64,000 nt of DNA, from NCBI GenBank assembly GCA_024684455.1, contig JAIKWU010000021.1:1-64000 (forward strand), read 5' to 3'. Position numbers and translations under genes: made by a program. Under the pieces are notes generated by a model. That model was not told the origin of the DNA and did not search any database. It was given only the letters and a program-made list of their open reading frames with translations. This DNA comes from Bacteroidaceae bacterium. GTDB lineage: Bacteria > Bacteroidota > Bacteroidia > Bacteroidales > Bacteroidaceae. How positions within the stretch are numbered: position 1 is the first letter of the stretch; each line of letters opens with the position of its first letter. Below, in pieces: positions 1 through 64,000 of the stretch.

Positions 1-1053
1 GTTCTTCACCATCAAGGCAAAGGCAGCGTCGGTGTCATCCATTACGAAGCCGTTGATGCCCTTCTGAGCCAAACCAGCAGCAATCATGCCAGGAATGAGG
101 AACATGAAGCAGGGGAGAATCTTGAAGAAACCGGCAGCGATGGTACCACGACGGGCACGTGCCATGACAGCAGCATTGTCTTCGCCAGGAACCTGACCAA
201 GGACACGCTGTACGATGTGTTGGTCAGTACACCAGTACCAGAAACCGATAATAGAAGCACCAATGAACACAACGTAGCCAGGATATTCAGCATACATCGG
301 GTCGCCTGGATCTGTATGGAACATGTGGTTGATACCATAGCCGTCGTGCATCTGACGGGCAGTATCCATCATCGTTCCCCAGCCTTCTACAATGCTGCCG
401 CCACCGAGGGCTGCAAGACCGAGGAAGAGAACGAGGAACGAACCGATGATCAGAATAGGAGTCTGGATGGAAGAGAGTGTCATCACACCTTTCATGCCAC
501 CGAACACTGTGAATACGGCTGTGACGGCAATCAGACCGATAGCGCCAACCCAGAAGTTCAGGCCAAGCAGGTATTCAAAGAAGATACCACCTGTGAAGGC
601 TGTCACGCTGACCTTTGTGAGCACGTAAGCCACGAGGGTGATGATGCTGAGCCAAGAACCGGTACGCTGTGTGTAACGGAACTTCAGGAAGTCAGGCATC
701 GTGATGATCTTACCCATCTTGTTGATGAGCAACTGATAGAAGGGAACGAAGAGCCAACCAAGGATGAGAATCATCCAGCCCTGCATCTCCCAGTGTGCCA
801 TACCGACGCCATCCTTGGCACCCGTACCGGCGAGACCTACAAGGTGTTCCGAACCGATATTGGCGGCAAAGATTGCCATACCGATAACGTACCAAGGTTC
901 GCCTTTACCGAAGAGGTACGCAGAAGAGTCTTCGCCCTTCTGCTTTTTCTTGTCCTTGACAATAGAATGCCAAACAGCCCAAACAACGCCGAGCAGACCT
1001 ACACCGAGAATCGCCCAGTCGAGCCACAAAAATTCATTTGATGTCCAATTCAT
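1..1053 (-). CDS. Sodium:solute symporter (SGLT/SSS family), C-terminus cut by window edge
   Basis: Minus-strand frame reads MNWTSNEFLWLDWAILGVGLLGVVWAVWHSIVKDKKKQKGEDSSAYLFGKGEPWYVIGMAIFAANIGSEHLVGLAGTG..., typical SSS-family TM protein; start codon CAT at 1051-1053; beside galM. Confidence 0.85.
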   Translation of the reverse strand, partial: MNWTSNEFLWLDWAILGVGLLGVVWAVWHSIVKDKKKQKGEDSSAYLFGKGEPWYVIGMAIFAANIGSEHLVGLAGTGAKDGVGMAHWEMQGWMILILGWLFVPFYQLLINKMGKIITMPDFLKFRYTQRTGSWLSIITLVAYVLTKVSVTAFTGGIFFEYLLGLNFWVGAIGLIAVTAVFTVFGGMKGVMTLSSIQTPILIIGSFLVLFLGLAALGGGSIVEGWGTMMDTARQMHDGYGINHMFHTDPGDPMYAEYPGYVVFIGASIIGFWYWCTDQHIVQRVLGQVPGEDNAAVMARARRGTIAAGFFKILPCFMFLIPGMIAAGLAQKGINGFVMDDTDAAFALMVKN

Positions 1054-1060
1054 AATAAAA

Positions 1061-1218
1061 GACCCCTCCCCATCCCTCCCCATGGGGAGGGCGTAGAATG
1101 TTTTAGTCGGGGAGTCAATTCTACATTGTTGTTATTATTTTTGTTAAATTATTGATATTGTTTATTATTCTCCTTTAGTGACCACGCCCCTCCCTTGGGA
1201 GGGGTAAGGGGGTGGGTC
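1061..1218. repeat. MITE-like pair of inverted GC-tract palindromes
   Basis: GACCCCTCCCCATCCCTCCCCATGGGGAGGGCGT and, inverted, GACCCACCCCCTTACCCCTCCCAAGGGAGGGGCGT. Confidence 0.7.
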
Positions 1219-1220
1219 TG

Positions 1221-2417
1221 CTATTTTTCCACGCTAAACTTAAAGCGGCAGAAACTTGTGTATGTCTCACCTGGATTCAGCCAGGGATTCGAGCCTTCCC
1301 ATCCTTCCAGATTGTACTTGTTAGGGGAGTCAGGATACTTCTGTGTTTCGAGGCAGATGGCAGCCTGCTTCTTGTAGGCGATGCCTTTCTTGCCGACAGC
1401 AGAGCCATCGAGGAAGTTACCCGTGTAAACCTGAATGCCAGGTTCGTCGGTATAAACCTCAAGGACGATACCGCTGCGTGGGTCAGAGAGACGTACAGCC
1501 ACTTCATCCTTGTTACCCTTCGTGTTCAGACACCAGTTGTGGTCGTAACCGCCACCTGCTGCAGCGATTTCAGCATCCTCTTCACCGAAGTTTGTGCCGA
1601 GCGTGCGAGCCTCGCGGAAGTCAAATACCGTACCTTCAACAGGACGAATCTCGCCAGTCGTCATGTACGTTGTGTCGGTCGGTGTGTAGTTGTCGGCGTT
1701 GACCATCAGGATTTCCTCAGCCACGGAGTTGTTCGGGTCGCCCGAGAGGTTGAAGTATGAGTGGTTGGTCATGTTGATGACGGTCTGCTTCGATGTAGAA
1801 GCCTCGTACTGGATGTCGATGGCATTGTCGTCGGTTAGCGTGTAGGTCACCTTTGCGGTCAGTTCGCCAGGGAAATTGTTGTCGCCATCAGGAGATACGA
1901 TGGTGAGTTCCAACGTCTTGTCATCAACTTGGTTGGCATCATACACTTGGTATTGCCATCCCGTAGGACCTCCATGCAGGCAGTGTCCGAAGTTGTTCTG
2001 AGGCAGCTGGATTTCCTCGCCTTCGATGGTAATCTTACCCTGTGCGATGCGGTTGGCATAGCGGCCGATGGCAGCACCGAAATCGCTGGCATTGTTCTGC
2101 GGGAAATACTTCTCAGCCTTGTCGAAGCCAAGCACAACATCCTGCAGGTTTCCGTCCTTGTCGGGCACCATAATAGAAACGATGCGCCCACCGAAGTTGG
2201 TGATGCACACTTCCATGCCGTTGGCATTCTTCAGTGTGTAGAGAGCCACGGGCTTTTCACCCTTCAGTGTGTCGGCATCTACATACGTAGTGTCGAAGTC
2301 AGTCGGATTCAGACCAGATACCGTCAGGTTCGGGTCTTTAGGAGCCTGTTGTTGGCAGGCACACAGGACAGCCACTGCCGCAGCCGCACCCATGAGTACA
2401 TTTTTGATTTTCTTCAT
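1221..2417 (-). CDS. galM: Aldose 1-epimerase, lipoprotein signal
   Basis: MKKIKNVLMGAAAAVAVLCACQQ lipobox, then NGMEVCITNFGGRIVSIMVPDKDG...GRYANRI...HGGPTGWQ...NMTNHSYFNL...YDHNW. Confidence 0.9.
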   Translation of the reverse strand: MKKIKNVLMGAAAAVAVLCACQQQAPKDPNLTVSGLNPTDFDTTYVDADTLKGEKPVALYTLKNANGMEVCITNFGGRIVSIMVPDKDGNLQDVVLGFDKAEKYFPQNNASDFGAAIGRYANRIAQGKITIEGEEIQLPQNNFGHCLHGGPTGWQYQVYDANQVDDKTLELTIVSPDGDNNFPGELTAKVTYTLTDDNAIDIQYEASTSKQTVINMTNHSYFNLSGDPNNSVAEEILMVNADNYTPTDTTYMTTGEIRPVEGTVFDFREARTLGTNFGEEDAEIAAAGGGYDHNWCLNTKGNKDEVAVRLSDPRSGIVLEVYTDEPGIQVYTGNFLDGSAVGKKGIAYKKQAAICLETQKYPDSPNKYNLEGWEGSNPWLNPGETYTSFCRFKFSVEK

Positions 2418-2580
2418 AAATGAAACAATTTTGTAAATGATAAATTAGTTAGATGTTCTCTTTCTGTCGATAGTTCATGATACATCACGCAAAGTTAATG
2501 ATTTTCCACGAAACAAACGAACCTTTTCGTGTTTTTTTGAAAAAAAGATGCGTTTTGTCTATTTTAAGTAATGTTGAGTA

Positions 2581-2799
2581 TTACGTATGCTTTCTGTTAG
2601 TCAACAGTTGTCTTATAATAAACTTGGATGGATGGAATCCTGCTTCAAGAATCCAAGGATTATCTTTCAGGATATTCGACTTTGCTTCAATCGCATTTCT
2701 ACCCAATGTCGTTCCCAACATTTGACAATTCATCACCTCAACATGTTCATTAGGCGCAATGGTATAGCCTTCTGGAGTATAAACAATGTACTGGTTCAT
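2581..2799 (-). CDS. Small hypothetical protein (72 aa), directly downstream of nuclease-like gene
   Basis: ORF MNQYIVYTPEGYTIAPNEHVEVMNCQMLG... begins 3 bp after the stop of the 2803-3522 gene; operon-like. Confidence 0.6.
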   Translation of the reverse strand: MNQYIVYTPEGYTIAPNEHVEVMNCQMLGTTLGRNAIEAKSNILKDNPWILEAGFHPSKFIIRQLLTNRKHT

Positions 2800-2802
2800 C
2801 TA

Positions 2803-3522
2803 TTACCACATTGATTCAGTGATAGTTTTCAATCCTTCATACATTTTTGCAACAGAATTATAGTCGATGAATTTAACTCGCGCTTCGATAGGGGCGAACA
2901 TCGAAACATGAATTTTGTCATCGAATTCTTTCTTTCGGCATTTGTCTGCTACAATGTAGAATTTTGCGTGAAAGTCTTGTAATTCATAGAATTTCGATAA
3001 CGAATTCTTTATATCCGTTGTATGTTCGACTTCATAAAAGTCTGAAGGCATTTTTCTTTCGTTGAACCAAATAACATCAACAGTACGTGCTCGTTTTAAT
3101 AAACATTCGTACGTGAATTGTGGAATGACGGTGGTGTCTGTCATGTCCCCAAGAGATTGGCCAATAAACTTCCTGTTCTTGTCTTGTGTTGGTACATAAG
3201 TCAATCTGTTTCTGTACTTACCAATTTCCACAAGCAACCCCTGAAAGTAACCGTGTGTGAAAACGTCTTCGCTTTTTTTGTTCCCAGGCTGAAGGTCAAA
3301 TTTACGCATAACAGTGTCACGAAACTCTTCCAGTGCCCAAAGACCTGGCTGGATTCTGAAAATCTGTTTGCTGTCTTGTACAATACGTCTGACACTGGCT
3401 TCGGGTGTCTTTGTCTTCCACGTCGTAAAATCCAAAAAATCATTCAGTTTGCGAAAGGTTGCATATCCGCCCATTTCTCGCATAGCATTTACGACTTGTT
3501 GCTCTTGTGTTATTTGTTCCAT
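2803..3522 (-). CDS. Hypothetical protein, winged-helix-like N-terminus and possible PD-(D/E)XK nuclease-like C-terminus
   Basis: VDVIWFNERKMPSDFYEVEHTTDIKNSLSKFYEL resembles a D...ExE nuclease core; family not recognised with certainty. Confidence 0.65.
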   Translation of the reverse strand: MEQITQEQQVVNAMREMGGYATFRKLNDFLDFTTWKTKTPEASVRRIVQDSKQIFRIQPGLWALEEFRDTVMRKFDLQPGNKKSEDVFTHGYFQGLLVEIGKYRNRLTYVPTQDKNRKFIGQSLGDMTDTTVIPQFTYECLLKRARTVDVIWFNERKMPSDFYEVEHTTDIKNSLSKFYELQDFHAKFYIVADKCRKKEFDDKIHVSMFAPIEARVKFIDYNSVAKMYEGLKTITESMW

Positions 3523-3780
3523 TTGCTGATATATATTTTACCGCAAAGTTAATTAAAAGAAATGAATAAAGTGCTAATTGATCATTTTTTAACAAATCAG
3601 ATAAAAAGCACGGATTAATTGTTTTTAAGATTCTCCTGCGATTCGTTGTCAACCTGTGTCATACTGCTACAAGCGTTTTTCACAACCAAAGTTAAACTCA
3701 GGAGAAAGAGGAAATGAAGTTTTGGGGAAAGGGTGAAAGGAGATAACTTTGCAGGGTTTTCAACTTAAAATGTTTGATAG

Positions 3781-4227
3781 ATGAGCAAAATGACCTTAAG
3801 TTACGAAATGGTGCCGACTGGTTTTCAGCATTGTGCCCATAGAGAGTGTCCAAAGGCTGGCGACTGCCTTCGTCAGCAAGTGTATGAAATCTGCACAGAC
3901 ACCCCAGAGTTAATTACCCTTGTTAATCCCACGTATGCACATAAGATGGGTGCGCAATGCAAGTTCTTTCATCCTGTACAGACGATGCGCTATGCGTTGG
4001 GATTCAAACGTCTGCTGGCAGAACTGCCCAAGAAAATGTCGGATGCCCTGCGTAAACATCTGCACGGTCTGTTGGGACATACGCACTATTACCGTGCCCG
4101 TCGTGGCGAAGTGATGCTCGACGAGGAGAATCAGCGTTACATGATGGCATATCTGGCGAAGCATGGCTATGACCTTGCAGAACCCTTTGATAAATATGAG
4201 GAAGCCATCATTTTTGACTGTGTGTAG
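3781..4227 (+). CDS. Hypothetical protein, DUF6078-like (Cys-rich N-terminus)
   Basis: MSKMTLSYEMVPTGFQHCAHRECPKAGDCLRQQVYE...; conserved Bacteroidales hypothetical; DUF name from memory. Confidence 0.6.
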   Translation: MSKMTLSYEMVPTGFQHCAHRECPKAGDCLRQQVYEICTDTPELITLVNPTYAHKMGAQCKFFHPVQTMRYALGFKRLLAELPKKMSDALRKHLHGLLGHTHYYRARRGEVMLDEENQRYMMAYLAKHGYDLAEPFDKYEEAIIFDCV

Positions 4228-4282
4228 GGAATGGAGAAGGGTAGTGCTCTTTCTCAGCAATTCGTCTGCAGTATGTAGATAA

Positions 4283-4400
4283 TTTCACTGGGGTGGTACG
4301 GAAGTTTCACCCCAGTGAAACAAATGTTCCTTCCCAGTGAAACTTTTGTTTCAGCGCAGTGGTACAACTGTACCAATGCAGAGTCATTTGTTTGGTACAG
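4283..4400. repeat. 22-bp-period mosaic dyad array A
   Basis: TTTCACTGGGGTGGTACGGAAG/TTTCACCCCAGTGAAACAAATG/TTCCTTCCCAGTGAAACTTTTG/TTTCAGCGCAGTGGTACAACTG/TACCAATGCAGAGTCATTTG...TTTGGTACAG. Confidence 0.85.
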
Positions 4401-4439
4401 TTTTCGACTTGATTTTCAATCATTTAGTGATTAAAAGAA

Positions 4440-4470
4440 AAACCAGTTTCAGTGTGTCTGAAACTGGTTT
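4440..4470 (-). terminator. Intrinsic terminator downstream of galK
   Basis: AAACCAGTTTCA-GTGTGTC-TGAAACTGGTTT, 12-bp perfect stem; minus strand continues TTTCTTTTAA. Confidence 0.8.
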
Positions 4471-4493
4471 CCGATGATTGATGTCGTAAGTTC

Positions 4494-5660
4494 TTAGCAA
4501 AGTTTGCGCGAACCGTCACCGATGACTACGTCGATAACTTGGCAGTCCTTGCCGAACTTTTCGCGATAGCGCTTCTTGGCTTCCGTGATGAAGGTGTTGT
4601 AGAGTTCGTCGGCAACGAGGTTGATGGTGCAGCCGCCGAAGCCGCCGCCCATGATACGCGAACCTGCCACGCCGCAGTCGTGAGCAATGTCGTTGAGGAA
4701 GTCGAGTTCTTCGCAACTTACCTCGTAGTCCTTGCTCAGGCCGTCGTGGGTCTGGTACATCATTTCGCCGACCTTTTCATAGTCGCCTGCTTCGAGTGCA
4801 TCGCAGACGGCAAGTACACGGTCCTTCTCGCCGAGAACGAACTTGGCGCGCTTGTAGTCAACTTCGCCTACTTCGGCCTTTACCTCATCAAGGTCTTCCC
4901 ATGTGCAGTCGCGCAGGGTTTCAATCTTGCGGTCGGGGTGCTTGGCAGCCACGTGCTTCACCACGTTTTCGCAAGAGTTGCGACGGTCGTTGTATGGAGA
5001 GCCGACGAGTTCGTGCTTCACGCAACTGTTGATGAGGACGAGACGATAACCCTTTGGATTCCAAGGGAAGTACTCAAATTCGCCAGAGCGGCAGTCGAGA
5101 CGCATGAGGTTGCCCTTCTTACCGTGTACGCTGGCAAACTGATCCATGATGCCGCACTTGAGGCCGAGGTACTTGTGTTCAGTGGCCTGACCCACCTTGG
5201 CGAGCGTCATCTTGTCAATCTTGTTACCTCCGAAAAGGTCGTTGATGGCGAATGCATAGCAACTTTCGAGGGCAGCCGATGAAGACATACCTGCACCAAG
5301 GGGTACATCGCCTGCGAAAGCGGTGTCAAATCCTTCAACGGGAACACCAAGTGCCATCATCTCGCGGGCTACACCGAAGATATAGCGGAAGTGGCTGGCG
5401 CGTGGGCCTTTCTCGTCATCGAGTGAGAACTCGTCGTAGTCCTTCAGGTCGATAGAGTAGGCGCGAATCTTACGTGTGCCATTGGGCTTGATTTCAGCAA
5501 TCATGCCCTGCTGAACTGCTCCTGGAAATACAAAGCCTCCGTTGTAGTCGGTGTGCTCACCAATGAGGTTGATACGTCCAGGAGAAGCATACACTGTGCC
5601 TGTTTCACCGTTGAAGTGCTTGATGAAGCGACTTCTTACATCATCGATTGTCAGTTTCAT
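4494..5660 (-). CDS. galK: Galactokinase
   Basis: ASPGRINLIGEHTDYNGGFVFP, PLGAGMSSSAALE, GIMDQFASVHG, RIMGGGFGGC motifs. Confidence 0.96.
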   Translation of the reverse strand: MKLTIDDVRSRFIKHFNGETGTVYASPGRINLIGEHTDYNGGFVFPGAVQQGMIAEIKPNGTRKIRAYSIDLKDYDEFSLDDEKGPRASHFRYIFGVAREMMALGVPVEGFDTAFAGDVPLGAGMSSSAALESCYAFAINDLFGGNKIDKMTLAKVGQATEHKYLGLKCGIMDQFASVHGKKGNLMRLDCRSGEFEYFPWNPKGYRLVLINSCVKHELVGSPYNDRRNSCENVVKHVAAKHPDRKIETLRDCTWEDLDEVKAEVGEVDYKRAKFVLGEKDRVLAVCDALEAGDYEKVGEMMYQTHDGLSKDYEVSCEELDFLNDIAHDCGVAGSRIMGGGFGGCTINLVADELYNTFITEAKKRYREKFGKDCQVIDVVIGDGSRKLC

Positions 5661-5704
5661 AATTTGTTGTAATTTATTGGGTTAATAAAATGTTTGCTTA
5701 TAAT

Positions 5705-6904
5705 TTATTTAAGTCCAATCTTGCTGCCTTTCCAGCAGAACCAGATTTCGTACAGGTAGTAAACGAACATGAGGCAGAGAGCGACGCCGACAGTAGAGAT
5801 GTCAACTACCCAACCCATGAGCGGAGTGAGCAGTGCACCACCGATGACGCCTGTGTTGATGATACCTGTAGCGGTCTTTGTGTGAGGACCAAGTTCCTGA
5901 AGGCCGAGGTTGAAGATGAGTGGCCACATCACTGAGTGGAACAGACCGGCAGCCAGCAGACAGTAGGCACTGGCCATACCTTCGAACACGAAGGAGAGAC
6001 CGACACAGAGCGCACCGAGCAGAAGACATGCGGTGAGCAGACGGCGTGGCTCAAACTTGGCAAGGATACCTGCACCCACGAAACGTCCAACCATCATGCC
6101 GCCCCAGTACATCCAGAGGAAGTCGGTAGCATTGTCAATCTTATAAGGAAGCATCGACGGAACGCCGATTTCGAGTCCCATGTAGAAGAATATGCCAAGA
6201 GCACCGAGCCACACGTGTGTGTATTTGAATACGCTGCTCTTGTACTGCTTCACTTCAGCGCCTTCGACAGCACCTTGTTCCTCTTCCTTGATTTCAGGAA
6301 GTTTCAAGAAGAACAGGATGGCGCAAAGAATCAACGTGAAGATACCGATGCCCAGATAGGGAGCAGGAACGGCCTCGGGGGTTGGTTGCTGCTTGCCAAT
6401 GATGACGGATGCAATGAAAATAGGTGCAACGGTGGTTGCTACAGAGTTCAGGGCCTGTGACAATGTCATGCGGAAAGCACCTTTCTCAGGCCTACCCAGT
6501 ACCATAACGTAGGGGTTGGCCACGTTCTGCAGCATCACAACGCCCATAGCAACCAAACACATCGTACCCAAGAAAATGGCATAGATGGTGGCGGTGTCAG
6601 CATCAAGAGCACCTTTAATGCCAAAGGAGTTGATCAGGAATCCAACGCCAGCAACACCCAGACCGAGCAGAAGTGTTTTCTTGTAACCAATCTTGCTCAT
6701 CAGCATGGCAAATGGGATGGAGAGGAGGTAGGCACCATAGAAAGCCGTATTGACATACTGGCCCTGCTGTGCGTTGAGGTTGAATGCCTTCGTGCAGAAG
6801 TCAATCATGGAGTTGTTCATCGTCGTGATGAATCCAATCAGGAAACATACGATGAACATGACAATAAGAGCGAACGTATAGTTCGGAGTTTGTTTTTGTG
6901 ACAT
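5705..6904 (-). CDS. Sugar MFS transporter (FucP/GluP-like glucose/galactose porter)
   Basis: 12-TM protein, MFIVCFLIGFITTMNNSMIDFCTKAFNLNAQQGQYVNTAFYGAYLLSIP; next to galK. Confidence 0.88.
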   Translation of the reverse strand: MSQKQTPNYTFALIVMFIVCFLIGFITTMNNSMIDFCTKAFNLNAQQGQYVNTAFYGAYLLSIPFAMLMSKIGYKKTLLLGLGVAGVGFLINSFGIKGALDADTATIYAIFLGTMCLVAMGVVMLQNVANPYVMVLGRPEKGAFRMTLSQALNSVATTVAPIFIASVIIGKQQPTPEAVPAPYLGIGIFTLILCAILFFLKLPEIKEEEQGAVEGAEVKQYKSSVFKYTHVWLGALGIFFYMGLEIGVPSMLPYKIDNATDFLWMYWGGMMVGRFVGAGILAKFEPRRLLTACLLLGALCVGLSFVFEGMASAYCLLAAGLFHSVMWPLIFNLGLQELGPHTKTATGIINTGVIGGALLTPLMGWVVDISTVGVALCLMFVYYLYEIWFCWKGSKIGLK

Positions 6905-6937
6905 CTTACTTATATTTACGATTTAACAATTTACAAA

Positions 6938-8026
6938 TTACTTTGCTACGCCGAACTTATAGACGGTACGCTGTGTATAGACTTCACCAGGATTGAGCAC
7001 TACACTTGGGAAATACGGGCGGTTGGGGCTGTCGGGGAAGTGCTGAGCCTCGAAGCAGACGGCGGAGCGACGCGGTGCCGTGCAGCCATGCTGGAGAGGA
7101 TAGCCTGAAGCCCAGTTGTCGGTGTACATCTGTACGCCAGGTTCGGTGGTATAGACTTCCATCGTGCGACCAAACTTTGGTTCAGTGATACGGGCAGCGA
7201 AGGTGAGTTCGCCAGGATACTTCTTGTTCAGCACAAAGCAGTGGTCGTAGCCGGCACCGTTCTTGGTCTGGATGTCCTTGGCGTCAATGTCGCGTCCAAT
7301 GGGCTTCGGTTTGCGGAAGTCGAAGGGGGTACCTTTCACCTTGTCAATCGTGCCGAGTGGAATGCTTGTGTTGTCGATGGGGATGTAGTGGTCGGCATTG
7401 ATTTCGCAGATGAGATCGTCAATCGTTGGGGTAGGATTGGCAATACCGGCGATGGAGAAATAGCCGTGGTGCGTCATGTTGACGATAGTCTTCTTGTCGG
7501 TCGTGCCGCGATAGTCGATGATGAGTTCGCAGTCGTCTGTCCAAGTGTAGTCAACGGTCATTTCAAGACGTCCAGGAAAACCTTCCTCCATGTCTTCGGC
7601 GATGTAGTGCAGACGCAGTTTGTTGGGCGCGAGTTGCTGTGCATCCCAAACACGTGCGTGGAAGCCGGTAGGACCGCCGTGGAGGGCATTCGGACCATTG
7701 TTGATGGCCAGTTTGTACTTCTTGCCGTCGAGTGTGAATTTGCCCTTGCAGATGCGGTTGCCATAGCGTCCGATAAGGGTCGAAAGAAATGGTTCTGGAC
7801 TGGAGATGACGTCGTCGATGTTGTCGTGACCTTGAATCACATTGGCAACCTTGCCGTCTCTGTCTGGAACCATGATAGCCACGAGGGCACCTGCATAGTT
7901 GGTAGCAGCCACTTCATAGCCTTTTGCATTTGTCAGAACGTACAAGTCAGTGCGCTTTCCCTGAACGAGTTTCTGGAAATCCGCGGCCTTGAGTCCTGAC
8001 AAGTTCTTGCTTGTCTCTTTACTCAT
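6938..8026 (-). CDS. galM: Aldose 1-epimerase, second copy, cytosolic
   Basis: NAKGYEVAATNYAGALVAIMVPDRDG...IGRYGNRI...ALHGGPTGFHAR...NMTHHGYFSI; no signal peptide. Confidence 0.9.
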   Translation of the reverse strand: MSKETSKNLSGLKAADFQKLVQGKRTDLYVLTNAKGYEVAATNYAGALVAIMVPDRDGKVANVIQGHDNIDDVISSPEPFLSTLIGRYGNRICKGKFTLDGKKYKLAINNGPNALHGGPTGFHARVWDAQQLAPNKLRLHYIAEDMEEGFPGRLEMTVDYTWTDDCELIIDYRGTTDKKTIVNMTHHGYFSIAGIANPTPTIDDLICEINADHYIPIDNTSIPLGTIDKVKGTPFDFRKPKPIGRDIDAKDIQTKNGAGYDHCFVLNKKYPGELTFAARITEPKFGRTMEVYTTEPGVQMYTDNWASGYPLQHGCTAPRRSAVCFEAQHFPDSPNRPYFPSVVLNPGEVYTQRTVYKFGVAK

Positions 8027-8226
8027 AGTGTTTTTTGTGTTATAAGGTTAGAAAAAAACATTCTACTTATTAAATTGTGCATTTGCAACTGCAAATAAAA
8101 CGATTTTTTTTGAATATAACGAAAATCTTAACATTAAATTTTCTAAAATCGACGAAGAAACATGTTTTTTTCTTCTTTTTTATTAAAAAAATAGAGATGG
8201 GGAACAATTATTTTGAAGAAAAGACG

Positions 8227-8234
8227 TATCTTTG
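8227..8234 (+). promoter_or_regulatory. Bacteroidetes-type -7 element (TATCTTTG)
   Basis: GACGTATCTTTGCACCGC upstream of the 8287 gene. Confidence 0.55.
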
Positions 8235-8286
8235 CACCGCTTTTCGAGAAATGTCTTCTCGGAAATACAACTTCAACCTTGTTTCA

Positions 8287-9069
8287 ATGGCAAAGCAACT
8301 GAAAATCGAAGACCTGACCAAAGGCAATGTGTGGACCATGACGGAGTCGGACATCAACCAAATGCTTCAAGATGGAAAGAAGCAGGAGGGTTTTGCCGAC
8401 GTGGAAGCACACTACATGAACATCATCCGTCCTGTGTTTGACATTGTCTATCTGGATCGTTCAGACGAAGAGAAAGTGAAGCAACTCGAAGCCGAGAAGT
8501 ATGACATTTTCTCAGTACCGAGCGAGGGCGAGAACAATGCTGTTGCCATTCGAAAGCACAGGATTAAGAAGGTGACCGACCTGACGCTGGAGAATGTGGC
8601 ACACTTGCTGCCTGAAGAGGTGCTGGCTCTGATTCAGCAGAATCTCGGCACGGGTTGGCAGGGACTTCCGCTCGCCCTGCAGGACATTATCGAATCCGCC
8701 TTCTATGTAGATTGCGCCGTGATGCCTGCTGCTGCCATGCACCGTAAGGGAGGCATCATTGAGCGCCGCAAGGAAGATGGTTACGAAGTGCTTGAGATAG
8801 AGCGCGGTAGTTGGATTGAAGGCATCTTCCTAAAGCCGAAACCAAAGGTGGAAAAGGTGCGCTTCTCTTCTGCCATCGATGATGAAGTGAAACGTCGCAA
8901 CAGAAGTGGTGAAGATGAAGATGACGACGATGATGAACTTGACGATCTGGAAGACGACAATGTCCAAGACGACGATGAGGATGAAGAAGTCATGGACGAA
9001 GAATCGCCCAACATCGAGGACATTGATGTCATTGACGAAGTGGAAATAGAAGACGAAGAAAACGAATAG
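8287..9069 (+). CDS. Hypothetical protein with hyperacidic C-terminal tail
   Basis: Start taken at internal ATG (MAKQLKIEDLTKGNVWTM...), downstream of the TATCTTTG element; ends DEDDDDDELDDLEDDNVQDDDEDEEVMDEES... Confidence 0.75.
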   Translation: MAKQLKIEDLTKGNVWTMTESDINQMLQDGKKQEGFADVEAHYMNIIRPVFDIVYLDRSDEEKVKQLEAEKYDIFSVPSEGENNAVAIRKHRIKKVTDLTLENVAHLLPEEVLALIQQNLGTGWQGLPLALQDIIESAFYVDCAVMPAAAMHRKGGIIERRKEDGYEVLEIERGSWIEGIFLKPKPKVEKVRFSSAIDDEVKRRNRSGEDEDDDDDELDDLEDDNVQDDDEDEEVMDEESPNIEDIDVIDEVEIEDEENE

Positions 9070-9094
9070 TATTTGTACTTTGTACTTATCTCTG

Positions 9095-9491
9095 GGGGCT
9101 GACATGGATTTGACAGCAAGATGAGGTGGTACGTAAGCATGCAGAGCGTTGATGGCTGGCTCTCTAAACTCGGCTCTCACAGAATTATCTGGCAACAACA
9201 CTTACGCTCTCGCTGCCTAAACCGAAGCACAGTAGGTTGGCTTTATCTCTTCACCAGGTGAGGAGACGAGACATCGCCCTGAAAGCCACGTCCTGAGGCG
9301 GTCAGACCAGCGGTGCAGGAAATTCAGGAATAGTTGGCGTTGGCTCCGCTACGTCAATGAAGTTTAAGGAGATAAGGCGGCAGTGGATGGTCTGGGTTCT
9401 GGCTGTTGCACGAAAAACGAAGTCCAGAATAAGCATGTAGAAAGCGTATGGCTTCCTTGTTTGGACGAGGGTTCAATCCCCTCCAGCTCCA
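9095..9491 (+). ncRNA. ssrA: tmRNA
   Basis: GGGGCTGACATGGATTTGACAGC start, tag ORF end GGC AAC AAC ACT TAC GCT CTC GCT GCC TAA (GNNTYALAA), 3' GGTTCAATCCCCTCCAGCTCC pairing with 5' GGGGCTG. Confidence 0.93.
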
Positions 9492-9498
9492 CAAAGAC

Positions 9499-9537
9499 AA
9501 GACGGCAGGACGGAATGATATTCCATCCTGCCGTCTT
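9499..9537 (+). terminator. Terminator after tmRNA
   Basis: AAGACGGCAGGA ... TCCTGCCGTCTT followed by TATTG. Confidence 0.8.
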
Positions 9538-9552
9538 TATTGTTTAGAGTTA

Positions 9553-10545
9553 TCACGTTTTGGATGAGGATGGTGCTTTGTAGCGGGGACGTGCCGCAAG
9601 AGCCATCATGCTGTAAACGCCAAGCAGAGGTATCAGCAAGGTTTGGAAAGCGTGAACGATGAGCACAAATGTCTCTGCTGATGCCGCTTCTACTCCATAG
9701 AGCACAAGGATGGTCTTTACGGCAAAATGGAACGAGCCCATACCGTTGGGTGTTGGTACAATGACGGACAACGTGCAGGCAATAAATGCTACAAGACCAA
9801 TCGTCAGTCCGAGGTCTTCTGTGGCCGAGAAGGCATAAAAGGTCAGATAGAAATGTAGGAAATAGCAGATCCAGATGCTCAACGTATAAAGAATAAAGAG
9901 GGGAAGGTTGCGGACATTGCGCAAGGAGAGCATACCGGCACGTATATCCGTGGCCATCTTACGCACCGTTCCGCCCACACCAAAGCGACGCAACAGCAGC
10001 CAGACAAAAATGATGGTGATGACAAGTAGGCTAAGTGTGACAAACCAGCCCATTGGGGTGAATGTTCCTACCCATGCGCCAATGTTCGTGCCTGTACGTG
10101 TGAAGAAATCAATGAATACGCGTAATTGCGTCAGAAACACAACCGCTGTAATCAAAAGCAGTAGCAGGGAATCAACGATACGTTCTGTGACAACGGTGCC
10201 GATTGACTTTGAAAAACTGATGCCATCATAACGAGTGAGCACGCCGCAGCGGCTGACCTCGCCCAGTCGTGGAATGACAAGGCTCGCCATGTATGATAGA
10301 AATACTGCATGAATGCAGGTGCTGTGACGAGGGTGTTCTCCCAGAGGCTCAAGCGTCTGCACCCAGCGTACTCCTCGCAGAATCATGGCGACGGCTCCTG
10401 GAATGAGAGAAATGAGCATCCATCCCCATGACATATCGTGGAACAATGTCTCGCGCACTCGCTCAAAGTCGAATTCGCGATACATCCACCAGAGTAGTGC
10501 ACAGCCAAGCAGAATGGGCAGCAGAATGCGGAGGGTCTTTTTCAT
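9553..10545 (-). CDS. Lysylphosphatidylglycerol synthase TM-like / flippase-like membrane protein
   Basis: MKKTLRILLPILLGCALLWWMYREFDFERVRETL...VPTPNGMGSFHFAVK, UPF0104-type. Confidence 0.8.
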   Translation of the reverse strand: MKKTLRILLPILLGCALLWWMYREFDFERVRETLFHDMSWGWMLISLIPGAVAMILRGVRWVQTLEPLGEHPRHSTCIHAVFLSYMASLVIPRLGEVSRCGVLTRYDGISFSKSIGTVVTERIVDSLLLLLITAVVFLTQLRVFIDFFTRTGTNIGAWVGTFTPMGWFVTLSLLVITIIFVWLLLRRFGVGGTVRKMATDIRAGMLSLRNVRNLPLFILYTLSIWICYFLHFYLTFYAFSATEDLGLTIGLVAFIACTLSVIVPTPNGMGSFHFAVKTILVLYGVEAASAETFVLIVHAFQTLLIPLLGVYSMMALAARPRYKAPSSSKT

Positions 10546-11330
10546 TAACAGTTTACGATATTCGTCAGTTCGATGAATTCTTCTACAGAAACTTGTTCGG
10601 GACGACGTGTGAGCGTCGGGTCTTCAAGTAAGGGGTGACCATTGCCGAGAATCTGCTTCATGCCGTTGCGCATCATCTTGCGTCGCATGGTGAACACAGT
10701 CTTGACGATACGTCGGAACAGGCGTTCGTCGCAACCGAGTTCCTTACGCCGATTCCGAGTCAGGCGGACGACAGCACTCTTCACCTTGGGGGGCGGGTTG
10801 AATACATTTTCATCAACAGTGAACAGGTATTCTACGTCGTACCATGCCTGAACCAGCACACTGAGCACACCGTATGTCTTGCTGCCAGGTGTGGCTGCCA
10901 GACGTTCAGCCACTTCCTTCTGTATCATGCCCGTGCAGCAAGGAATGAGTTCCTTGTTCTCCAGCATCTTGAAGAAAATTTGGCTGCTGATATTGTAGGG
11001 ATAGTTTCCTGTCAGTACAAAAGGTTCTCCGCCAAAGACAGTTTGTAAGTCCATCGTGAGAAAGTCGGCTTCGACCACATTGTCGGCGAGGGAAGGAAAG
11101 TGTTCTTTCAGATAGGGTACAGACTCGCGGTCTATCTCCACCACCTTCAGAGCACGTCCTTTCTGCATGAGAAACTGTGTCAGCACACCTGTACCAGGAC
11201 CGACCTCCAGTATGGGCACATCGGGGTAAGCATCGACGGTGTTGGCGATGCGCTGTGCAATGCTCATGTCAGTCAGGAAGTGCTGACCGAGAAATTTCTT
11301 GGGACGGACGGTGTCGTAATCTTTACGCAT
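10545..11330 (-). CDS. rsmA: 16S rRNA (adenine1518/1519-N6)-dimethyltransferase
   Basis: RPKKFLGQHFLTD, ILEVGPGTGVLTQFL, LTGNYPYNIS motifs. Confidence 0.95.
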   Translation of the reverse strand: MRKDYDTVRPKKFLGQHFLTDMSIAQRIANTVDAYPDVPILEVGPGTGVLTQFLMQKGRALKVVEIDRESVPYLKEHFPSLADNVVEADFLTMDLQTVFGGEPFVLTGNYPYNISSQIFFKMLENKELIPCCTGMIQKEVAERLAATPGSKTYGVLSVLVQAWYDVEYLFTVDENVFNPPPKVKSAVVRLTRNRRKELGCDERLFRRIVKTVFTMRRKMMRNGMKQILGNGHPLLEDPTLTRRPEQVSVEEFIELTNIVNC

Positions 11331-11559
11331 TTCTTTCTCTCTGCTCGTACGCCTCTTTCAAACGGCAGATAATCTCCATCTGTCCCGCAAAGGCTGGATT
11401 CTTGTAGCGATTCTCAACAATCGAACGCATTTGACTGACAAAGTAGGCAATGTTCTTGATGTAAATGCCTTCGCCCAGGTCGAGTTCCCCCGTCGGTTTT
11501 GTGTCAATCCAGCGAAGGATTTCCTCTGACTCTTCTTTTGTATAACTCGTCTTGAACAT
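11323..11559 (-). CDS. Small hypothetical protein (78 aa)
   Basis: Overlaps rsmA by 8 nt and lies just downstream of lpxB, same strand. Confidence 0.6.
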   Translation of the reverse strand: MFKTSYTKEESEEILRWIDTKPTGELDLGEGIYIKNIAYFVSQMRSIVENRYKNPAFAGQMEIICRLKEAYEQRERNA

Positions 11560-11560
11560 A

Positions 11561-12718
11561 TTATTCTTTTATCTTTTGTTTTAGTAGGTTAACCATTTCA
11601 GCGGCTGCACGCTCTGAGGCACCAGCAGGACCGAGCCGCTGGTTCATTTCCTCGTAGTCGGCGAGCATCTGCTGACGTTTGACACCGCCAGGAAGGATGG
11701 TGGAGAGTTCTGCGGAAAGACGTTCGGTATTCATGTCACTTCCCACGAGTTCTGTCACAATCTCGCGATTCACAACAAGATTGACCAGCGAGATGTATTT
11801 GACTTTCAACAGTAGCCTTCGCAACAGCCTGAACAGAGGCGCCACGGGTGTATAGTAGCACACCACTTGCGGTATGCGCATGATGGCGGTTTCCAGCGTC
11901 GCCGTTCCAGAAGTAACGAGTGCTGCTGTTGCCTCTGACAGCACCTGATAGGTCTTGTCATAGATAATCTCCACGTCGGTGCCGGCTGGGATAAACTTAT
12001 CATAGTACTCCCTTTCAATGTTGGGAGCAGCGGCAATCACAAGTCGATAATCTTCAAAACGTGAAGCAGCCTTCAGCATCGTCTGCAGATTGTCCTTAAT
12101 CTCTTGCCTGCGGCTTCCAGCCAAGACGGCGATTGATTTTTCACTTGTCGCATCAACGTCGTGTTTGGAACTTTGTACTTTGTACTTCGTGCCTTGTACT
12201 TCTTTGTACTTCTCGATGGCATCCACACATGGATTGCCCACATAGTGAATGGGGTAGTGGTGCTTCTTCTCAAAAAAATCGACCTCAAATGGTAGGATAG
12301 AGAAGAGTTCATCGACGTCGCGCCGGATACTCTTGATGCGATACTCCTTCCATGCCCATATCTTAGGTGCAATATAATAATAAATAGGTATAGGAGTATG
12401 GCTGTGTACGAACTTCGCGATTTTGAGGTTGAAGCCAGGGTAATCGACAAGGATAAGTACGTCGGGCTGCCATGCCACGATGTCGGCCTTGCATTGTTTC
12501 ATGTTGTGAAGAATCGAACGTAGGTGCATGAGCACTGGAATAAAGCCCATGTATGCCATGTCTTTATAGTGTCTCACCTGTGTCCCTCCCACCGCAAGCA
12601 TCTTGTCGCCGCCGTAGAAACGGAACTCAGCCGTAGTGTCGTGTTGCAACAGGGCACGCATCAAGTTTGAGGCGTGCAGGTCACCAGAGGCTTCACCCAC
12701 TATAAGATAGTACTTCAT
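11561..12718 (-). CDS. lpxB: Lipid-A-disaccharide synthase
   Basis: MKYYLIVGEASGDLHASNLM, YYIAPKIWAWKEYRIKSIRRDVDELFSILPFE, TSGTATLETA. Confidence 0.95.
   Translation of the reverse strand: MKYYLIVGEASGDLHASNLMRALLQHDTTAEFRFYGGDKMLAVGGTQVRHYKDMAYMGFIPVLMHLRSILHNMKQCKADIVAWQPDVLILVDYPGFNLKIAKFVHSHTPIPIYYYIAPKIWAWKEYRIKSIRRDVDELFSILPFEVDFFEKKHHYPIHYVGNPCVDAIEKYKEVQGTKYKVQSSKHDVDATSEKSIAVLAGSRRQEIKDNLQTMLKAASRFEDYRLVIAAAPNIEREYYDKFIPAGTDVEIIYDKTYQVLSEATAALVTSGTATLETAIMRIPQVVCYYTPVAPLFRLLRRLLLKVKYISLVNLVVNREIVTELVGSDMNTERLSAELSTILPGGVKRQQMLADYEEMNQRLGPAGASERAAAEMVNLLKQKIKE
12171..12213. repeat. 7-bp-period (TACAAAG) repeat inside lpxB
   Basis: CTTTGTACTTTGTACTTCGTGCCTTGTACTTCTTTGTACTTC, translated in frame as EVQGTKYKVQS. 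Confidence 0.8.
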
Positions 12719-13479
12719 GTCAAAAGAATATCTTTCAAATAATCCATCGCACCGTAGGCAGTGAGGTCCAACTGTGTGGGTGTTATGGCAATGTAGCCGT
12801 TATGCATTGCCCATGTATCGGTTGACTCGTCGTGTCCGTCATCACTCTTAAAACTACCCGTGACCCAATAGTAGGTGCGTCCGCGAGGGTCGGTACGCCG
12901 TTCGAGTTCGTTCACCCAGTCGCCCACACCCATACGGCAAAGACGAATGCCCTTGAACGACTCCGCATCGGGATAATTGACGTTCAGGCATACACCTCGA
13001 GGCAGTCCCTTCTCCAATACCGACTTGACGATTTGCTGAACCGTCGGGCGCAGGGCAGAAAAATCGGCATCTGCCGAGAGTTTCTGACTCGAAAAGCCGA
13101 TGGCAGGAATCTGCTTCATCGCCCCTTCCAGCGCAATGGCCATCGTACCCGAATAATGCACGTTAATGGCGGCATTGTCGCCGTGGTTGATACCTGCGAG
13201 AATGAGGTCTGGCCGACGCGGAAGCAACTGCCCGCAAGCCAGTTTCACACAGTCGCACGGCGTTCCAGTACAAGCGAACACCTGAACGCCATCGGCCTCG
13301 CTCACTCGACGTACATTCACCGGCACGCTACTTGTAAACGACATAGCCGCGCCCGAACGTCCGCCGTCTGGAGCCACCACGACGATGTCACCCATTAATC
13401 TGACCATGTCGATCAGTTGTCGGATGCCACCTGCAGCGTAGCCATCATCGTTAGAAATCAGTATCAGAGGTCGGTTCAT
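12715..13479 (-). CDS. surE: 5'/3'-nucleotidase SurE
   Basis: LILISNDDGYAAGGIRQL, VVAPDGGRSGAAMSFTS, GINHGDNAAINVHYSGTMAIALEG. Confidence 0.95.
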   Translation of the reverse strand: MNRPLILISNDDGYAAGGIRQLIDMVRLMGDIVVVAPDGGRSGAAMSFTSSVPVNVRRVSEADGVQVFACTGTPCDCVKLACGQLLPRRPDLILAGINHGDNAAINVHYSGTMAIALEGAMKQIPAIGFSSQKLSADADFSALRPTVQQIVKSVLEKGLPRGVCLNVNYPDAESFKGIRLCRMGVGDWVNELERRTDPRGRTYYWVTGSFKSDDGHDESTDTWAMHNGYIAITPTQLDLTAYGAMDYLKDILLT

Positions 13480-13634
13480 TATGCAAAATGAAATTCAGCA
13501 TTAGCGACCGCGAAGTTACGATTTTTTCTGCAAAAAGAATTAGTGTACGGGCGGAAAAACGATGCGTTGGACAGAAAAACTCCATTTTTTACAAAAAATA
13601 CCAGAAAATTTTTGGTCAGAAAGAAAAAAACATC

Positions 13635-13642
13635 TACCTTTG
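13635..13642 (+). promoter_or_regulatory. Bacteroidetes-type -7 element (TACCTTTG) for tRNA-Gln
   Basis: TTTTTG-N20-TACCTTTGCACCGC about 50 bp upstream of the tRNA. Confidence 0.6.
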
Positions 13643-13689
13643 CACCGCATTTCAGCGGACAGGGTTTGTTTGTTGATGCAACAGGAGAT

Positions 13690-13761
13690 TGTGGTATGGT
13701 GTAATTGGCAACACAACAGATTCTGGTCCTGTTATTCAAGGTTCGAGTCCTTGTACCACAA
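13690..13761 (+). tRNA. tRNA-Gln (anticodon CTG)
   Basis: TGTGGTA...TACCACA acceptor, ACAGA-TTCTGGT-CCTGT anticodon arm, GGTTCGAGTCC T loop; no encoded CCA. Confidence 0.92.
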
Positions 13762-13769
13762 CACTTACA

Positions 13770-13802
13770 AAAAAACCTTCGACAACTGGTCGAAGGTTTT
13801 TT
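13770..13802 (+). terminator. Terminator after tRNA-Gln
   Basis: AAAAAACCTTCGAC-AACTG-GTCGAAGGTTTTTT. Confidence 0.88.
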
Positions 13803-13974
13803 GTTTTGACTGACAGATAGTGATGGTAGAGAATTACTTGTTTGACAGTCGGGTGTCGAATGCTTTTCTTTCATTTTTTGACATTTCAGCGGAGAAACAT
13901 CCTGAAAATACATGTATTTTCTGCGTTTTTCGAGTTTTTTCTTAGTTTTACGTTGTGCTTTGACTTTTTTGTTG

Positions 13975-13982
13975 TATCTTTG
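13975..13982 (+). promoter_or_regulatory. Promoter of rsfS-ftsH-cdsA
   Basis: TTG-N19-TATCTTTG about 55 bp upstream of the rsfS start. Confidence 0.6.
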
Positions 13983-14037
13983 TAACTCGATTCTGCGTAC
14001 GCGCGCAAATCATTTTAGAAATCTTTGATTATCATAT

Positions 14038-14394
14038 ATGACAACTACAAAACAACTGGTCAAAAGTATCATAGAGGGTATTCAGGAAAAGAAAGGACAC
14101 AACATCCGTGTAGCAGACCTTACGGGCATCGACGACACGATTTGCAAGTATCTGGTCATTTGTGAGGGTAATTCACCTACGCAAGTGCAGGCTATTGAAG
14201 ACAGTGTATGGGACAAGGTTTTTGAGCAGATTGGCGAAAAGCCGCGTGCCATCGACGGGCTGCGCAACAGTTTTTGGGTGGCGATGGACTACACCGACGT
14301 CGTCGTCCATGTCTTTTTGCCCGAAGCCCGCGCTTTCTACGACATTGACAATCTTTGGGAAGATGCCGCCATGGAGGAGATTCCAGAGGATTAA
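14038..14394 (+). CDS. rsfS: Ribosome silencing factor RsfS
   Basis: KGHNIRVADLTGIDDTICKYLVICEGNSPTQVQAI...VVHVFLPEARAFYDIDNLW. Confidence 0.94.
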   Translation: MTTTKQLVKSIIEGIQEKKGHNIRVADLTGIDDTICKYLVICEGNSPTQVQAIEDSVWDKVFEQIGEKPRAIDGLRNSFWVAMDYTDVVVHVFLPEARAFYDIDNLWEDAAMEEIPED

Positions 14395-14426
14395 CCGATT
14401 TACAACAATAGACCTATTTACTGTTA

Positions 14427-16553
14427 ATGGCAACGACAAATCAACAGGAAAACGATAAGCAGAATGCACAACACCGCTTAGACCCCAAGAAGAAGGGTGA
14501 TGGACCACGTTTCAATTTCAGTTGGATCTATTTCTTCCTCATCGCAGGTTTGGTCTATCTGGTGTTTTCACGCGACAATGCCACGATTGGTTCAACTCCA
14601 CGTGCGCTTACCTATACTGACTTTCAGGAGTGTGTCGATAGCGGCTACGTGCAGACCGTCGAGGTGGACCGTAAGGACCTCGAACTCACTTTCGAGGTGA
14701 ACACGCAGGGCGAGCGCCACATCTTTGGCTCTGTCTCGAAGAACAAAGATGAGCAGCGGGTGCTGGAAGTGGAGATTGGCTCGCTCGATCAGTTAGAACA
14801 GTATCTCGCTCAGAAACGCAGTGAAGGCGTATTCACTGGAAAGTTGAAGTATAAGGAGGGTGGGAGCATGTTTCTTAACCTCTTGTGGCAAATTCTTCCT
14901 TTTGCTTTCATCATCTTCATATGGATTTTTATTATGAACCGCATGAGTGGCGGTGTCGGCGGTATGGGCGGCATCTTCAGTGTCGGCAAGTCGAAAGCAA
15001 AACTCTACGAAGGAAAGGACAAGGACGACAAGGAGAAAATTACCTTTAAGGATGTGGCCGGACAGGCCAGTGCCAAGCAGGAAGTACAGGAAATTGTCGA
15101 TTTCTTGAAACAGCCAGAGAAATACACGAACCTGGGTGGTAAAATTCCGAAAGGTGCTTTGCTCGTCGGTCCTCCAGGAACAGGTAAGACTTTGTTGGCA
15201 AAGGCCGTAGCAGGTGAGGCAGACGTACCCTTCTTCACCATGTCGGGCTCCGACTTTGTAGAGATGTTCGTGGGTGTGGGTGCGAGCCGTGTCCGTGACC
15301 TTTTCCAACAGGCAAAGGCGAAGGCTCCGTGCATCATCTTCATCGACGAAATCGACGCCATTGGCCGTGCCCGCTCAAAGAATGCCAGCATGAATGCCAA
15401 CGACGAACGTGAATCGACGCTGAACCAGTTGCTCACGGAAATGGATGGGTTCGGTACCAACAGCGGCGTCATCATTCTTGCGGCTACCAACCGTGCTGAT
15501 ATTCTTGACAAAGCGTTGCTACGTGCAGGACGTTTTGACCGTCAGATTCATGTGGATTTACCCGACCTGAACGAGCGAAAGGCTATCTTCAATGTTCATC
15601 TTCGACCTGTCAAGATTGACGAGACCGTTGATGTGGATATGCTGGCTCGCCAGACACCAGGCTTCTCGGGTGCCGACATTGCCAATGTGTGCAACGAAGC
15701 AGCACTGATTGCAGCCCGTCGCAACAGTGAGTGGGTTGATAAGCAATGTTTTCTGGACGCTGTTGACCGTATCATCGGAGGTTTGGAAAAGAAGACCAAG
15801 GTGATGACGGAGGCTGAGAAACGAGCTATTGCGCTGCATGAGGCCGGACACGCCACAATCTCGTGGTTCCTGGAATACGCCAACCCGCTCGTGAAAGTGA
15901 CGATTGTACCACGTGGACGTGCACTGGGTGCAGCCTGGTACATGCCTGAAGAACGACAGATTACCACGAAGGAAGAACTGCTGGATGAAATTTGTGCAAC
16001 ACTGGGTGGTCGTGCGGCTGAAGAACTCTGTCTGGGACGCATCTCCACAGGTGCTATGAATGACCTTGAGCAAGTCACCAAACGTGCATACGGCATGATT
16101 GCCTACGCTGGAATGGGCGACAGCCTGCCGAACCTTTGCTACTATAACAGTCAGGAGGAGTATTCATTTAGTAAGCCTTATAGCGAACATACGGCAGAGT
16201 TGATTGACAAGGAAGTGAAAGACCTGATTGCTGTGCAGTATGCACGTGCCAAGCAGTTGCTGCAGGCCCACAAGGAGGGACATGCAGAATTAGCACAGTT
16301 GCTCATCGACCGTGAAGTCATCTTCGCAGAGGATGTCGAGCGCATCTTCGGCCCGCGTCCGTGGCTCTCTCGCACTGACGAGATTCTTGCCATGAATGCT
16401 GCGGATAAAGACACAGAGGACTCTTCGGACAAATCTTCCGACTCTCAGCCCAAGTCGTCTATTGATGAAAACGCAGAAATTATCCGTCAGAAAGCCATTG
16501 ATGCCGTGGTAGAAAAAGCCAAGAAAAAGAATGGGAATGAAACTGAACAATAA
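14427..16553 (+). CDS. ftsH: ATP-dependent zinc metalloprotease FtsH
   Basis: [37 protein letters not shown] motif. Confidence 0.98.
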
Positions 16554-17436
16554 TCTACTCACACGCACACTCACAGGCATTGTTTTTATCATCCTGCTTG
16601 TGGGCTGTATTCTCCACGGTCCACAGACATTTGTGATGTTGTTTGCCGTTGTCTCTGCTATGACAATCTGGGAATTCTGCACCATACTTAATCGTTATGC
16701 AGACGCTCACATCAATCGTTTCATCACGACGATTGCAGGTGTCTATCTGTTCTTTGCTGTCTTTGGATTCAACCTCAACGTGATGGACAGCAACATCTTC
16801 ATTCCATATCTGCTGTTGCTGCTCTACCTGATGGTGAGTGAATTGTATAAGGCTCATCCGAAGGACATACAGAACATCGCTTTTACGATGATGGCGCAAC
16901 TCTACATCGCCCTGCCGTTTGCACTGCTTAACGTGCTGACGTTTGTGTTTGCACACGACAATGGTCTGGACATCTATCCCAGCACTCCCATTGCTTATAT
17001 CTGGGTATATGTACTCTCCATCTTCATCTTCCTATGGACCAACGACACAGGTGCCTATTGTGTCGGTACGCTATGTGGAAAACATCGTCTCTTTCCACGT
17101 ATTTCTCCGAAGAAATCATGGGAGGGAAGCATCGGCGGTGCCATTGTAGCACTGGCCGCCTCACAAATTATTGCCAGTTTCGAGTTTGGCGAAGTCTTCG
17201 TCGTCGGCAATCCGCTGATGAATCGTCTCGCATGGGGCGGCCTATCCCTTGTCGTTATCATCTTTGGTACATGGGGCGACCTGTTTGAGTCGATGCTCAA
17301 GCGGCGTCTGGGTATCAAAGATAGTGGAAACATACTGCCTGGTCACGGTGGAATGCTTGACCGTTTCGACTCGGCTCTCTTTGCCATTCCTGCAGCCGTC
17401 ATCTATATTAGTACACTGCAATACTTTACCTTATAA
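16531..17436 (+). CDS. cdsA: Phosphatidate cytidylyltransferase
   Basis: NDTGAYCVGTLCGKHRLFPRISPKKSWEGSIGG...GDLFESMLKRRLGIKDSGNILPGHGGMLDRFDS. Confidence 0.96.
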   Translation: MGMKLNNNLLTRTLTGIVFIILLVGCILHGPQTFVMLFAVVSAMTIWEFCTILNRYADAHINRFITTIAGVYLFFAVFGFNLNVMDSNIFIPYLLLLLYLMVSELYKAHPKDIQNIAFTMMAQLYIALPFALLNVLTFVFAHDNGLDIYPSTPIAYIWVYVLSIFIFLWTNDTGAYCVGTLCGKHRLFPRISPKKSWEGSIGGAIVALAASQIIASFEFGEVFVVGNPLMNRLAWGGLSLVVIIFGTWGDLFESMLKRRLGIKDSGNILPGHGGMLDRFDSALFAIPAAVIYISTLQYFTL

Positions 17437-17500
17437 TAAACTAACGAGTGGATGACGAAAGTGTCCACGCTATTCTCTAACTCTTAAAACAAAACGAACG

Positions 17501-19432
17501 ATGGAAAAAGACATCGAACTGACCAACGAACAAGTTGAAGAACAGAACAACGCAACTGTTCAACCCCAAGAAGAGGCTCCCGCAGTGGAGGAAACTCCAG
17601 TAGAAGAAACCTCTCCTGTAGAAGAGGCTCCTGCAGAAAATGCCGTCGAAATGAAAGAAGAGGCTCCTGAAGCAGCAGAACAATCTGCTGTGGTCGAGAA
17701 CGCACCTGAAGAGGAGGAGACTCCCAAGTTCACAACGTATGAAACAACCACTGAAATCATCGAGCGACTGAAGCAACTCACCGAAGGTGATGAAGATATT
17801 TCGCGTCAAGAGACCGATGCTCTGAAAAGCAACTTCTACCGCTTGCACAAACAACAGGCAGAGCAAGCCTATCAGCAATACATCGAGCAGGGTGGTGACC
17901 CAGAAGCCTGGCAGCCACAGCCCAGCGAAGACGAAGCCCTGTTCAAGGAGCAGATGGAAATCGTCCGTCAGAAGCGGGCTGCGCAACACGAAGCCGATGA
18001 GCGTCAGAAGGAAGAAAACTATACACGCAAACTTGCCATTATTGACAAAATCAAGGAAATCCTCACCAACCCCGATGAGGTAAACCGTTACTACAACGAC
18101 TTCAAGGCTCTGCAGCAGGAGTGGAACGACATTAAGTCCGTTCCTGCCGAGAAAGCCACCGATTTGTGGAAGACCTATCAAGTCAATGTCGAGCAGTTCT
18201 ATGATACGCTCAAACTCAACAACGAACTGCGTGCATACGATTTCAAAAAGAACCTGGAACTCAAGACAGCCCTTTGTGAGCGTGCTGAGAAACTGGTAGA
18301 AGTCGAAGATGTTGTCAGTGCCTTCCGTCAACTACAACAGTTGCATCAGGAGTTTCGCGAAATTGGTCCTGTTGAGCGTGACCTCCGTCAGCAGATATGG
18401 GACCGCTTCAAGGCCGCTTCTACCGTCATCAACAAGCGCCATCAAGACTATTTCGAGGCACGAAAGCAGATTGAACAGGAAAATCTTCAGAAGAAGACTG
18501 CCCTCTGTGAACAAGTTGAAGCCATTGATCTCGACGGTCTTAAGACCTTTGCCGACTGGAACGCACAGTCCGAACACATCGTCACGCTGCAACAAGAGTG
18601 GAAGACCATCGGTTTTGCACCGCAGAAGATGAATGTGAAAATCTTTGAACGTTTCCGTCAGGCTTGCGACCAATTCTTCCAGCGTAAGGCTGAATACTTC
18701 CGTACCGTCCGTGACAGTCTCAACCAGAACCTCCAACTCAAAGAAGAACTGGTCAAGCAGGCGGAGGAACTTAAGGACAGCACCGACTGGAAAGCAACTA
18801 CCGAAGCCATCGTTGCCCTCCAGCGCCGTTGGAAAGAAATAGGTACCGTTCCCAAAAAGATGAGCGACGACGTGTGGAAGCGTTTCAATGCTGCCTGTGA
18901 CCACTTCTTTGAAGCTCGCAAGGCAGCAGGAGCCGACATTCACAGCGAACAGATGGAGAATCTTCAGAAGAAGCAGGCCATTGTCGATTCGCTTGCAGCC
19001 ATTGACCCTGCCACCATCGAAGAGGATTATCGTCCCCGTCTGCGTGAAGCACAGGAACAGTGGAACGCCGTTGGTCACGTGCCTTACAAGCACAAGGAGA
19101 AAATCTACAAAGCCTTCCGCGCCCAGATGGATCGTCTCTATGGAGCACTCAGCGAAACTGCAACTCGCAGGCGCATCGAGCAGTTTAAGGCACATGCAAA
19201 GGAGGGCGACGGACAGCACATACGCGAACGACTCATGCGCCAATACGACATCCTGAGCAACGAAATCAAGACGTATGAAAACAATCTAGGCTTCCTCAAC
19301 TTCTCTTCCAAGTCGAAGAGTGGTAATCAACTTGTGGAAGAACTCAACCGAAAAGTAGAAAAACTGCGTGCCGACCTCGACGAAATCCGTCAGAAAATAA
19401 AGGCACTAGATGCTACCGACGAAACCGAGTAA
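17501..19432 (+). CDS. DUF349 domain-containing protein with acidic N-terminus
   Basis: Repeated helical W...P.K / RF..ACD.FF modules after an E/P/A-rich N-terminus. Confidence 0.85.
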   Translation: MEKDIELTNEQVEEQNNATVQPQEEAPAVEETPVEETSPVEEAPAENAVEMKEEAPEAAEQSAVVENAPEEEETPKFTTYETTTEIIERLKQLTEGDEDISRQETDALKSNFYRLHKQQAEQAYQQYIEQGGDPEAWQPQPSEDEALFKEQMEIVRQKRAAQHEADERQKEENYTRKLAIIDKIKEILTNPDEVNRYYNDFKALQQEWNDIKSVPAEKATDLWKTYQVNVEQFYDTLKLNNELRAYDFKKNLELKTALCERAEKLVEVEDVVSAFRQLQQLHQEFREIGPVERDLRQQIWDRFKAASTVINKRHQDYFEARKQIEQENLQKKTALCEQVEAIDLDGLKTFADWNAQSEHIVTLQQEWKTIGFAPQKMNVKIFERFRQACDQFFQRKAEYFRTVRDSLNQNLQLKEELVKQAEELKDSTDWKATTEAIVALQRRWKEIGTVPKKMSDDVWKRFNAACDHFFEARKAAGADIHSEQMENLQKKQAIVDSLAAIDPATIEEDYRPRLREAQEQWNAVGHVPYKHKEKIYKAFRAQMDRLYGALSETATRRRIEQFKAHAKEGDGQHIRERLMRQYDILSNEIKTYENNLGFLNFSSKSKSGNQLVEELNRKVEKLRADLDEIRQKIKALDATDETE

Positions 19433-19451
19433 TCTAATATAATGAACAGAG

Positions 19452-19483
19452 AGCGAGAGACAAGGTTTGCCTTGTCTCTCGCT
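19452..19483 (+). terminator. Terminator after DUF349 gene
   Basis: AGCGAGAGACAAGG-TTTG-CCTTGTCTCTCGCT 14-bp stem followed by TTCTGTTTTG. Confidence 0.78.
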
Positions 19484-19515
19484 TTCTGTTTTGAAGACTA
19501 ACACTCAGTCCGAAC

Positions 19516-19962
19516 TCAGAATTTGGTAAACGAAAGCCGCAGTTGTGAGGTGGATAGATACATGTGGCTACTGTTCAGCCCTTCGACGGTGAAAGTCTCA
19601 GTAAGTTGGTTGATGCCAAAGGGCTGCAGTTTCTTGACGTCATCGATCTCCTTGTCGCCAGTGTATTGGTGACCTTCACGAGGTTCAGACAAAGTGAGTT
19701 TACCACCTTCGTGATTGAAACGGAAAAGGATTTCTCGTTCGTCGGTTTTGTATTTGTCTTTGACAGAGAGCAGGTTCATCTGTACAGACCAGAAAATGCC
19801 GCTTTCAGTAAGGTCGAGCACACCGCCCGTAGCAAGTGTATCGACACGGGTAAGTTTCCAAAAGCCGTCAAGTCTACCGTTGTCAGATGTTTCGAGTTTG
19901 CAGGAGTATAATAATGTGCAAAGTACGAAGTACAACGTACATATAGAAACTATCTTTTTCAT
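19516..19962 (-). CDS. Lipocalin-like small lipoprotein
   Basis: MKKIVSICTLYFVLCTLLYSC lipobox, LDGFWKLTRVDTL. Confidence 0.7.
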   Translation of the reverse strand: MKKIVSICTLYFVLCTLLYSCKLETSDNGRLDGFWKLTRVDTLATGGVLDLTESGIFWSVQMNLLSVKDKYKTDEREILFRFNHEGGKLTLSEPREGHQYTGDKEIDDVKKLQPFGINQLTETFTVEGLNSSHMYLSTSQLRLSFTKF

Positions 19963-21542
19963 TTTGTCAAGAGGCCTGATTTACGAATGGTGAATTGTGC
20001 TCCGAAGTTGTCGCCGACAATGGTGCCGTGGTCGTAACCAAACGCCATGCCTACACTCCAGCCTTGCAGCATTCGTGTGTCGAAAGCGTAGTGGGCTTCA
20101 GCCATAAGACTGAGTTGACGACGTGACTTGGTAAATGGGCGGTCGTAACTGCCGAAACCTTCCTGCCATGTGCCGAGGAAGCGATAGTCGAGTTGTGGGA
20201 TAGGACGCCCGCTAATGCCGAGATGGAATGCCATGAAGCGGTTGTTCTCGACTTCGATGCGCCCGTCGTTGTTGTAGATGGGGGATCGGTAGAGAGGATT
20301 GCCCATCACCTGTCCCCAATGCTGCCATCCAGGGTAGATAAGGTGGTTGTAATAATTATCATTGCCGCCGATATGGTCGCTGATATTGGGGTTGTGGTCG
20401 TGGTAGATAGGACCGCTTTGGTACTTGGTATAGACGTACTCCGCGACGATGTCACGTACCCACGTGCCTTGTTTCAAGTTCAATTCGGCGCCGAGCATGA
20501 TGTCTTTCAGACCATAGAAAAGGTAGCGGCGTGTTTTTTTCTTGTTCCACTCCGTACCTGTGCCATAACCATCGTAGTCGAGGTGGAACATGCCTGAATG
20601 GTCTTCAAAGAACTGGTCGGCATAGACACTCAGCCGCCAATAGCGACGATCATAGTTGACTCGGAGCATCCAACTGCCGAGTTGGTTGCCTTCGACGTTG
20701 TTAAACTCGGCATCTTTCTCATAACTGTCGGAACCGCCAGGGATGAAAGCGTGCCAAAAGGCTTTGGCACCTGTCTCGTTCCGCATCTCTGTCATCACAC
20801 CATTCATGGGGCGCCAGGTGGTTCCGCCGAACTGTGCAGCCATCTCCAGACCGGCTTCGAGCGAAAGTGGATAGTCGTAGTCTTCGTTGGCTATGCGCAG
20901 ATATCCAGCCTTGCTGTGATAGAGGGCATGGTCTGCATAACGGCTCTGTCTGTGTGTGAAGTCATGCTGCCATTTGTCGTCTGTCATCATTCCATAGCCA
21001 ATGTGTCCTTTGACTTGCAACCATCCACGAGTGAGCGGGACATTGGTCCATTCGGGTATGCCCACTCGCACCTGGGGCACAGGACGCGAATTGATGCCCA
21101 GCGTCTGGGAACCCGAACTGAGACGATTGTTCTTCAGTTCCATCGGACGTTCCTTGGAACCGACAGAGAGTTCCAGGGCACGGTATTGCAGGTCGGCATA
21201 TAATTGCTGAACGACAAACGTGCTGGTGAAGTTGGCAGCCAGCACAAAGTCGGCCCCATACCCCAGTCGCCAACGATAGGCGTCGTCACGGCTTGCATCG
21301 CGGAAGATACCAGCACGCAGGTAGGCTGAGTTGCGCTCTACAGATGACAGGCCGTAGCGATTGGAGGTAAGCCAAAAGGGGGCATGGTCGCCGTCGCTCA
21401 ATGTGGCAGACATTTCTGTGCCGTACTCCAGTCCGTGTGTAGCACGCTGCAACAACGTGCTGTCCGTCCTTTCTTCCTGCGCAACGACGAAGATAGCACA
21501 GAACCAAAGCGTGAGTAGAAAAAAAGTTTTATTATTCACCAC
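19959..21542 (-). CDS. Capsule assembly Wzi family protein
   Basis: Signal peptide, outer-membrane beta-barrel pattern, DGDHAPFWLTSNRYGLSS...LDYRFLGTWQEGFGSYDRPF. Confidence 0.82.
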   Translation of the reverse strand: MVNNKTFFLLTLWFCAIFVVAQEERTDSTLLQRATHGLEYGTEMSATLSDGDHAPFWLTSNRYGLSSVERNSAYLRAGIFRDASRDDAYRWRLGYGADFVLAANFTSTFVVQQLYADLQYRALELSVGSKERPMELKNNRLSSGSQTLGINSRPVPQVRVGIPEWTNVPLTRGWLQVKGHIGYGMMTDDKWQHDFTHRQSRYADHALYHSKAGYLRIANEDYDYPLSLEAGLEMAAQFGGTTWRPMNGVMTEMRNETGAKAFWHAFIPGGSDSYEKDAEFNNVEGNQLGSWMLRVNYDRRYWRLSVYADQFFEDHSGMFHLDYDGYGTGTEWNKKKTRRYLFYGLKDIMLGAELNLKQGTWVRDIVAEYVYTKYQSGPIYHDHNPNISDHIGGNDNYYNHLIYPGWQHWGQVMGNPLYRSPIYNNDGRIEVENNRFMAFHLGISGRPIPQLDYRFLGTWQEGFGSYDRPFTKSRRQLSLMAEAHYAFDTRMLQGWSVGMAFGYDHGTIVGDNFGAQFTIRKSGLLTK

Positions 21543-21627
21543 GGATTATAATCTTTTGCTTTTAACTTCTATTGCCTGTGTTTTTTATTCTTATCCTTTG
21601 GGGGAAGTTGGAGGGGACTCGTCATTC

Positions 21628-23166
21628 TTATTTCGCGTAACTCACAGCACGTGTTTCACGGATGACGGTAATTTTCACCTGTCCTGGATAGGTCATTTCG
21701 TCCTGAATCTTCTTGGCAATTTCTGTGCTGAGGGTTTCGGTCTCCTGATCACTGATCTTGTCAGCACCGACGATGACACGAAGTTCACGACCCGCTTGGA
21801 TAGCATACGTCTTTGTAACACCAGGGTAGGCAAGAGCCAGTTGCTCCAAATCGTGCAGACGCTTGATGTATGCTTCGACAATTTCGCGGCGAGCACCAGG
21901 ACGTGCACCACTGATGGCATCACAGACCTGAACAATTGGAGCAAGCAGGCTCTGCATCTCCATCTCGTCATGGTGGGCACCAATGGCATTCACAATTTCA
22001 GGCTTCTCTTTGAACTGTTCAGCAAGTTTTGCACCGTAGAGTGCGTGTGGTGTCTCAGGGTCTTCGTCTGGCACCTTTCCTATATCGTGCAAGAGGCCGG
22101 CACGTCGCGCCTTCTTCGGATTCAGTCCCAGTTCACTGGCCATGACGGCAGCAAGATTGGCAGTCTCACGTGAGTGCTGCAGCAGGTTCTGACCGTAGGA
22201 TGAGCGGTACTTCATCTTGCCGACCAGACGAATGAGTTCAGGATGCAAGCCATGTACTCCGAGGTCGATGGCTGTACGTTTACCCGTCTCAATGATTTCC
22301 TCTTCCACCTGCTTCTTCACTTTGGCCACCACCTCTTCAATGCGTGCAGGATGAATACGTCCGTCGGCTACTAGTTGGTGGAGAGCCAAGCGGCAAATCT
22401 CGCGGCGAACGGGGTCAAAGGCACTGATGACAATGGCTTCAGGGGTGTCATCCACAACGATTTCTGTACCTGTGGCTGCTTCCAACGCACGGATGTTACG
22501 GCCTTCACGTCCGATGACACGTCCTTTCACTTCGTCGGAGTCTATATGGAAGACAGTTACACTGTTTTCGATTGCTGTTTCTGTAGCCACACGCTGAATG
22601 CTTTGGATGACAATGCGTTTGGCCTCTTTGGTGGCCGTCATTTTTGCGTCATCGACTATTTCGTTGATGTACTGCTGAGCCTGTGTCTTGGCTTCATCTT
22701 TCAGGCTTTCTACCAGATGCTCCTTCGCTTCTTCGGCAGACAGACCGCTGATGGCTTCAAGGCGTTCACGCTCCTGTTCCGTCATCTTGTCAAGTTCAGC
22801 CTTTTTCTGTTCAAGCAGAGCGTTCTGACGGTCGAGCGATTCCTGCAACTTGTCCGTTTCTGCTTTCTTGCGCTGTAGATCTTCGTGTCGTTGGTTGAGT
22901 GAGATTTCGCGTTGCTTCATCTTGTTCTCAGCCTGCTGCAGCCTCTGGTTTCGCTGCGCAACCTCTTTTTCCAACTCGGCTTTCTTGTTCAGGAACTTTT
23001 CCTTTACTTCAAGCAATTTGTTCTTCTTGATGGTTTCTGCCTGGCTTTCAGCCTCTTTCATCGTCTGGTTGTATTTTTGCTTGAGAATATAGCGGAACAT
23101 GACATATCCGAGAATTCCTCCAAGTATTAAACCTACAACCGCTGCAATTATGGTTATTACATCCAT
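21628..23166 (-). CDS. rny: Ribonuclease Y
   Basis: N-terminal TM + coiled coil, KH ([11 protein letters not shown]), HD ([12 protein letters not shown]); start taken at [13 protein letters not shown]. Confidence 0.96.
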
Positions 23167-23221
23167 TTTGTTGAGTGATTTTAAGTGATTATTATTGTTG
23201 ATTATGATACACGCGTCATGT

Positions 23222-23256
23222 CTGCAAGCATCTTCATGGAACGAAAACATTTGCAG
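23222..23256 (-). ncRNA. Hairpin in the zapA-rny intergenic leader (putative structured RNA)
   Basis: CTGCAA...TTGCAG closing an inner TTTTC/GAAGA stem; folding not computed. Confidence 0.35.
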
Positions 23257-23290
23257 AATCTGAAATACCTGTTGTGAAGGGGATATCTAC

Positions 23291-23581
23291 CTACTTGAGT
23301 GTCTCGCTGATTTCTTTGTCCAGATCATTGATCATGTCCATCAGCGGAGCAGTGCTGGCACTGTTGTTGGCGTTGACGGCATCGACAGCCGTATAAAGCA
23401 TCACCATCGCATAGTAATACTTGTCGGCAGGCAGGTTGGGGTAGCGTTCCCTCAACTTCCGCAAGCGGTCCTGAATGAGTGAGGCTGCATCGCGATAGAC
23501 CTTCTCTTCCTCCGTACTATTGACGGTGAGAGGGAGGTCCACATCCTCGATGTTTACTTTGATGTTCAACTTGCCTTCCAT
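23291..23581 (-). CDS. zapA: Cell division protein ZapA
   Basis: KLNIKVNIEDVDLPLTVNSTEEEKVYRDAASLIQDRLRKLRERYP; adjacent coiled-coil gene and rny. Confidence 0.88.
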   Translation of the reverse strand: MEGKLNIKVNIEDVDLPLTVNSTEEEKVYRDAASLIQDRLRKLRERYPNLPADKYYYAMVMLYTAVDAVNANNSASTAPLMDMINDLDKEISETLK

Positions 23582-23586
23582 TTACT

Positions 23587-23883
23587 TTATTCCGTACTCA
23601 ACTGGTTGATACACTTGTTTACTTCACGCACGAGCCTGGTGATTCGCATCTTTGCGTCGTGATGTTCATCGTCACTGATTTGAATCATCTTAGCCAGTTT
23701 CAGATTCTTATAGTCGCTCTGGCTCTGACGGAGTTCAGACTGCAGACGTTCGATGTCTGTTTCTTTGCGTTCCAAGTCTGTGTACAGGTCTGCATTTTTC
23801 TTCTTTAACTCCTTATAGAGGGCAAGCAACCTGCGCACTTTTGCTTCGAACTCCTTCATCTGTCTTTTTTCGTTGTCCGTCAT
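23587..23883 (-). CDS. Small coiled-coil protein upstream of zapA
   Basis: KVRRLLALYKELKKKNADLYTDLERKETDIERLQSELRQS. Confidence 0.75.
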   Translation of the reverse strand: MTDNEKRQMKEFEAKVRRLLALYKELKKKNADLYTDLERKETDIERLQSELRQSQSDYKNLKLAKMIQISDDEHHDAKMRITRLVREVNKCINQLSTE

Positions 23884-23907
23884 AAAGCCAGTGTTTTTAT
23901 TCGTAAT

Positions 23908-24555
23908 TTACTTTTTCATTTTTGCCTCGGCCTTCTTCACTTCGTCCTGGGAGGGAGTCGGCTCTTTCTTGGCGAGGACAATCACGTTATAGACATATTC
24001 GGCCGACCACTGCTCGGACAGTCCCAACTGTTTTTGGTATCGGCGAACATTATATACAGCCTTGCGAGTGGCTTCGTCGGTCCAATCGTCCTTCGTAAAG
24101 ATGTCGTTGACGGTCTTGTCGGTCACGGTCTTGAACATCTTCTTCAGGAAGCCAGGAATGCGGAACTTCCACTTCATCAGTGTGCCCACCAGCATCATCA
24201 GTTCCTGAGAGAAGCCCTGGAACTGGTACAGATACTGTGTCACATCCTGCTGACGGCGGCAGCCCTTCTTGATGCTTGCGTCTATTTCTGAAAAGAAATT
24301 GTCGCTGATGCCATAAAGATTCTGCATCAGTTGTCTGCAAGCCTTCTTTTCTCCTTGCCCGAGGCGGTTGTTCACCGTAGCCACTTTTAACGACCGCTTA
24401 AAAGCCATCATGTCGGGAAGGGCGGAAACTTGATTGATGCCCAGTTGGGCTGCTAGCGAACTTTGAAAATAGACACGGATCAGTGTCATAAAGTCCTCCA
24501 TTCCACCCACATTGTTCTTCTGTTTTTTCTTAAAGATATTTGTGAGAAAACTCAT
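23908..24555 (-). CDS. Hypothetical protein (215 aa)
   Basis: Long ORF MSFLTNIFKKKQKNNVGGMEDFMTLI...; no family recognised. Confidence 0.65.
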   Translation of the reverse strand: MSFLTNIFKKKQKNNVGGMEDFMTLIRVYFQSSLAAQLGINQVSALPDMMAFKRSLKVATVNNRLGQGEKKACRQLMQNLYGISDNFFSEIDASIKKGCRRQQDVTQYLYQFQGFSQELMMLVGTLMKWKFRIPGFLKKMFKTVTDKTVNDIFTKDDWTDEATRKAVYNVRRYQKQLGLSEQWSAEYVYNVIVLAKKEPTPSQDEVKKAEAKMKK

Positions 24556-24692
24556 TCTTGTTCGATGATTTTCAGTGTATAATAGACGTATTCTACAAAT
24601 TCAACTGCAAAGATAGCAATTTTCTTTGACAACTCCACAACAATTAAGCATTTATTTTTTTACACATAAAGTATTTCATCATCAAAACACGG

Positions 24693-25610
24693 CTATTGTC
24701 CCACAAATTCAGAGACTTCAAACTGGTTGGCAACGGCAAGACGGGCACAGTTCTGCAGCATTCGCCGGTTGGAATTGTTGACCTGATTGGCGTCCGAGGC
24801 TTTTCCGATGATGGAGAGGTCGTCGCGGATGGATCGACCGATGCAGGGGCCGATGATGCTCTCGAAGAGGGTACATGCAGCAATGTAGCGTCCCATGTAT
24901 TCGTCGAGGTGTGTTTCGTCGCGTGTCAGATCTTTCTTGGTCTTCAACTGTGGCACGGCTCGTGCGTTCTGAATGGCTGTTCCGCAGGGTATGATGACGT
25001 CAATGCCGCTGTTGGCGCGCATCTTCTTGACGGATTCGCAGATTTGTCGCCACATGCTTTCCTGCGTAGGATAGGCTTTTCCGATGTTCTTGTTGGTCGA
25101 GGCGTATGCCCAAGTCTGGTTGAAGGCGAAGGTGGTTCGCGGGCTAATGCTCACGAGTTTATACCCCTGAATAATGCGCGCGAGAAAAGGCTCATAGGTG
25201 GAATAGTTGCCCGACTCGAGCGAATACTGCTGAAAGACGACGACGTCGTAGGCATAGCGCCGCATGGCATCGCGAATGGCGATTTTCTTTTCCAGTTTCG
25301 TCACGCCACGGCTGTTATAGACATAGAGTTCGTAGACAGGCTGGTCGTTTTTGAAGTACTCATAATGTTCGCGCATGGAGCATCCGCCTTTATAGAGGAC
25401 ATAGACATTGACGATATTGATGCCCATCGACGAGAGGATGTCTGGCAGCAAGGCACAAGTGTCCATCGAATAACTATTGCCGATGATGAGGACATCGAGT
25501 TTTACAGGCATGTAGGGTAGGGCATGGTTACTTAGATAGGGAGATGCAGTCTGTGCTTGTGTGCCAGCCGACACCAGCATAATCAGGGTGATAAGAAGTA
25601 TTCGTTTCAT
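24693..25610 (-). CDS. DUF4886-type SGNH hydrolase-like secreted protein
   Basis: KLDVLIIGNSYSMDTCALLPDIL...VVFQQYSLESGNYSTYEPFL...DETHLDEYMGRYIAACTLFE; start taken at MKRILLITLIMLVSAG, since the upstream ORF extension reads through repeat array B. Confidence 0.82.
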   Translation of the reverse strand: MKRILLITLIMLVSAGTQAQTASPYLSNHALPYMPVKLDVLIIGNSYSMDTCALLPDILSSMGINIVNVYVLYKGGCSMREHYEYFKNDQPVYELYVYNSRGVTKLEKKIAIRDAMRRYAYDVVVFQQYSLESGNYSTYEPFLARIIQGYKLVSISPRTTFAFNQTWAYASTNKNIGKAYPTQESMWRQICESVKKMRANSGIDVIIPCGTAIQNARAVPQLKTKKDLTRDETHLDEYMGRYIAACTLFESIIGPCIGRSIRDDLSIIGKASDANQVNNSNRRMLQNCARLAVANQFEVSEFVGQ

Positions 25611-25676
25611 TCGTTTTGTTGTAGATTGACATGAGATAATAACTAGTGTTTTTTGAGCAGTGTAAGGTCGTTTTTG

Positions 25677-25764
25677 TACCGCCGCAGTGAAACAGTTGTA
25701 CCAGCACGTTGAAACTGTTGTACCACTGCGCTGGTACAACTGTTTCACTGCGGTGGTACTTTGG
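25677..25764. repeat. 22-bp-period mosaic dyad array B
   Basis: TACCGCCGCAGTGAAACAGTTG/TACCAGCACGTTGAAACTGTTG/TACCACTGCGCTGGTACAACTG/TTTCACTGCGGTGGTACTTTGG. Confidence 0.92.
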
Positions 25765-25828
25765 TCGTTCAATAGAAAAGCCTGCCGCAGGTTACGACAG
25801 GCTATCCGTATGCATTGTGCACTAAATC

Positions 25829-26317
25829 TTAATAGGTGCGATACAGAATCCAAGCATCTGGATACTTCTGGCGGAGGACATTGCGTGAACTGATGGCGGC
25901 AGACTTGTCGTCGAACGAACTGGCTACGACACGGTACATTCCGGTTTCGGGATTCTGAGCCACCTGTGCGCTATAGCCGAGGCCGACAAGGGTGTTGCGC
26001 AGGTTGTTGGCGTTGTCAGGACTCTTGAACGAGCCGCACACCACATTGTAAGCCTTCAGGGTGCCACCGTTCATCACGTTCAGACGCTCCGTACGCACAT
26101 TGACATTCTCCTCTTCCTCCACAGCCGTTGTTGACTGAGTTGTAGTGACTGGGGTCACGACTGGGGTGATGCTCACTGGCTCGGTTTCTGTTTGCTGTGC
26201 AAGTTCAGCAGCCTTGGCTTTCTCGTAAGCCTTCTTGTAATTACTTTCTTTCGACTTGCAGCCAGTCAGTGCCAGTGCCATGACGATGGCGCAACCAAGG
26301 ATAAGATTTTTCTTCAT
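25829..26317 (-). CDS. SPOR domain-containing lipoprotein
   Basis: MKKNLILGCAIVMALALTGCKS, YNVVCGSFKSPDNANNLRNTLVGLGYSAQVAQNPETGMYRVVASSFDDKSAA. Confidence 0.88.
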   Translation of the reverse strand: MKKNLILGCAIVMALALTGCKSKESNYKKAYEKAKAAELAQQTETEPVSITPVVTPVTTTQSTTAVEEEENVNVRTERLNVMNGGTLKAYNVVCGSFKSPDNANNLRNTLVGLGYSAQVAQNPETGMYRVVASSFDDKSAAISSRNVLRQKYPDAWILYRTY

Positions 26318-26509
26318 AATGATAAAATGTTAATAATAGATGTTCATTTTCTCTGCGAATTTACTGCTTTACGACATCTTTACCAAAATATCTATTATAA
26401 AAAATTGTTAAACAGGCGAGTTTTTGTTGTTTTTAAGAAAATTATACGTAATTTTGGGGCGTAAAAGACAATTATTCACCTTTTGTTTAACTTAAAAACC
26501 TTTATCATC

Positions 26510-26755
26510 ATGAACAACAAAACAGGACTTGCAATTGCTGCATTGTTGGGCGGTGCCCTGATTGGTGGAACACTGGGACTTCTCTTTGCTCCTGACACAG
26601 GCGAACGTCAGCGTCGTAAAATTAAAGTCGCTCTCGAGCGCCACGGTATCAAACTGGCTAAAGAAGAATTCAACAAACTGGTTGACGAACTGAAGAACAT
26701 CGGTAAGAAGGATGACATCGACGAAGATCCTGCTGCCGATTACGACGTTGAATAG
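26510..26755 (+). CDS. YtxH domain-containing protein
   Basis: MNNKTGLAIAALLGGALIGGTLGLLFAPDTGERQRRKIK. Confidence 0.88.
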   Translation: MNNKTGLAIAALLGGALIGGTLGLLFAPDTGERQRRKIKVALERHGIKLAKEEFNKLVDELKNIGKKDDIDEDPAADYDVE

Positions 26756-26769
26756 ACGACTGAACATCA

Positions 26770-27182
26770 TGCAGGACAAAGACCTTCAGAACACCATCGA
26801 TGAAGGAAAACAGTTGTGGCTGCTGGTTGAAAAGTATGCCAAGTTGGAACTGGTGGAGAAACTGACGTTTCTGCTCACTGTATTCATCCTCGGCGGAATC
26901 CTTTTCGCACTTGCATCCATTGCTCTCTATTGCTTCTGCATGTATCTGGTAACAGCCCTTGAAGCCCAAATCGGCAATATGGCACTCAGTTATGTCATTG
27001 TCGGCATGGTGCTCCTTCTGGCTGCCTTCCTCATCTACTTGTTCCGTAAGAACCTCATCTCCAAGCCCCTCATTCGCTCGCTGATGAAAGAATACTTTGA
27101 GGAAAAAGAAGACGACGAGGACGAACAGAAAATGAGTGAAGAAACGAAGGCAGCGAAACTGTCCAGGTCAACAGAAGCATAG
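26770..27182 (+). CDS. Phage holin family / DUF1469-like membrane protein
   Basis: Two TM segments with EYAKLELVEKL-type N-terminus; follows YtxH gene. Confidence 0.78.
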
Positions 27183-27187
27183 ACGAT

Positions 27188-27439
27188 ATGGACTATCAGA
27201 GCATCACTTGCATCGAAGACCTGAAACGCGAGAAGCGGCACACGATGAACGACATTCATCGCTCGTCGAAACGCTTGCGTACACGAGTACAGCAGACGGT
27301 GTTTCCAGAGGACACATCCCTCATGCAGTCACCTGTCGGAGTGGTACGCTATGCCGCTTACGGCATTACCGCGTTCAAGTCGTACAATGCTTTTGTCAAA
27401 CTGCTGAGACTACTCAGTGCCAAGAAGAAAAAGGACTGA
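27188..27439 (+). CDS. Small hypothetical protein (83 aa)
   Basis: Third gene in YtxH/holin operon: MDYQSITCIEDLKREKRHTMNDIHRSSKRL. Confidence 0.65.
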   Translation: MDYQSITCIEDLKREKRHTMNDIHRSSKRLRTRVQQTVFPEDTSLMQSPVGVVRYAAYGITAFKSYNAFVKLLRLLSAKKKKD

Positions 27440-27456
27440 ATCCACGATGTTCAAGC

Positions 27457-27496
27457 AAAAAAGATGCGCAGCCCACTGAGGTCGCGCATCTTTTTT
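27457..27496. terminator. Bidirectional terminator between convergent genes
   Basis: AAAAAAGATGCGC ... GCGCATCTTTTTT. Confidence 0.88.
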
Positions 27497-27505
27497 GTTT
27501 TCATC

Positions 27506-30004
27506 TTATATCAGGTCAACAACGGTGATGCCGGCACCGCCAAACTGCGGATGCTCGTCATGGTAATCGGCTACAGCAGGAATCGTCGCCAGATACTGAC
27601 GAATGAGCGTTCGCAAGATGCCATTGCCTGTTCCATGCAGGATGCTGATGCGTGAGGCAGAGGCGACAAGTGCGTCGTCCACAAAATAGGTAACTGCTTG
27701 CAGGGCTTCGTCAGCACGCATTCCACGCACATCGATTTCTGTTTTGAAATGAAGCGAAGTATCGCGGATGTTGTCCTGCGTCTCGCGACTGACAAAGGTG
27801 TCGGCACGTTTCTCCTGCTTGGGCTTCGAAGCGGGTTCAAGTTTCTTCAGTTTAATGTTTGTCTGGATACTGCCGAAGATGACCTGCGCCTCCGTTCCGT
27901 TGATTTTCTGAATCTGTCCAACTACAGTCTGTCCTTTCATGCGCACATACATGCCTTCTGCAAGAACGATTTCTTTGGGCTTCTCTGGTGCTGATGAAAG
28001 AGTAGGGGAGTTAGCCTTTTCCAGTTTCTTGTCCTTACGACGCTGCTGGCGCGCCTTGATCTTCTCCATTTGGCGCCGCACACGCTCTTCCATTGCTTCG
28101 GTGTCGATGTTGTGCACCTCCTGTTTGAAGTCAGCAAAGTCCTGACGAATGTTTTTAGTGCGCTCCTTTTCTGCCTGCGCCTCCTTGATTTCGCGGATAG
28201 TCTGCTCTATGCGTGCGTTCGATTCAGAGAGTAATTGTTGTGCCTGCTCCTTAGCCTTGGCGAGAATCACTTTCTTCTCCTCCTGAAGACGCTGTATGTC
28301 GGCTTCGTAACGCTCAATAGTCTGCTCCATCTTCTTCTCATGCTGATGGATGGACTGGCGTTTGTTTTCCCAATAGCGTTTGTCGCGCACGATGTCCTGC
28401 AGATATTTGTCGGCGTTAATATAGTCCTGTCCAACGATGTCGGAAGCGTCTTGTATGACATCTTCGGGAATACCGATTTTGCGGGCAATCTCGACTGCAA
28501 ACGAACTGCCTGGGTTTCCGATGCGAAGTTGGAATAGCGGCTGCATTTCCTGTCTGTCGTATAGCATCGCGCCGTTTACGATTCCATCTGTTTCCTGAGC
28601 CAATTGCTTGAGGTTCTGATAATGTGTCGTGATGACGCCAAAGGCATGTTTATAGTTGAAACGTTTCAGTATAGCCTCGGCCATGGCACCTCCTATCTGC
28701 GGTTCAGTTCCACCGCCAAATTCATCAATCAGGAGCAGGGTAGTGGCATCACTATGGCGCAGCATATACTTCATATTCAGCAGGTGAGAAGAGTAGGTCG
28801 AGAGGTCGTCTTCAAGGCTTTGCTCATCACCGATGTCGATATAGATATGCTTGAAAATACCACACTGGCTGCCCTCAGACAATGGTACAGGCATACCACA
28901 CTGTAACATATACTGCACCAGTCCGACGGTTTTAAGGCACACCGACTTACCTCCAGCATTCGGTCCAGAAATCAGAACAATGCGTTGGTTGGGACTCTTC
29001 AATTCGATGTCTAATGGAACGACTTTTTGGTTCTTCTTGTCAAATGAAAGACGGAGTAGGGGGTGTACTGCCATGCTCCAATCGATGGACTGGCGACTGA
29101 CAAGACAGGGCTTGACTGCACCTATCTTCTTGCTAAACAATGCTTTAGCACGGATAAAGTCAATATCGGCAAGAAATTCGTAACTCAGCAACATCTCATC
29201 GGCGTATGGGCGTATTTCTGCTGAAATCTCTCGCAGAATCCGTGTGATTTCACGACGTTCCTCGTTTTCCAACTCACGAATCTGGTTGTTTGCTTCGACC
29301 ACTTGTGTGGGTTCGATATAGACAGTACGCCCGGAATCAGATTCGTCATGTACGATTCCGCCAATTTTTCGTTTAAGAGCAGGTGCAACAGGGATGACTA
29401 GTCGGCCGTCGCGCAGAGTAGGAGTAACGTTCTTCTCCACAAGACCTTCTGATTGCGCACTTTTAAGGATGTTGTTGAGCAGGCGTGATATGCTGTTGGT
29501 GGCATTCCGAATTTCGCGTCGTATTCGAGCCAAATCCTTGGATGCGCTGTCCATCACATTGCCATAATCGTCGAGAATGTGAGTGATTTTCTTCACAATA
29601 GGTACAAACGTCGCGATGTGTTCACATTTCTTGGCTAGCCGTGGATAGAGATAAATGTCGCTTTCTGTTTTTTGAAGGTAATTGACAATCTGTGAAATCG
29701 TTGCCAATGAACGGCATAACTCAAGCAGTTCATCTGTTTCAAAGAAAGTGTTTTCGATGCGAATTCGTTTGAGAGCCGTACGTGTATCGTAGAAATGTGA
29801 GTCTGGAAAATTGCCGAGATCCAGAATCCGCATCATCTCATCGGTTTCTGAAATCATCCGCGTTACGTTGTCAAAGTCATCGGAAAATTTCATTTCCTGT
29901 ACTCGCTGTAAACCGAGCGTACACAGGCATCGTTCCGATAACAATTCACGTATTCGGCTAAATCCTATTTTATCTTCAAAGTTCTGAGGGTAGGTCATCT
30001 TCAA
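27506..30004 (-). CDS. mutS2: Endonuclease MutS2
   Basis: ISGPNAGGKSVCLKTVGL Walker A, LLIDEFGGGTEP, C-terminal Smr domain (IDVRGMRADEAL...ILHGTGNGILR). Confidence 0.96.
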   Translation of the reverse strand: MKMTYPQNFEDKIGFSRIRELLSERCLCTLGLQRVQEMKFSDDFDNVTRMISETDEMMRILDLGNFPDSHFYDTRTALKRIRIENTFFETDELLELCRSLATISQIVNYLQKTESDIYLYPRLAKKCEHIATFVPIVKKITHILDDYGNVMDSASKDLARIRREIRNATNSISRLLNNILKSAQSEGLVEKNVTPTLRDGRLVIPVAPALKRKIGGIVHDESDSGRTVYIEPTQVVEANNQIRELENEERREITRILREISAEIRPYADEMLLSYEFLADIDFIRAKALFSKKIGAVKPCLVSRQSIDWSMAVHPLLRLSFDKKNQKVVPLDIELKSPNQRIVLISGPNAGGKSVCLKTVGLVQYMLQCGMPVPLSEGSQCGIFKHIYIDIGDEQSLEDDLSTYSSHLLNMKYMLRHSDATTLLLIDEFGGGTEPQIGGAMAEAILKRFNYKHAFGVITTHYQNLKQLAQETDGIVNGAMLYDRQEMQPLFQLRIGNPGSSFAVEIARKIGIPEDVIQDASDIVGQDYINADKYLQDIVRDKRYWENKRQSIHQHEKKMEQTIERYEADIQRLQEEKKVILAKAKEQAQQLLSESNARIEQTIREIKEAQAEKERTKNIRQDFADFKQEVHNIDTEAMEERVRRQMEKIKARQQRRKDKKLEKANSPTLSSAPEKPKEIVLAEGMYVRMKGQTVVGQIQKINGTEAQVIFGSIQTNIKLKKLEPASKPKQEKRADTFVSRETQDNIRDTSLHFKTEIDVRGMRADEALQAVTYFVDDALVASASRISILHGTGNGILRTLIRQYLATIPAVADYHDEHPQFGGAGITVVDLI

Positions 30005-30138
30005 CTATTTTCCGCAATTATAATATTAGTATTTCTATCTGTAGTTTTAATTAAACATAACCGCTATTATATTCCAAAAGTGGCATAGATGGAATGGAAG
30101 TAGGAATCGCTAAAAAATGAATCTCAGATATGAAATAG

Positions 30139-30226
30139 TACCAGCGCGTTGGTACAGTTGTACCACTGGGATGAAACAATTGTACCTCTGCGGAGAAACA
30201 ATTGTACCACCGCGGTGAAACTTTCA
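30139..30226. repeat. 22-bp-period mosaic dyad array C
   Basis: TACCAGCGCGTTGGTACAGTTG/TACCACTGGGATGAAACAATTG/TACCTCTGCGGAGAAACAATTG/TACCACCGCGGTGAAACTTTCA. Confidence 0.92.
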
Positions 30227-30253
30227 TATCAATATCGTGACACTCTGATTAAA

Positions 30254-31633
30254 CTATTCTTCACTTGTAAACATATAGTCCCAGCATGGCAACAAGATGG
30301 GTTTTTGTTGCGCTGCTTTCAGAATTTTCTCCGAAAGATATTTCTTATTAACTACCAAACGGAACAGATATTCGTCGAGCCACTGGTCGGTCATAATGAG
30401 ATGGCCTTTGAAGCCTGATGATGCTCCCCACGAATTTTCGACCTCCCATTTTAAAGGACGCTCGTCAGCATCTAGATCGACTGCTTTAAGTGTCATAGCA
30501 TGGCTTGATCCGCTGTCGTAAGTCAGGATTCGTTCACGTTTATCCATACCGAACTGAACACCTAAAATGCTGCTGTAGTCATAGTTCTTAAGATCCAAAA
30601 GTCCACGGCTGCTGTCGAGTTCTTTGGCGACGTCGCACGACATGTACATCATGGTCGAATCCTTGATACTGACGATGGCTGCATGTTTGATTTCCTCCAT
30701 CGGAAGATTGATATACAGCCAGTTATGTCCGTCGTAGGTATGGCGATCATACTCGATTTCATAAGTCTTCCAATAGTCGCGCGTCGGATCATTCATCAGC
30801 ATGACATAATTAGCATGAAGATCGTCGCCTATCATCTCGGCATAAAACTGCCGTGGTGTGTATGTTCGTGGCTGTTCGGTATATTGGCCATCTTTGTTTT
30901 TGGGAGCCCACGTGAACACTGTCGGAGGTTGACCATAACCGAGCACAAGCATGTGGTAGATTTCGGCAAGCATGTCTTCCTTCATTTTCTGCAGGTTTTC
31001 TTTGGGTGAGGCCTGGCGTAGGCGCAGACCGTCTTCACGTAATTTACGTTCGATGAGCGAACGGAAACGCGAGGTGCTGTTCGAGGCGTAAGTTTCTGGC
31101 ATGATACCTTTCGGCACAAGACCGTATTTCATGACGAGGTCGGCCACTCCCGTGAATGTGCCGCCATCGCTCAAAGGATGCTTGAAAAGCCATTCGACGG
31201 TTTTGTCGTCCATCTGTCGCTGACGGGTGTCGATGACAGCCTGAAGGAAAAGATTCGACTTCTCAAGTTGGTCGTAAAAGAACAGATACACCTGCGAAAA
31301 CTCCAGTTCGTTGAGGTTGCGATGGTTGATAACCTTGCTGCGTAGCACGTTCAGTCCAGTGAACAACCAACATCGGCCGCTCGATTTCTGGTCGGTAATC
31401 CCCTTGGAGGGCACGGAATTGCTGAAATACGTGTATTGCTCACCTAGATTGTCACTGTTGACAGCAAAGGTACGAATGTCATTAGACGCCAAACCATTAC
31501 GCAAAGCACGCTCCGTAGCGGTCAGTTCTCCTTTCTGCTTCAGACGGCTCAGCATGTCAGACGAGATACCGCCTTGTGCCGAAACCACCATGGTAGTTCC
31601 CAAGAGAATTGTCATGAGAAGTAGTTGTTTCAT
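30254..31633 (-). CDS. C1-family aminopeptidase (PepC/bleomycin hydrolase-like), secreted
   Basis: ITDQKSSGRCWLFTGLNVLR active-site Cys, SSHAMTLKAVDLD, VENSWGASSGFKG; start at MKQLLLMTILLGTTMVVSAQ. Confidence 0.9.
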   Translation of the reverse strand: MKQLLLMTILLGTTMVVSAQGGISSDMLSRLKQKGELTATERALRNGLASNDIRTFAVNSDNLGEQYTYFSNSVPSKGITDQKSSGRCWLFTGLNVLRSKVINHRNLNELEFSQVYLFFYDQLEKSNLFLQAVIDTRQRQMDDKTVEWLFKHPLSDGGTFTGVADLVMKYGLVPKGIMPETYASNSTSRFRSLIERKLREDGLRLRQASPKENLQKMKEDMLAEIYHMLVLGYGQPPTVFTWAPKNKDGQYTEQPRTYTPRQFYAEMIGDDLHANYVMLMNDPTRDYWKTYEIEYDRHTYDGHNWLYINLPMEEIKHAAIVSIKDSTMMYMSCDVAKELDSSRGLLDLKNYDYSSILGVQFGMDKRERILTYDSGSSHAMTLKAVDLDADERPLKWEVENSWGASSGFKGHLIMTDQWLDEYLFRLVVNKKYLSEKILKAAQQKPILLPCWDYMFTSEE

Positions 31634-34146
31634 ATTGCTGTTTGATTTAAGAGTTTTCGGTTGATGATGTAAATAATGACATTGATGAAGAATGTGGCTG
31701 TGATAATGATAGCCCAACTCAGTGGGTCTAATGGCACAACTCCCAGCATTTTACCTCCTAACTCCACCATAACCACCTGTCCGAAAAGGATGATGAGTAC
31801 AATGGATGTGAATCCCCTCCCCCACTGCTGATGGAACAACGATGTTTGTGTGTTGAGCAGACGGACATTGAACAGATTCCAGAATTGCAACATCACAAAA
31901 GTAGTAAAAAAGAAGGTGAGTTCGTAGGAATGCAGGCGTGCATTGTATTGGTCAGCCTGGAAGAAATGATGGAAATCAGTGATTGCGTCTATGTTGTGTG
32001 TCTTAAAATACCACAGCAACCAGCCTAATACCATCAGAAAGATGAGACTCGTCGCCATCATGTTGGCAATCATCCTTCGGTTGATGATAAAGGCATGGCG
32101 ACGACGGGGACGTTCTTTCATTACTTCAGCAGACGGAGGTAATGATGCCAGGGCCATGGCAGCAAAGGTATCCATAATCAGATTAACCCAAAGCATCTGG
32201 GTGACATTCAGCGGGTTTTCCGTACCAAAGAATGCGCCTACAAACACCACTACACATGCCACAACGTTCACCGTTAACTGGAATAGTATAAATCGTTGGA
32301 TATTTTTGTAGAGCGAACGGCCCCACATGACGGCTTGCACGATGCTGGCAAACGAATTGTCAAGTATGGTGATGTCGCTGGCTTCTTTGGCAACAGCCGT
32401 CCCGTCACCCATCGAAAGCCCCACATGCGCGGCTTTCAGTGCAGGGGCATCATTGGTACCGTCACCTGTCACAGCCACTACCCTGCCCTGCTCGTCACGC
32501 AACTGTTCGACAATGCTTTTCTTGTCCATCGGCCGGGCACGAGCCACAATCTTGTCGGCATCAATACCCAGTTGCCTACCAATCTCCTGTGCTGTGGCTG
32601 GGCTGTCACCCGTAATGATACGGACTTCAATGCCCGCCTCTTGACACTTGCGAATGGCATCAGACACTTCGGGACGGATAGGGTCGCTAATGCTGACGAT
32701 GGCAATGAAAGTTTTGTCTTTAGCAAAACCTATCGTTCGCATTCCCCGCCTTTGGCATTCGGCTGTCCAAGCATCAAGTTCTTCGCGTGAGACGTTTCCT
32801 CCAATGTGGTCACACATGTCAAGCACAATCTCAGGCGCTCCTTTAATATATTGTATGACATGATGATCGACCGACGACTCTACCGTCGAAGCCATGTACT
32901 TGATTTCTGTTGAGAAAGGCACCTCGTCAAGCACGGTTACTTGTTTGCGCAGTTGCAATATATCGGATTGCACCCCACGGGCATACAACAGCAAAGCGCC
33001 CTCGGTCGGGTTTCCCACAACCTTGTCGCCATCGAGCGAGGCGGTGGAATTGACGACGATATTCTCCAGAAAATACGGGTTCATGTTATCGCCGCACAGC
33101 ATCACATTATCCACACGCATCCGGTTTTGGGTGAGCGTGCCCGTCTTGTCGGTACAGATGACATCTACAGCCCCCATCGTCTCGCAAGCATGTAGGCGCC
33201 GCACCAGGTTATGCGTCTTCAGCATTCGCCTCATGTTGTAGGCTAGGCTAAGCGTAACAGCCATCGGCAGGCCTTCAGGCACAGCGACGACGATAAGCGT
33301 CACGGCTATCATAACGGCTTTCAGAAGATACATGAAGAAATGAGCCATGACAAAGTCGGCCTCTGGCTCGTAGGTGGCAATTTTGACTGCAATAATCAGG
33401 AATGCCAGCACAAAACTGAGACGTGAAATCCAGCGACTCAGCCTGTCCAGTTGTTCATTTAGGGGGGTCTTTACTGTGGAATCAATGCGGACGGATGTGA
33501 AAACCTTTCCGTTTTCCGTGGCATCGCCTACAGCGTCAACCTGCATCACAGCATGTCCTTCAAGCACGTTTGTACCACGTAGCACTCGATTGGAGGGAAA
33601 GGTGGCAGCGGCATCGAACAGGCGTTCATCACAGGTCTTGCGGCACATCGGTTCGCCCGTCAGTGATGATTCGTCCACTTGAAGATTGTGACTTTCGAGA
33701 AGAAAGCCGTCGGCAGGTATTTCATCGCCTGTGGCCAAGACAATGATGTCGCTTACGACCACGTCGCGGCGGGGAATGGCTTGAGCCCTCCCCTCCCGAA
33801 GCACCTTCACTTGGACATCGTCGTCGATACGAGTGAGAAGGACAAACTCGCGTTCGGCCCTGTACTCAAACCAAAAGGCCAGCACCGTAGCGAGCAGAAT
33901 AGCCACGACGATGCCGACTGGTTCAAAGAATACGTTGGCACCTTCTTTCAGATAGTAATACTCATAAAAGGAGATGCCAATTGACAGCACAGCGGCCACC
34001 AGCAAGATGCGAATAAGCGGGTCGTTGAATTTCTTGAGAAGTTTGAGCCAGGGGGATTGACGTTCACGTTCAGTCAGAACATTCCGGCCATATCTCTGAC
34101 GATTCTCCTCAACTTGTTGTGCAGTCAGTCCTCTGGAATCATTCAT
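31630..34146 (-). CDS. Calcium-translocating P-type ATPase (PMCA-type)
   Basis: ICTDKTGTLTQNRM, VAVPEGLPMAVTLSLAY, VTGDGTNDAPALKAAHVGLSMG; start taken at MNDSRGLTAQQVEENRQRYG. Confidence 0.93.
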   Translation of the reverse strand: MNDSRGLTAQQVEENRQRYGRNVLTERERQSPWLKLLKKFNDPLIRILLVAAVLSIGISFYEYYYLKEGANVFFEPVGIVVAILLATVLAFWFEYRAEREFVLLTRIDDDVQVKVLREGRAQAIPRRDVVVSDIIVLATGDEIPADGFLLESHNLQVDESSLTGEPMCRKTCDERLFDAAATFPSNRVLRGTNVLEGHAVMQVDAVGDATENGKVFTSVRIDSTVKTPLNEQLDRLSRWISRLSFVLAFLIIAVKIATYEPEADFVMAHFFMYLLKAVMIAVTLIVVAVPEGLPMAVTLSLAYNMRRMLKTHNLVRRLHACETMGAVDVICTDKTGTLTQNRMRVDNVMLCGDNMNPYFLENIVVNSTASLDGDKVVGNPTEGALLLYARGVQSDILQLRKQVTVLDEVPFSTEIKYMASTVESSVDHHVIQYIKGAPEIVLDMCDHIGGNVSREELDAWTAECQRRGMRTIGFAKDKTFIAIVSISDPIRPEVSDAIRKCQEAGIEVRIITGDSPATAQEIGRQLGIDADKIVARARPMDKKSIVEQLRDEQGRVVAVTGDGTNDAPALKAAHVGLSMGDGTAVAKEASDITILDNSFASIVQAVMWGRSLYKNIQRFILFQLTVNVVACVVVFVGAFFGTENPLNVTQMLWVNLIMDTFAAMALASLPPSAEVMKERPRRRHAFIINRRMIANMMATSLIFLMVLGWLLWYFKTHNIDAITDFHHFFQADQYNARLHSYELTFFFTTFVMLQFWNLFNVRLLNTQTSLFHQQWGRGFTSIVLIILFGQVVMVELGGKMLGVVPLDPLSWAIIITATFFINVIIYIINRKLLNQTAI

Positions 34147-35419
34147 GGTTGAGAATCGTGTTGAGCAGCAATTCTTTTTCGTTGCCGTAAGGATAGAGGT
34201 AGAGACTGTTCCGTTCGTTCCGTTCGTAGTCGGGAGCAATGCCTGAGTCGTAGGCGTAATCACCATCTGCATCGGCAACATAGGCAACTGCTGGATGCAG
34301 GGTGACAAAGAAGTCGGAAGGAATCGTTGATGTCGTAACGATTTGACCAGCCGTCTTGGTGCCAAGAGTGAGGACAGACTCATCTCCCAACGCTTTTCTG
34401 AGTCCACGGATGAGCCACTCTGCAGCACCCTGTGTATATGAACTGGTAATCACAAACAGTGCTTTGGTTTGTATGTGGTTCGCAATCGATTCATCGTTGA
34501 ACGGAATAGATGTATTCGACGCACTCTTTTGCTCACGGTATAGGGTCTTGGCAAAGATTTGTCCTCGTTGGCTTTCATCGACGAAATATGAAGCAAGCCG
34601 ACAAGCCATGTCGAGCGTGCCGTCATTGCAGAGACGCAGGTCGAGCACAAAAGCGTCATATTCCACTCCTGCCAGCGAGGCCATGATGCTGGAGAGTTCG
34701 TCGCGATAGGTGGTCAGTGTGCCAGAACGCTCTGTTTGTCCTTCTGTCAGACGGTTACACATGAGATAGGCTACCTTGCCTGCCGATGTGGTTAAGACAC
34801 GATGGATAGGAAACGCCTTGTCTTCGACGTACTCCGAGGCTGCCAGTTCAACTGTTACCTGATCGCTCCACACGTACGTGCCTTCTGCTTCGTTCACATC
34901 CAGATGTTCCACCGTCAATGTGCGAGATTTGCCGTTGATGAGGTTCTTGGCAGTGGTAGCAGTGAATTTCGCACCGTCAATGGTAGTGATGAAATCTCCG
35001 CGCTTGAGTCCGCAACGTGAGGCGGGACTCCCTTCATAAACGGTCATGATGCGACCGAACTGACGGCTGGTTTCACCTGTTGGGTCGGTCATCACGACTA
35101 CATCCAAGCCATAACTATCCAAATGGTTGAAACTGCCGCGCTGATGAGCATCTTCGGCAATCGTATCGACAGCGCACCACGACCAGGAGTCTGTCACCGG
35201 AGCCTGTTTTGTGAGTTTATTGAAAAAATCCTTGGGCTTGGCAAAATACTCTTTCCACGACAATTCTTTCAGATGGTCGCCCCAAAGGTATTCCTGGCGC
35301 ATCACGTCCAACATCCAGTGATCGCGTGCAGTCCGTTCTTCGTACTCATTAGAACGGTCTTTTCCACACGATGCCAGAAGTGCGCACAATGCTATGAGAT
35401 AGAGGAGGTTGAGTTTCAT
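34139..35419 (-). CDS. S41 family peptidase, lipoprotein
   Basis: LIALCALLASCGK lipobox, PDZ-like ASRCGLKRGDFITTIDG, VITSSYTQGAAEWLI. Confidence 0.85.
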   Translation of the reverse strand: MKLNLLYLIALCALLASCGKDRSNEYEERTARDHWMLDVMRQEYLWGDHLKELSWKEYFAKPKDFFNKLTKQAPVTDSWSWCAVDTIAEDAHQRGSFNHLDSYGLDVVVMTDPTGETSRQFGRIMTVYEGSPASRCGLKRGDFITTIDGAKFTATTAKNLINGKSRTLTVEHLDVNEAEGTYVWSDQVTVELAASEYVEDKAFPIHRVLTTSAGKVAYLMCNRLTEGQTERSGTLTTYRDELSSIMASLAGVEYDAFVLDLRLCNDGTLDMACRLASYFVDESQRGQIFAKTLYREQKSASNTSIPFNDESIANHIQTKALFVITSSYTQGAAEWLIRGLRKALGDESVLTLGTKTAGQIVTTSTIPSDFFVTLHPAVAYVADADGDYAYDSGIAPDYERNERNSLYLYPYGNEKELLLNTILNHE

Positions 35420-35446
35420 ACAGGTTAATATAGTAGCGCGGTTATG

Positions 35447-36364
35447 CTATTTCGCTTTTTCAAGGACGAGCGAGGTCATGTGCATCGAGGCGTCAAGGAT
35501 GGCATTGCCTTTTAAGTTCTTCACCTCGCAGTGGGTCGTATCGTCGGCGTTGATGGTCTCGACAAGCAAGAACTGAACGCTGTACATCGGACCGTCGGCG
35601 TTCATCATCTTTTTAACGACGAAGTCCTGTGATGTGAGCGTCTTGGTGTCATTGCCCTTGTGGAAGTGTGCCATGTAGGCAAGCACATCGCTGACAGTCG
35701 GATTCGGCTTGCCGATGTAGGATGACATATTATCGGCCAGCGTCGTGACGATGGTCTGCTCATTCTCCTGCATGGCCTTGAAGTGCCTTTCAACAGTGGC
35801 CTTGGCGGCAGTGACCTCTTCATCCGAGGCTTCGGTCTTCCCGATGCTCTTCAGGAGAGTCTGTGTCTGACTTACAAAGCGTCCTGTGGGATACTGCTCC
35901 AGGTAGTTCATCAACGCCTCTTCCGTGTTTAGTTCCTGGGCATTGAGAAACGTCAGCGAATCGAGTAGCGTGAGAGCCTGTGCTCGGAAGAATCCGTCGG
36001 GATGGGCGTAGATATACTCATCAACCGTTTCCAGTGTGCAATGGTTGTCAACGACCTTCTCCCATTCATCACGTTCTCGGTTCAGACGGTCGCGCAACGT
36101 ACGGGCATCTTCACTATAGCGTCCGTCGCCGTAAGTCCAGAGATAGTCATTGAGCGCAGCCTCCATGGAGTCCAGTTGGCCCGCAGCCTGGAAATGTCCT
36201 ACTCTTTGCCATGCGTCTGTTTCAGTCAGTTCCGTACCACGTGTCAGACTTAACAAGCCATAGATGATGCCGCCCAGTATCATGGCTGAAATCACGGCCA
36301 CCCACAACCATTTGTTGCTTGCAAATCGGCGTGCAAGGTCTTTCTTTTCGTTTTCCATCTTCAC
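35447..36364 (-). CDS. Hypothetical membrane-anchored TPR-like protein
   Basis: Single N-terminal TM, repeated LNDYLWTYGDGRYSEDA / YLEQYPTGRFVSQTQ helices. Confidence 0.65.
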   Translation of the reverse strand: MKMENEKKDLARRFASNKWLWVAVISAMILGGIIYGLLSLTRGTELTETDAWQRVGHFQAAGQLDSMEAALNDYLWTYGDGRYSEDARTLRDRLNRERDEWEKVVDNHCTLETVDEYIYAHPDGFFRAQALTLLDSLTFLNAQELNTEEALMNYLEQYPTGRFVSQTQTLLKSIGKTEASDEEVTAAKATVERHFKAMQENEQTIVTTLADNMSSYIGKPNPTVSDVLAYMAHFHKGNDTKTLTSQDFVVKKMMNADGPMYSVQFLLVETINADDTTHCEVKNLKGNAILDASMHMTSLVLEKAK

Positions 36365-36454
36365 TGATTTCTTATTTTTGGTACAAAGTTACGACTAAGC
36401 GTGCGAAATACCAAGAATTTTTCCCTTTTCTTCGCTTTCTTTACGATTATTTCG

Positions 36455-36462
36455 TATCTTTG
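36455..36462 (+). promoter_or_regulatory. -7 element (TATCTTTG) for S9 peptidase
   Basis: TTTCGTATCTTTGCAGAAAC just upstream of the start. Confidence 0.55.
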
Positions 36463-36480
36463 CAGAAACAACCTAATAGT

Positions 36481-38724
36481 ATGATGAAAAGATATTTTTT
36501 TATGGCAGTAGCGGCATTGCTGCCAACCCTGACCGTTCTGGCACAGGGAACAGTCGATGACTATAAGCGAGCCAACAGCATTCGCGGCAAGTATTCATGG
36601 AAGATGACGAACGGCGACGTTCAGATGCACCGCAAGGGCGACGAGCACGTATTCTGGTACTCTGTCTGGAACGGTGACAGCACGGTGTATAAGGAAGTGA
36701 ATGCCGAGACGGGCGAAGTGACGCTCCTGCCAGGCAACCCCGAACCTCCACGTCAGCGTGGGGGCTGGAGAGGTCCGCAACGCCACTGGATGGAGGTTCC
36801 CGACGAGAAGGACGGCTTCCCCATGTCGCCAGATAAGAAAATTGCCATCATCCACAAGGACAATAACCTCTGGATTCAGGAACTGTCGGAACAGGCTGCC
36901 AACGGCCAGACGCCTCCCGAAGATTGGAAGGCTGAAGAACATCAACGCCCACTGACTACCGACGGCGACTCCACTTACTACTACTCGGTTTGGGGCTCGT
37001 TCTCCGAAGACGGCCGCTACTTTGCCACTGTCAAGATTAAGCCGGCGCCTAAGCACTATGTCTATTATGTAGAGGCTGCTCCCAATCCTCGTCGCGGCGG
37101 TGAGGTTCGTGGCATGAGCAACCACCCCAACACAAGCACTTCGGTGGGAAGGACTGAGCAGTGGAACACGGGTGGCGGTGTGAGAGGCATCCAGCCAGTG
37201 CTGCACCGTCAGGAGTATGCCAAGCCTGGCGACTCACTCAACATCCGCATTCCTGTCATCGTTGAGGTGGCCACAGGCCGTGTCATTGCCGCTCCTTACG
37301 ACGAACTTGTGCCACAATATGACGTAAGCCGGCCCGAATGGAACAAAGACGGAAAGTCTGTTCACTTTGAGTTCAACGAACGCGGTCATCACACCTACCG
37401 TCTGCTGGAAATGTCGGCCGAGACGGGCAAGATGCGCACGCTGGTCGAGGAGAAGAACGACAAATACGTGAACTATGGCCGGCTGTACCGTCACCACTTC
37501 AAAGATGGCAAACGTCTGCTATGGACGAGCGAACGTGATGGATGGAACCATATCTACTTGTACGACAAAGAGAAAGCAAAACTTATTAGACAACTGACAA
37601 AGGGTCAGTTCTATGTGCGCGACATCTTGCGTGTTGACGAGGAGAAGGGCGTTGTATATTTCTCGGCGAACGGTCCGACGGGTCTGCGTCAGAACGAGCA
37701 GGAAGACCCCTACTTCATCCATTTCTACAAGGTCGGGCTGAATGGCAAGGGGCTGACCTGCCTCACGCCCGAGGAGGGCAACCACAAGGCCACGTTTACG
37801 AGCGACATGCGATACATGACCGACACCTATTCGACAGTGACAACTCCGCCTGTCAGCGTGTTGCGTGATACAAAAGACGGACACATCATCAAGACGCTGG
37901 AAACAGCCAACATCGACCGTCTCGTGGCCGAGGGGTGGACGGCTCCGGAGGTGTTTGTGGCGAAGGGCCGTGACGGAAAGACCGACATCTGGGGCCTGAT
38001 TCGCCGTCCTTCCAACTTCGACCCGACACGTAAGTATCCCGTCATCGAATACATCTACAGTGGACCTGGCGACCAGTATGTGCCCAAGTCGTTCTCGTCG
38101 TCGCACTACTATCTCGACGGATTGGCAGAACTGGGGTTCATTGTGGTCCAGATGGACGGCATGAGCACGTCGTTCCGCAGCCGTGCCTTCGAGGAGGTTT
38201 GCTACAAAAACCTGAAGGACAGCGGTTTTCCTGACCGCATAGCATGGATTCGTGCGGCTTGTGCGAAGTATCCGTACATGGATGTCGACAACGTGGGCAT
38301 CTATGGCTGCTCTGCTGGCGGACAGGAGGCGCTGGCTGCCGTGCTCTTCCACGGCGACTTCTACAAGGCTGCTTATGCGGCTTGCGGCTGCCATGACAAC
38401 CGTATGGACAAGGTGTGGTGGAACGAGCAGTGGATGTCGTGGCCTGTCGATTCGAGTTATGTGGAATGTTCCAATGTCGAGAATGCTCACCTGCTGGAGC
38501 GTCCGCTCATGCTTGTGGTGGGCGAGCAAGACGACAATGTCGATCCGGCTTCGACAATGCAGGTAGCCGATGCACTCATCAAGGCGAAGAAGGACTTTGA
38601 ACTCGTCGTCATCCCTGGGGCTCACCATACGATGGGCGAGGACTTTGGCGAGCACAAGCGCTACGACTTCTTCGTCAAGAATTTGCTGAACGTGAATCCT
38701 CCGAAATGGCAGGATCTGAAGTAA
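36481..38724 (+). CDS. S9 family prolyl oligopeptidase / DPP IV
   Basis: YSGPGDQYVPKSF..., GIYGCSAGGQEALAAVLF nucleophile elbow, PGAHHTMG. Confidence 0.93.
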   Translation: MMKRYFFMAVAALLPTLTVLAQGTVDDYKRANSIRGKYSWKMTNGDVQMHRKGDEHVFWYSVWNGDSTVYKEVNAETGEVTLLPGNPEPPRQRGGWRGPQRHWMEVPDEKDGFPMSPDKKIAIIHKDNNLWIQELSEQAANGQTPPEDWKAEEHQRPLTTDGDSTYYYSVWGSFSEDGRYFATVKIKPAPKHYVYYVEAAPNPRRGGEVRGMSNHPNTSTSVGRTEQWNTGGGVRGIQPVLHRQEYAKPGDSLNIRIPVIVEVATGRVIAAPYDELVPQYDVSRPEWNKDGKSVHFEFNERGHHTYRLLEMSAETGKMRTLVEEKNDKYVNYGRLYRHHFKDGKRLLWTSERDGWNHIYLYDKEKAKLIRQLTKGQFYVRDILRVDEEKGVVYFSANGPTGLRQNEQEDPYFIHFYKVGLNGKGLTCLTPEEGNHKATFTSDMRYMTDTYSTVTTPPVSVLRDTKDGHIIKTLETANIDRLVAEGWTAPEVFVAKGRDGKTDIWGLIRRPSNFDPTRKYPVIEYIYSGPGDQYVPKSFSSSHYYLDGLAELGFIVVQMDGMSTSFRSRAFEEVCYKNLKDSGFPDRIAWIRAACAKYPYMDVDNVGIYGCSAGGQEALAAVLFHGDFYKAAYAACGCHDNRMDKVWWNEQWMSWPVDSSYVECSNVENAHLLERPLMLVVGEQDDNVDPASTMQVADALIKAKKDFELVVIPGAHHTMGEDFGEHKRYDFFVKNLLNVNPPKWQDLK

Positions 38725-40079
38725 AGAAACTAGGCACGGAGCCTGTCGGCCGGCTGCTGATGCAGTATGCCGTTCCGGCGGTGGTAGCGATGACGGCCTC
38801 GTCGCTATACAATATCATTGACCGCATTTTCATCGGCCACATTGGCAGTGGCGGCAGCGAGGGTGCGCTGGCATTGTCGGGGCTGGCGGTGACGTTTCCG
38901 TTAATGAACCTGAGCGCGGCGTTCGGTGCTATGGTCGGTGTGGGCGGTTCGACACTGATTTCCATCAAGTTGGGTCAGCGTGACTACCGCACGGCCGAAG
39001 GTGTGCTAGGCAATGTGGTGACGTTGAACGTTATTCTGGGCTTAGTGCTGGCGGTGTTGGGCATCGTGTTCATCGACCCGTTGCTCTACTTCTTCGGTGC
39101 GAGCAGTCAGTCGGAGGCTTACGCGCGTGATTATATGGAGGTGATTCTGTTAGGCAACGTGGTGACGCATCTCTACCTGGGGTTGAATGCTGCGCTGCGT
39201 TCGATGGGGCACCCTACCTTTGCGATGTCGGCGACGATAGCCACGGTGGTGGTCAACAGCATTCTCGACCCTCTGTTCATCTTTACCTTCGGCATGGGCA
39301 TCCGCGGTGCTGCCATTGCCACGATTCTTGCACAAGTGTTTGCACTGGTGTTCGTATGGGTTATGTTGAGCAGGAAAAGCGAAGTCGTGCGTTTACGCAG
39401 TGGAATCTACGCGCTACGTCAGCGTATTGTCAAGAACATCCTCGGCATCGGTCTCTCGCCATTCTGCATGCAACTGTGTGCGTGCCTGGTGGTGATACTG
39501 ATTAACAAAGGTTTGCAGCGTCACGGCGGTGACATGGGCGTGGCTGCGTTTGGCATTGTCAACGGCATCACCTTCCTTTTCATCATGGTGGTGATGGGTA
39601 TCACACAGGGGATGCAGCCGATTGCCGGCTTCAACTACGGTGCTCAGAACTTCGACCGCCTGAACCTGGTGCTGCGCTATAGCATTCTGTATGCCACGGT
39701 GGTGATGTGCGTATCGTTCGTCATATGCGAATTCTTTCCGCACCTGCCGATTAGCCTGTTTACCGAGGATGAGACACTGACAACACTCAGCATCAGCGGT
39801 ATGCGCATCATCGTTTCGATACATCCGCTGGTGGGTTTCCAAATCGTCGTGGGCAATTTCTTCCAGAGCATCGGCATGGCGCGCAAGAGCATCTTCCTCA
39901 GCGTCTCGCGCCAGTTGCTCTTCCTCGTTCCCTTCCTCCTCGTCTTTCCTGGAATCTGGGGCACCGACGGCGTCTGGCTAAGCATAGCCGCGAGCGACCT
40001 CATCAGCGTCTTGACGGCGGCAGGTATGCTTTATTATCACTACCGATTTGAAAAGTCAACTAAATCCATAACTCTTTAA
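38706..40079 (+). CDS. MATE family efflux transporter
   Basis: LGTEPVGRLLMQYAVPAVVAMTASSLYNIIDRIFIGHIGS; overlaps S9 gene by 19 nt. Confidence 0.93.
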   Translation: MAGSEVKKLGTEPVGRLLMQYAVPAVVAMTASSLYNIIDRIFIGHIGSGGSEGALALSGLAVTFPLMNLSAAFGAMVGVGGSTLISIKLGQRDYRTAEGVLGNVVTLNVILGLVLAVLGIVFIDPLLYFFGASSQSEAYARDYMEVILLGNVVTHLYLGLNAALRSMGHPTFAMSATIATVVVNSILDPLFIFTFGMGIRGAAIATILAQVFALVFVWVMLSRKSEVVRLRSGIYALRQRIVKNILGIGLSPFCMQLCACLVVILINKGLQRHGGDMGVAAFGIVNGITFLFIMVVMGITQGMQPIAGFNYGAQNFDRLNLVLRYSILYATVVMCVSFVICEFFPHLPISLFTEDETLTTLSISGMRIIVSIHPLVGFQIVVGNFFQSIGMARKSIFLSVSRQLLFLVPFLLVFPGIWGTDGVWLSIAASDLISVLTAAGMLYYHYRFEKSTKSITL

Positions 40080-40090
40080 TTATCAAACGT

Positions 40091-40726
40091 ATGCAAAACT
40101 ATGTCATTACCATCGGCCGCGAACTGGGTAGCGGCGGCAAGACCATCGGCGAACTGATGGCCAAGGAACTCGGCATCCCCGTCTATGACCGTCGCCTCAT
40201 CATGATGGCGGCCCAAGAGAGCGGACTGGCACCCGAAGTGTTCGAAAAGGCTGACGAGTCGCCCTCTGGCAAGGGCATGATGTCGCACATCATGCGCACG
40301 CTCTCTTTGCCTTTCGGTTCTTTCTCAAGTCTTTACAGCAACTCTATGTCAAATGAGAACCTCTTCCAGGTGCAAGCCGACATCATCCGTCAGAAGGCCG
40401 CCGAGGAGAGTTGCATCATCGTGGGGCGCTGCAGCGACTACATCCTGCGCGAACACCCACGCCATATCGACATCTTCGTGCGGGCCAACTATGAGAATCG
40501 CGTCAGCCAACTGGTCCAGCGCCACGGCTGTACGGAAAAGGAAGCGAAAGAACTCATCGAGCGCATCGATGAGATTCGAAGCGAATACCACAACTTCTAC
40601 GCCGAGACCAACTGGGGCGACTCGCGTGCCTACGACATCTGTGTCAACTCCTCCATCCTGGGCATCGAGGAAACCGCAAAACTTCTGCTTACTTTTGTCA
40701 AAAAGGCGCTGGGCATCGCACAATAA
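40091..40726 (+). CDS. Cytidylate kinase-like family protein
   Basis: YVITIGRELGSGGKTIGELMAKELGIPVYDRRLI. Confidence 0.88.
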   Translation: MQNYVITIGRELGSGGKTIGELMAKELGIPVYDRRLIMMAAQESGLAPEVFEKADESPSGKGMMSHIMRTLSLPFGSFSSLYSNSMSNENLFQVQADIIRQKAAEESCIIVGRCSDYILREHPRHIDIFVRANYENRVSQLVQRHGCTEKEAKELIERIDEIRSEYHNFYAETNWGDSRAYDICVNSSILGIEETAKLLLTFVKKALGIAQ

Positions 40727-40839
40727 ATCGCTGATAACCACGTTATTATTTTAATTAGCACAGATTTCACTGATTAAGTGAATTAGAACAAAGAGGCTTT
40801 TGTATTGTAACTTTTTATTAACTATTAAATTAAGTCTGT

Positions 40840-41499
40840 ATGAAAAAGATTTTTGCCATTGTGGCTGCCCTGGCAGCCCTCACATTTACCGCCTGCGGTA
40901 ACAAGACACAGAACACAGCCGAGTGCGACTCAACCTGCAACGAGAAATGCGCCTGCGACCCCTGCGAGTGCGACCCCTGCGACTGCAGTGAGGTGACCTG
41001 CTGCAAGGAAGAAGGTCAGTTCTGCGCCAAAGAGTTCAACGAGGCCCTCGAGACTTCCGACGTGACGCTCATCGAGAAGAAGTTCGAGGATGCCAAGGCC
41101 TACATCGCCTCGCTCATCGAGCAAGGAAAGACCGAGGAGGCCGCCAAGTATGCCGAGCAACTAAAGGCTTTCATCGCTGAGAACAAGGAGAAGATCGACT
41201 ATGCCGGCGGCGGCAACGTGGCCCTGGCCGACCTGGTCGAGAGTGTGACCGCACTACCTACCAACGTGGCTGACTTGGCAACCTCACTGGGCGTTCAGGC
41301 GAAGGATGCTGCCGTTGAGACGAAGGACGCTGTCGAAGGTGCTGCCGCTGCGGCTGTGGCTGCAGGCCAGCAGAAGGTGGAGGAAGGCAAGGCTGCTGCC
41401 GAGCAGAAAGCCAACGAGGCTGTCGAGACGGGTAAGCAGAAGGCAGGACAGGCCATCGACGATGCTGCCAATGAGGTGAAGCGCGGACTGGGTCTCTGA
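40840..41499 (+). CDS. Cys-rich lipoprotein with Ala-rich amphipathic C-terminus
   Basis: MKKIFAIVAALAALTFTACGN lipobox, CDSTCNEKCACDPCECDPCDCSEVTCC cluster. Confidence 0.78.
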   Translation: MKKIFAIVAALAALTFTACGNKTQNTAECDSTCNEKCACDPCECDPCDCSEVTCCKEEGQFCAKEFNEALETSDVTLIEKKFEDAKAYIASLIEQGKTEEAAKYAEQLKAFIAENKEKIDYAGGGNVALADLVESVTALPTNVADLATSLGVQAKDAAVETKDAVEGAAAAAVAAGQQKVEEGKAAAEQKANEAVETGKQKAGQAIDDAANEVKRGLGL

Positions 41500-41520
41500 T
41501 TTATTTACTGAACAACACTT

Positions 41521-41559
41521 AAAAAGCCCGTCACAGGTTCGTTCTGTGACGGGCTTTTT
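41521..41559. terminator. Bidirectional terminator
   Basis: AAAAAGCCCGTCACAG ... CTGTGACGGGCTTTTT between convergent genes. Confidence 0.88.
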
Positions 41560-41572
41560 ATATGATAAGTTT

Positions 41573-42733
41573 TTATCGGTTACCTTTTGCTCTGTTGTGC
41601 GTCTTGCAGAGCATCTGGCAATTTTCTATGCTCGTAGCACCGCCCTTGCTCCATGCCGACACGTGGTCAGCATCCATTTCTGCGAGTTTCCACATCTTCT
41701 TACGGTTCGCTTCGTGTCCCATCGCACAGAGCGGACAATTGCTCACGTCGTGAAGGGCTGCTTCGGCTGTCTGACGCTGATAGACCTTGCGCTTCGTTGC
41801 CTCGTCGAAGATGCGGATGTCGAGCAGACGTTTGTCTGTGCAGCCGCCCAACACATACTCAAAGATGCCTTTGCGGTTCTTCACGTAAGGGTCGGCATAG
41901 AGGTCGTGAACCTGCTTGGCCACCGTTTCAGCATTGTAAGGCTGCGTGTGGTATGTCTCGTACAGCCTGCCCCACTCCAAGCCGCGCATCTCACTCTCGA
42001 CATCCGTGAAGACAGAGGCTATCCAGTCGATGACGGTGTTGAAGTAGCGTTTCAGTTCGTCGATGGTTGTGTCGTGACGATGCAGGCTCATGTAGCCTTT
42101 CACGTCGTCGCGGCTCACCCACTGCAAGGCACGTTCGAGGTAATCCTGGCGATTGACCGCTCCTGTGATGTAGGCACTCCATTTTTGCACATTGGCATTC
42201 TGTGAATTGCTGAATTCCTGCTTGGCCAGCGTGACGAACTCACCGCTATAGACGGCATTGAGCAGTTCCTGATGGTTGAGTGGCACACCAGCAATGTTGA
42301 CGGTCTCAAACCATTTGCGGATTTCGTCTTCCGTACCCTCGCACTCATAGACGAGCAGCGGCGTTTCGAGAATGCGCTGACGCTGTTCGGGCGACAGGCT
42401 TGAAAAGTACTGTGGAATGCCATTGCCGTCGATGATGGAGAGTTTGCCTGTCACAAAACGCCCCAACGACGTGATGCGCTGTTGTCCGTCCAGCACCTCG
42501 AAACGGTCGCCGTCGGTTTTGTTGAAGTAAAAGACACCCAGCGGATACCGATGTAAAGCCGACTGCACGACCGCCACATCCTTCTTGCCGTCGGCATAGA
42601 TGTAGTTTCGCTGATACTCCGGCTGAATGGTCAGACGGCCCGAAAGGCCATACAAGCCTTTGCCTTCCAGTTCGTTATAGACAAAGCCGTCACAGACTTC
42701 GCCCACGGTGTAAGTCTTGAGTGTTGTTTCCAT
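41573..42733 (-). CDS. DUF262 + HNH endonuclease domain protein
   Basis: N-term EYQRNYIY...FEVLDGQQRITSL; C-term CPLCAMGHEANRKKMWKLAEMDADHVSAWSKGGATSIENCQMLCKTHNRAKGN. Confidence 0.92.
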   Translation of the reverse strand: METTLKTYTVGEVCDGFVYNELEGKGLYGLSGRLTIQPEYQRNYIYADGKKDVAVVQSALHRYPLGVFYFNKTDGDRFEVLDGQQRITSLGRFVTGKLSIIDGNGIPQYFSSLSPEQRQRILETPLLVYECEGTEDEIRKWFETVNIAGVPLNHQELLNAVYSGEFVTLAKQEFSNSQNANVQKWSAYITGAVNRQDYLERALQWVSRDDVKGYMSLHRHDTTIDELKRYFNTVIDWIASVFTDVESEMRGLEWGRLYETYHTQPYNAETVAKQVHDLYADPYVKNRKGIFEYVLGGCTDKRLLDIRIFDEATKRKVYQRQTAEAALHDVSNCPLCAMGHEANRKKMWKLAEMDADHVSAWSKGGATSIENCQMLCKTHNRAKGNR

Positions 42734-43821
42734 TATGATTGTTTTTTACGGATTAGGATACGTGCATAAGTAGGTTTACCATTGATAGCCCCATCTTTAT
42801 CTTTTATCAATCCATGTGGCTTAACAGGTACTGAATTATTTTTACGATAGTCATTTGCATTTAATATCTCAAACTGTTCGGGACAATACTTGTCAAGGAA
42901 AGATATAGGTACACCCATTGCTCCATCATAGTCGCTGGGAATAGCATCGGTGTAAGGAACCTCGATGGCATCGTAGTTATCATAATGGTCGTAGGCAGGC
43001 TTGCCCTTTATTTCCTTGTGCTTGCTGTACTTCAAGTTATCCTCCATCGTCATTAGTTGCAGAGGCTGGTGACGACGACCGTGGTCAAGGTTTGTAAGCC
43101 AACAACAATTCCTAAACTTTACCAATCCAGTGCTTTCATCATATACTCCATTTGCATAATTCGCTTCACCAATGATTCGAAAGAAAGCATTTCCGCTTTG
43201 GAAACCATTACCCAACCACGCCTTATTCTTTTTAATAAGTGGGAAGATTTCTTTATAACACAATGCATTCATGCTCCCAATCACAAGAAACTTTTTATTA
43301 GCGTCAACCATCCACGCCATAAACTCCCTGAACAGCGAGAACGGCGGATTGGTGACGATGATGTCTGCCTCATCGCGTAATAGCGTTACCTCGTGGCTGC
43401 GGAAGTCGCCGTCGCCATCGAGATATTGCCATTCGAGGTCGTCGATGTTGATGCGTCCGTCGCCCGTGGTGTCGCGGTCGAGCACGAAGATTTTGCCGTG
43501 CGTCGAGGTTTTTTCGGGGTCAAATTGCGGGGCTTCGGTCTCAAAAAGGGAGAGTTGAATGGGACCTTTGTACTTCTTGCTCTCGTAGGCATAACTCGTG
43601 CTGATGAGTTTGCGGAGTCCCAGCCGCTCGAAGTTCTGAGCGAAATAGCGTGTAAAATTGCTCCACTCGGGGTCGTCGCAGGGAAGGAGCACCGTCTTTC
43701 CCTTGAATACATCGGGGTCATACTCCAGGTATGCCTCCACCTCACGCTCGATGTCGTGATACTGCGTGTAGAACTCGTCGTTCTTCGCTTCCTTTGCTTT
43801 GGATAAAGTTTCGTTAGCCAT
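42733..43821 (-). CDS. EcoRI-family adenine-specific DNA methyltransferase
   Basis: NDEFYTQYHDIEREVEAYL...VLLPCDDPEWSNFTRYF...DIIVTNPPFSLFREFMAWM (NPPF motif IV). Confidence 0.92.
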   Translation of the reverse strand: MANETLSKAKEAKNDEFYTQYHDIEREVEAYLEYDPDVFKGKTVLLPCDDPEWSNFTRYFAQNFERLGLRKLISTSYAYESKKYKGPIQLSLFETEAPQFDPEKTSTHGKIFVLDRDTTGDGRINIDDLEWQYLDGDGDFRSHEVTLLRDEADIIVTNPPFSLFREFMAWMVDANKKFLVIGSMNALCYKEIFPLIKKNKAWLGNGFQSGNAFFRIIGEANYANGVYDESTGLVKFRNCCWLTNLDHGRRHQPLQLMTMEDNLKYSKHKEIKGKPAYDHYDNYDAIEVPYTDAIPSDYDGAMGVPISFLDKYCPEQFEILNANDYRKNNSVPVKPHGLIKDKDGAINGKPTYARILIRKKQS

Positions 43822-43825
43822 AGCG

Positions 43826-43861
43826 ATTGATAGTTAAAACAGTTACGCATCAACTATCAAT
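43826..43861. promoter_or_regulatory. 10-bp perfect dyad at the methyltransferase start codon (possible operator or RBS hairpin)
   Basis: ATTGATAGTT (43826-43835) and AACTATCAAT (43852-43861), flanked by GCG/CCGC. Confidence 0.6.
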
Positions 43862-43904
43862 CCGCTGAAACGCTCAAAAAGAAAAAGCGTGATGCCTTTC
43901 TTAT

Positions 43905-44093
43905 CGCGTTTAGCACGAGGCGGCGTCGGAATGGAGCCTCGGAATTGTCATAAGAATACATCACGCTGGCAAGCGTGAAGCATTTGCATAAATGACAATA
44001 ACGGGAGGCCAGTCCTACGACAGCCGCCGTCACTATGAAGATTTCGTGCTTGTTATACCATTGAAGAGTTTCCGACGCTCTTGGCTAAACGCG
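43905..44093 (-). ncRNA. Rod-like nested structured RNA in the 5' leader of the methyltransferase-nuclease operon
   Basis: Nested helices CGCGTTTAGC/GCTAAACGCG, AGCACGA/TCGTGCT, GGCGGCGTCG/CGAC-A-GCCGCC, GCCTC/GAGGC, ATTGTCAT/ATGACAAT, TCACGCT-GGCA-AGCGTGA, plus side hairpin AAGAG/CTCTT. Confidence 0.65.
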
Positions 44094-44169
44094 AATTCAT
44101 AGCGAATGCTTATTAAAATATGTCTGGTCGTTCGGTTCTGACAATTTATGTCTTCACCGAAACCAAAGG

Positions 44170-44200
44170 CAAAGGTACGAATTATTTGTCAATTACAAAA
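44170..44200 (-). promoter_or_regulatory. Bacteroidetes-type promoter reading into the methyltransferase leader
   Basis: Minus strand TTTTG-N18-TACCTTTG. Confidence 0.6.
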
Positions 44201-44306
44201 TTGTCCGTACAAAAAAATTGAAGTCTTGCCATCCGCAGAACGCAGTCAAAACAAATGGACAGCACAGTATAAATTGACTGATGGCGAAGTTCATACTTAG
44301 TCATAC

Positions 44307-44417
44307 CGCAGTTCAAACTCAAAATTTAACTTAAATTTATGGAAATTCAACTTAAATTTCCGCAAATTTAACTTAAATTTGTATAAACATAACTTAAATT
44401 TTGAGTTTTATCTGCGG
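44307..44417. repeat. 21-bp x4 AACTTAAATTT array bounded by terminal inverted repeats
   Basis: AACTTAAATTT at 44328, 44349, 44370, 44391 (exactly 21 bp apart); AAACTCAAAATTTAA 44315-44329 vs TTAAATTTTGAGTTT 44394-44408; outer CCGCAG/CTGCGG. Confidence 0.9.
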
Positions 44418-44530
44418 AGCAACAAAGTATGATGTTCTGTGAGACTGATTTTCAAGCGAAGAACGATGGAATTAAAAGCACACCGCCATTGCACTTTGTA
44501 TGTACAATGGCGGTGTGTAGGATGGTGGAA

Positions 44531-44655
44531 AACTCCTCACCTGAAAGGGGAGGTGGCGCGAAGCGACGGAGGGGTCACAAACTTAATATCCGATGCGTTA
44601 AAGGAAGGTGACCCCTCCGCCCCGTTGGGGCACCTCCCCTTTCCGAGGAGGAGTT
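44531..44655. repeat. MITE-like inverted-repeat element
   Basis: Left AACTCCTCACCTGAAAGGGGAGGTGGCGCGAAGCGACGGAGGGGTCAC vs right arm reverse complement AACTCCTCCTCGGAAAGGGGAGGTGCCCCAACGGGGCGGAGGGGTCAC. Confidence 0.8.
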
Positions 44656-44715
44656 CATTACAACGCTTATTCATCACGGGCTATACGTTTGTGAGTCGAC
44701 TTCAATATCATTGCT

Positions 44716-46005
44716 TTAACTTTTGCTTTTACGTCCGAACCCATCATCGACACGAATCAGCGCAGCCACGGCAAACGTGATGAGGCAGAATGCCATCACC
44801 ACGACGAAAAACGTGCTGTAGCCCACCGCATCCTTCAGCCAACCCGACACCATCCCTGGCAGCATCAGCCCAAGGTACGAGAGTCCCGTGCAGATGGCAT
44901 AGTGGCTCGTCTTGAACTCACCCTGGCTGTAGAACAGCATGTACAGCGTCAGTGCCGTGAACCCAAGTCCGTAGCCGAACTGTTCGACGAACAGGCATGA
45001 CGAAATGAGCAAAAGACTATCAGGCAGGGCATACGACATCCACACGTACACCAGGTCGGGCAGCGTGATTGCACAGACCATCCACCACCACCAGCGGCGC
45101 AGCCCGTCGCGGCTCACCAGCCAGCCACCCACAATGCCGCCCAGCAGCAAACCAATCAGGCCCACTGTGCCGTTGGCCAGACCCATCTCCTGAAGCGACA
45201 GCCCCAGACCGCCCTCGCTGTTCGGACGAATCAGGAAGGTTGCCGACATCTTCGTCAGCATCGCCTCAGGGAAACGGTAAAGGAGCAGAAACAGCATCGC
45301 AAAGAGCGTCTGCCGTGGCGGCAACTTGCGGAAGAATGCCACGAACATCTGACGGATGCCCGCCCACACCTCCTGCGCACTGCTGTCCAGACGGCGGTCG
45401 TCGCTCGGACGAGGCATCACGAACCTGTGCCACAGCCAAAGCCCGATGAACAGCGCAGCCAGACCGTAGAAGACAAGACTCCACGTGAAGGCAATGTCGT
45501 TGCGGAAATAGATTTGCAGCACACCTGCCACAGGCACCAGCACACCGTTGCCGAAAATGACAGCCAAGCGGTAGAATGTGTTGCGGATACCTACGAACCA
45601 TGCCTGATGATGGCTGTCGAGTTCGAGCATATAATAGCCGTCGGCAGCAATGTCGTGCGTAGCACTGCTGAAGGCCATCAGGAAGAAGAAGAACATCGTG
45701 CCCTGAAACCAGAAGGGCGTACTCAGCGTGAAGGCAACGCCTGCCAGCGACGAACCGAGCAGCACCTGCATGAGCAGCACCCACCAGCGCTTCGTACGAT
45801 ACAAATCGACAAACGGACTCCACAGCGGTTTCACCACCCACGGCAGGCCCAGCCACGATGTATAGAGGGCTATCTCCGTGTCGCTCAGCCCCATCTGCGT
45901 GTACATGACCACGGCAACGGCCATGACTACAACGTTAGGCAAGCCCTCGCCGATATAGAGCGACGGCACCCACCACCAGGGATTTCTCGAATGTTTAGTT
46001 TTCAT
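44716..46005 (-). CDS. AmpG-like MFS transporter
   Basis: NPWWWVPSLYIGEGLPNVVVMAVAVVMYTQMGLSDTEIALYTSWLGLPWVVKPLWSPFVD; start at MKTKHSRN. Confidence 0.88.
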   Translation of the reverse strand: MKTKHSRNPWWWVPSLYIGEGLPNVVVMAVAVVMYTQMGLSDTEIALYTSWLGLPWVVKPLWSPFVDLYRTKRWWVLLMQVLLGSSLAGVAFTLSTPFWFQGTMFFFFLMAFSSATHDIAADGYYMLELDSHHQAWFVGIRNTFYRLAVIFGNGVLVPVAGVLQIYFRNDIAFTWSLVFYGLAALFIGLWLWHRFVMPRPSDDRRLDSSAQEVWAGIRQMFVAFFRKLPPRQTLFAMLFLLLYRFPEAMLTKMSATFLIRPNSEGGLGLSLQEMGLANGTVGLIGLLLGGIVGGWLVSRDGLRRWWWWMVCAITLPDLVYVWMSYALPDSLLLISSCLFVEQFGYGLGFTALTLYMLFYSQGEFKTSHYAICTGLSYLGLMLPGMVSGWLKDAVGYSTFFVVVMAFCLITFAVAALIRVDDGFGRKSKS

Positions 46006-47038
46006 AAAGTTGCTTGATTTCAGTATTTTTGTAATAATGCGCCAAAATCTCCCTGTAGCCAAACCCCTGAGAGCCCATGACGGCTGCACCAATCTGGCAC
46101 AGCCCTACCCCATGGCCCCAGCCGTGGCCATGTAGCACGAACACGTCGCCTCGCTTCTCAACCTCGAACGCCGACGAATACAGGTGTGAGCGGCTTAGCA
46201 CACGACGGATGGCCAACTCCTTGCCTACTGTCACCTCGCCTTCCGCCCCCACAATGCGCAACGCGCAAATGCGTCCCGAAGGTCCACGCTGAAGCGGAAC
46301 CAAATCGACGACCCGACCGATGTCCTCAGATAAGTGACTCTGAACGAGTGCTGTGAGTTCGTCCTGCGTATAGGTCACCGCCCAGTCGTGAAAATCGTGC
46401 GTTTCGAGGTCGTAGTCGTTGAGCACCTGACGCAGGATATCGGCATCGTGCGTGTCGCAGTACGGACAGGTCACGCTCTGCAGGTAAGGTTTGTCATCGC
46501 CCTCCCAGCAGGTTGAGAATAGTTCGGTCTTACCTCCACAGCACTTCGAGTAGCGTGTATCACAGATTTCGCCGCCATAAGTCAGCACCTGCCCCGATGT
46601 CTCGCGTACGGCACGCACGGCATTCTCATTCGTAATGCGTCCGATGCCCTGGTACCGCTGGCAATGGTCGTCAGCACAGACGTCGAACAGCGCATGTCCC
46701 TTCGGGGCAGCCAACGCCCAACTACGGGCTATCACAGCATGTGCTTTCAGAAACTCGAGCGAGGCTTCGGCGCGCATCTCGCTGCTTACAACGCTCTCCA
46801 AGTATTGTTCGAGCGGCAACTCGTTGACAGCCCAAAGGTCATCACCATCCGCCACAAAGTGCAACGTCCCCCTGAACGTCTGCTCCTCACAGCGTTCCCA
46901 ATGGAAGTCGATGCCAATCCTGACAGCGTTCAACGTAAACGTTCCGTCACCATTCAGCCTGTAGTCGGGACGATGGTCGGAATGGAGGATGCCCACACGG
47001 ATGAGAGGCCTGCCCCACGCATCGGTCTTCAGTTTCAT
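45995..47038 (-). CDS. SpoIID/LytB domain-containing protein
   Basis: NELPLEQYLESVVSSEMRAEASLEFLKAHAVIARSWAL...GHGWGHGVGLCQIGA. Confidence 0.92.
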   Translation of the reverse strand: MKLKTDAWGRPLIRVGILHSDHRPDYRLNGDGTFTLNAVRIGIDFHWERCEEQTFRGTLHFVADGDDLWAVNELPLEQYLESVVSSEMRAEASLEFLKAHAVIARSWALAAPKGHALFDVCADDHCQRYQGIGRITNENAVRAVRETSGQVLTYGGEICDTRYSKCCGGKTELFSTCWEGDDKPYLQSVTCPYCDTHDADILRQVLNDYDLETHDFHDWAVTYTQDELTALVQSHLSEDIGRVVDLVPLQRGPSGRICALRIVGAEGEVTVGKELAIRRVLSRSHLYSSAFEVEKRGDVFVLHGHGWGHGVGLCQIGAAVMGSQGFGYREILAHYYKNTEIKQLYEN

Positions 47039-47916
47039 AGGCCTACTTCACTAAGTATCTGTTGAGCCAGTTCTGGAGTCATCCGCCCGAAATCCTCCGC
47101 ACGCGGCGTGATGATAAGCCCGCCCATGTCCAATGCACCAGGACTGACGAGGCACTTCTCCTCACCCTCGGCCGAATAGCACAGCGGCCGGTGCTTGCGA
47201 CGCGGAATAACGATGGTGACAAAATGCTGAGCCTCAGTCGCATACCATGCAAGAAGGTTCATCATCGGTTCGGTTTCGCCTTCAGGAATCGGCATCGTTT
47301 CATATAGTGAACTGAAAAGGTGCCCGCTCTCCTCTGGCGTCGCAGCCTGAATGACCCAACCGCGCACCAGATAGCCGCGAAGTTCGGAGATGCCCGACGT
47401 CGTGTCCGAGGACTTGAAGTCACGCTCCAACGGTACGATGCCTCGAGAACCAGCCTGAAAATGCAGGTGGTCTGGAGCGCTTGCCCCACAGCGAGGCCCG
47501 TTGTAGAAAAGGAATAGTGAAGGTAAGAGTCCTGCCATACGCATCATGTCAACGTACGATGCACGGATGCTCTGCGGCTCGTGTATCAGCGACGCCAACG
47601 TGAAATGCCGAGGTAGGATGGGAAACGGATTCACCAGCAGTTCATAGTGCCCAAGCAAAGGCACGCCCGTCTGCTCGGCGGGACGGTTCTTTCCACAGAG
47701 AAAGCACGGCCGCTCCGCAATCACCTTCTTGTCAATTGAGGCCCCCGTCGAAACCATACGAGCAGGATTGAACTGCACAGCAATGTCACACCCCCTCAAC
47801 TGTAAAACACGCAACTGCACTGTTTCCAGTCCTTCGTAGTTTTGCCTAGCCAGTGTCCACGTCTTCAACTGCTCTTGAAAGAACGACTCGTGGTCTATGT
47901 GATTCTCAACTTTCAC
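47035..47916 (-). CDS. DUF4922 / HIT-GalT-like protein
   Basis: CFLCGKNRPAEQ..., HYELLVNPFPILPRHFTLAS, DHLHFQAGSRG (HxHxQ-like). Confidence 0.8.
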   Translation of the reverse strand: MKVENHIDHESFFQEQLKTWTLARQNYEGLETVQLRVLQLRGCDIAVQFNPARMVSTGASIDKKVIAERPCFLCGKNRPAEQTGVPLLGHYELLVNPFPILPRHFTLASLIHEPQSIRASYVDMMRMAGLLPSLFLFYNGPRCGASAPDHLHFQAGSRGIVPLERDFKSSDTTSGISELRGYLVRGWVIQAATPEESGHLFSSLYETMPIPEGETEPMMNLLAWYATEAQHFVTIVIPRRKHRPLCYSAEGEEKCLVSPGALDMGGLIITPRAEDFGRMTPELAQQILSEVGL

Positions 47917-49252
47917 GCGCCTTAATCATTTGTTGTCTTGCCAGAATCTCCATCGTGCGCAGCGAGTCTTTGTATAGGTTGTTCGCATTAACTTTTTCAG
48001 GTGACAGCGCAGCATCGGAGTTGCCCTCCCAACGACGACAGAGATACAGTTCGTCGTAGATGCGCCCTATCTTGTAACGCCGTGAGAAAGCAAGTCCCAA
48101 AGCATAGTCCTCGCCATAACTCGTATTGGGTACACCAATCTCTCGCAGCAGTGGAGTGTAAAATGCACGAGGAGCGCCCAGTCCGTTGATTCTAAGCGCA
48201 TTATTCATTCCGTTCTCATACGTCCATTCCTTGTGATCAATCACTCCTGGAGGCAAAGTCTTCAACTGGAAGTCACACATACGGTAACTGCCCACCAGCA
48301 TGGCACACTGCTGACGGTGGAACTCATCGACAACGCGCTGAAGCGTCTGAGCCCCACTGTATAGGTCGTCGCTGTCCAACTGGATAGCAAAACGCCCACA
48401 CCGCGCATCATTCACCGCCAGACTCCAGCAACCGCCGATGCCCAAGTCGGTTCGCTCCGGCACGATGTGTACCACACGCCTGTCCTCGTCAGACAGCCGT
48501 TTCAACACCTCTGTCGTGCCGTCCGTCGAGTAGTTATCCACCACGATGACATTGAAGTTAAATGACGTATTCTGCGAAAGTGCCGAACGCACAGCATCCT
48601 CAATTGTACGGACTCGGTTGCGCACGGGAATGATGACCGAAGCCTCACAACCGAATGCCGTTTCCGAATGTGCAAACACGACATTGCGCAACGTTGTTAC
48701 ATCCACCCAAGCACCAATCTTCTTGAGATGCAACGTACACGCCTGCTCATACTCAATCTGCGCCTCACGGTTCCGAGGGTCAACATAGTCGAACTGTTTC
48801 TCACCGCTCTTACGTACATCCTTTTCCTCCTCCGTGTAGAGCAGTTCACCCAAGTGTAGAATCGGTACTGGCACACACTGCATCCGCGAGACGTACAGCC
48901 TGAAATCGTACAGCGCTGCATACTTCCAGTCAGCATCGGGCGTGTCCTTGAGATACTGGCGCAGCGCCTCTGTCTCGATGAGCAGCAACGACCCCATGTC
49001 GAAATCGTTGCGAACGCTGCCTAACTGATAGTCTAGACACCGCATTGTCTCGCGCTGACCGTTCTTCACGGCATAGCGGTCGGCATATACCCACTTGGCA
49101 CCCGTCTGACGGGCCACCTGCTCCATTCGCTCCACAGCCCTGTAGCCCAGCGTCACAGGCTCACGCTTCAGGCAGAGTAGCAAATAATCAGAATTTGCCT
49201 CACCAGCCAGAGCACGCAACTCAACCGACGAGGCAAAATTTCCCTTTCTCAT
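47906..49252 (-). CDS. Glycosyltransferase family 2, with extra N-terminal region
   Basis: ASVIIPVRNRVRTIEDAVRSALSQNTSFNFNVIVVDNYSTDGT...QLDSDD. Confidence 0.88.
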   Translation of the reverse strand: MRKGNFASSVELRALAGEANSDYLLLCLKREPVTLGYRAVERMEQVARQTGAKWVYADRYAVKNGQRETMRCLDYQLGSVRNDFDMGSLLLIETEALRQYLKDTPDADWKYAALYDFRLYVSRMQCVPVPILHLGELLYTEEEKDVRKSGEKQFDYVDPRNREAQIEYEQACTLHLKKIGAWVDVTTLRNVVFAHSETAFGCEASVIIPVRNRVRTIEDAVRSALSQNTSFNFNVIVVDNYSTDGTTEVLKRLSDEDRRVVHIVPERTDLGIGGCWSLAVNDARCGRFAIQLDSDDLYSGAQTLQRVVDEFHRQQCAMLVGSYRMCDFQLKTLPPGVIDHKEWTYENGMNNALRINGLGAPRAFYTPLLREIGVPNTSYGEDYALGLAFSRRYKIGRIYDELYLCRRWEGNSDAALSPEKVNANNLYKDSLRTMEILARQQMIKARES

Positions 49253-49274
49253 TCGTATTCTTATGATTCGTGAT

Positions 49275-49757
49275 TTAGAAATAGTATCCGAAGCCGAGGC
49301 GCACGCCCGCCTTGCTCTTGTGCGAAAAGTCCGACAGGCTCATGTCGAAGTATAGTGCCGGCTCAAGGCTCACATACTTGCCGAGGAAGAAGCAATAGCC
49401 CACCTCGGGGGTCAACTGAAGGTCGTTGAAGTTGGAATAGCGGTGCAGGTAACGCAAGCCTGCGCTCAGGAAAAGACCGTTCTGCTCGATATAGTAGCGA
49501 GCCTTCGCACCCATGTAGAGCGCCTGCATGTCACCGTGCATCGTGTCGAAGCCAAACTCGCCCAACAGCATCCAGTCCTGTTCAATGAAGTAGCCGCCCG
49601 TGAAGTTAAGACCGAGTGCAAACTCCTCATAGTCACTGTAAGACATTCCTGCGCTCGACAAAGAGGCGCCGATGTACTTTTTCCCTTTTTCAAACTGGGC
49701 GTACGTACTACTTGCCACAGCGGCAAACAGCATCAATGTCAGAAGAACTTTCTTCAT
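49275..49757 (-). CDS. Outer-membrane beta-barrel protein
   Basis: Signal peptide (VASSTYAQ), alternating beta pattern, terminal aromatic GFGYYF. Confidence 0.78.
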   Translation of the reverse strand: MKKVLLTLMLFAAVASSTYAQFEKGKKYIGASLSSAGMSYSDYEEFALGLNFTGGYFIEQDWMLLGEFGFDTMHGDMQALYMGAKARYYIEQNGLFLSAGLRYLHRYSNFNDLQLTPEVGYCFFLGKYVSLEPALYFDMSLSDFSHKSKAGVRLGFGYYF

Positions 49758-49911
49758 AATCTGTATTGTTTTAGAGTGTTATAGAATGTTTTTGCAAATA
49801 TAATGATTTTGTGGCAAACATGCAAGCATCAATCCCCTACTTTTCGTTTTTCACGGAAAGATTTTCCAAGAATATGCCATCGTGTTTCGAAGTATCACGA
49901 CGATACAATCA

Positions 49912-50103
49912 TCACTGGTTTTTGTGCTGGTCGTTCATCTGCTCTTTCTTGCGGAGTGCCCAACGGAGCGCAATGATGATGACGATGTAGATGAGGATGT
50001 TAGGCAGGTTTTCTATCCATGCGTTCCACGTTATTCCGTAATAGAGGTAAAACGCAATCCCCACAATCAGCAGTGCGACAGGGAGCCATGTTGACTTTCT
50101 CAT
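49912..50103 (-). CDS. Small membrane protein (63 aa) downstream of cstA
   Basis: MRKSTWLPVALLIVGIAFYLYYGITWNAWIENLPNILIYIVIIIALRWALRKKEQ; overlaps cstA end by 4 nt. Confidence 0.7.
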   Translation of the reverse strand: MRKSTWLPVALLIVGIAFYLYYGITWNAWIENLPNILIYIVIIIALRWALRKKEQMNDQHKNQ

Positions 50104-51563
50104 ACTTTTCCGCGTTTAGTGAATCGGTAAATAAAGATGCTGAGTAAAACGAGTGTGACAATCGCCCCGATCGCATACCCCCACATGGAAGGCAATTGAA
50201 GTCCTTCAGGAGCAATGCAGATGTAGGTGACGCAAACCATCGTCATGAAGAGGGCCGGTAACAGCGTGATAAGGAATGCCTTGCCTCGCCGTGTAAGCCA
50301 AACAGTAATCGTCCACAGCGAAATCATTGCCAGCGACTGGTTGACCCATCCGAAATAACGCCAGAGAATGTCGAAATTGATGTTGACCAGTACGAAGGCA
50401 ACCGCAAACAGCGGAGCAGAAAGCAACACCCGCTGCCAGATACGACGCTGTGGGATGTGCAGGAAGTCGGCTGTAATCAGACGTGCGCTACGGAAGGCTG
50501 TATCACCCGATGTGATAGGGGCTGCCACAACACCGAGGATGGCGAGGACAGCACCCACCGTTCCCAACCAACTGTTACAGATTTGGTTCACCATAATGGC
50601 TGGGTTCATCTTACCCGTCTCGGGATTGGTCATCGCCGTGAGCAGTTTTTCGTAAGGTGTATTGCCTTCTACACCGAGACTGTCGGCAAACTTAATGGCG
50701 GCTGCTGCCCAGATGAGAGCCACAAGGCCTTCGGTAATCATGGCTCCATAGAAGACAGGGCGACCGAGTTTCTCGTTCTTCATACAGCGCGCCATCATTG
50801 GGCTTTGCGTGGCATGGAATCCGCTGATGGCTCCACAGGCAATCGTTATAAAGAGTGCCGGAAACAACGGAAGGGCCGAGTTAGGATGATGGTTGGAGAA
50901 TGCATCCGTGATTTCAGGAAGGCTTCCATCCATTACAAATATACCATAGAGCACACCGACTGCCATTACGAGCAAGGCGATGCCGAAGAGCGGATAGATG
51001 CGCCCGATAACCTTGTCGATAGGCAGAAGTGTGGCAAGAATATAATACACAAAAATAATGATGGTCCATACCAGAGGCGTACCCCACTGTCCCCAGTTAG
51101 AGGTCATCGTCCCGAGCAGTGTGGCAGGTGTGGTCACAAAGACAGCACCGACAAGAATCATGAGCACGAGAGAGAAGAGAAGAATGAGAATATGGGCAGT
51201 GTGTCCCAGTTCGGCTCTCACAAGTTCAGGAAGGCTGCATCCATTGTTGCGCATGGAAAGCATACCCGTCAAGTAGTCATGGACGGCTCCCCCAAAGATG
51301 CAACCGAACACTATCCACAAATAGGCGGAGGGTCCAAAGAGTATGCCCTGAATCGCACCGAAGATGGGTCCAGTGCCGGCTATGTTGAGGAACTGAATGA
51401 GATAGACCTTCCAACTGGGCATGGGGATGTAGTCAACGCCATCCTGCATGGTAAAGCAGGGTGTCTTACGACGAGGGTCTGCCCCGAAAACACGCTCGAC
51501 AAAGAAACCATAGAATATGTAGCCTAATATAAGCAGAATGATGGAGGTAATGAAAGTTGTCAT
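50100..51563 (-). CDS. cstA: Carbon starvation protein CstA family
   Basis: IAGTGPIFGAIQGILFGPSAYLWIVFGCIFGGAVHDYLTGMLSMRNNG. Confidence 0.93.
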   Translation of the reverse strand: MTTFITSIILLILGYIFYGFFVERVFGADPRRKTPCFTMQDGVDYIPMPSWKVYLIQFLNIAGTGPIFGAIQGILFGPSAYLWIVFGCIFGGAVHDYLTGMLSMRNNGCSLPELVRAELGHTAHILILLFSLVLMILVGAVFVTTPATLLGTMTSNWGQWGTPLVWTIIIFVYYILATLLPIDKVIGRIYPLFGIALLVMAVGVLYGIFVMDGSLPEITDAFSNHHPNSALPLFPALFITIACGAISGFHATQSPMMARCMKNEKLGRPVFYGAMITEGLVALIWAAAAIKFADSLGVEGNTPYEKLLTAMTNPETGKMNPAIMVNQICNSWLGTVGAVLAILGVVAAPITSGDTAFRSARLITADFLHIPQRRIWQRVLLSAPLFAVAFVLVNINFDILWRYFGWVNQSLAMISLWTITVWLTRRGKAFLITLLPALFMTMVCVTYICIAPEGLQLPSMWGYAIGAIVTLVLLSIFIYRFTKRGKV

Positions 51564-51590
51564 TTTTTATGAATTGCTGTATTTAAGATA

Positions 51591-52013
51591 TTAAGACTCT
51601 TGCTGGATTTTTCCTTTTCGTACATGTATATCCGTACGGATGATGCGGGCAGGATTGCCTGCAACGATGCAATTGTCGGGCACATCTTTCGTTACGACAC
51701 TTCCACCGCCGACAATGACCTCATTGCCAATATGAACACCAGGCATGATAATGGAATTGATGCCAATAACACAGTCATGGCCGATATAGGTGTCCGTGCG
51801 CAACTGACGACAATGGTCATGAGCCAAGACATAGGCACCAGCCAATACCCAAGTGTCTGCTCCGATGTGAACGCCACGGGGGTTAATGACCCGATCTAGA
51901 TGAGCCTTATAGGAAAGACGAACATTGTCTGCAAGATCCATGTGATAGAAGCGGCGCAGTATGTAAGGATAAGCGAAACTGGCTTTTCGCCATATTTTCT
52001 CAAGAAAAGTCAT
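51591..52013 (-). CDS. Hexapeptide-repeat acyltransferase
   Basis: IGADTWVLAGAYVLAHDHCRQL...IGHDCVIGINSIIMPGVHIGNEVIVGGGSVVTKDVPDNCIVAGNPARII; start at MTFLEKIWRK. Confidence 0.87.
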   Translation of the reverse strand: MTFLEKIWRKASFAYPYILRRFYHMDLADNVRLSYKAHLDRVINPRGVHIGADTWVLAGAYVLAHDHCRQLRTDTYIGHDCVIGINSIIMPGVHIGNEVIVGGGSVVTKDVPDNCIVAGNPARIIRTDIHVRKGKIQQES

Positions 52014-52024
52014 AAGATGTTGTT

Positions 52025-52645
52025 TTAGAATTGGTAAGCAAAATTGACGTGAAGTCTGATTCTCTCGTATCGCTGTTGGATTGGTATAGAGAGCATTGGA
52101 GTAACAGCAAGAGTACCATACTGAGGGGAATTGATGCGGATACGTGTGCCGGTTCGGATGCATTTCTCCGATTGACGGAATTCTGGGATAGTGGTGTATT
52201 CGAGGAACAAGGCCGCAACATGACACAAACCCACATAGGTGGAGATGGCACAGCAAGTTTTATAGTCGAGCCCCGTGTCGTAATGAGGATTCAACGTTCC
52301 TTGAAGAGAATAATTGTCTTCTGTGTCAAAATGGTAGCCCAGTCGAACAAATGCACCATAGTCTTGATAACTTCCTTTATGAGTACTGCCAAAGTAGCCC
52401 AGGCATTCCAACGAGAAATGGTTGTCAAAAAACAGATGCTTATAACCTGCATGAATGCGGAAATGCTGTAAACTGATTTTTTCAGAATAAATGCTATGTT
52501 CCAACATCACTGGCCAATGACGATTAAAGGTGTGTTGGATCTGAAAAAAGCGACTGTCACGAAAGCCAATCTGGTTGGATTGAGCACACAGCATTTGCGT
52601 ACAGAGGGTAAAGAAAAATAGTGCAAGTATTTTATTCATAGGCAT
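52025..52645 (-). CDS. Putative outer-membrane protein
   Basis: Signal peptide LCTQMLCAQ, beta-strand pattern ending HVNFAYQF. Confidence 0.65.
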   Translation of the reverse strand: MPMNKILALFFFTLCTQMLCAQSNQIGFRDSRFFQIQHTFNRHWPVMLEHSIYSEKISLQHFRIHAGYKHLFFDNHFSLECLGYFGSTHKGSYQDYGAFVRLGYHFDTEDNYSLQGTLNPHYDTGLDYKTCCAISTYVGLCHVAALFLEYTTIPEFRQSEKCIRTGTRIRINSPQYGTLAVTPMLSIPIQQRYERIRLHVNFAYQF

Positions 52646-53260
52646 TCACAGATTTTGAATGAGAAGTTTAGTCAATATCTCATAGCATCTGTCGTTCGGA
52701 TGCTTGCCATCAAGAGAATAATTTGGGTTCACCCCTTCACCTTGAAGAAGTATGGAATATACATCAAAATAGACCCAACCATTGACACGGGATTGCTCTC
52801 TCAGGCATTCATTTAACTGGCAAGTTGTGAAATTAACCAGTTCGTAGTTTTCAGAATGCTCTTTTCCCACTGGTAGTGCTGAGAAAACGTAAATTTTGGA
52901 TGCCATCAAGGAATTGACTGCTGACACGTAACGATGGATATAATTATCAAGATCGATAGAAGAGATTTCATAATCTTGATGATCGTTGATGCCTGTCAAC
53001 ACGACAACTCTTTTACCCCTAAATCTTCCAGCATATTCTTCTATATGCTGAATTCCGCTGTTGGACGCTCCATAATTCTCGGTAATAAACGAAGGAAAGA
53101 ACTTCCCTAAATCCCAGCGTTCTATATTGGAATCTCCGATAAAGACCAGTTCAATATCATCTTCATGGCTGCATGAAGATATCAACAATAAACATAGCAC
53201 ACAAAGGAGAGTTCTATGTATCAAAGAAGAATACTTAATTCGTTCCATCAAATGCAGCAA
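52646..53260 (-). CDS. SGNH/GDSL-type hydrolase, lipoprotein
   Basis: LISSCSHEDDIELVFIGDSNIERW...VVVLTGINDHQ...YSLDGKHPND. Confidence 0.8.
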   Translation of the reverse strand: MLHLMERIKYSSLIHRTLLCVLCLLLISSCSHEDDIELVFIGDSNIERWDLGKFFPSFITENYGASNSGIQHIEEYAGRFRGKRVVVLTGINDHQDYEISSIDLDNYIHRYVSAVNSLMASKIYVFSALPVGKEHSENYELVNFTTCQLNECLREQSRVNGWVYFDVYSILLQGEGVNPNYSLDGKHPNDRCYEILTKLLIQNL

Positions 53261-53843
53261 TGGTGGCTTGACCTTCGGCTGAGATTCCTTCTCTCTTAAA
53301 GACCTTCTTTATGGTCATAAACAGAATTTTAACATCCAATCCGAATGTAAGATGGTCAACGTACCAAACATCGTACTTAAATTTCTGTGTATGTGTAATT
53401 GCATTACGTCCATTCACCTGTGCCCAACCTGTAATACCAGGGCGAACTTCATGACGGCGCATCTGTTCTTTTGTATATAAAGGAAGATATTTTACTAGAA
53501 GAGGACGGGGGCCAATCAATGACATGTCGCCTTTCAAGACATTAATCAACTGTGGAAGTTCATCAATCGAAAGAGAACGGATCACACGTCCTACAGAAGT
53601 TAATCTATCTTTGTCGGGCAACAAATTCCCTTCATCATCCACTTTGTCGTTCATGGTCTTAAACTTGATGAGTTTAAAAATGCGAGCATTGATTCCAGGG
53701 CGTTCCTGTACAAAAAATACGCTACTTCTGCCATTTGCAATGTATAAAAGTAACGCGACAATGATGATAAACCATCCTAATAGAATCAGAGCCGACAAAG
53801 ACAAACTGAAATCAATAATCCTCTTAATATATTGCTTATACAT
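53235..53843 (-). CDS. Sugar transferase (initiating undecaprenyl-phosphate sugar-1-P transferase)
   Basis: YKQYIKRIIDFSLSLSALILLGWFI...VGRVIRSLSIDELPQLINVLKGDMSLIGPRPLL...RHEVRPGITGWAQVNGRN. Confidence 0.94.
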   Translation of the reverse strand: MYKQYIKRIIDFSLSLSALILLGWFIIIVALLLYIANGRSSVFFVQERPGINARIFKLIKFKTMNDKVDDEGNLLPDKDRLTSVGRVIRSLSIDELPQLINVLKGDMSLIGPRPLLVKYLPLYTKEQMRRHEVRPGITGWAQVNGRNAITHTQKFKYDVWYVDHLTFGLDVKILFMTIKKVFKREGISAEGQATIAAFDGTN

Positions 53844-53854
53844 AACCTTATGAA

Positions 53855-54604
53855 TTACAGTAAAGAGAAACCACCGTCTATTACTAAATTGCTTCCTGTT
53901 GTAAAAGTACTAACATCGGATAACAAGTAAACGGCATAATAAGCGATTTCTTCGGGTTGAGCATATCTCTTGAGTGGATATAACTTTTTATTAGCAGCCA
54001 CTTGTTCCTCAGAAATGTTATCACGGTTGATAAGAGGGGTTTCAACTCTTCCTGGGCAGATACAATTAACCCTGATTCGATATGCCGCCAATTCAACAGC
54101 CTGGGATTTCGCCATTCCTACAAGCGCACCTTTTGATGCAGAATAAATGGAGTTCCCTACGTGTCCTGTAACAACACCATCAATCGAGGCTAAGTAAACA
54201 ATTGAAGCCCCCTCATTGAGATGCTTTGACTTTAACAATCGTTGAGTTAATAGGACTGGGGCTGTAAAATTAACATCCATTACTCTTTTTAATTCTTTCT
54301 CAGAAATAAACCTAAAGGGCAATGTCAATCCCACACCTGCAGAATGAACGACTCCATCTAATTTGGGTATTTGTTCAATTAGTTCACCAACCATGGAAGA
54401 GTCTGTTATATCACAAGAATAAACAGAGTGATTTGATCCATGGAGACAATTCAATGTTTCTGTCAAGCGATGATTGTCCCTTCCAACTAATATAAGTTGT
54501 GCTCCTAACCGAGAACTGGCCACTGCAATAGCACGGCCTATGCCAGAAGAGGCACCTGTAACAAGTATTGTTTTACCTTCTAAACTAAAAGGATTATCTA
54601 ACAT
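53855..54604 (-). CDS. SDR family oxidoreductase (FabG-like)
   Basis: ILVTGASSGIGRAIA, HSAGVG, YSASKGALVGMAKS. Confidence 0.92.
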   Translation of the reverse strand: MLDNPFSLEGKTILVTGASSGIGRAIAVASSRLGAQLILVGRDNHRLTETLNCLHGSNHSVYSCDITDSSMVGELIEQIPKLDGVVHSAGVGLTLPFRFISEKELKRVMDVNFTAPVLLTQRLLKSKHLNEGASIVYLASIDGVVTGHVGNSIYSASKGALVGMAKSQAVELAAYRIRVNCICPGRVETPLINRDNISEEQVAANKKLYPLKRYAQPEEIAYYAVYLLSDVSTFTTGSNLVIDGGFSLL

Positions 54605-54702
54605 AAAAAACTTTTATTGAAGTTCCGCAAGCTCAACTTAAAAGGAAGTCATTGGGTTTGAAGCCCCTTGATAATGGGCTGGCATAAGCCAGGGATACTC
54701 CT

Positions 54703-54780
54703 TGTAGGGACGACCCGTGGGGCGTCCCGATTGGTGTTAGTTCCCTTTTCGTCATGGACGCCCCACGGGTCGTCCCTACA
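54703..54780. repeat. 25-bp perfect inverted repeat, 28-bp loop
   Basis: TGTAGGGACGACCCGTGGGGCGTCC ... GGACGCCCCACGGGTCGTCCCTACA. Confidence 0.92.
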
Positions 54781-54829
54781 GAGCACCCTATCAATTCCAA
54801 CAATTCTAACATGCGAAAGTTAAAAACCT

Positions 54830-55894
54830 TTATCCTTTATACTCAATCAATTTCAGGCATTCCAAGGGAGGCAGTGTGAAATAAACGCTTGCCCAAGCCA
54901 GTCCTACTCCAAAGGCTGTTGCCACTATACGATGTGATAAAGCATTCATTTCGTAATTATCACATGCTGACGTTAATGTTAATGGAATTGTAGCACAACT
55001 TGTATTTCCATAATCAAACATGCAATAAGGAACTTTTTCAGCAGGGATGCCAATTTTTTTTCTGATTTTCTCGTTCATAAACTTATTCGCCTGATGAAAG
55101 AGAAATATATCAACATCTTCAATCTTAATATCAGCGTAGTCCATCAACTGTCTCGTCACTTCAGGGGCTCGCTTTATACCAAAAGAGAACACACCCATTC
55201 CATCCATAGAGGTGTCAAGGTTCGTTCGGCAAATTCCCTTTCCGTATTCATTTTCTATTAGAGAATCAGACGTAAAGGGGTTTCTGAATCCTCCATCAGG
55301 AATCATAATGCTCTGATAAGAACTACCATCTGCTCCCAGTACAAAATAAAGACTATCTGCCCCCTTTGTGTATTCTATGGCTGTAGCGGTACCAGCATCA
55401 CCGAACAGCGGCCAGGCTGTTTTATCATTTCTGGATTTAAACTTTGTAGGTGTATCCCCCACCAGTAACAATCCTTTTTTCATGTGCCCTGCTTGCATTA
55501 AAGATGATATGACACTCAAGCCATACACCCAACCAGGACATCCATAAGAAACATCCAGTGTAAAACAGTTTGTTGAAAGACCTAATCGTCCTTGAAGTAC
55601 ACATGATGTCGGCGGTAAAATATAATCTGCTGACTGACTGACAAAAATAAGACAGTCAATGTCTTCAACATTCCACTTTAATTCATCTATCAGTTTGATT
55701 GCCGCTTCGTAACATAAGTCACTGGACGTCGTTTTTGAATCTGCCACACGGCGAAAACGAATGCCTGTAGAAAGAATAACCTTTTCAGCCTCTCCTTCGC
55801 TGAAAAGGGGGTATTCCATGTTGTCTTCTCGGGTAGGAGGCACACACGAAACTATACCTTTTATTGTTATATTTGAGTTTTGTAATTGAGCCAT
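54830..55894 (-). CDS. 3-oxoacyl-ACP synthase III (KAS III) family protein
   Basis: FTLDVSYGCPGWVYGLSVI active-site Cys, FLFHQANKFMNEKI His, YGNTSCATIPLTL Asn. Confidence 0.92.
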   Translation of the reverse strand: MAQLQNSNITIKGIVSCVPPTREDNMEYPLFSEGEAEKVILSTGIRFRRVADSKTTSSDLCYEAAIKLIDELKWNVEDIDCLIFVSQSADYILPPTSCVLQGRLGLSTNCFTLDVSYGCPGWVYGLSVISSLMQAGHMKKGLLLVGDTPTKFKSRNDKTAWPLFGDAGTATAIEYTKGADSLYFVLGADGSSYQSIMIPDGGFRNPFTSDSLIENEYGKGICRTNLDTSMDGMGVFSFGIKRAPEVTRQLMDYADIKIEDVDIFLFHQANKFMNEKIRKKIGIPAEKVPYCMFDYGNTSCATIPLTLTSACDNYEMNALSHRIVATAFGVGLAWASVYFTLPPLECLKLIEYKG

Positions 55895-55897
55895 AAA

Positions 55898-57301
55898 TTA
55901 GAGGGAGTCCAATATATGATACAATATTTTCCCAGTATCAGACCTAGGTAACGTCTTAATAATTTTCACAGAAATGGCTGACGGATGGAGGTTCAGCATT
56001 GCCGCCAATGATTGGCGGCATTCTTGAATGTTAATATCAGCGGAAGTAGTATATACGCACAATAAGTCATCAGTACCAGAACAAATAAATTCCGTTTCGT
56101 ATTTATTCTGCAACCATGCTTCCGTATAATCCAGGCCAATGCGATTCCCAAAAATCTTCAAAAAACGTTTCTTTCTTCCCACAATGTAGAAAAAACCGTC
56201 TTCATCCATATAAGCCATATCACCCGTTTCCAAACGCCCATGATTCACGTCTGGCAGCAACAAATCTTCTCGGCTTTCCGCATATCCCCAACAAACATTA
56301 TCGCCATAATAAAGCAGTTCTCCGATTTTGTTCGCAGGCAAAACGGCGCCATCAGAGTCGACGACTTCAAGCCGGCCATCAGGAATCGCAATCCCGATAC
56401 TTCCGGCTTTGGTTAAGGCGTGCTCTTGGGGTACGTAACTAATACGAGCAGTAGCCTCTGTTTGTCCATACATGACAACAAAGTTTTTATTATGGAGAGC
56501 GGCTTGTTCAGTGTATTCTCTTATCAACTCCACCTTTAATTTACCGCCAGCCTGAGTCAGCGTATGAAGATGAGGCAGATTAAAATTCCAGAATTTTATT
56601 TTTTTCAGGATTTCGTATGTGTAAGGAACCCCTGAGAAAGAAGTGGCTTTTTCTTCTGATGCGAACGACCAAAATTCACGTTGCACATAAGAATAATTGG
56701 TTAAAAGAAGGGTCGCTCCCACAGATAAATGGCTGTTTATAACAGACAAGCCAAAAGAATAATGCATTGGGAGTGAAGTAATAGGTCGCTCCAGTTCTGT
56801 TAATTTGAGATATTTTGCGATTGAAGTAGCATTACTCTTCAAGTTGTTTTCAGATATACGAACCAGTTTGGGAGCACCTGTAGAACCCGAAGTACTCAGC
56901 AGAACCCGAAGTTCGGGAGGAAGAGGCTGCTGGCAAGAATTGATTTGGATGAGTTTATAATTGTGAGCACTATAAAGATGTTGATGAAGTTCTAATCCAT
57001 TAACTTCTTGTTCCTCTGGTAGCCAAATGTACTCTGGTTTATAAATGGTAAGAATGTTATTGATGGATTCTTTGGCCAAATATCGGTTTAATAACAACAC
57101 AGTGCTTTTAGACTCAAAAACGGAAAGATACCCTATCAATGAGCCTATGGTATTATCGCATAGTACAACCAACAAACTGCCACACTTTAAGAATTGAGAA
57201 AGATTGTTAACACATTCTTGAAGAGCGGCATAGGACCACCTTTCTCCGGTAGGAATTTGAACAGCGATATTGCTCTTGAATTGTTGATAGTCGAACATCA
57301 C
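55898..57301 (-). CDS. AMP-binding acyl-CoA/acyl-ACP ligase
   Basis: VLLSTSGSTGAPKLVRIS, VMYGQTEATARISY, LETGDMAYMDEDGFFYIVGRKKRFLKIFGNRI. Confidence 0.92.
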   Translation of the reverse strand: MMFDYQQFKSNIAVQIPTGERWSYAALQECVNNLSQFLKCGSLLVVLCDNTIGSLIGYLSVFESKSTVLLLNRYLAKESINNILTIYKPEYIWLPEEQEVNGLELHQHLYSAHNYKLIQINSCQQPLPPELRVLLSTSGSTGAPKLVRISENNLKSNATSIAKYLKLTELERPITSLPMHYSFGLSVINSHLSVGATLLLTNYSYVQREFWSFASEEKATSFSGVPYTYEILKKIKFWNFNLPHLHTLTQAGGKLKVELIREYTEQAALHNKNFVVMYGQTEATARISYVPQEHALTKAGSIGIAIPDGRLEVVDSDGAVLPANKIGELLYYGDNVCWGYAESREDLLLPDVNHGRLETGDMAYMDEDGFFYIVGRKKRFLKIFGNRIGLDYTEAWLQNKYETEFICSGTDDLLCVYTTSADINIQECRQSLAAMLNLHPSAISVKIIKTLPRSDTGKILYHILDSL

Positions 57302-57319
57302 AAATAAACTGTAATCTTG

Positions 57320-57562
57320 TTAGTTTATACCATAATGCTCTTGGAGGATCTGTAATCCCAGGTCATATGTCTTTATGTCGAAGATATCGTCCGACAGGAA
57401 GTCTATACCAAATTCCTCTTCTAATGAAGAAATCAGAAGGATATGAGACACAGAGTCCCATTGTTCAGACACTTTCAAACGCATATCTTTCAAATCCTTC
57501 TTCTGAACATTAAACACAGAGCAGAACACCCTGTCGTATTTTTCTTGATTTATCTTATTCAT
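57320..57562 (-). CDS. Acyl carrier protein-like
   Basis: Four-helix ACP pattern with EQWDSVSHILLISSLEEEFGIDF. Confidence 0.85.
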   Translation of the reverse strand: MNKINQEKYDRVFCSVFNVQKKDLKDMRLKVSEQWDSVSHILLISSLEEEFGIDFLSDDIFDIKTYDLGLQILQEHYGIN

Positions 57563-57616
57563 TTGCGAATCTTCTTTATATTGAATAACGTATAATAAAT
57601 ATATTTATTATCATCT

Positions 57617-58270
57617 TCAAAAAAATAATTGCTTAGCAGGATTCCCTATATATGTAAACCCGTTTTTTGTCTTGCGCATAACAACGGACCCTGCGCCTAT
57701 GGTTGTGTTTTCGCCGACGGTCAATCCCTGCAATAGGACTGAATTGGCTCCAAAGGAATTAAGCGTACCAATGGTAGTTCCTCCACTAATTCGTGTTGCG
57801 GTCATAAAGGCATTAAAATCACCGATGACGGCGTCGTGTCCAACACTGCACCGATTATTAAACACATTAAAATTTCCCAGTTTAACATGACAACTCATCG
57901 AAACAAAACTACAGAGTATGTTGCCATAACCCATATTAAAGTTATCTTTATCTAAGATGGCGGCATCGGCGGCGATGAGATTGGGGAATTCCAACAGGGG
58001 GTTTGAGAGTTTTTCAACAATTTTCTTGACGGAATGTGGATTACTTATTGCTATCGCAACACAGGTCGGGTCTGTAAGGGCATTGAGGTACTTCGAATCT
58101 CCTAATATGTCTCCGTATTCATTTCTGGAACCAGCGGGATGATGAACGGTGTCGTCATCAACAAATCCCAGTAATGTCCATGTTGGAGTGTTCGCGTTAA
58201 TGCGCTTTATCATTGATGCCACTTCCCGGCCAAAGCCTCCCGCTCCAAAAATAATTATATTTCTTGACAT
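57617..58270 (-). CDS. NeuD/PglD-type acetyltransferase
   Basis: IIIFGAGGFGREVASMIKRIN...LNSFGANSVLLQGLTVGENTTIGAGSVVMRKT. Confidence 0.87.
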   Translation of the reverse strand: MSRNIIIFGAGGFGREVASMIKRINANTPTWTLLGFVDDDTVHHPAGSRNEYGDILGDSKYLNALTDPTCVAIAISNPHSVKKIVEKLSNPLLEFPNLIAADAAILDKDNFNMGYGNILCSFVSMSCHVKLGNFNVFNNRCSVGHDAVIGDFNAFMTATRISGGTTIGTLNSFGANSVLLQGLTVGENTTIGAGSVVMRKTKNGFTYIGNPAKQLFF

Positions 58271-58284
58271 ATCTAAGTATCTAA

Positions 58285-59472
58285 TTAATTCTTATCAAAA
58301 AGTGGTCGTTCGTCGCAATCGTCTACAATACATTGACGTAGCGCATCTAAATAGCCGTGGCCAAATTTCTGATCTGGTTCTATGTAATTACCTTCGGCCC
58401 ATTCATTCCATGATTTCAGGAAGAGTACTTGATGCTCTGGTTGTTTGTCTTTAATCAGTTTCAATGCTTCCAAAATTGTTTCCTTAAAACGCTCTGGCGT
58501 ACTTCCTGTGTAGATGCCGTTAACTCCTGCCCGGGGGCTTCGGTCCCACTGTGGCAACAGGGATGGATATACATTCTCACGTGCATCTTCTGGAACATAA
58601 TAGTGACGCATCACCTGACGGTAATCATATTTGTTAACCAATGATATCCCGAAACGGGCTGAGAGTTGGCGTTGCAGAGCGACCCACCATCGATTTTTTG
58701 CACAGACTTCTGCACGCCATGTTCCTAGCGGCAGTACTGCATCAAAACCGAGTTGCCCGGTAGCGTAGTCATAGTATTTCCCTGCCTCGTCTGTTGAAAA
58801 ATAGCCTTTAGTCACTTGATGACCATCTTCTGCAATCACAGGGTGGCCATTGGTGTTTTGCATATAGGCTATAAAGTGAATGCCTCTAAGCCCTGCTTCC
58901 TGTGCCAAAGTTCTCCAGCATGGAATGAAATCGCCTGGAAGGTCGTATGGGTCGAAGACTACAAATATGGGTTTCCCATCTATGGTTATATAGCGCTTGT
59001 CCTTAAAGGCTTTTAGGACATAGGCAAAATGCATCTTATAGTCTTCTTCTCCGTAATAACACTGCTCGGCGATCATTTCTTTACGCTTGTTTCCATCTCG
59101 TGTCCACGTGGCAGTGGTCCAACTATGATTTGCCCAGCCTAAAGCAAACGGGAAGTCTGGTTTTCCACTATTTAAGACTTCATTGAATGGTCGCTGAAGT
59201 AATTGCTTCCCATTACCAAACCAATAATGCCAATAACAAAAGCCTTCTACTCCAGCCTCACGGGCCATTTTTGCCTGCTGTTCGCGTATTTCAGGCAGGC
59301 GTAAGTCATAGAATCCCAAATCTGCGGGGATGCGCGGCTGATAATGTCCTCGGAATAATGGTTTTGCCTTTGCTACATTGGTCCATTCTGTAAATCCAGG
59401 CCCCCAAAACTTGTCGTTCTCGGGAATGGGATGAAATTGAGGAAGATATAAGGCAATGACTCTTGCTTTCAT
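58285..59472 (-). CDS. Glycoside hydrolase family 99-like (WbsX) protein
   Basis: RVIALYLPQFHPIPENDKFWGPGFTEWTNVAKAKPLFRGHYQPRIPADLGFYDLR; start at MKARVIALY. Confidence 0.93.
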   Translation of the reverse strand: MKARVIALYLPQFHPIPENDKFWGPGFTEWTNVAKAKPLFRGHYQPRIPADLGFYDLRLPEIREQQAKMAREAGVEGFCYWHYWFGNGKQLLQRPFNEVLNSGKPDFPFALGWANHSWTTATWTRDGNKRKEMIAEQCYYGEEDYKMHFAYVLKAFKDKRYITIDGKPIFVVFDPYDLPGDFIPCWRTLAQEAGLRGIHFIAYMQNTNGHPVIAEDGHQVTKGYFSTDEAGKYYDYATGQLGFDAVLPLGTWRAEVCAKNRWWVALQRQLSARFGISLVNKYDYRQVMRHYYVPEDARENVYPSLLPQWDRSPRAGVNGIYTGSTPERFKETILEALKLIKDKQPEHQVLFLKSWNEWAEGNYIEPDQKFGHGYLDALRQCIVDDCDERPLFDKN

Positions 59473-59519
59473 GTCAATGAGAAATAAGAAACTCAAAGTA
59501 TTTTAACAAAACCCTTGGG

Positions 59520-59753
59520 TCAATTTTTCTTATTCATGACAATGTTATATAGATCCGCAATTGTAACTGCAGACTTCATATCGTCACCATTGATGGATAC
59601 GTCATATTCTTCATCAATCATACAAATGATGGATAGCGCTATCAGAGAAGAATACTCATCCAATTCATGAAAGATTGTGTCGGCTTGAAAGACACTTTCA
59701 TCTGTGTCAACAAATTGCTCTGCAAAATGTTTTATAAAATCTTCAATATTCAT
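59520..59753 (-). CDS. Acyl carrier protein-like
   Basis: FHELDEYSSLIALSIICMIDEEYDVSINGDDMKS, D/E-x-x-S-L ACP-like helix II. Confidence 0.78.
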   Translation of the reverse strand: MNIEDFIKHFAEQFVDTDESVFQADTIFHELDEYSSLIALSIICMIDEEYDVSINGDDMKSAVTIADLYNIVMNKKN

Positions 59754-60041
59754 ATTCTAAGTTAAATTAAATTTCAGTTTTCCATGTAAATTGTAGAGAA
59801 AAGTACCAGTCGGCGAGATTGTGAGACTCTATCAAATACAATACTTGGCTTACTGTTTTTATGATATGTGTAACATATCGGAGCCACGCGACCGTCATAC
59901 CTCTTTACTATATACTATATTTGTAACGTTTATTTGGCATGTTTATTATATTTTCACAGATTTTTTTTGCTGTAATGATATACTGGGCTACATTTAGTTC
60001 AAAATCTCCCACTCAAACTTCAAAAAGAAAAACTTTACAAC

Positions 60042-60154
60042 TCACACTGCGGCATGAATGAAGTCATGCTATGCAACGGATATATTCACACTATACCACA
60101 AAAGTTTCCATATTTCAGACCTACTGAAACTCGTACCACACACTGACGTCATTC
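60042..60154. repeat. Degenerate 22-bp-period dyad array (F)
   Basis: TCACACTGCGGC / TCATGCTATGC / TCACACTATACC starts at 60042, 60064, 60086, then TTTCAGACCTACTGAAACTCG/TACCACACACTGACG. Confidence 0.5.
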
Positions 60155-60249
60155 AAATAGAAAATTGCGTTGTAACACAATAAAACCTGTGATGAAATGT
60201 TATAAATATAGTAAATATAGCAAGTATTTTAATACTACACAATTATACA

Positions 60250-61230
60250 ATGCAACATAAAATGTTTTGGCGGATGCTGTTGACGTTGGTAGTAGCCACT
60301 GTGTATTCTTGCTCCAACGAAAATGTCGATGTCATTCGAGAATACGACGAAACAAATACACCTTACTTAACAAACCACCCGCTTCCAAAGAACCCCAATA
60401 CACTTCGCGTGCTGGCTATTGGCAATAGTTATACTATCGACGGAACGGCTTATCTTCCAGAAATACTAGATGGTTTGGGAATAGACAATAACTGTTATGG
60501 AGTATATGCACTTGTTGCTGCAAGTGCCTCTTTACAATATTGGGATGAAGTGCTGCATCATAATGAGCCGGTGAAACTCATAAGACGAGCAGGCATGTTA
60601 AACATGGATGTATTGTCGGGAAGTATGGAAGAAGTGCTGTCACAGCCGTGGGATATCATTGTTTTTCAGCAGGTAAGTTATCTGTCGATGTCGTATGATT
60701 CTTTTTATCCGCATCTTCATCATTTAATTGATGCCGTCAAACGGTACTGCACGAATGAAAATGTGACACTTGCATGGCATATGACACATTCTTACGCCAG
60801 CACTTATGTCAGGGGTAACGGTGTACCCAGTTTCACAAGATGGCAATCAATTGCGAATGCAACACGAACGATGGTGCGATTCGATGGAATTGACGTAATT
60901 ATTCCAATGGGTACTGCCATTGAAAACGCACGTCATTCAGCACTCCAAAACGATACAGAACTCACCCGAGACGGCACACATCTGGCCTTCGGCGTCGGTC
61001 GATACATTGCTGCCTGTGCTTGGGTTGAGACCCTCTTTGCACCTGTGTATGGCTTTTCCGTTTCCAATCTCACGGCTACACACGACCTAGATGAGTGGGA
61101 AGAATTTGGCATCGGCGTGGACTCCTTCATTCCTGGTTCCTCCGTAGCCGTCACTGACGACAACAGGTCTCTCTGCCTCCAATGTGTGAACATGGCTAGC
61201 CAATACCCCTACTCCATCGTCAATCCCTAA
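60250..61230 (+). CDS. DUF4886 family SGNH-like lipoprotein, copy 1
   Basis: VYSCSNE lipobox, LRVLAIGNSYTIDGTAYLPEIL, IIVFQQVSYLSMSYDSF, TRDGTHLAFGVGRYIAA. Confidence 0.88.
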   Translation: MQHKMFWRMLLTLVVATVYSCSNENVDVIREYDETNTPYLTNHPLPKNPNTLRVLAIGNSYTIDGTAYLPEILDGLGIDNNCYGVYALVAASASLQYWDEVLHHNEPVKLIRRAGMLNMDVLSGSMEEVLSQPWDIIVFQQVSYLSMSYDSFYPHLHHLIDAVKRYCTNENVTLAWHMTHSYASTYVRGNGVPSFTRWQSIANATRTMVRFDGIDVIIPMGTAIENARHSALQNDTELTRDGTHLAFGVGRYIAACAWVETLFAPVYGFSVSNLTATHDLDEWEEFGIGVDSFIPGSSVAVTDDNRSLCLQCVNMASQYPYSIVNP

Positions 61231-61254
61231 GCATTTCTCCATCCATATAGCATC

Positions 61255-62349
61255 ATGAAGCGTCTCTTGTATTCTTTGCTTTCCGTCGCATTCACCCTCT
61301 GTCTGCTGACCTCTTCCTGCACCCATGATAAGGAAGACGACACCCTCATACCTACCGAAAACAAAACCGGACAAGACGAAGAGGCTGGAAACAAAGCGGA
61401 TGACAACGGAGATGACCCTTCCGACTCTGAAAACGGAAACGGCGATGAACCCATCATCCCCTACTTCGACAACGCCCCCCTCCCCATCGGAAAGGAAACC
61501 CTCCGCATCCTTGCTATCGGCAACAGTTATACCCTCGACGGAACTGCCTATCTGCAAGACCTGCTCGACAACCTCGGACTCGACCGCAGCCGATACTGCG
61601 TCATGGTAGCCATGCGTGCCAACTCCTCCCTTCAGACATGGTCGGAAATCTATGAAGACGAAAGCGTTGAGCCCTGGCTCCAATGTCAAGCAGGAACTCT
61701 CAAAATGGACTACAACCACGCCTCTCTCAAGACTCTACTATCACAGCCCTGGGACATCGTCGTACTCCAACAAGTAAGTTACTACGCCATCACTTACCTT
61801 ACCTACTCCCCCTGGCTGCGCACCCTCATCGATGCTGTCCGCACCCACTGCACCAACCCTGACGTCTGCCTTGCATGGCATCTCGTCCATTCCTACAGCG
61901 ACAGCTACATCTACAACGGAGAAATGTTGAGCGAGAAACGCTGGGCCAACATTAGTGCCTCCGCCCAACTTGTTGCCCGTCACGATGGCATCAACGTCAT
62001 CATTCCTATGGGCACTGCCATCCAGAATGCCCGTAACAGCATGCTGGAGAATGTCACCGACCTCACCCGCGACCACATCCATCTGGGCTTAGGCGTAGCC
62101 CGTTACATAGCAGCCTGCACATGGGTCGAAACCCTCTTCGACCCCGTCTTCGGCACCCAAATGACCGAACTGACTGCCAACCATCCACTGACAAATGTAG
62201 AGGAAAACGGAACAGGGTTCGATTCCTTCATTCTAGGATCCTCTATAGCCGTCACAGACGACAACCGCCCCCTCTGCATACAGTGTGCCCATTGGGCATG
62301 CACAGCCCCTTATCAAATTACCACTGAATACACTGAACAGGGCGAGTAA
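61255..62349 (+). CDS. DUF4886 family SGNH-like lipoprotein, copy 2
   Basis: LLTSSCTHDKED lipobox, LRILAIGNSYTLDGTAYLQDLL, IVVLQQVSYYAITYLTY, TRDHIHLGLGVARYIAA. Confidence 0.88.
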   Translation: MKRLLYSLLSVAFTLCLLTSSCTHDKEDDTLIPTENKTGQDEEAGNKADDNGDDPSDSENGNGDEPIIPYFDNAPLPIGKETLRILAIGNSYTLDGTAYLQDLLDNLGLDRSRYCVMVAMRANSSLQTWSEIYEDESVEPWLQCQAGTLKMDYNHASLKTLLSQPWDIVVLQQVSYYAITYLTYSPWLRTLIDAVRTHCTNPDVCLAWHLVHSYSDSYIYNGEMLSEKRWANISASAQLVARHDGINVIIPMGTAIQNARNSMLENVTDLTRDHIHLGLGVARYIAACTWVETLFDPVFGTQMTELTANHPLTNVEENGTGFDSFILGSSIAVTDDNRPLCIQCAHWACTAPYQITTEYTEQGE

Positions 62350-62379
62350 TATAACAAGCAACATAAGAGAAAAAAAACT

Positions 62380-63756
62380 ATGATACAGACCCTCACAGCA
62401 TTGACCATACTTCTTGCCACCCTCACCCAGCAGATGATCGATCGTTCAGAGGGTAGTTTTACTGTATCACAAACCTATACCCTCGGCGGTCAGGCTCTCA
62501 CCTTACCCACAGGCTATCAACTGGTATTCAAGAAGGGAGGGCACCTCTCTAACGGCACTCTCCGCGCCATCGAAGGCAGAATTTCCGCCTCGTCCAAGCG
62601 CAGCATCTTCGCCGCCGACATTGTCATCGAAGGCAGTTGGAACGTCCCCAATATATACGACAAGTGGTTCGACTACACACAGCCTGATACCAACCATCCC
62701 GTCCCAGCAAACCAGATCATCCGCAATCTACTCGCCCTCGCCAACGACGACCACTCTAATCATATCTTCTTCTCACGCAACCGTAGCTATTACTTCGAAC
62801 TCCCCTACAAGGGAAAAGCCAACTTTGGCGAACGCGTGGCGCACAAGGTCATCAAGGGAGTCACCAGACGCAACTATCTCGAACTCTATGGTGACGATTA
62901 CGACTTCCTGCGCATCTTCACGATCCCCTCACGCACTCATATTACCCTCCACAGCAACCTTCAGATGCTACCCACCAACGTCGGAGCCTACTTCGTGTTC
63001 ATGCAGAAAGACAAACATGACATCATCATCGAGGGTGGCGGCTCCATCCGAGGCGACGCACCAGCCCACCTTTACGACAACCCTCTTCTGCCACCCTCCT
63101 ACTACGGAGAATGGGGACACATCTTCTGCTTCATGCGGTGTCGGGACATCACCCTACGCGACATCACCATTGCTGACGCTTTTGGCGACTGCGTTTCCTA
63201 TCATGGCACCTACGGCATCAATGACCACTCACCCCGTTGGGGCGAACGGCTCACCATGCAGCGCGTGCGCATCATCAACGCTCGTCGCAACGGAATTACG
63301 CTAGCAGCCCGCAACTGCCGCATATCTGAATGCCATTTCGATCAATGTGGCATGAATAACGGTACCTATCCCATGTCAGCCATCGACTTCGAAGCTGACG
63401 GACTCGACACCTGGCCCGAATTGGGCAATCAAAATGTCATCATGGAGAACTGTACCTTCGGCAGGAACAAACGCGACATCGCAGCCAGCAACAATAATCT
63501 TCCCTCTTACGGGAAAATTGCCACCACCATCCGAGGCTGCTATTTTCCTAATCCCATCCGCATCACATGGGGTAACTGGCTCCGCTTCGAGCGCTGCACA
63601 ATTACCTCCTTCATTGGTGCCTGGAACCGTCCTGTAGATACCAACAACTCAGTCAAGCACAACGAATTTATTGATTGCCGAATCATCGATTTCCCTGAAA
63701 TTCTGAAAACATCCTCTTGGGACAACACATTCATAAACTGTACAATCGGGAAATAG
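62380..63756 (+). CDS. Right-handed beta-helix (pectate-lyase-like) protein
   Basis: IIEGGGSIRGDAPAHLYDN...CRDITLRDITIADAFGDCVSYHG...RRNGITLAARNCRISECHFDQCG. Confidence 0.72.
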   Translation: MIQTLTALTILLATLTQQMIDRSEGSFTVSQTYTLGGQALTLPTGYQLVFKKGGHLSNGTLRAIEGRISASSKRSIFAADIVIEGSWNVPNIYDKWFDYTQPDTNHPVPANQIIRNLLALANDDHSNHIFFSRNRSYYFELPYKGKANFGERVAHKVIKGVTRRNYLELYGDDYDFLRIFTIPSRTHITLHSNLQMLPTNVGAYFVFMQKDKHDIIIEGGGSIRGDAPAHLYDNPLLPPSYYGEWGHIFCFMRCRDITLRDITIADAFGDCVSYHGTYGINDHSPRWGERLTMQRVRIINARRNGITLAARNCRISECHFDQCGMNNGTYPMSAIDFEADGLDTWPELGNQNVIMENCTFGRNKRDIAASNNNLPSYGKIATTIRGCYFPNPIRITWGNWLRFERCTITSFIGAWNRPVDTNNSVKHNEFIDCRIIDFPEILKTSSWDNTFINCTIGK

Positions 63757-63777
63757 CAGTCAAAGGAAAGGCTGATT

Positions 63778-63866
63778 TTTGTACCACAGTGTATCATCAT
63801 TCACACCACAGCCTACATGCACTCATACTGCAGTGTGAACATATTTGCACCGCAGTATAAATAAAT
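63778..63866. repeat. 22-bp-period dyad array D
   Basis: Cores CCACAGT, CCACAGC, CTGCAGT, CCGCAGT start at 63784, 63806, 63828, 63850, all exactly 22 bp apart. Confidence 0.75.
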
Positions 63867-63883
63867 CTTATGTCACTTGACGG

Positions 63884-64000
63884 CTAAGTCAAGATTTTCT
63901 GATAAAAATCATAGACATTTTTTGCTGATGCCTGCGACGTGTACAACTGGTTGACTGTGGCAAAGGCGCGCTCACGAAGTGTAGCGTACTGTTCTTTTGG
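63884..64000 (-). CDS. C-terminus of a protein cut by window edge, probably a glycosyltransferase
   Basis: Minus-strand frame PKEQYATLRERAFATVNQLYTSQASAKNVYDFYQKILT*; resembles GT1-type C-terminus, next to the EPS locus. Confidence 0.5.
   Translation of the reverse strand, partial: PKEQYATLRERAFATVNQLYTSQASAKNVYDFYQKILT

Follow-up and report, generated by a model that had tools for sequence, protein, structure and literature searches.

The region at 43822–44178 on the minus strand of the window, i.e., the whole 64,000-nucleotide stretch of DNA under analysis, is probably a cis-acting RNA leader, belonging to no named class, that switches restriction-modification operons in Bacteroidales. The RNA family, its pseudoknotted structure, both of its mutually exclusive pairings, its association with genes, and its position directly ahead of the operon were established computationally. 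The RNA meets the criterion for a cis-regulatory leader, as it lies at a constant place immediately ahead of the coding sequence and has a covarying structure.

The expression of restriction-modification systems is usually viewed as being set by promoters, C proteins, or antisense RNA. If the proposed reading is true, one elaborate RNA fold serves as a shared defense control layer over unrelated restriction-modification operons within one bacterial order and gives a direct handle on how cells tune restriction against self-damage.

Leader, promoter, and operon

The leader comprises 357 nt between a Bacteroidetes-type promoter and the ATG of a methyltransferase gene (leader and operon features are all on the minus strand). 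Its folding energy is −124.9 kcal/mol, compared with −89.8 ± 5.6 kcal/mol for dinucleotide shuffles (n = 100), corresponding to a z-score of −6.28; none of the 100 shuffles folded as well. The strong folding claimed in the original prediction is thus borne out, and its sequence, its promoter hexamers, and the majority of its helices were found at the stated positions. The likely promoter consists of the −7 box TACCTTTG (44170–44177), of the Bacteroidetes type TAnnTTTG, and TTTTG at 44196–44200. A TAnnTTTG box was found within 120 nt upstream of 164 elements versus 13 of 163 control stretches. The hairpin TTCGGT...ACCGAA (44131–44161) belongs to a variable 5′ extension ahead of the conserved RNA. 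The 5′ extension of the homologues (L054–L277), ~70 nt upstream of the RNA, comes in two forms, a GAGAAAnCC hairpin in 83 and an ACATATT-type stretch in 57. These are almost mutually exclusive, occurring together in only 1 of 191. The conserved structured RNA, which defines the homologous family, extends from AGCATTCGC to the start codon (43822–44110). It precedes a 362-residue EcoRI-type adenine DNA methyltransferase (42733–43821; PF13651, E = 9.9e-128), downstream of which lies a GmrSD_N (DUF262)-HNH nuclease (41573–42733) assigned by PADLOC as a type II restriction enzyme.

There is no evidence that the leader encodes a peptide: no ATG within it opens a frame of conserved length, and the inner ATGs lead to frames of differing length. 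Likewise, the leader bears no sign of a degraded gene or a transposon end. A search of the whole window with Rfam 15 at the gathering cut-off detected only tmRNA and a tRNA, both outside the leader; at permissive E-values up to 5, nothing overlapped the leader at locus L001, and 15 homologous loci yielded a single tRNA. The original prediction had assigned the leader to no named RNA class and proposed an Rfam comparison, in which no family indeed matched it. A literature search found no description of this leader.

Three features lie further upstream. A+T-rich direct repeats AAATTTAACTTAAATTT with 21 bp spacing, which also form a long imperfect inverted repeat, occupy 44286–44437, upstream of the leader promoter. 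A strong G+C hairpin, CACACCGCCATTGCAC/GTACAATGGCGGTGTG (44479–44517), is probably a terminator. Finally, a MITE-like inverted repeat (44531–44655), whose 48-nt arms are 81% complementary around 29 nt, is located between the leader operon and the neighboring transporter gene.

Conserved helices and pseudoknots

Covariation was evaluated on an alignment of 67 leaders by an R-scape-like test, using the G statistic with APC correction and a null of our own implementation in which the substitutions of each column are placed at random on the tree. The leader alignments are sequence-based (MAFFT) and weak in the variable middle. Three single pairs scored above all null values: 24–197 in helix C, and 35–183 and 37–181 in helix B′. 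At the level of whole helices and under the same null, A, C, B′, G, D, X:Y, and P:Y were supported, with p values of 0.001–0.016 for pairing and 0.001–0.013 for covariation. These helices held in 60 further leaders that had not been used to derive the fold and were less than 93% identical to the first set and among themselves. The original prediction had named covariation among homologous leaders as a check, and this covariation was found. Helices C, B′, and G are nested, and A and D cross them; the RNA is thus pseudoknotted.

Helix C is formed by CGCGTTTAGC (44084–44093) and GCTAAACGCG (43905–43914). It contains the covarying pair 24–197 (helix p = 0.001), and covariation confirms it as originally drawn. 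The 5′ strand of helix A (44093–44102) finds its partner within CGAAATCTTCATAG (44033–44046) and crosses C, B′, and G as a pseudoknot. In the window leader, helix A includes a GAATTC site (44093–44098), which is absent from the aligned homologues and is probably a coincidence. Hairpin CCAAGAGCGTCGGAAACTCTTCAATGG (44058–44084) holds in its loop the 5′ strand of B′, GCGTCGGA (44071–44078), whose partner is TCCGACGC (43923–43930); 99.6% of cells are paired in this helix, which contains the covarying pairs 35–183 and 37–181. Helix D joins GAGGC (43936–43940) to GCCTC (43917–43921), with 95% of cells paired over the 67 leaders. The nearly invariant start of the RNA, S5 (GCATTCGC; 44102–44109), can pair with TGCAAATGC (43980–43988), a pairing that scores above the null with little covariation. 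In S, comprising the invariant start and the P region, and in hairpin H, pairing is kept with hardly any covariation.

The core fold first proposed must be redrawn with pseudoknots: its X:Y competition stands, and some of its core helices do not. The pairings AGCACGA/TCGTGCT, GGCGGCGTCG/CGACAGCCGCC, and GCCTC (44005–44009)/GAGGC (43936–43940) are not conserved, only 53–64% of cells being paired, and the homologues use B′ (44071–44078/43923–43930) and D (43936–43940/43917–43921) in their place. For the lower stem ATTGTCAT/ATGACAAT, the only support comes from duplex energies of own versus permuted partners; its pairs lie in a gappy stretch and are not retained column by column (53%).

Distribution and downstream genes

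The RNA family, ~270–290 nt in length, occurs in Bacteroidales of the gut and rumen, and 193 distinct copies were collected. Of 150 relatives searched at the DNA level, 16 genomes had matches, which lay ahead of EcoRI-type methyltransferases but also of other genes. Fifteen leaders were aligned to build a covariance model on the 5′ 85 positions. This model matched 93 of 399 genomes of the window's family, Bacteroidaceae, in 16 of its 30 genera, and 18 of 344 genomes of the order, belonging to several families. The model is specific, since in a draw of 296 genomes from the phylum the sole matching genome was the window's own. A pattern scan of named genomes recovered at least 118 stretches. Among the matches listed (80 titles), all are Bacteroidales or higher-rank Bacteroidetes records, with many metagenome-assembled genomes from the rumen or other parts of the ruminant tract and a few isolates; many of the genomes considered here are metagenome assemblies. 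Cultured carriers include Prevotellamassilia timonensis An873 (L205), Marseilla massiliensis An824 (L160), and Prevotella sp. P2-180 (L184). The window's genome contains three copies, ahead of three different operons. Another EcoRI-type methyltransferase of this genome (L279, G000:C59) has no detectable leader. Plasmid and phage records searched for the RNA gave no matches. Spread via phages or plasmids was considered and rejected on this basis, the pattern matches in viral contigs having likewise scored only weakly, at chance level.

A first gene lies in range of 162 of the 193 copies, the median distance from the RNA start to the start of this gene being 275 nt. In 114 of these 162 operons, the gene encodes an EcoRI-type methyltransferase, and 26 more carry a different DNA methyltransferase in first or second position or, at L103, an EcoRI-type enzyme in second position. 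The kinds represented in the 26 are C5, N6/N4, MmeI, type IIG, Eco57I beside an SNF2/PLD helicase, and D12, along with unnamed large N6-type families recognized by motifs only. Altogether, 140 operons (86%) have a DNA methyltransferase of one of several non-homologous kinds among the first two genes. A protein family of 769–776 residues with N6-methyltransferase motifs (DRCAGTG, NPPF/Y) was noted at L069, L080, L092, L093, L105, and L139; the L069 and L093 proteins had no match in Pfam, PADLOC, or NCBIfam, and that of L069 had none in the PDB. The remaining operons include HSDR_N proteins, a DEAD-box-like helicase, membrane acyltransferases, and a DEDDh exonuclease resembling a candidate defense family, and a few of their first genes are short or doubtful frames. 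Gene classes are based on profile matches and motifs. Conversely, among the top 30 PF13651 loci in the window's family, 21 have the RNA at the right place upstream, several of these matches being weak but well-placed. The originally proposed link to an EcoRI-type methyltransferase/DUF262-HNH operon therefore holds at this locus, but the leader is not specific to such operons, being common to many unrelated restriction-modification operons.

Leaders ahead of non-homologous genes are up to 89% identical, which indicates that the leader is a module exchanged between operons. At L161, the opening codons of an EcoRI-type methyltransferase, still attached to their leader, continue without a break into an acyltransferase-like frame, an arrangement that looks like a swap of the gene beneath the leader. 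Near-identical leaders ahead of different genes, like the junction at L161, would also suit an element acting at the DNA level, such as an operator or an anchor for recombination or gene swapping. This explanation is very improbable, since long-range compensatory base-pair changes and crossing helices are not expected of a DNA site, and modular exchange is also possible for an RNA leader. The large, knotted, and strongly conserved fold could instead be that of a trans-acting RNA or a part of the defense machinery, comparable to a guide RNA or the AbiF-associated RNA, that is merely co-transcribed with the operon; the RNA upstream of abiF is known to work in cis and by protein binding (PMC12373285). 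However, the downstream proteins are unrelated, so that no common protein partner is encoded nearby, and the position of the RNA is closely tied to the start codon. A trans-acting role is thus unlikely, though less so than a DNA element, and a leader acting in cis remains the preferred reading.

Competing pairings and the proposed switch

The apical hairpin of the original prediction is kept in homologues. It is formed by strand P (AATGCTTCACGCT; 43972–43984) as the 5′ arm and strand Y (AGCGTGATGTATT; 43955–43967) as the 3′ arm; P:Y is significant in both leader sets and is the minimum-energy nested pairing in all 67 leaders. Strand Y is also complementary to strand X (GGCATCACGCT; 43886–43896), the rival of P. 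This competing pairing, originally noticed as CATCACGCT:AGCGTGATG, proved to be conserved, with 97% of cells kept over the 67 leaders (p = 0.001 for pairing and 0.002 for covariation), and the result was repeated on the 60 independent leaders. The mean energy of the X:Y duplex is −17.7 kcal/mol with own partners versus −15.2 kcal/mol with permuted ones, a difference reached in none of 2000 permutations. In nested folding, which excludes pseudoknots, X:Y is ~10 kcal/mol worse than P:Y, and its formation hence needs a pseudoknot or a trigger. X:Y may also be a fixed tertiary contact rather than a switch state. A U-rich tract, TTTTTCTTTTT (43876–43886), directly follows X and is a possible termination site; at least five T in the eight bases after X were found in 98 of the 105 leaders in which X was identified. 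A terminator built on X:Y would be unusual in that it encloses a long loop. An X:Z hairpin downstream of the U-rich tract and a weak short local hairpin around X were both rejected for lack of covariation.

Hairpin H, GATTGATAGTT...AACTATCAATC (43825–43862), ends 3 nt ahead of the ATG. The hairpin is found in 134 leaders, with a median distance of 4 nt from its end to the ATG. Start regions of leader genes have a mean energy of −17.6 kcal/mol, compared with −9.2 kcal/mol for other ORFs, although these controls include some spurious frames. The invariant GCAT at the 5′ end could also pair with the RTGC loop of H, but this pairing is not claimed: own partners were no better than permuted ones, and a single double change (L106) is suggestive. 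The conserved pairing of H, its closeness to the ATG in the 134 leaders, and the low energies of the start regions would all fit control by translation only, where the knotted core, with X:Y as a tertiary part, decides whether H opens over the start region and no termination occurs. Such a mechanism would not need the U-rich tract, which is kept after X in 98 of 105 leaders, and H covaries so little that its sequence may matter for another reason. Translation-only control is accordingly a possibility of some weight, yet a doubtful one.

In the preferred reading of a cis-regulatory switch, the operon mRNA would begin with the leader, which would have a promoter of its own. The knotted core (C, B′, G, D, and the crossing A) would make strand Y available to either of two competing partners. 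By default, in the local fold, Y would be paired with P in the apical hairpin; in the alternative state, it would be paired with X, immediately followed by the U-rich tract. The exchange from P:Y to X:Y is inferred to set the output of the operon, most likely by premature termination at the U-rich tract, possibly jointly with hairpin H over the start region. Whether termination or translation is controlled remains undecided. The conserved exclusive pairings, located beside a plausible expression platform (the U-rich tract and the start-region hairpin), satisfy a structural criterion for a riboswitch or attenuator, any change in termination or translation on ligand binding being hypothetical. 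Cis-regulation itself, the direction of the switch, termination, and a host-wide cue are likewise inferences, as there are no transcript, termination-product, or expression data. The cis-regulatory, attenuator-like reading of the original prediction is thus the best-supported one, given the covariation, the absence of an Rfam match, and the lack of a degraded gene or transposon end, but attenuation, i.e., a short terminated transcript, has not been demonstrated.

The unrelatedness of the encoded proteins makes autoregulation by a product unlikely. Since these proteins share no family, the cue is inferred to be host-wide rather than one of the encoded proteins; no ligand or protein partner is known. 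Tentatively, one leader module may have spread ahead of many unrelated defense operons as a common switch, acting as a general sensor of a cue relevant to restriction-modification and surface-defense genes, e.g., phage infection or the S-adenosylmethionine/homocysteine level limiting self-methylation. A cue linked to SAM or SAH is worth considering because 86% of the operons include a methyltransferase, although operons without one exist and there is no evidence of ligand binding. A host-wide cue, suggested by the lack of any shared downstream protein, could be sought, and the structure is defined well enough for SHAPE, reporter, and ligand tests.

Several known systems resemble this leader in part. 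Like riboswitches and attenuators that exchange a terminator for an anti-terminator, it has a strand, Y, with two conserved exclusive partners and a U-rich tract ahead of the gene; unlike them, it has no known aptamer (no Rfam match) or ligand, and it precedes restriction-modification rather than metabolic genes. Type II restriction-modification is controlled by C proteins and antisense RNAs, proteins or transcripts that are each specific to one system. These share with the present RNA the role of a dedicated control layer for restriction-modification expression, whereas the present RNA is one fold common to many systems. The Weinberg-type candidate structured RNAs of Bacteroidetes are bioinformatically defined motifs, and the leader is likewise a conserved RNA motif of Bacteroidales defined by bioinformatics; however, no motif in Rfam 15 matches it. 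To our knowledge, control of restriction-modification genes by a structured cis-regulatory leader has not been described. Among described cases, the AbiF RNA motif (RF03085)/RCd22 comes closest, being likewise a structured RNA within the 5′ portion of a defense-gene transcript. In Clostridioides difficile, the RCd22 leader of abiF is reported to reduce expression of this gene through premature termination in cis and also to bind the protein (PMC12373285). The AbiF RNA is short and tied to one protein family, which it also binds, whereas the present RNA is ~290 nt long, pseudoknotted, unmatched by RF03085, and located ahead of many unrelated genes. Indeed, RF03085 had no match in the window or the 15 homologous loci, and no Abi_2 protein was found among 20 downstream proteins scanned. 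Collectively, on this evidence, the present RNA, which belongs to no named family, is assigned to a new class of structured cis-regulatory leader and works like a riboswitch or an attenuator.
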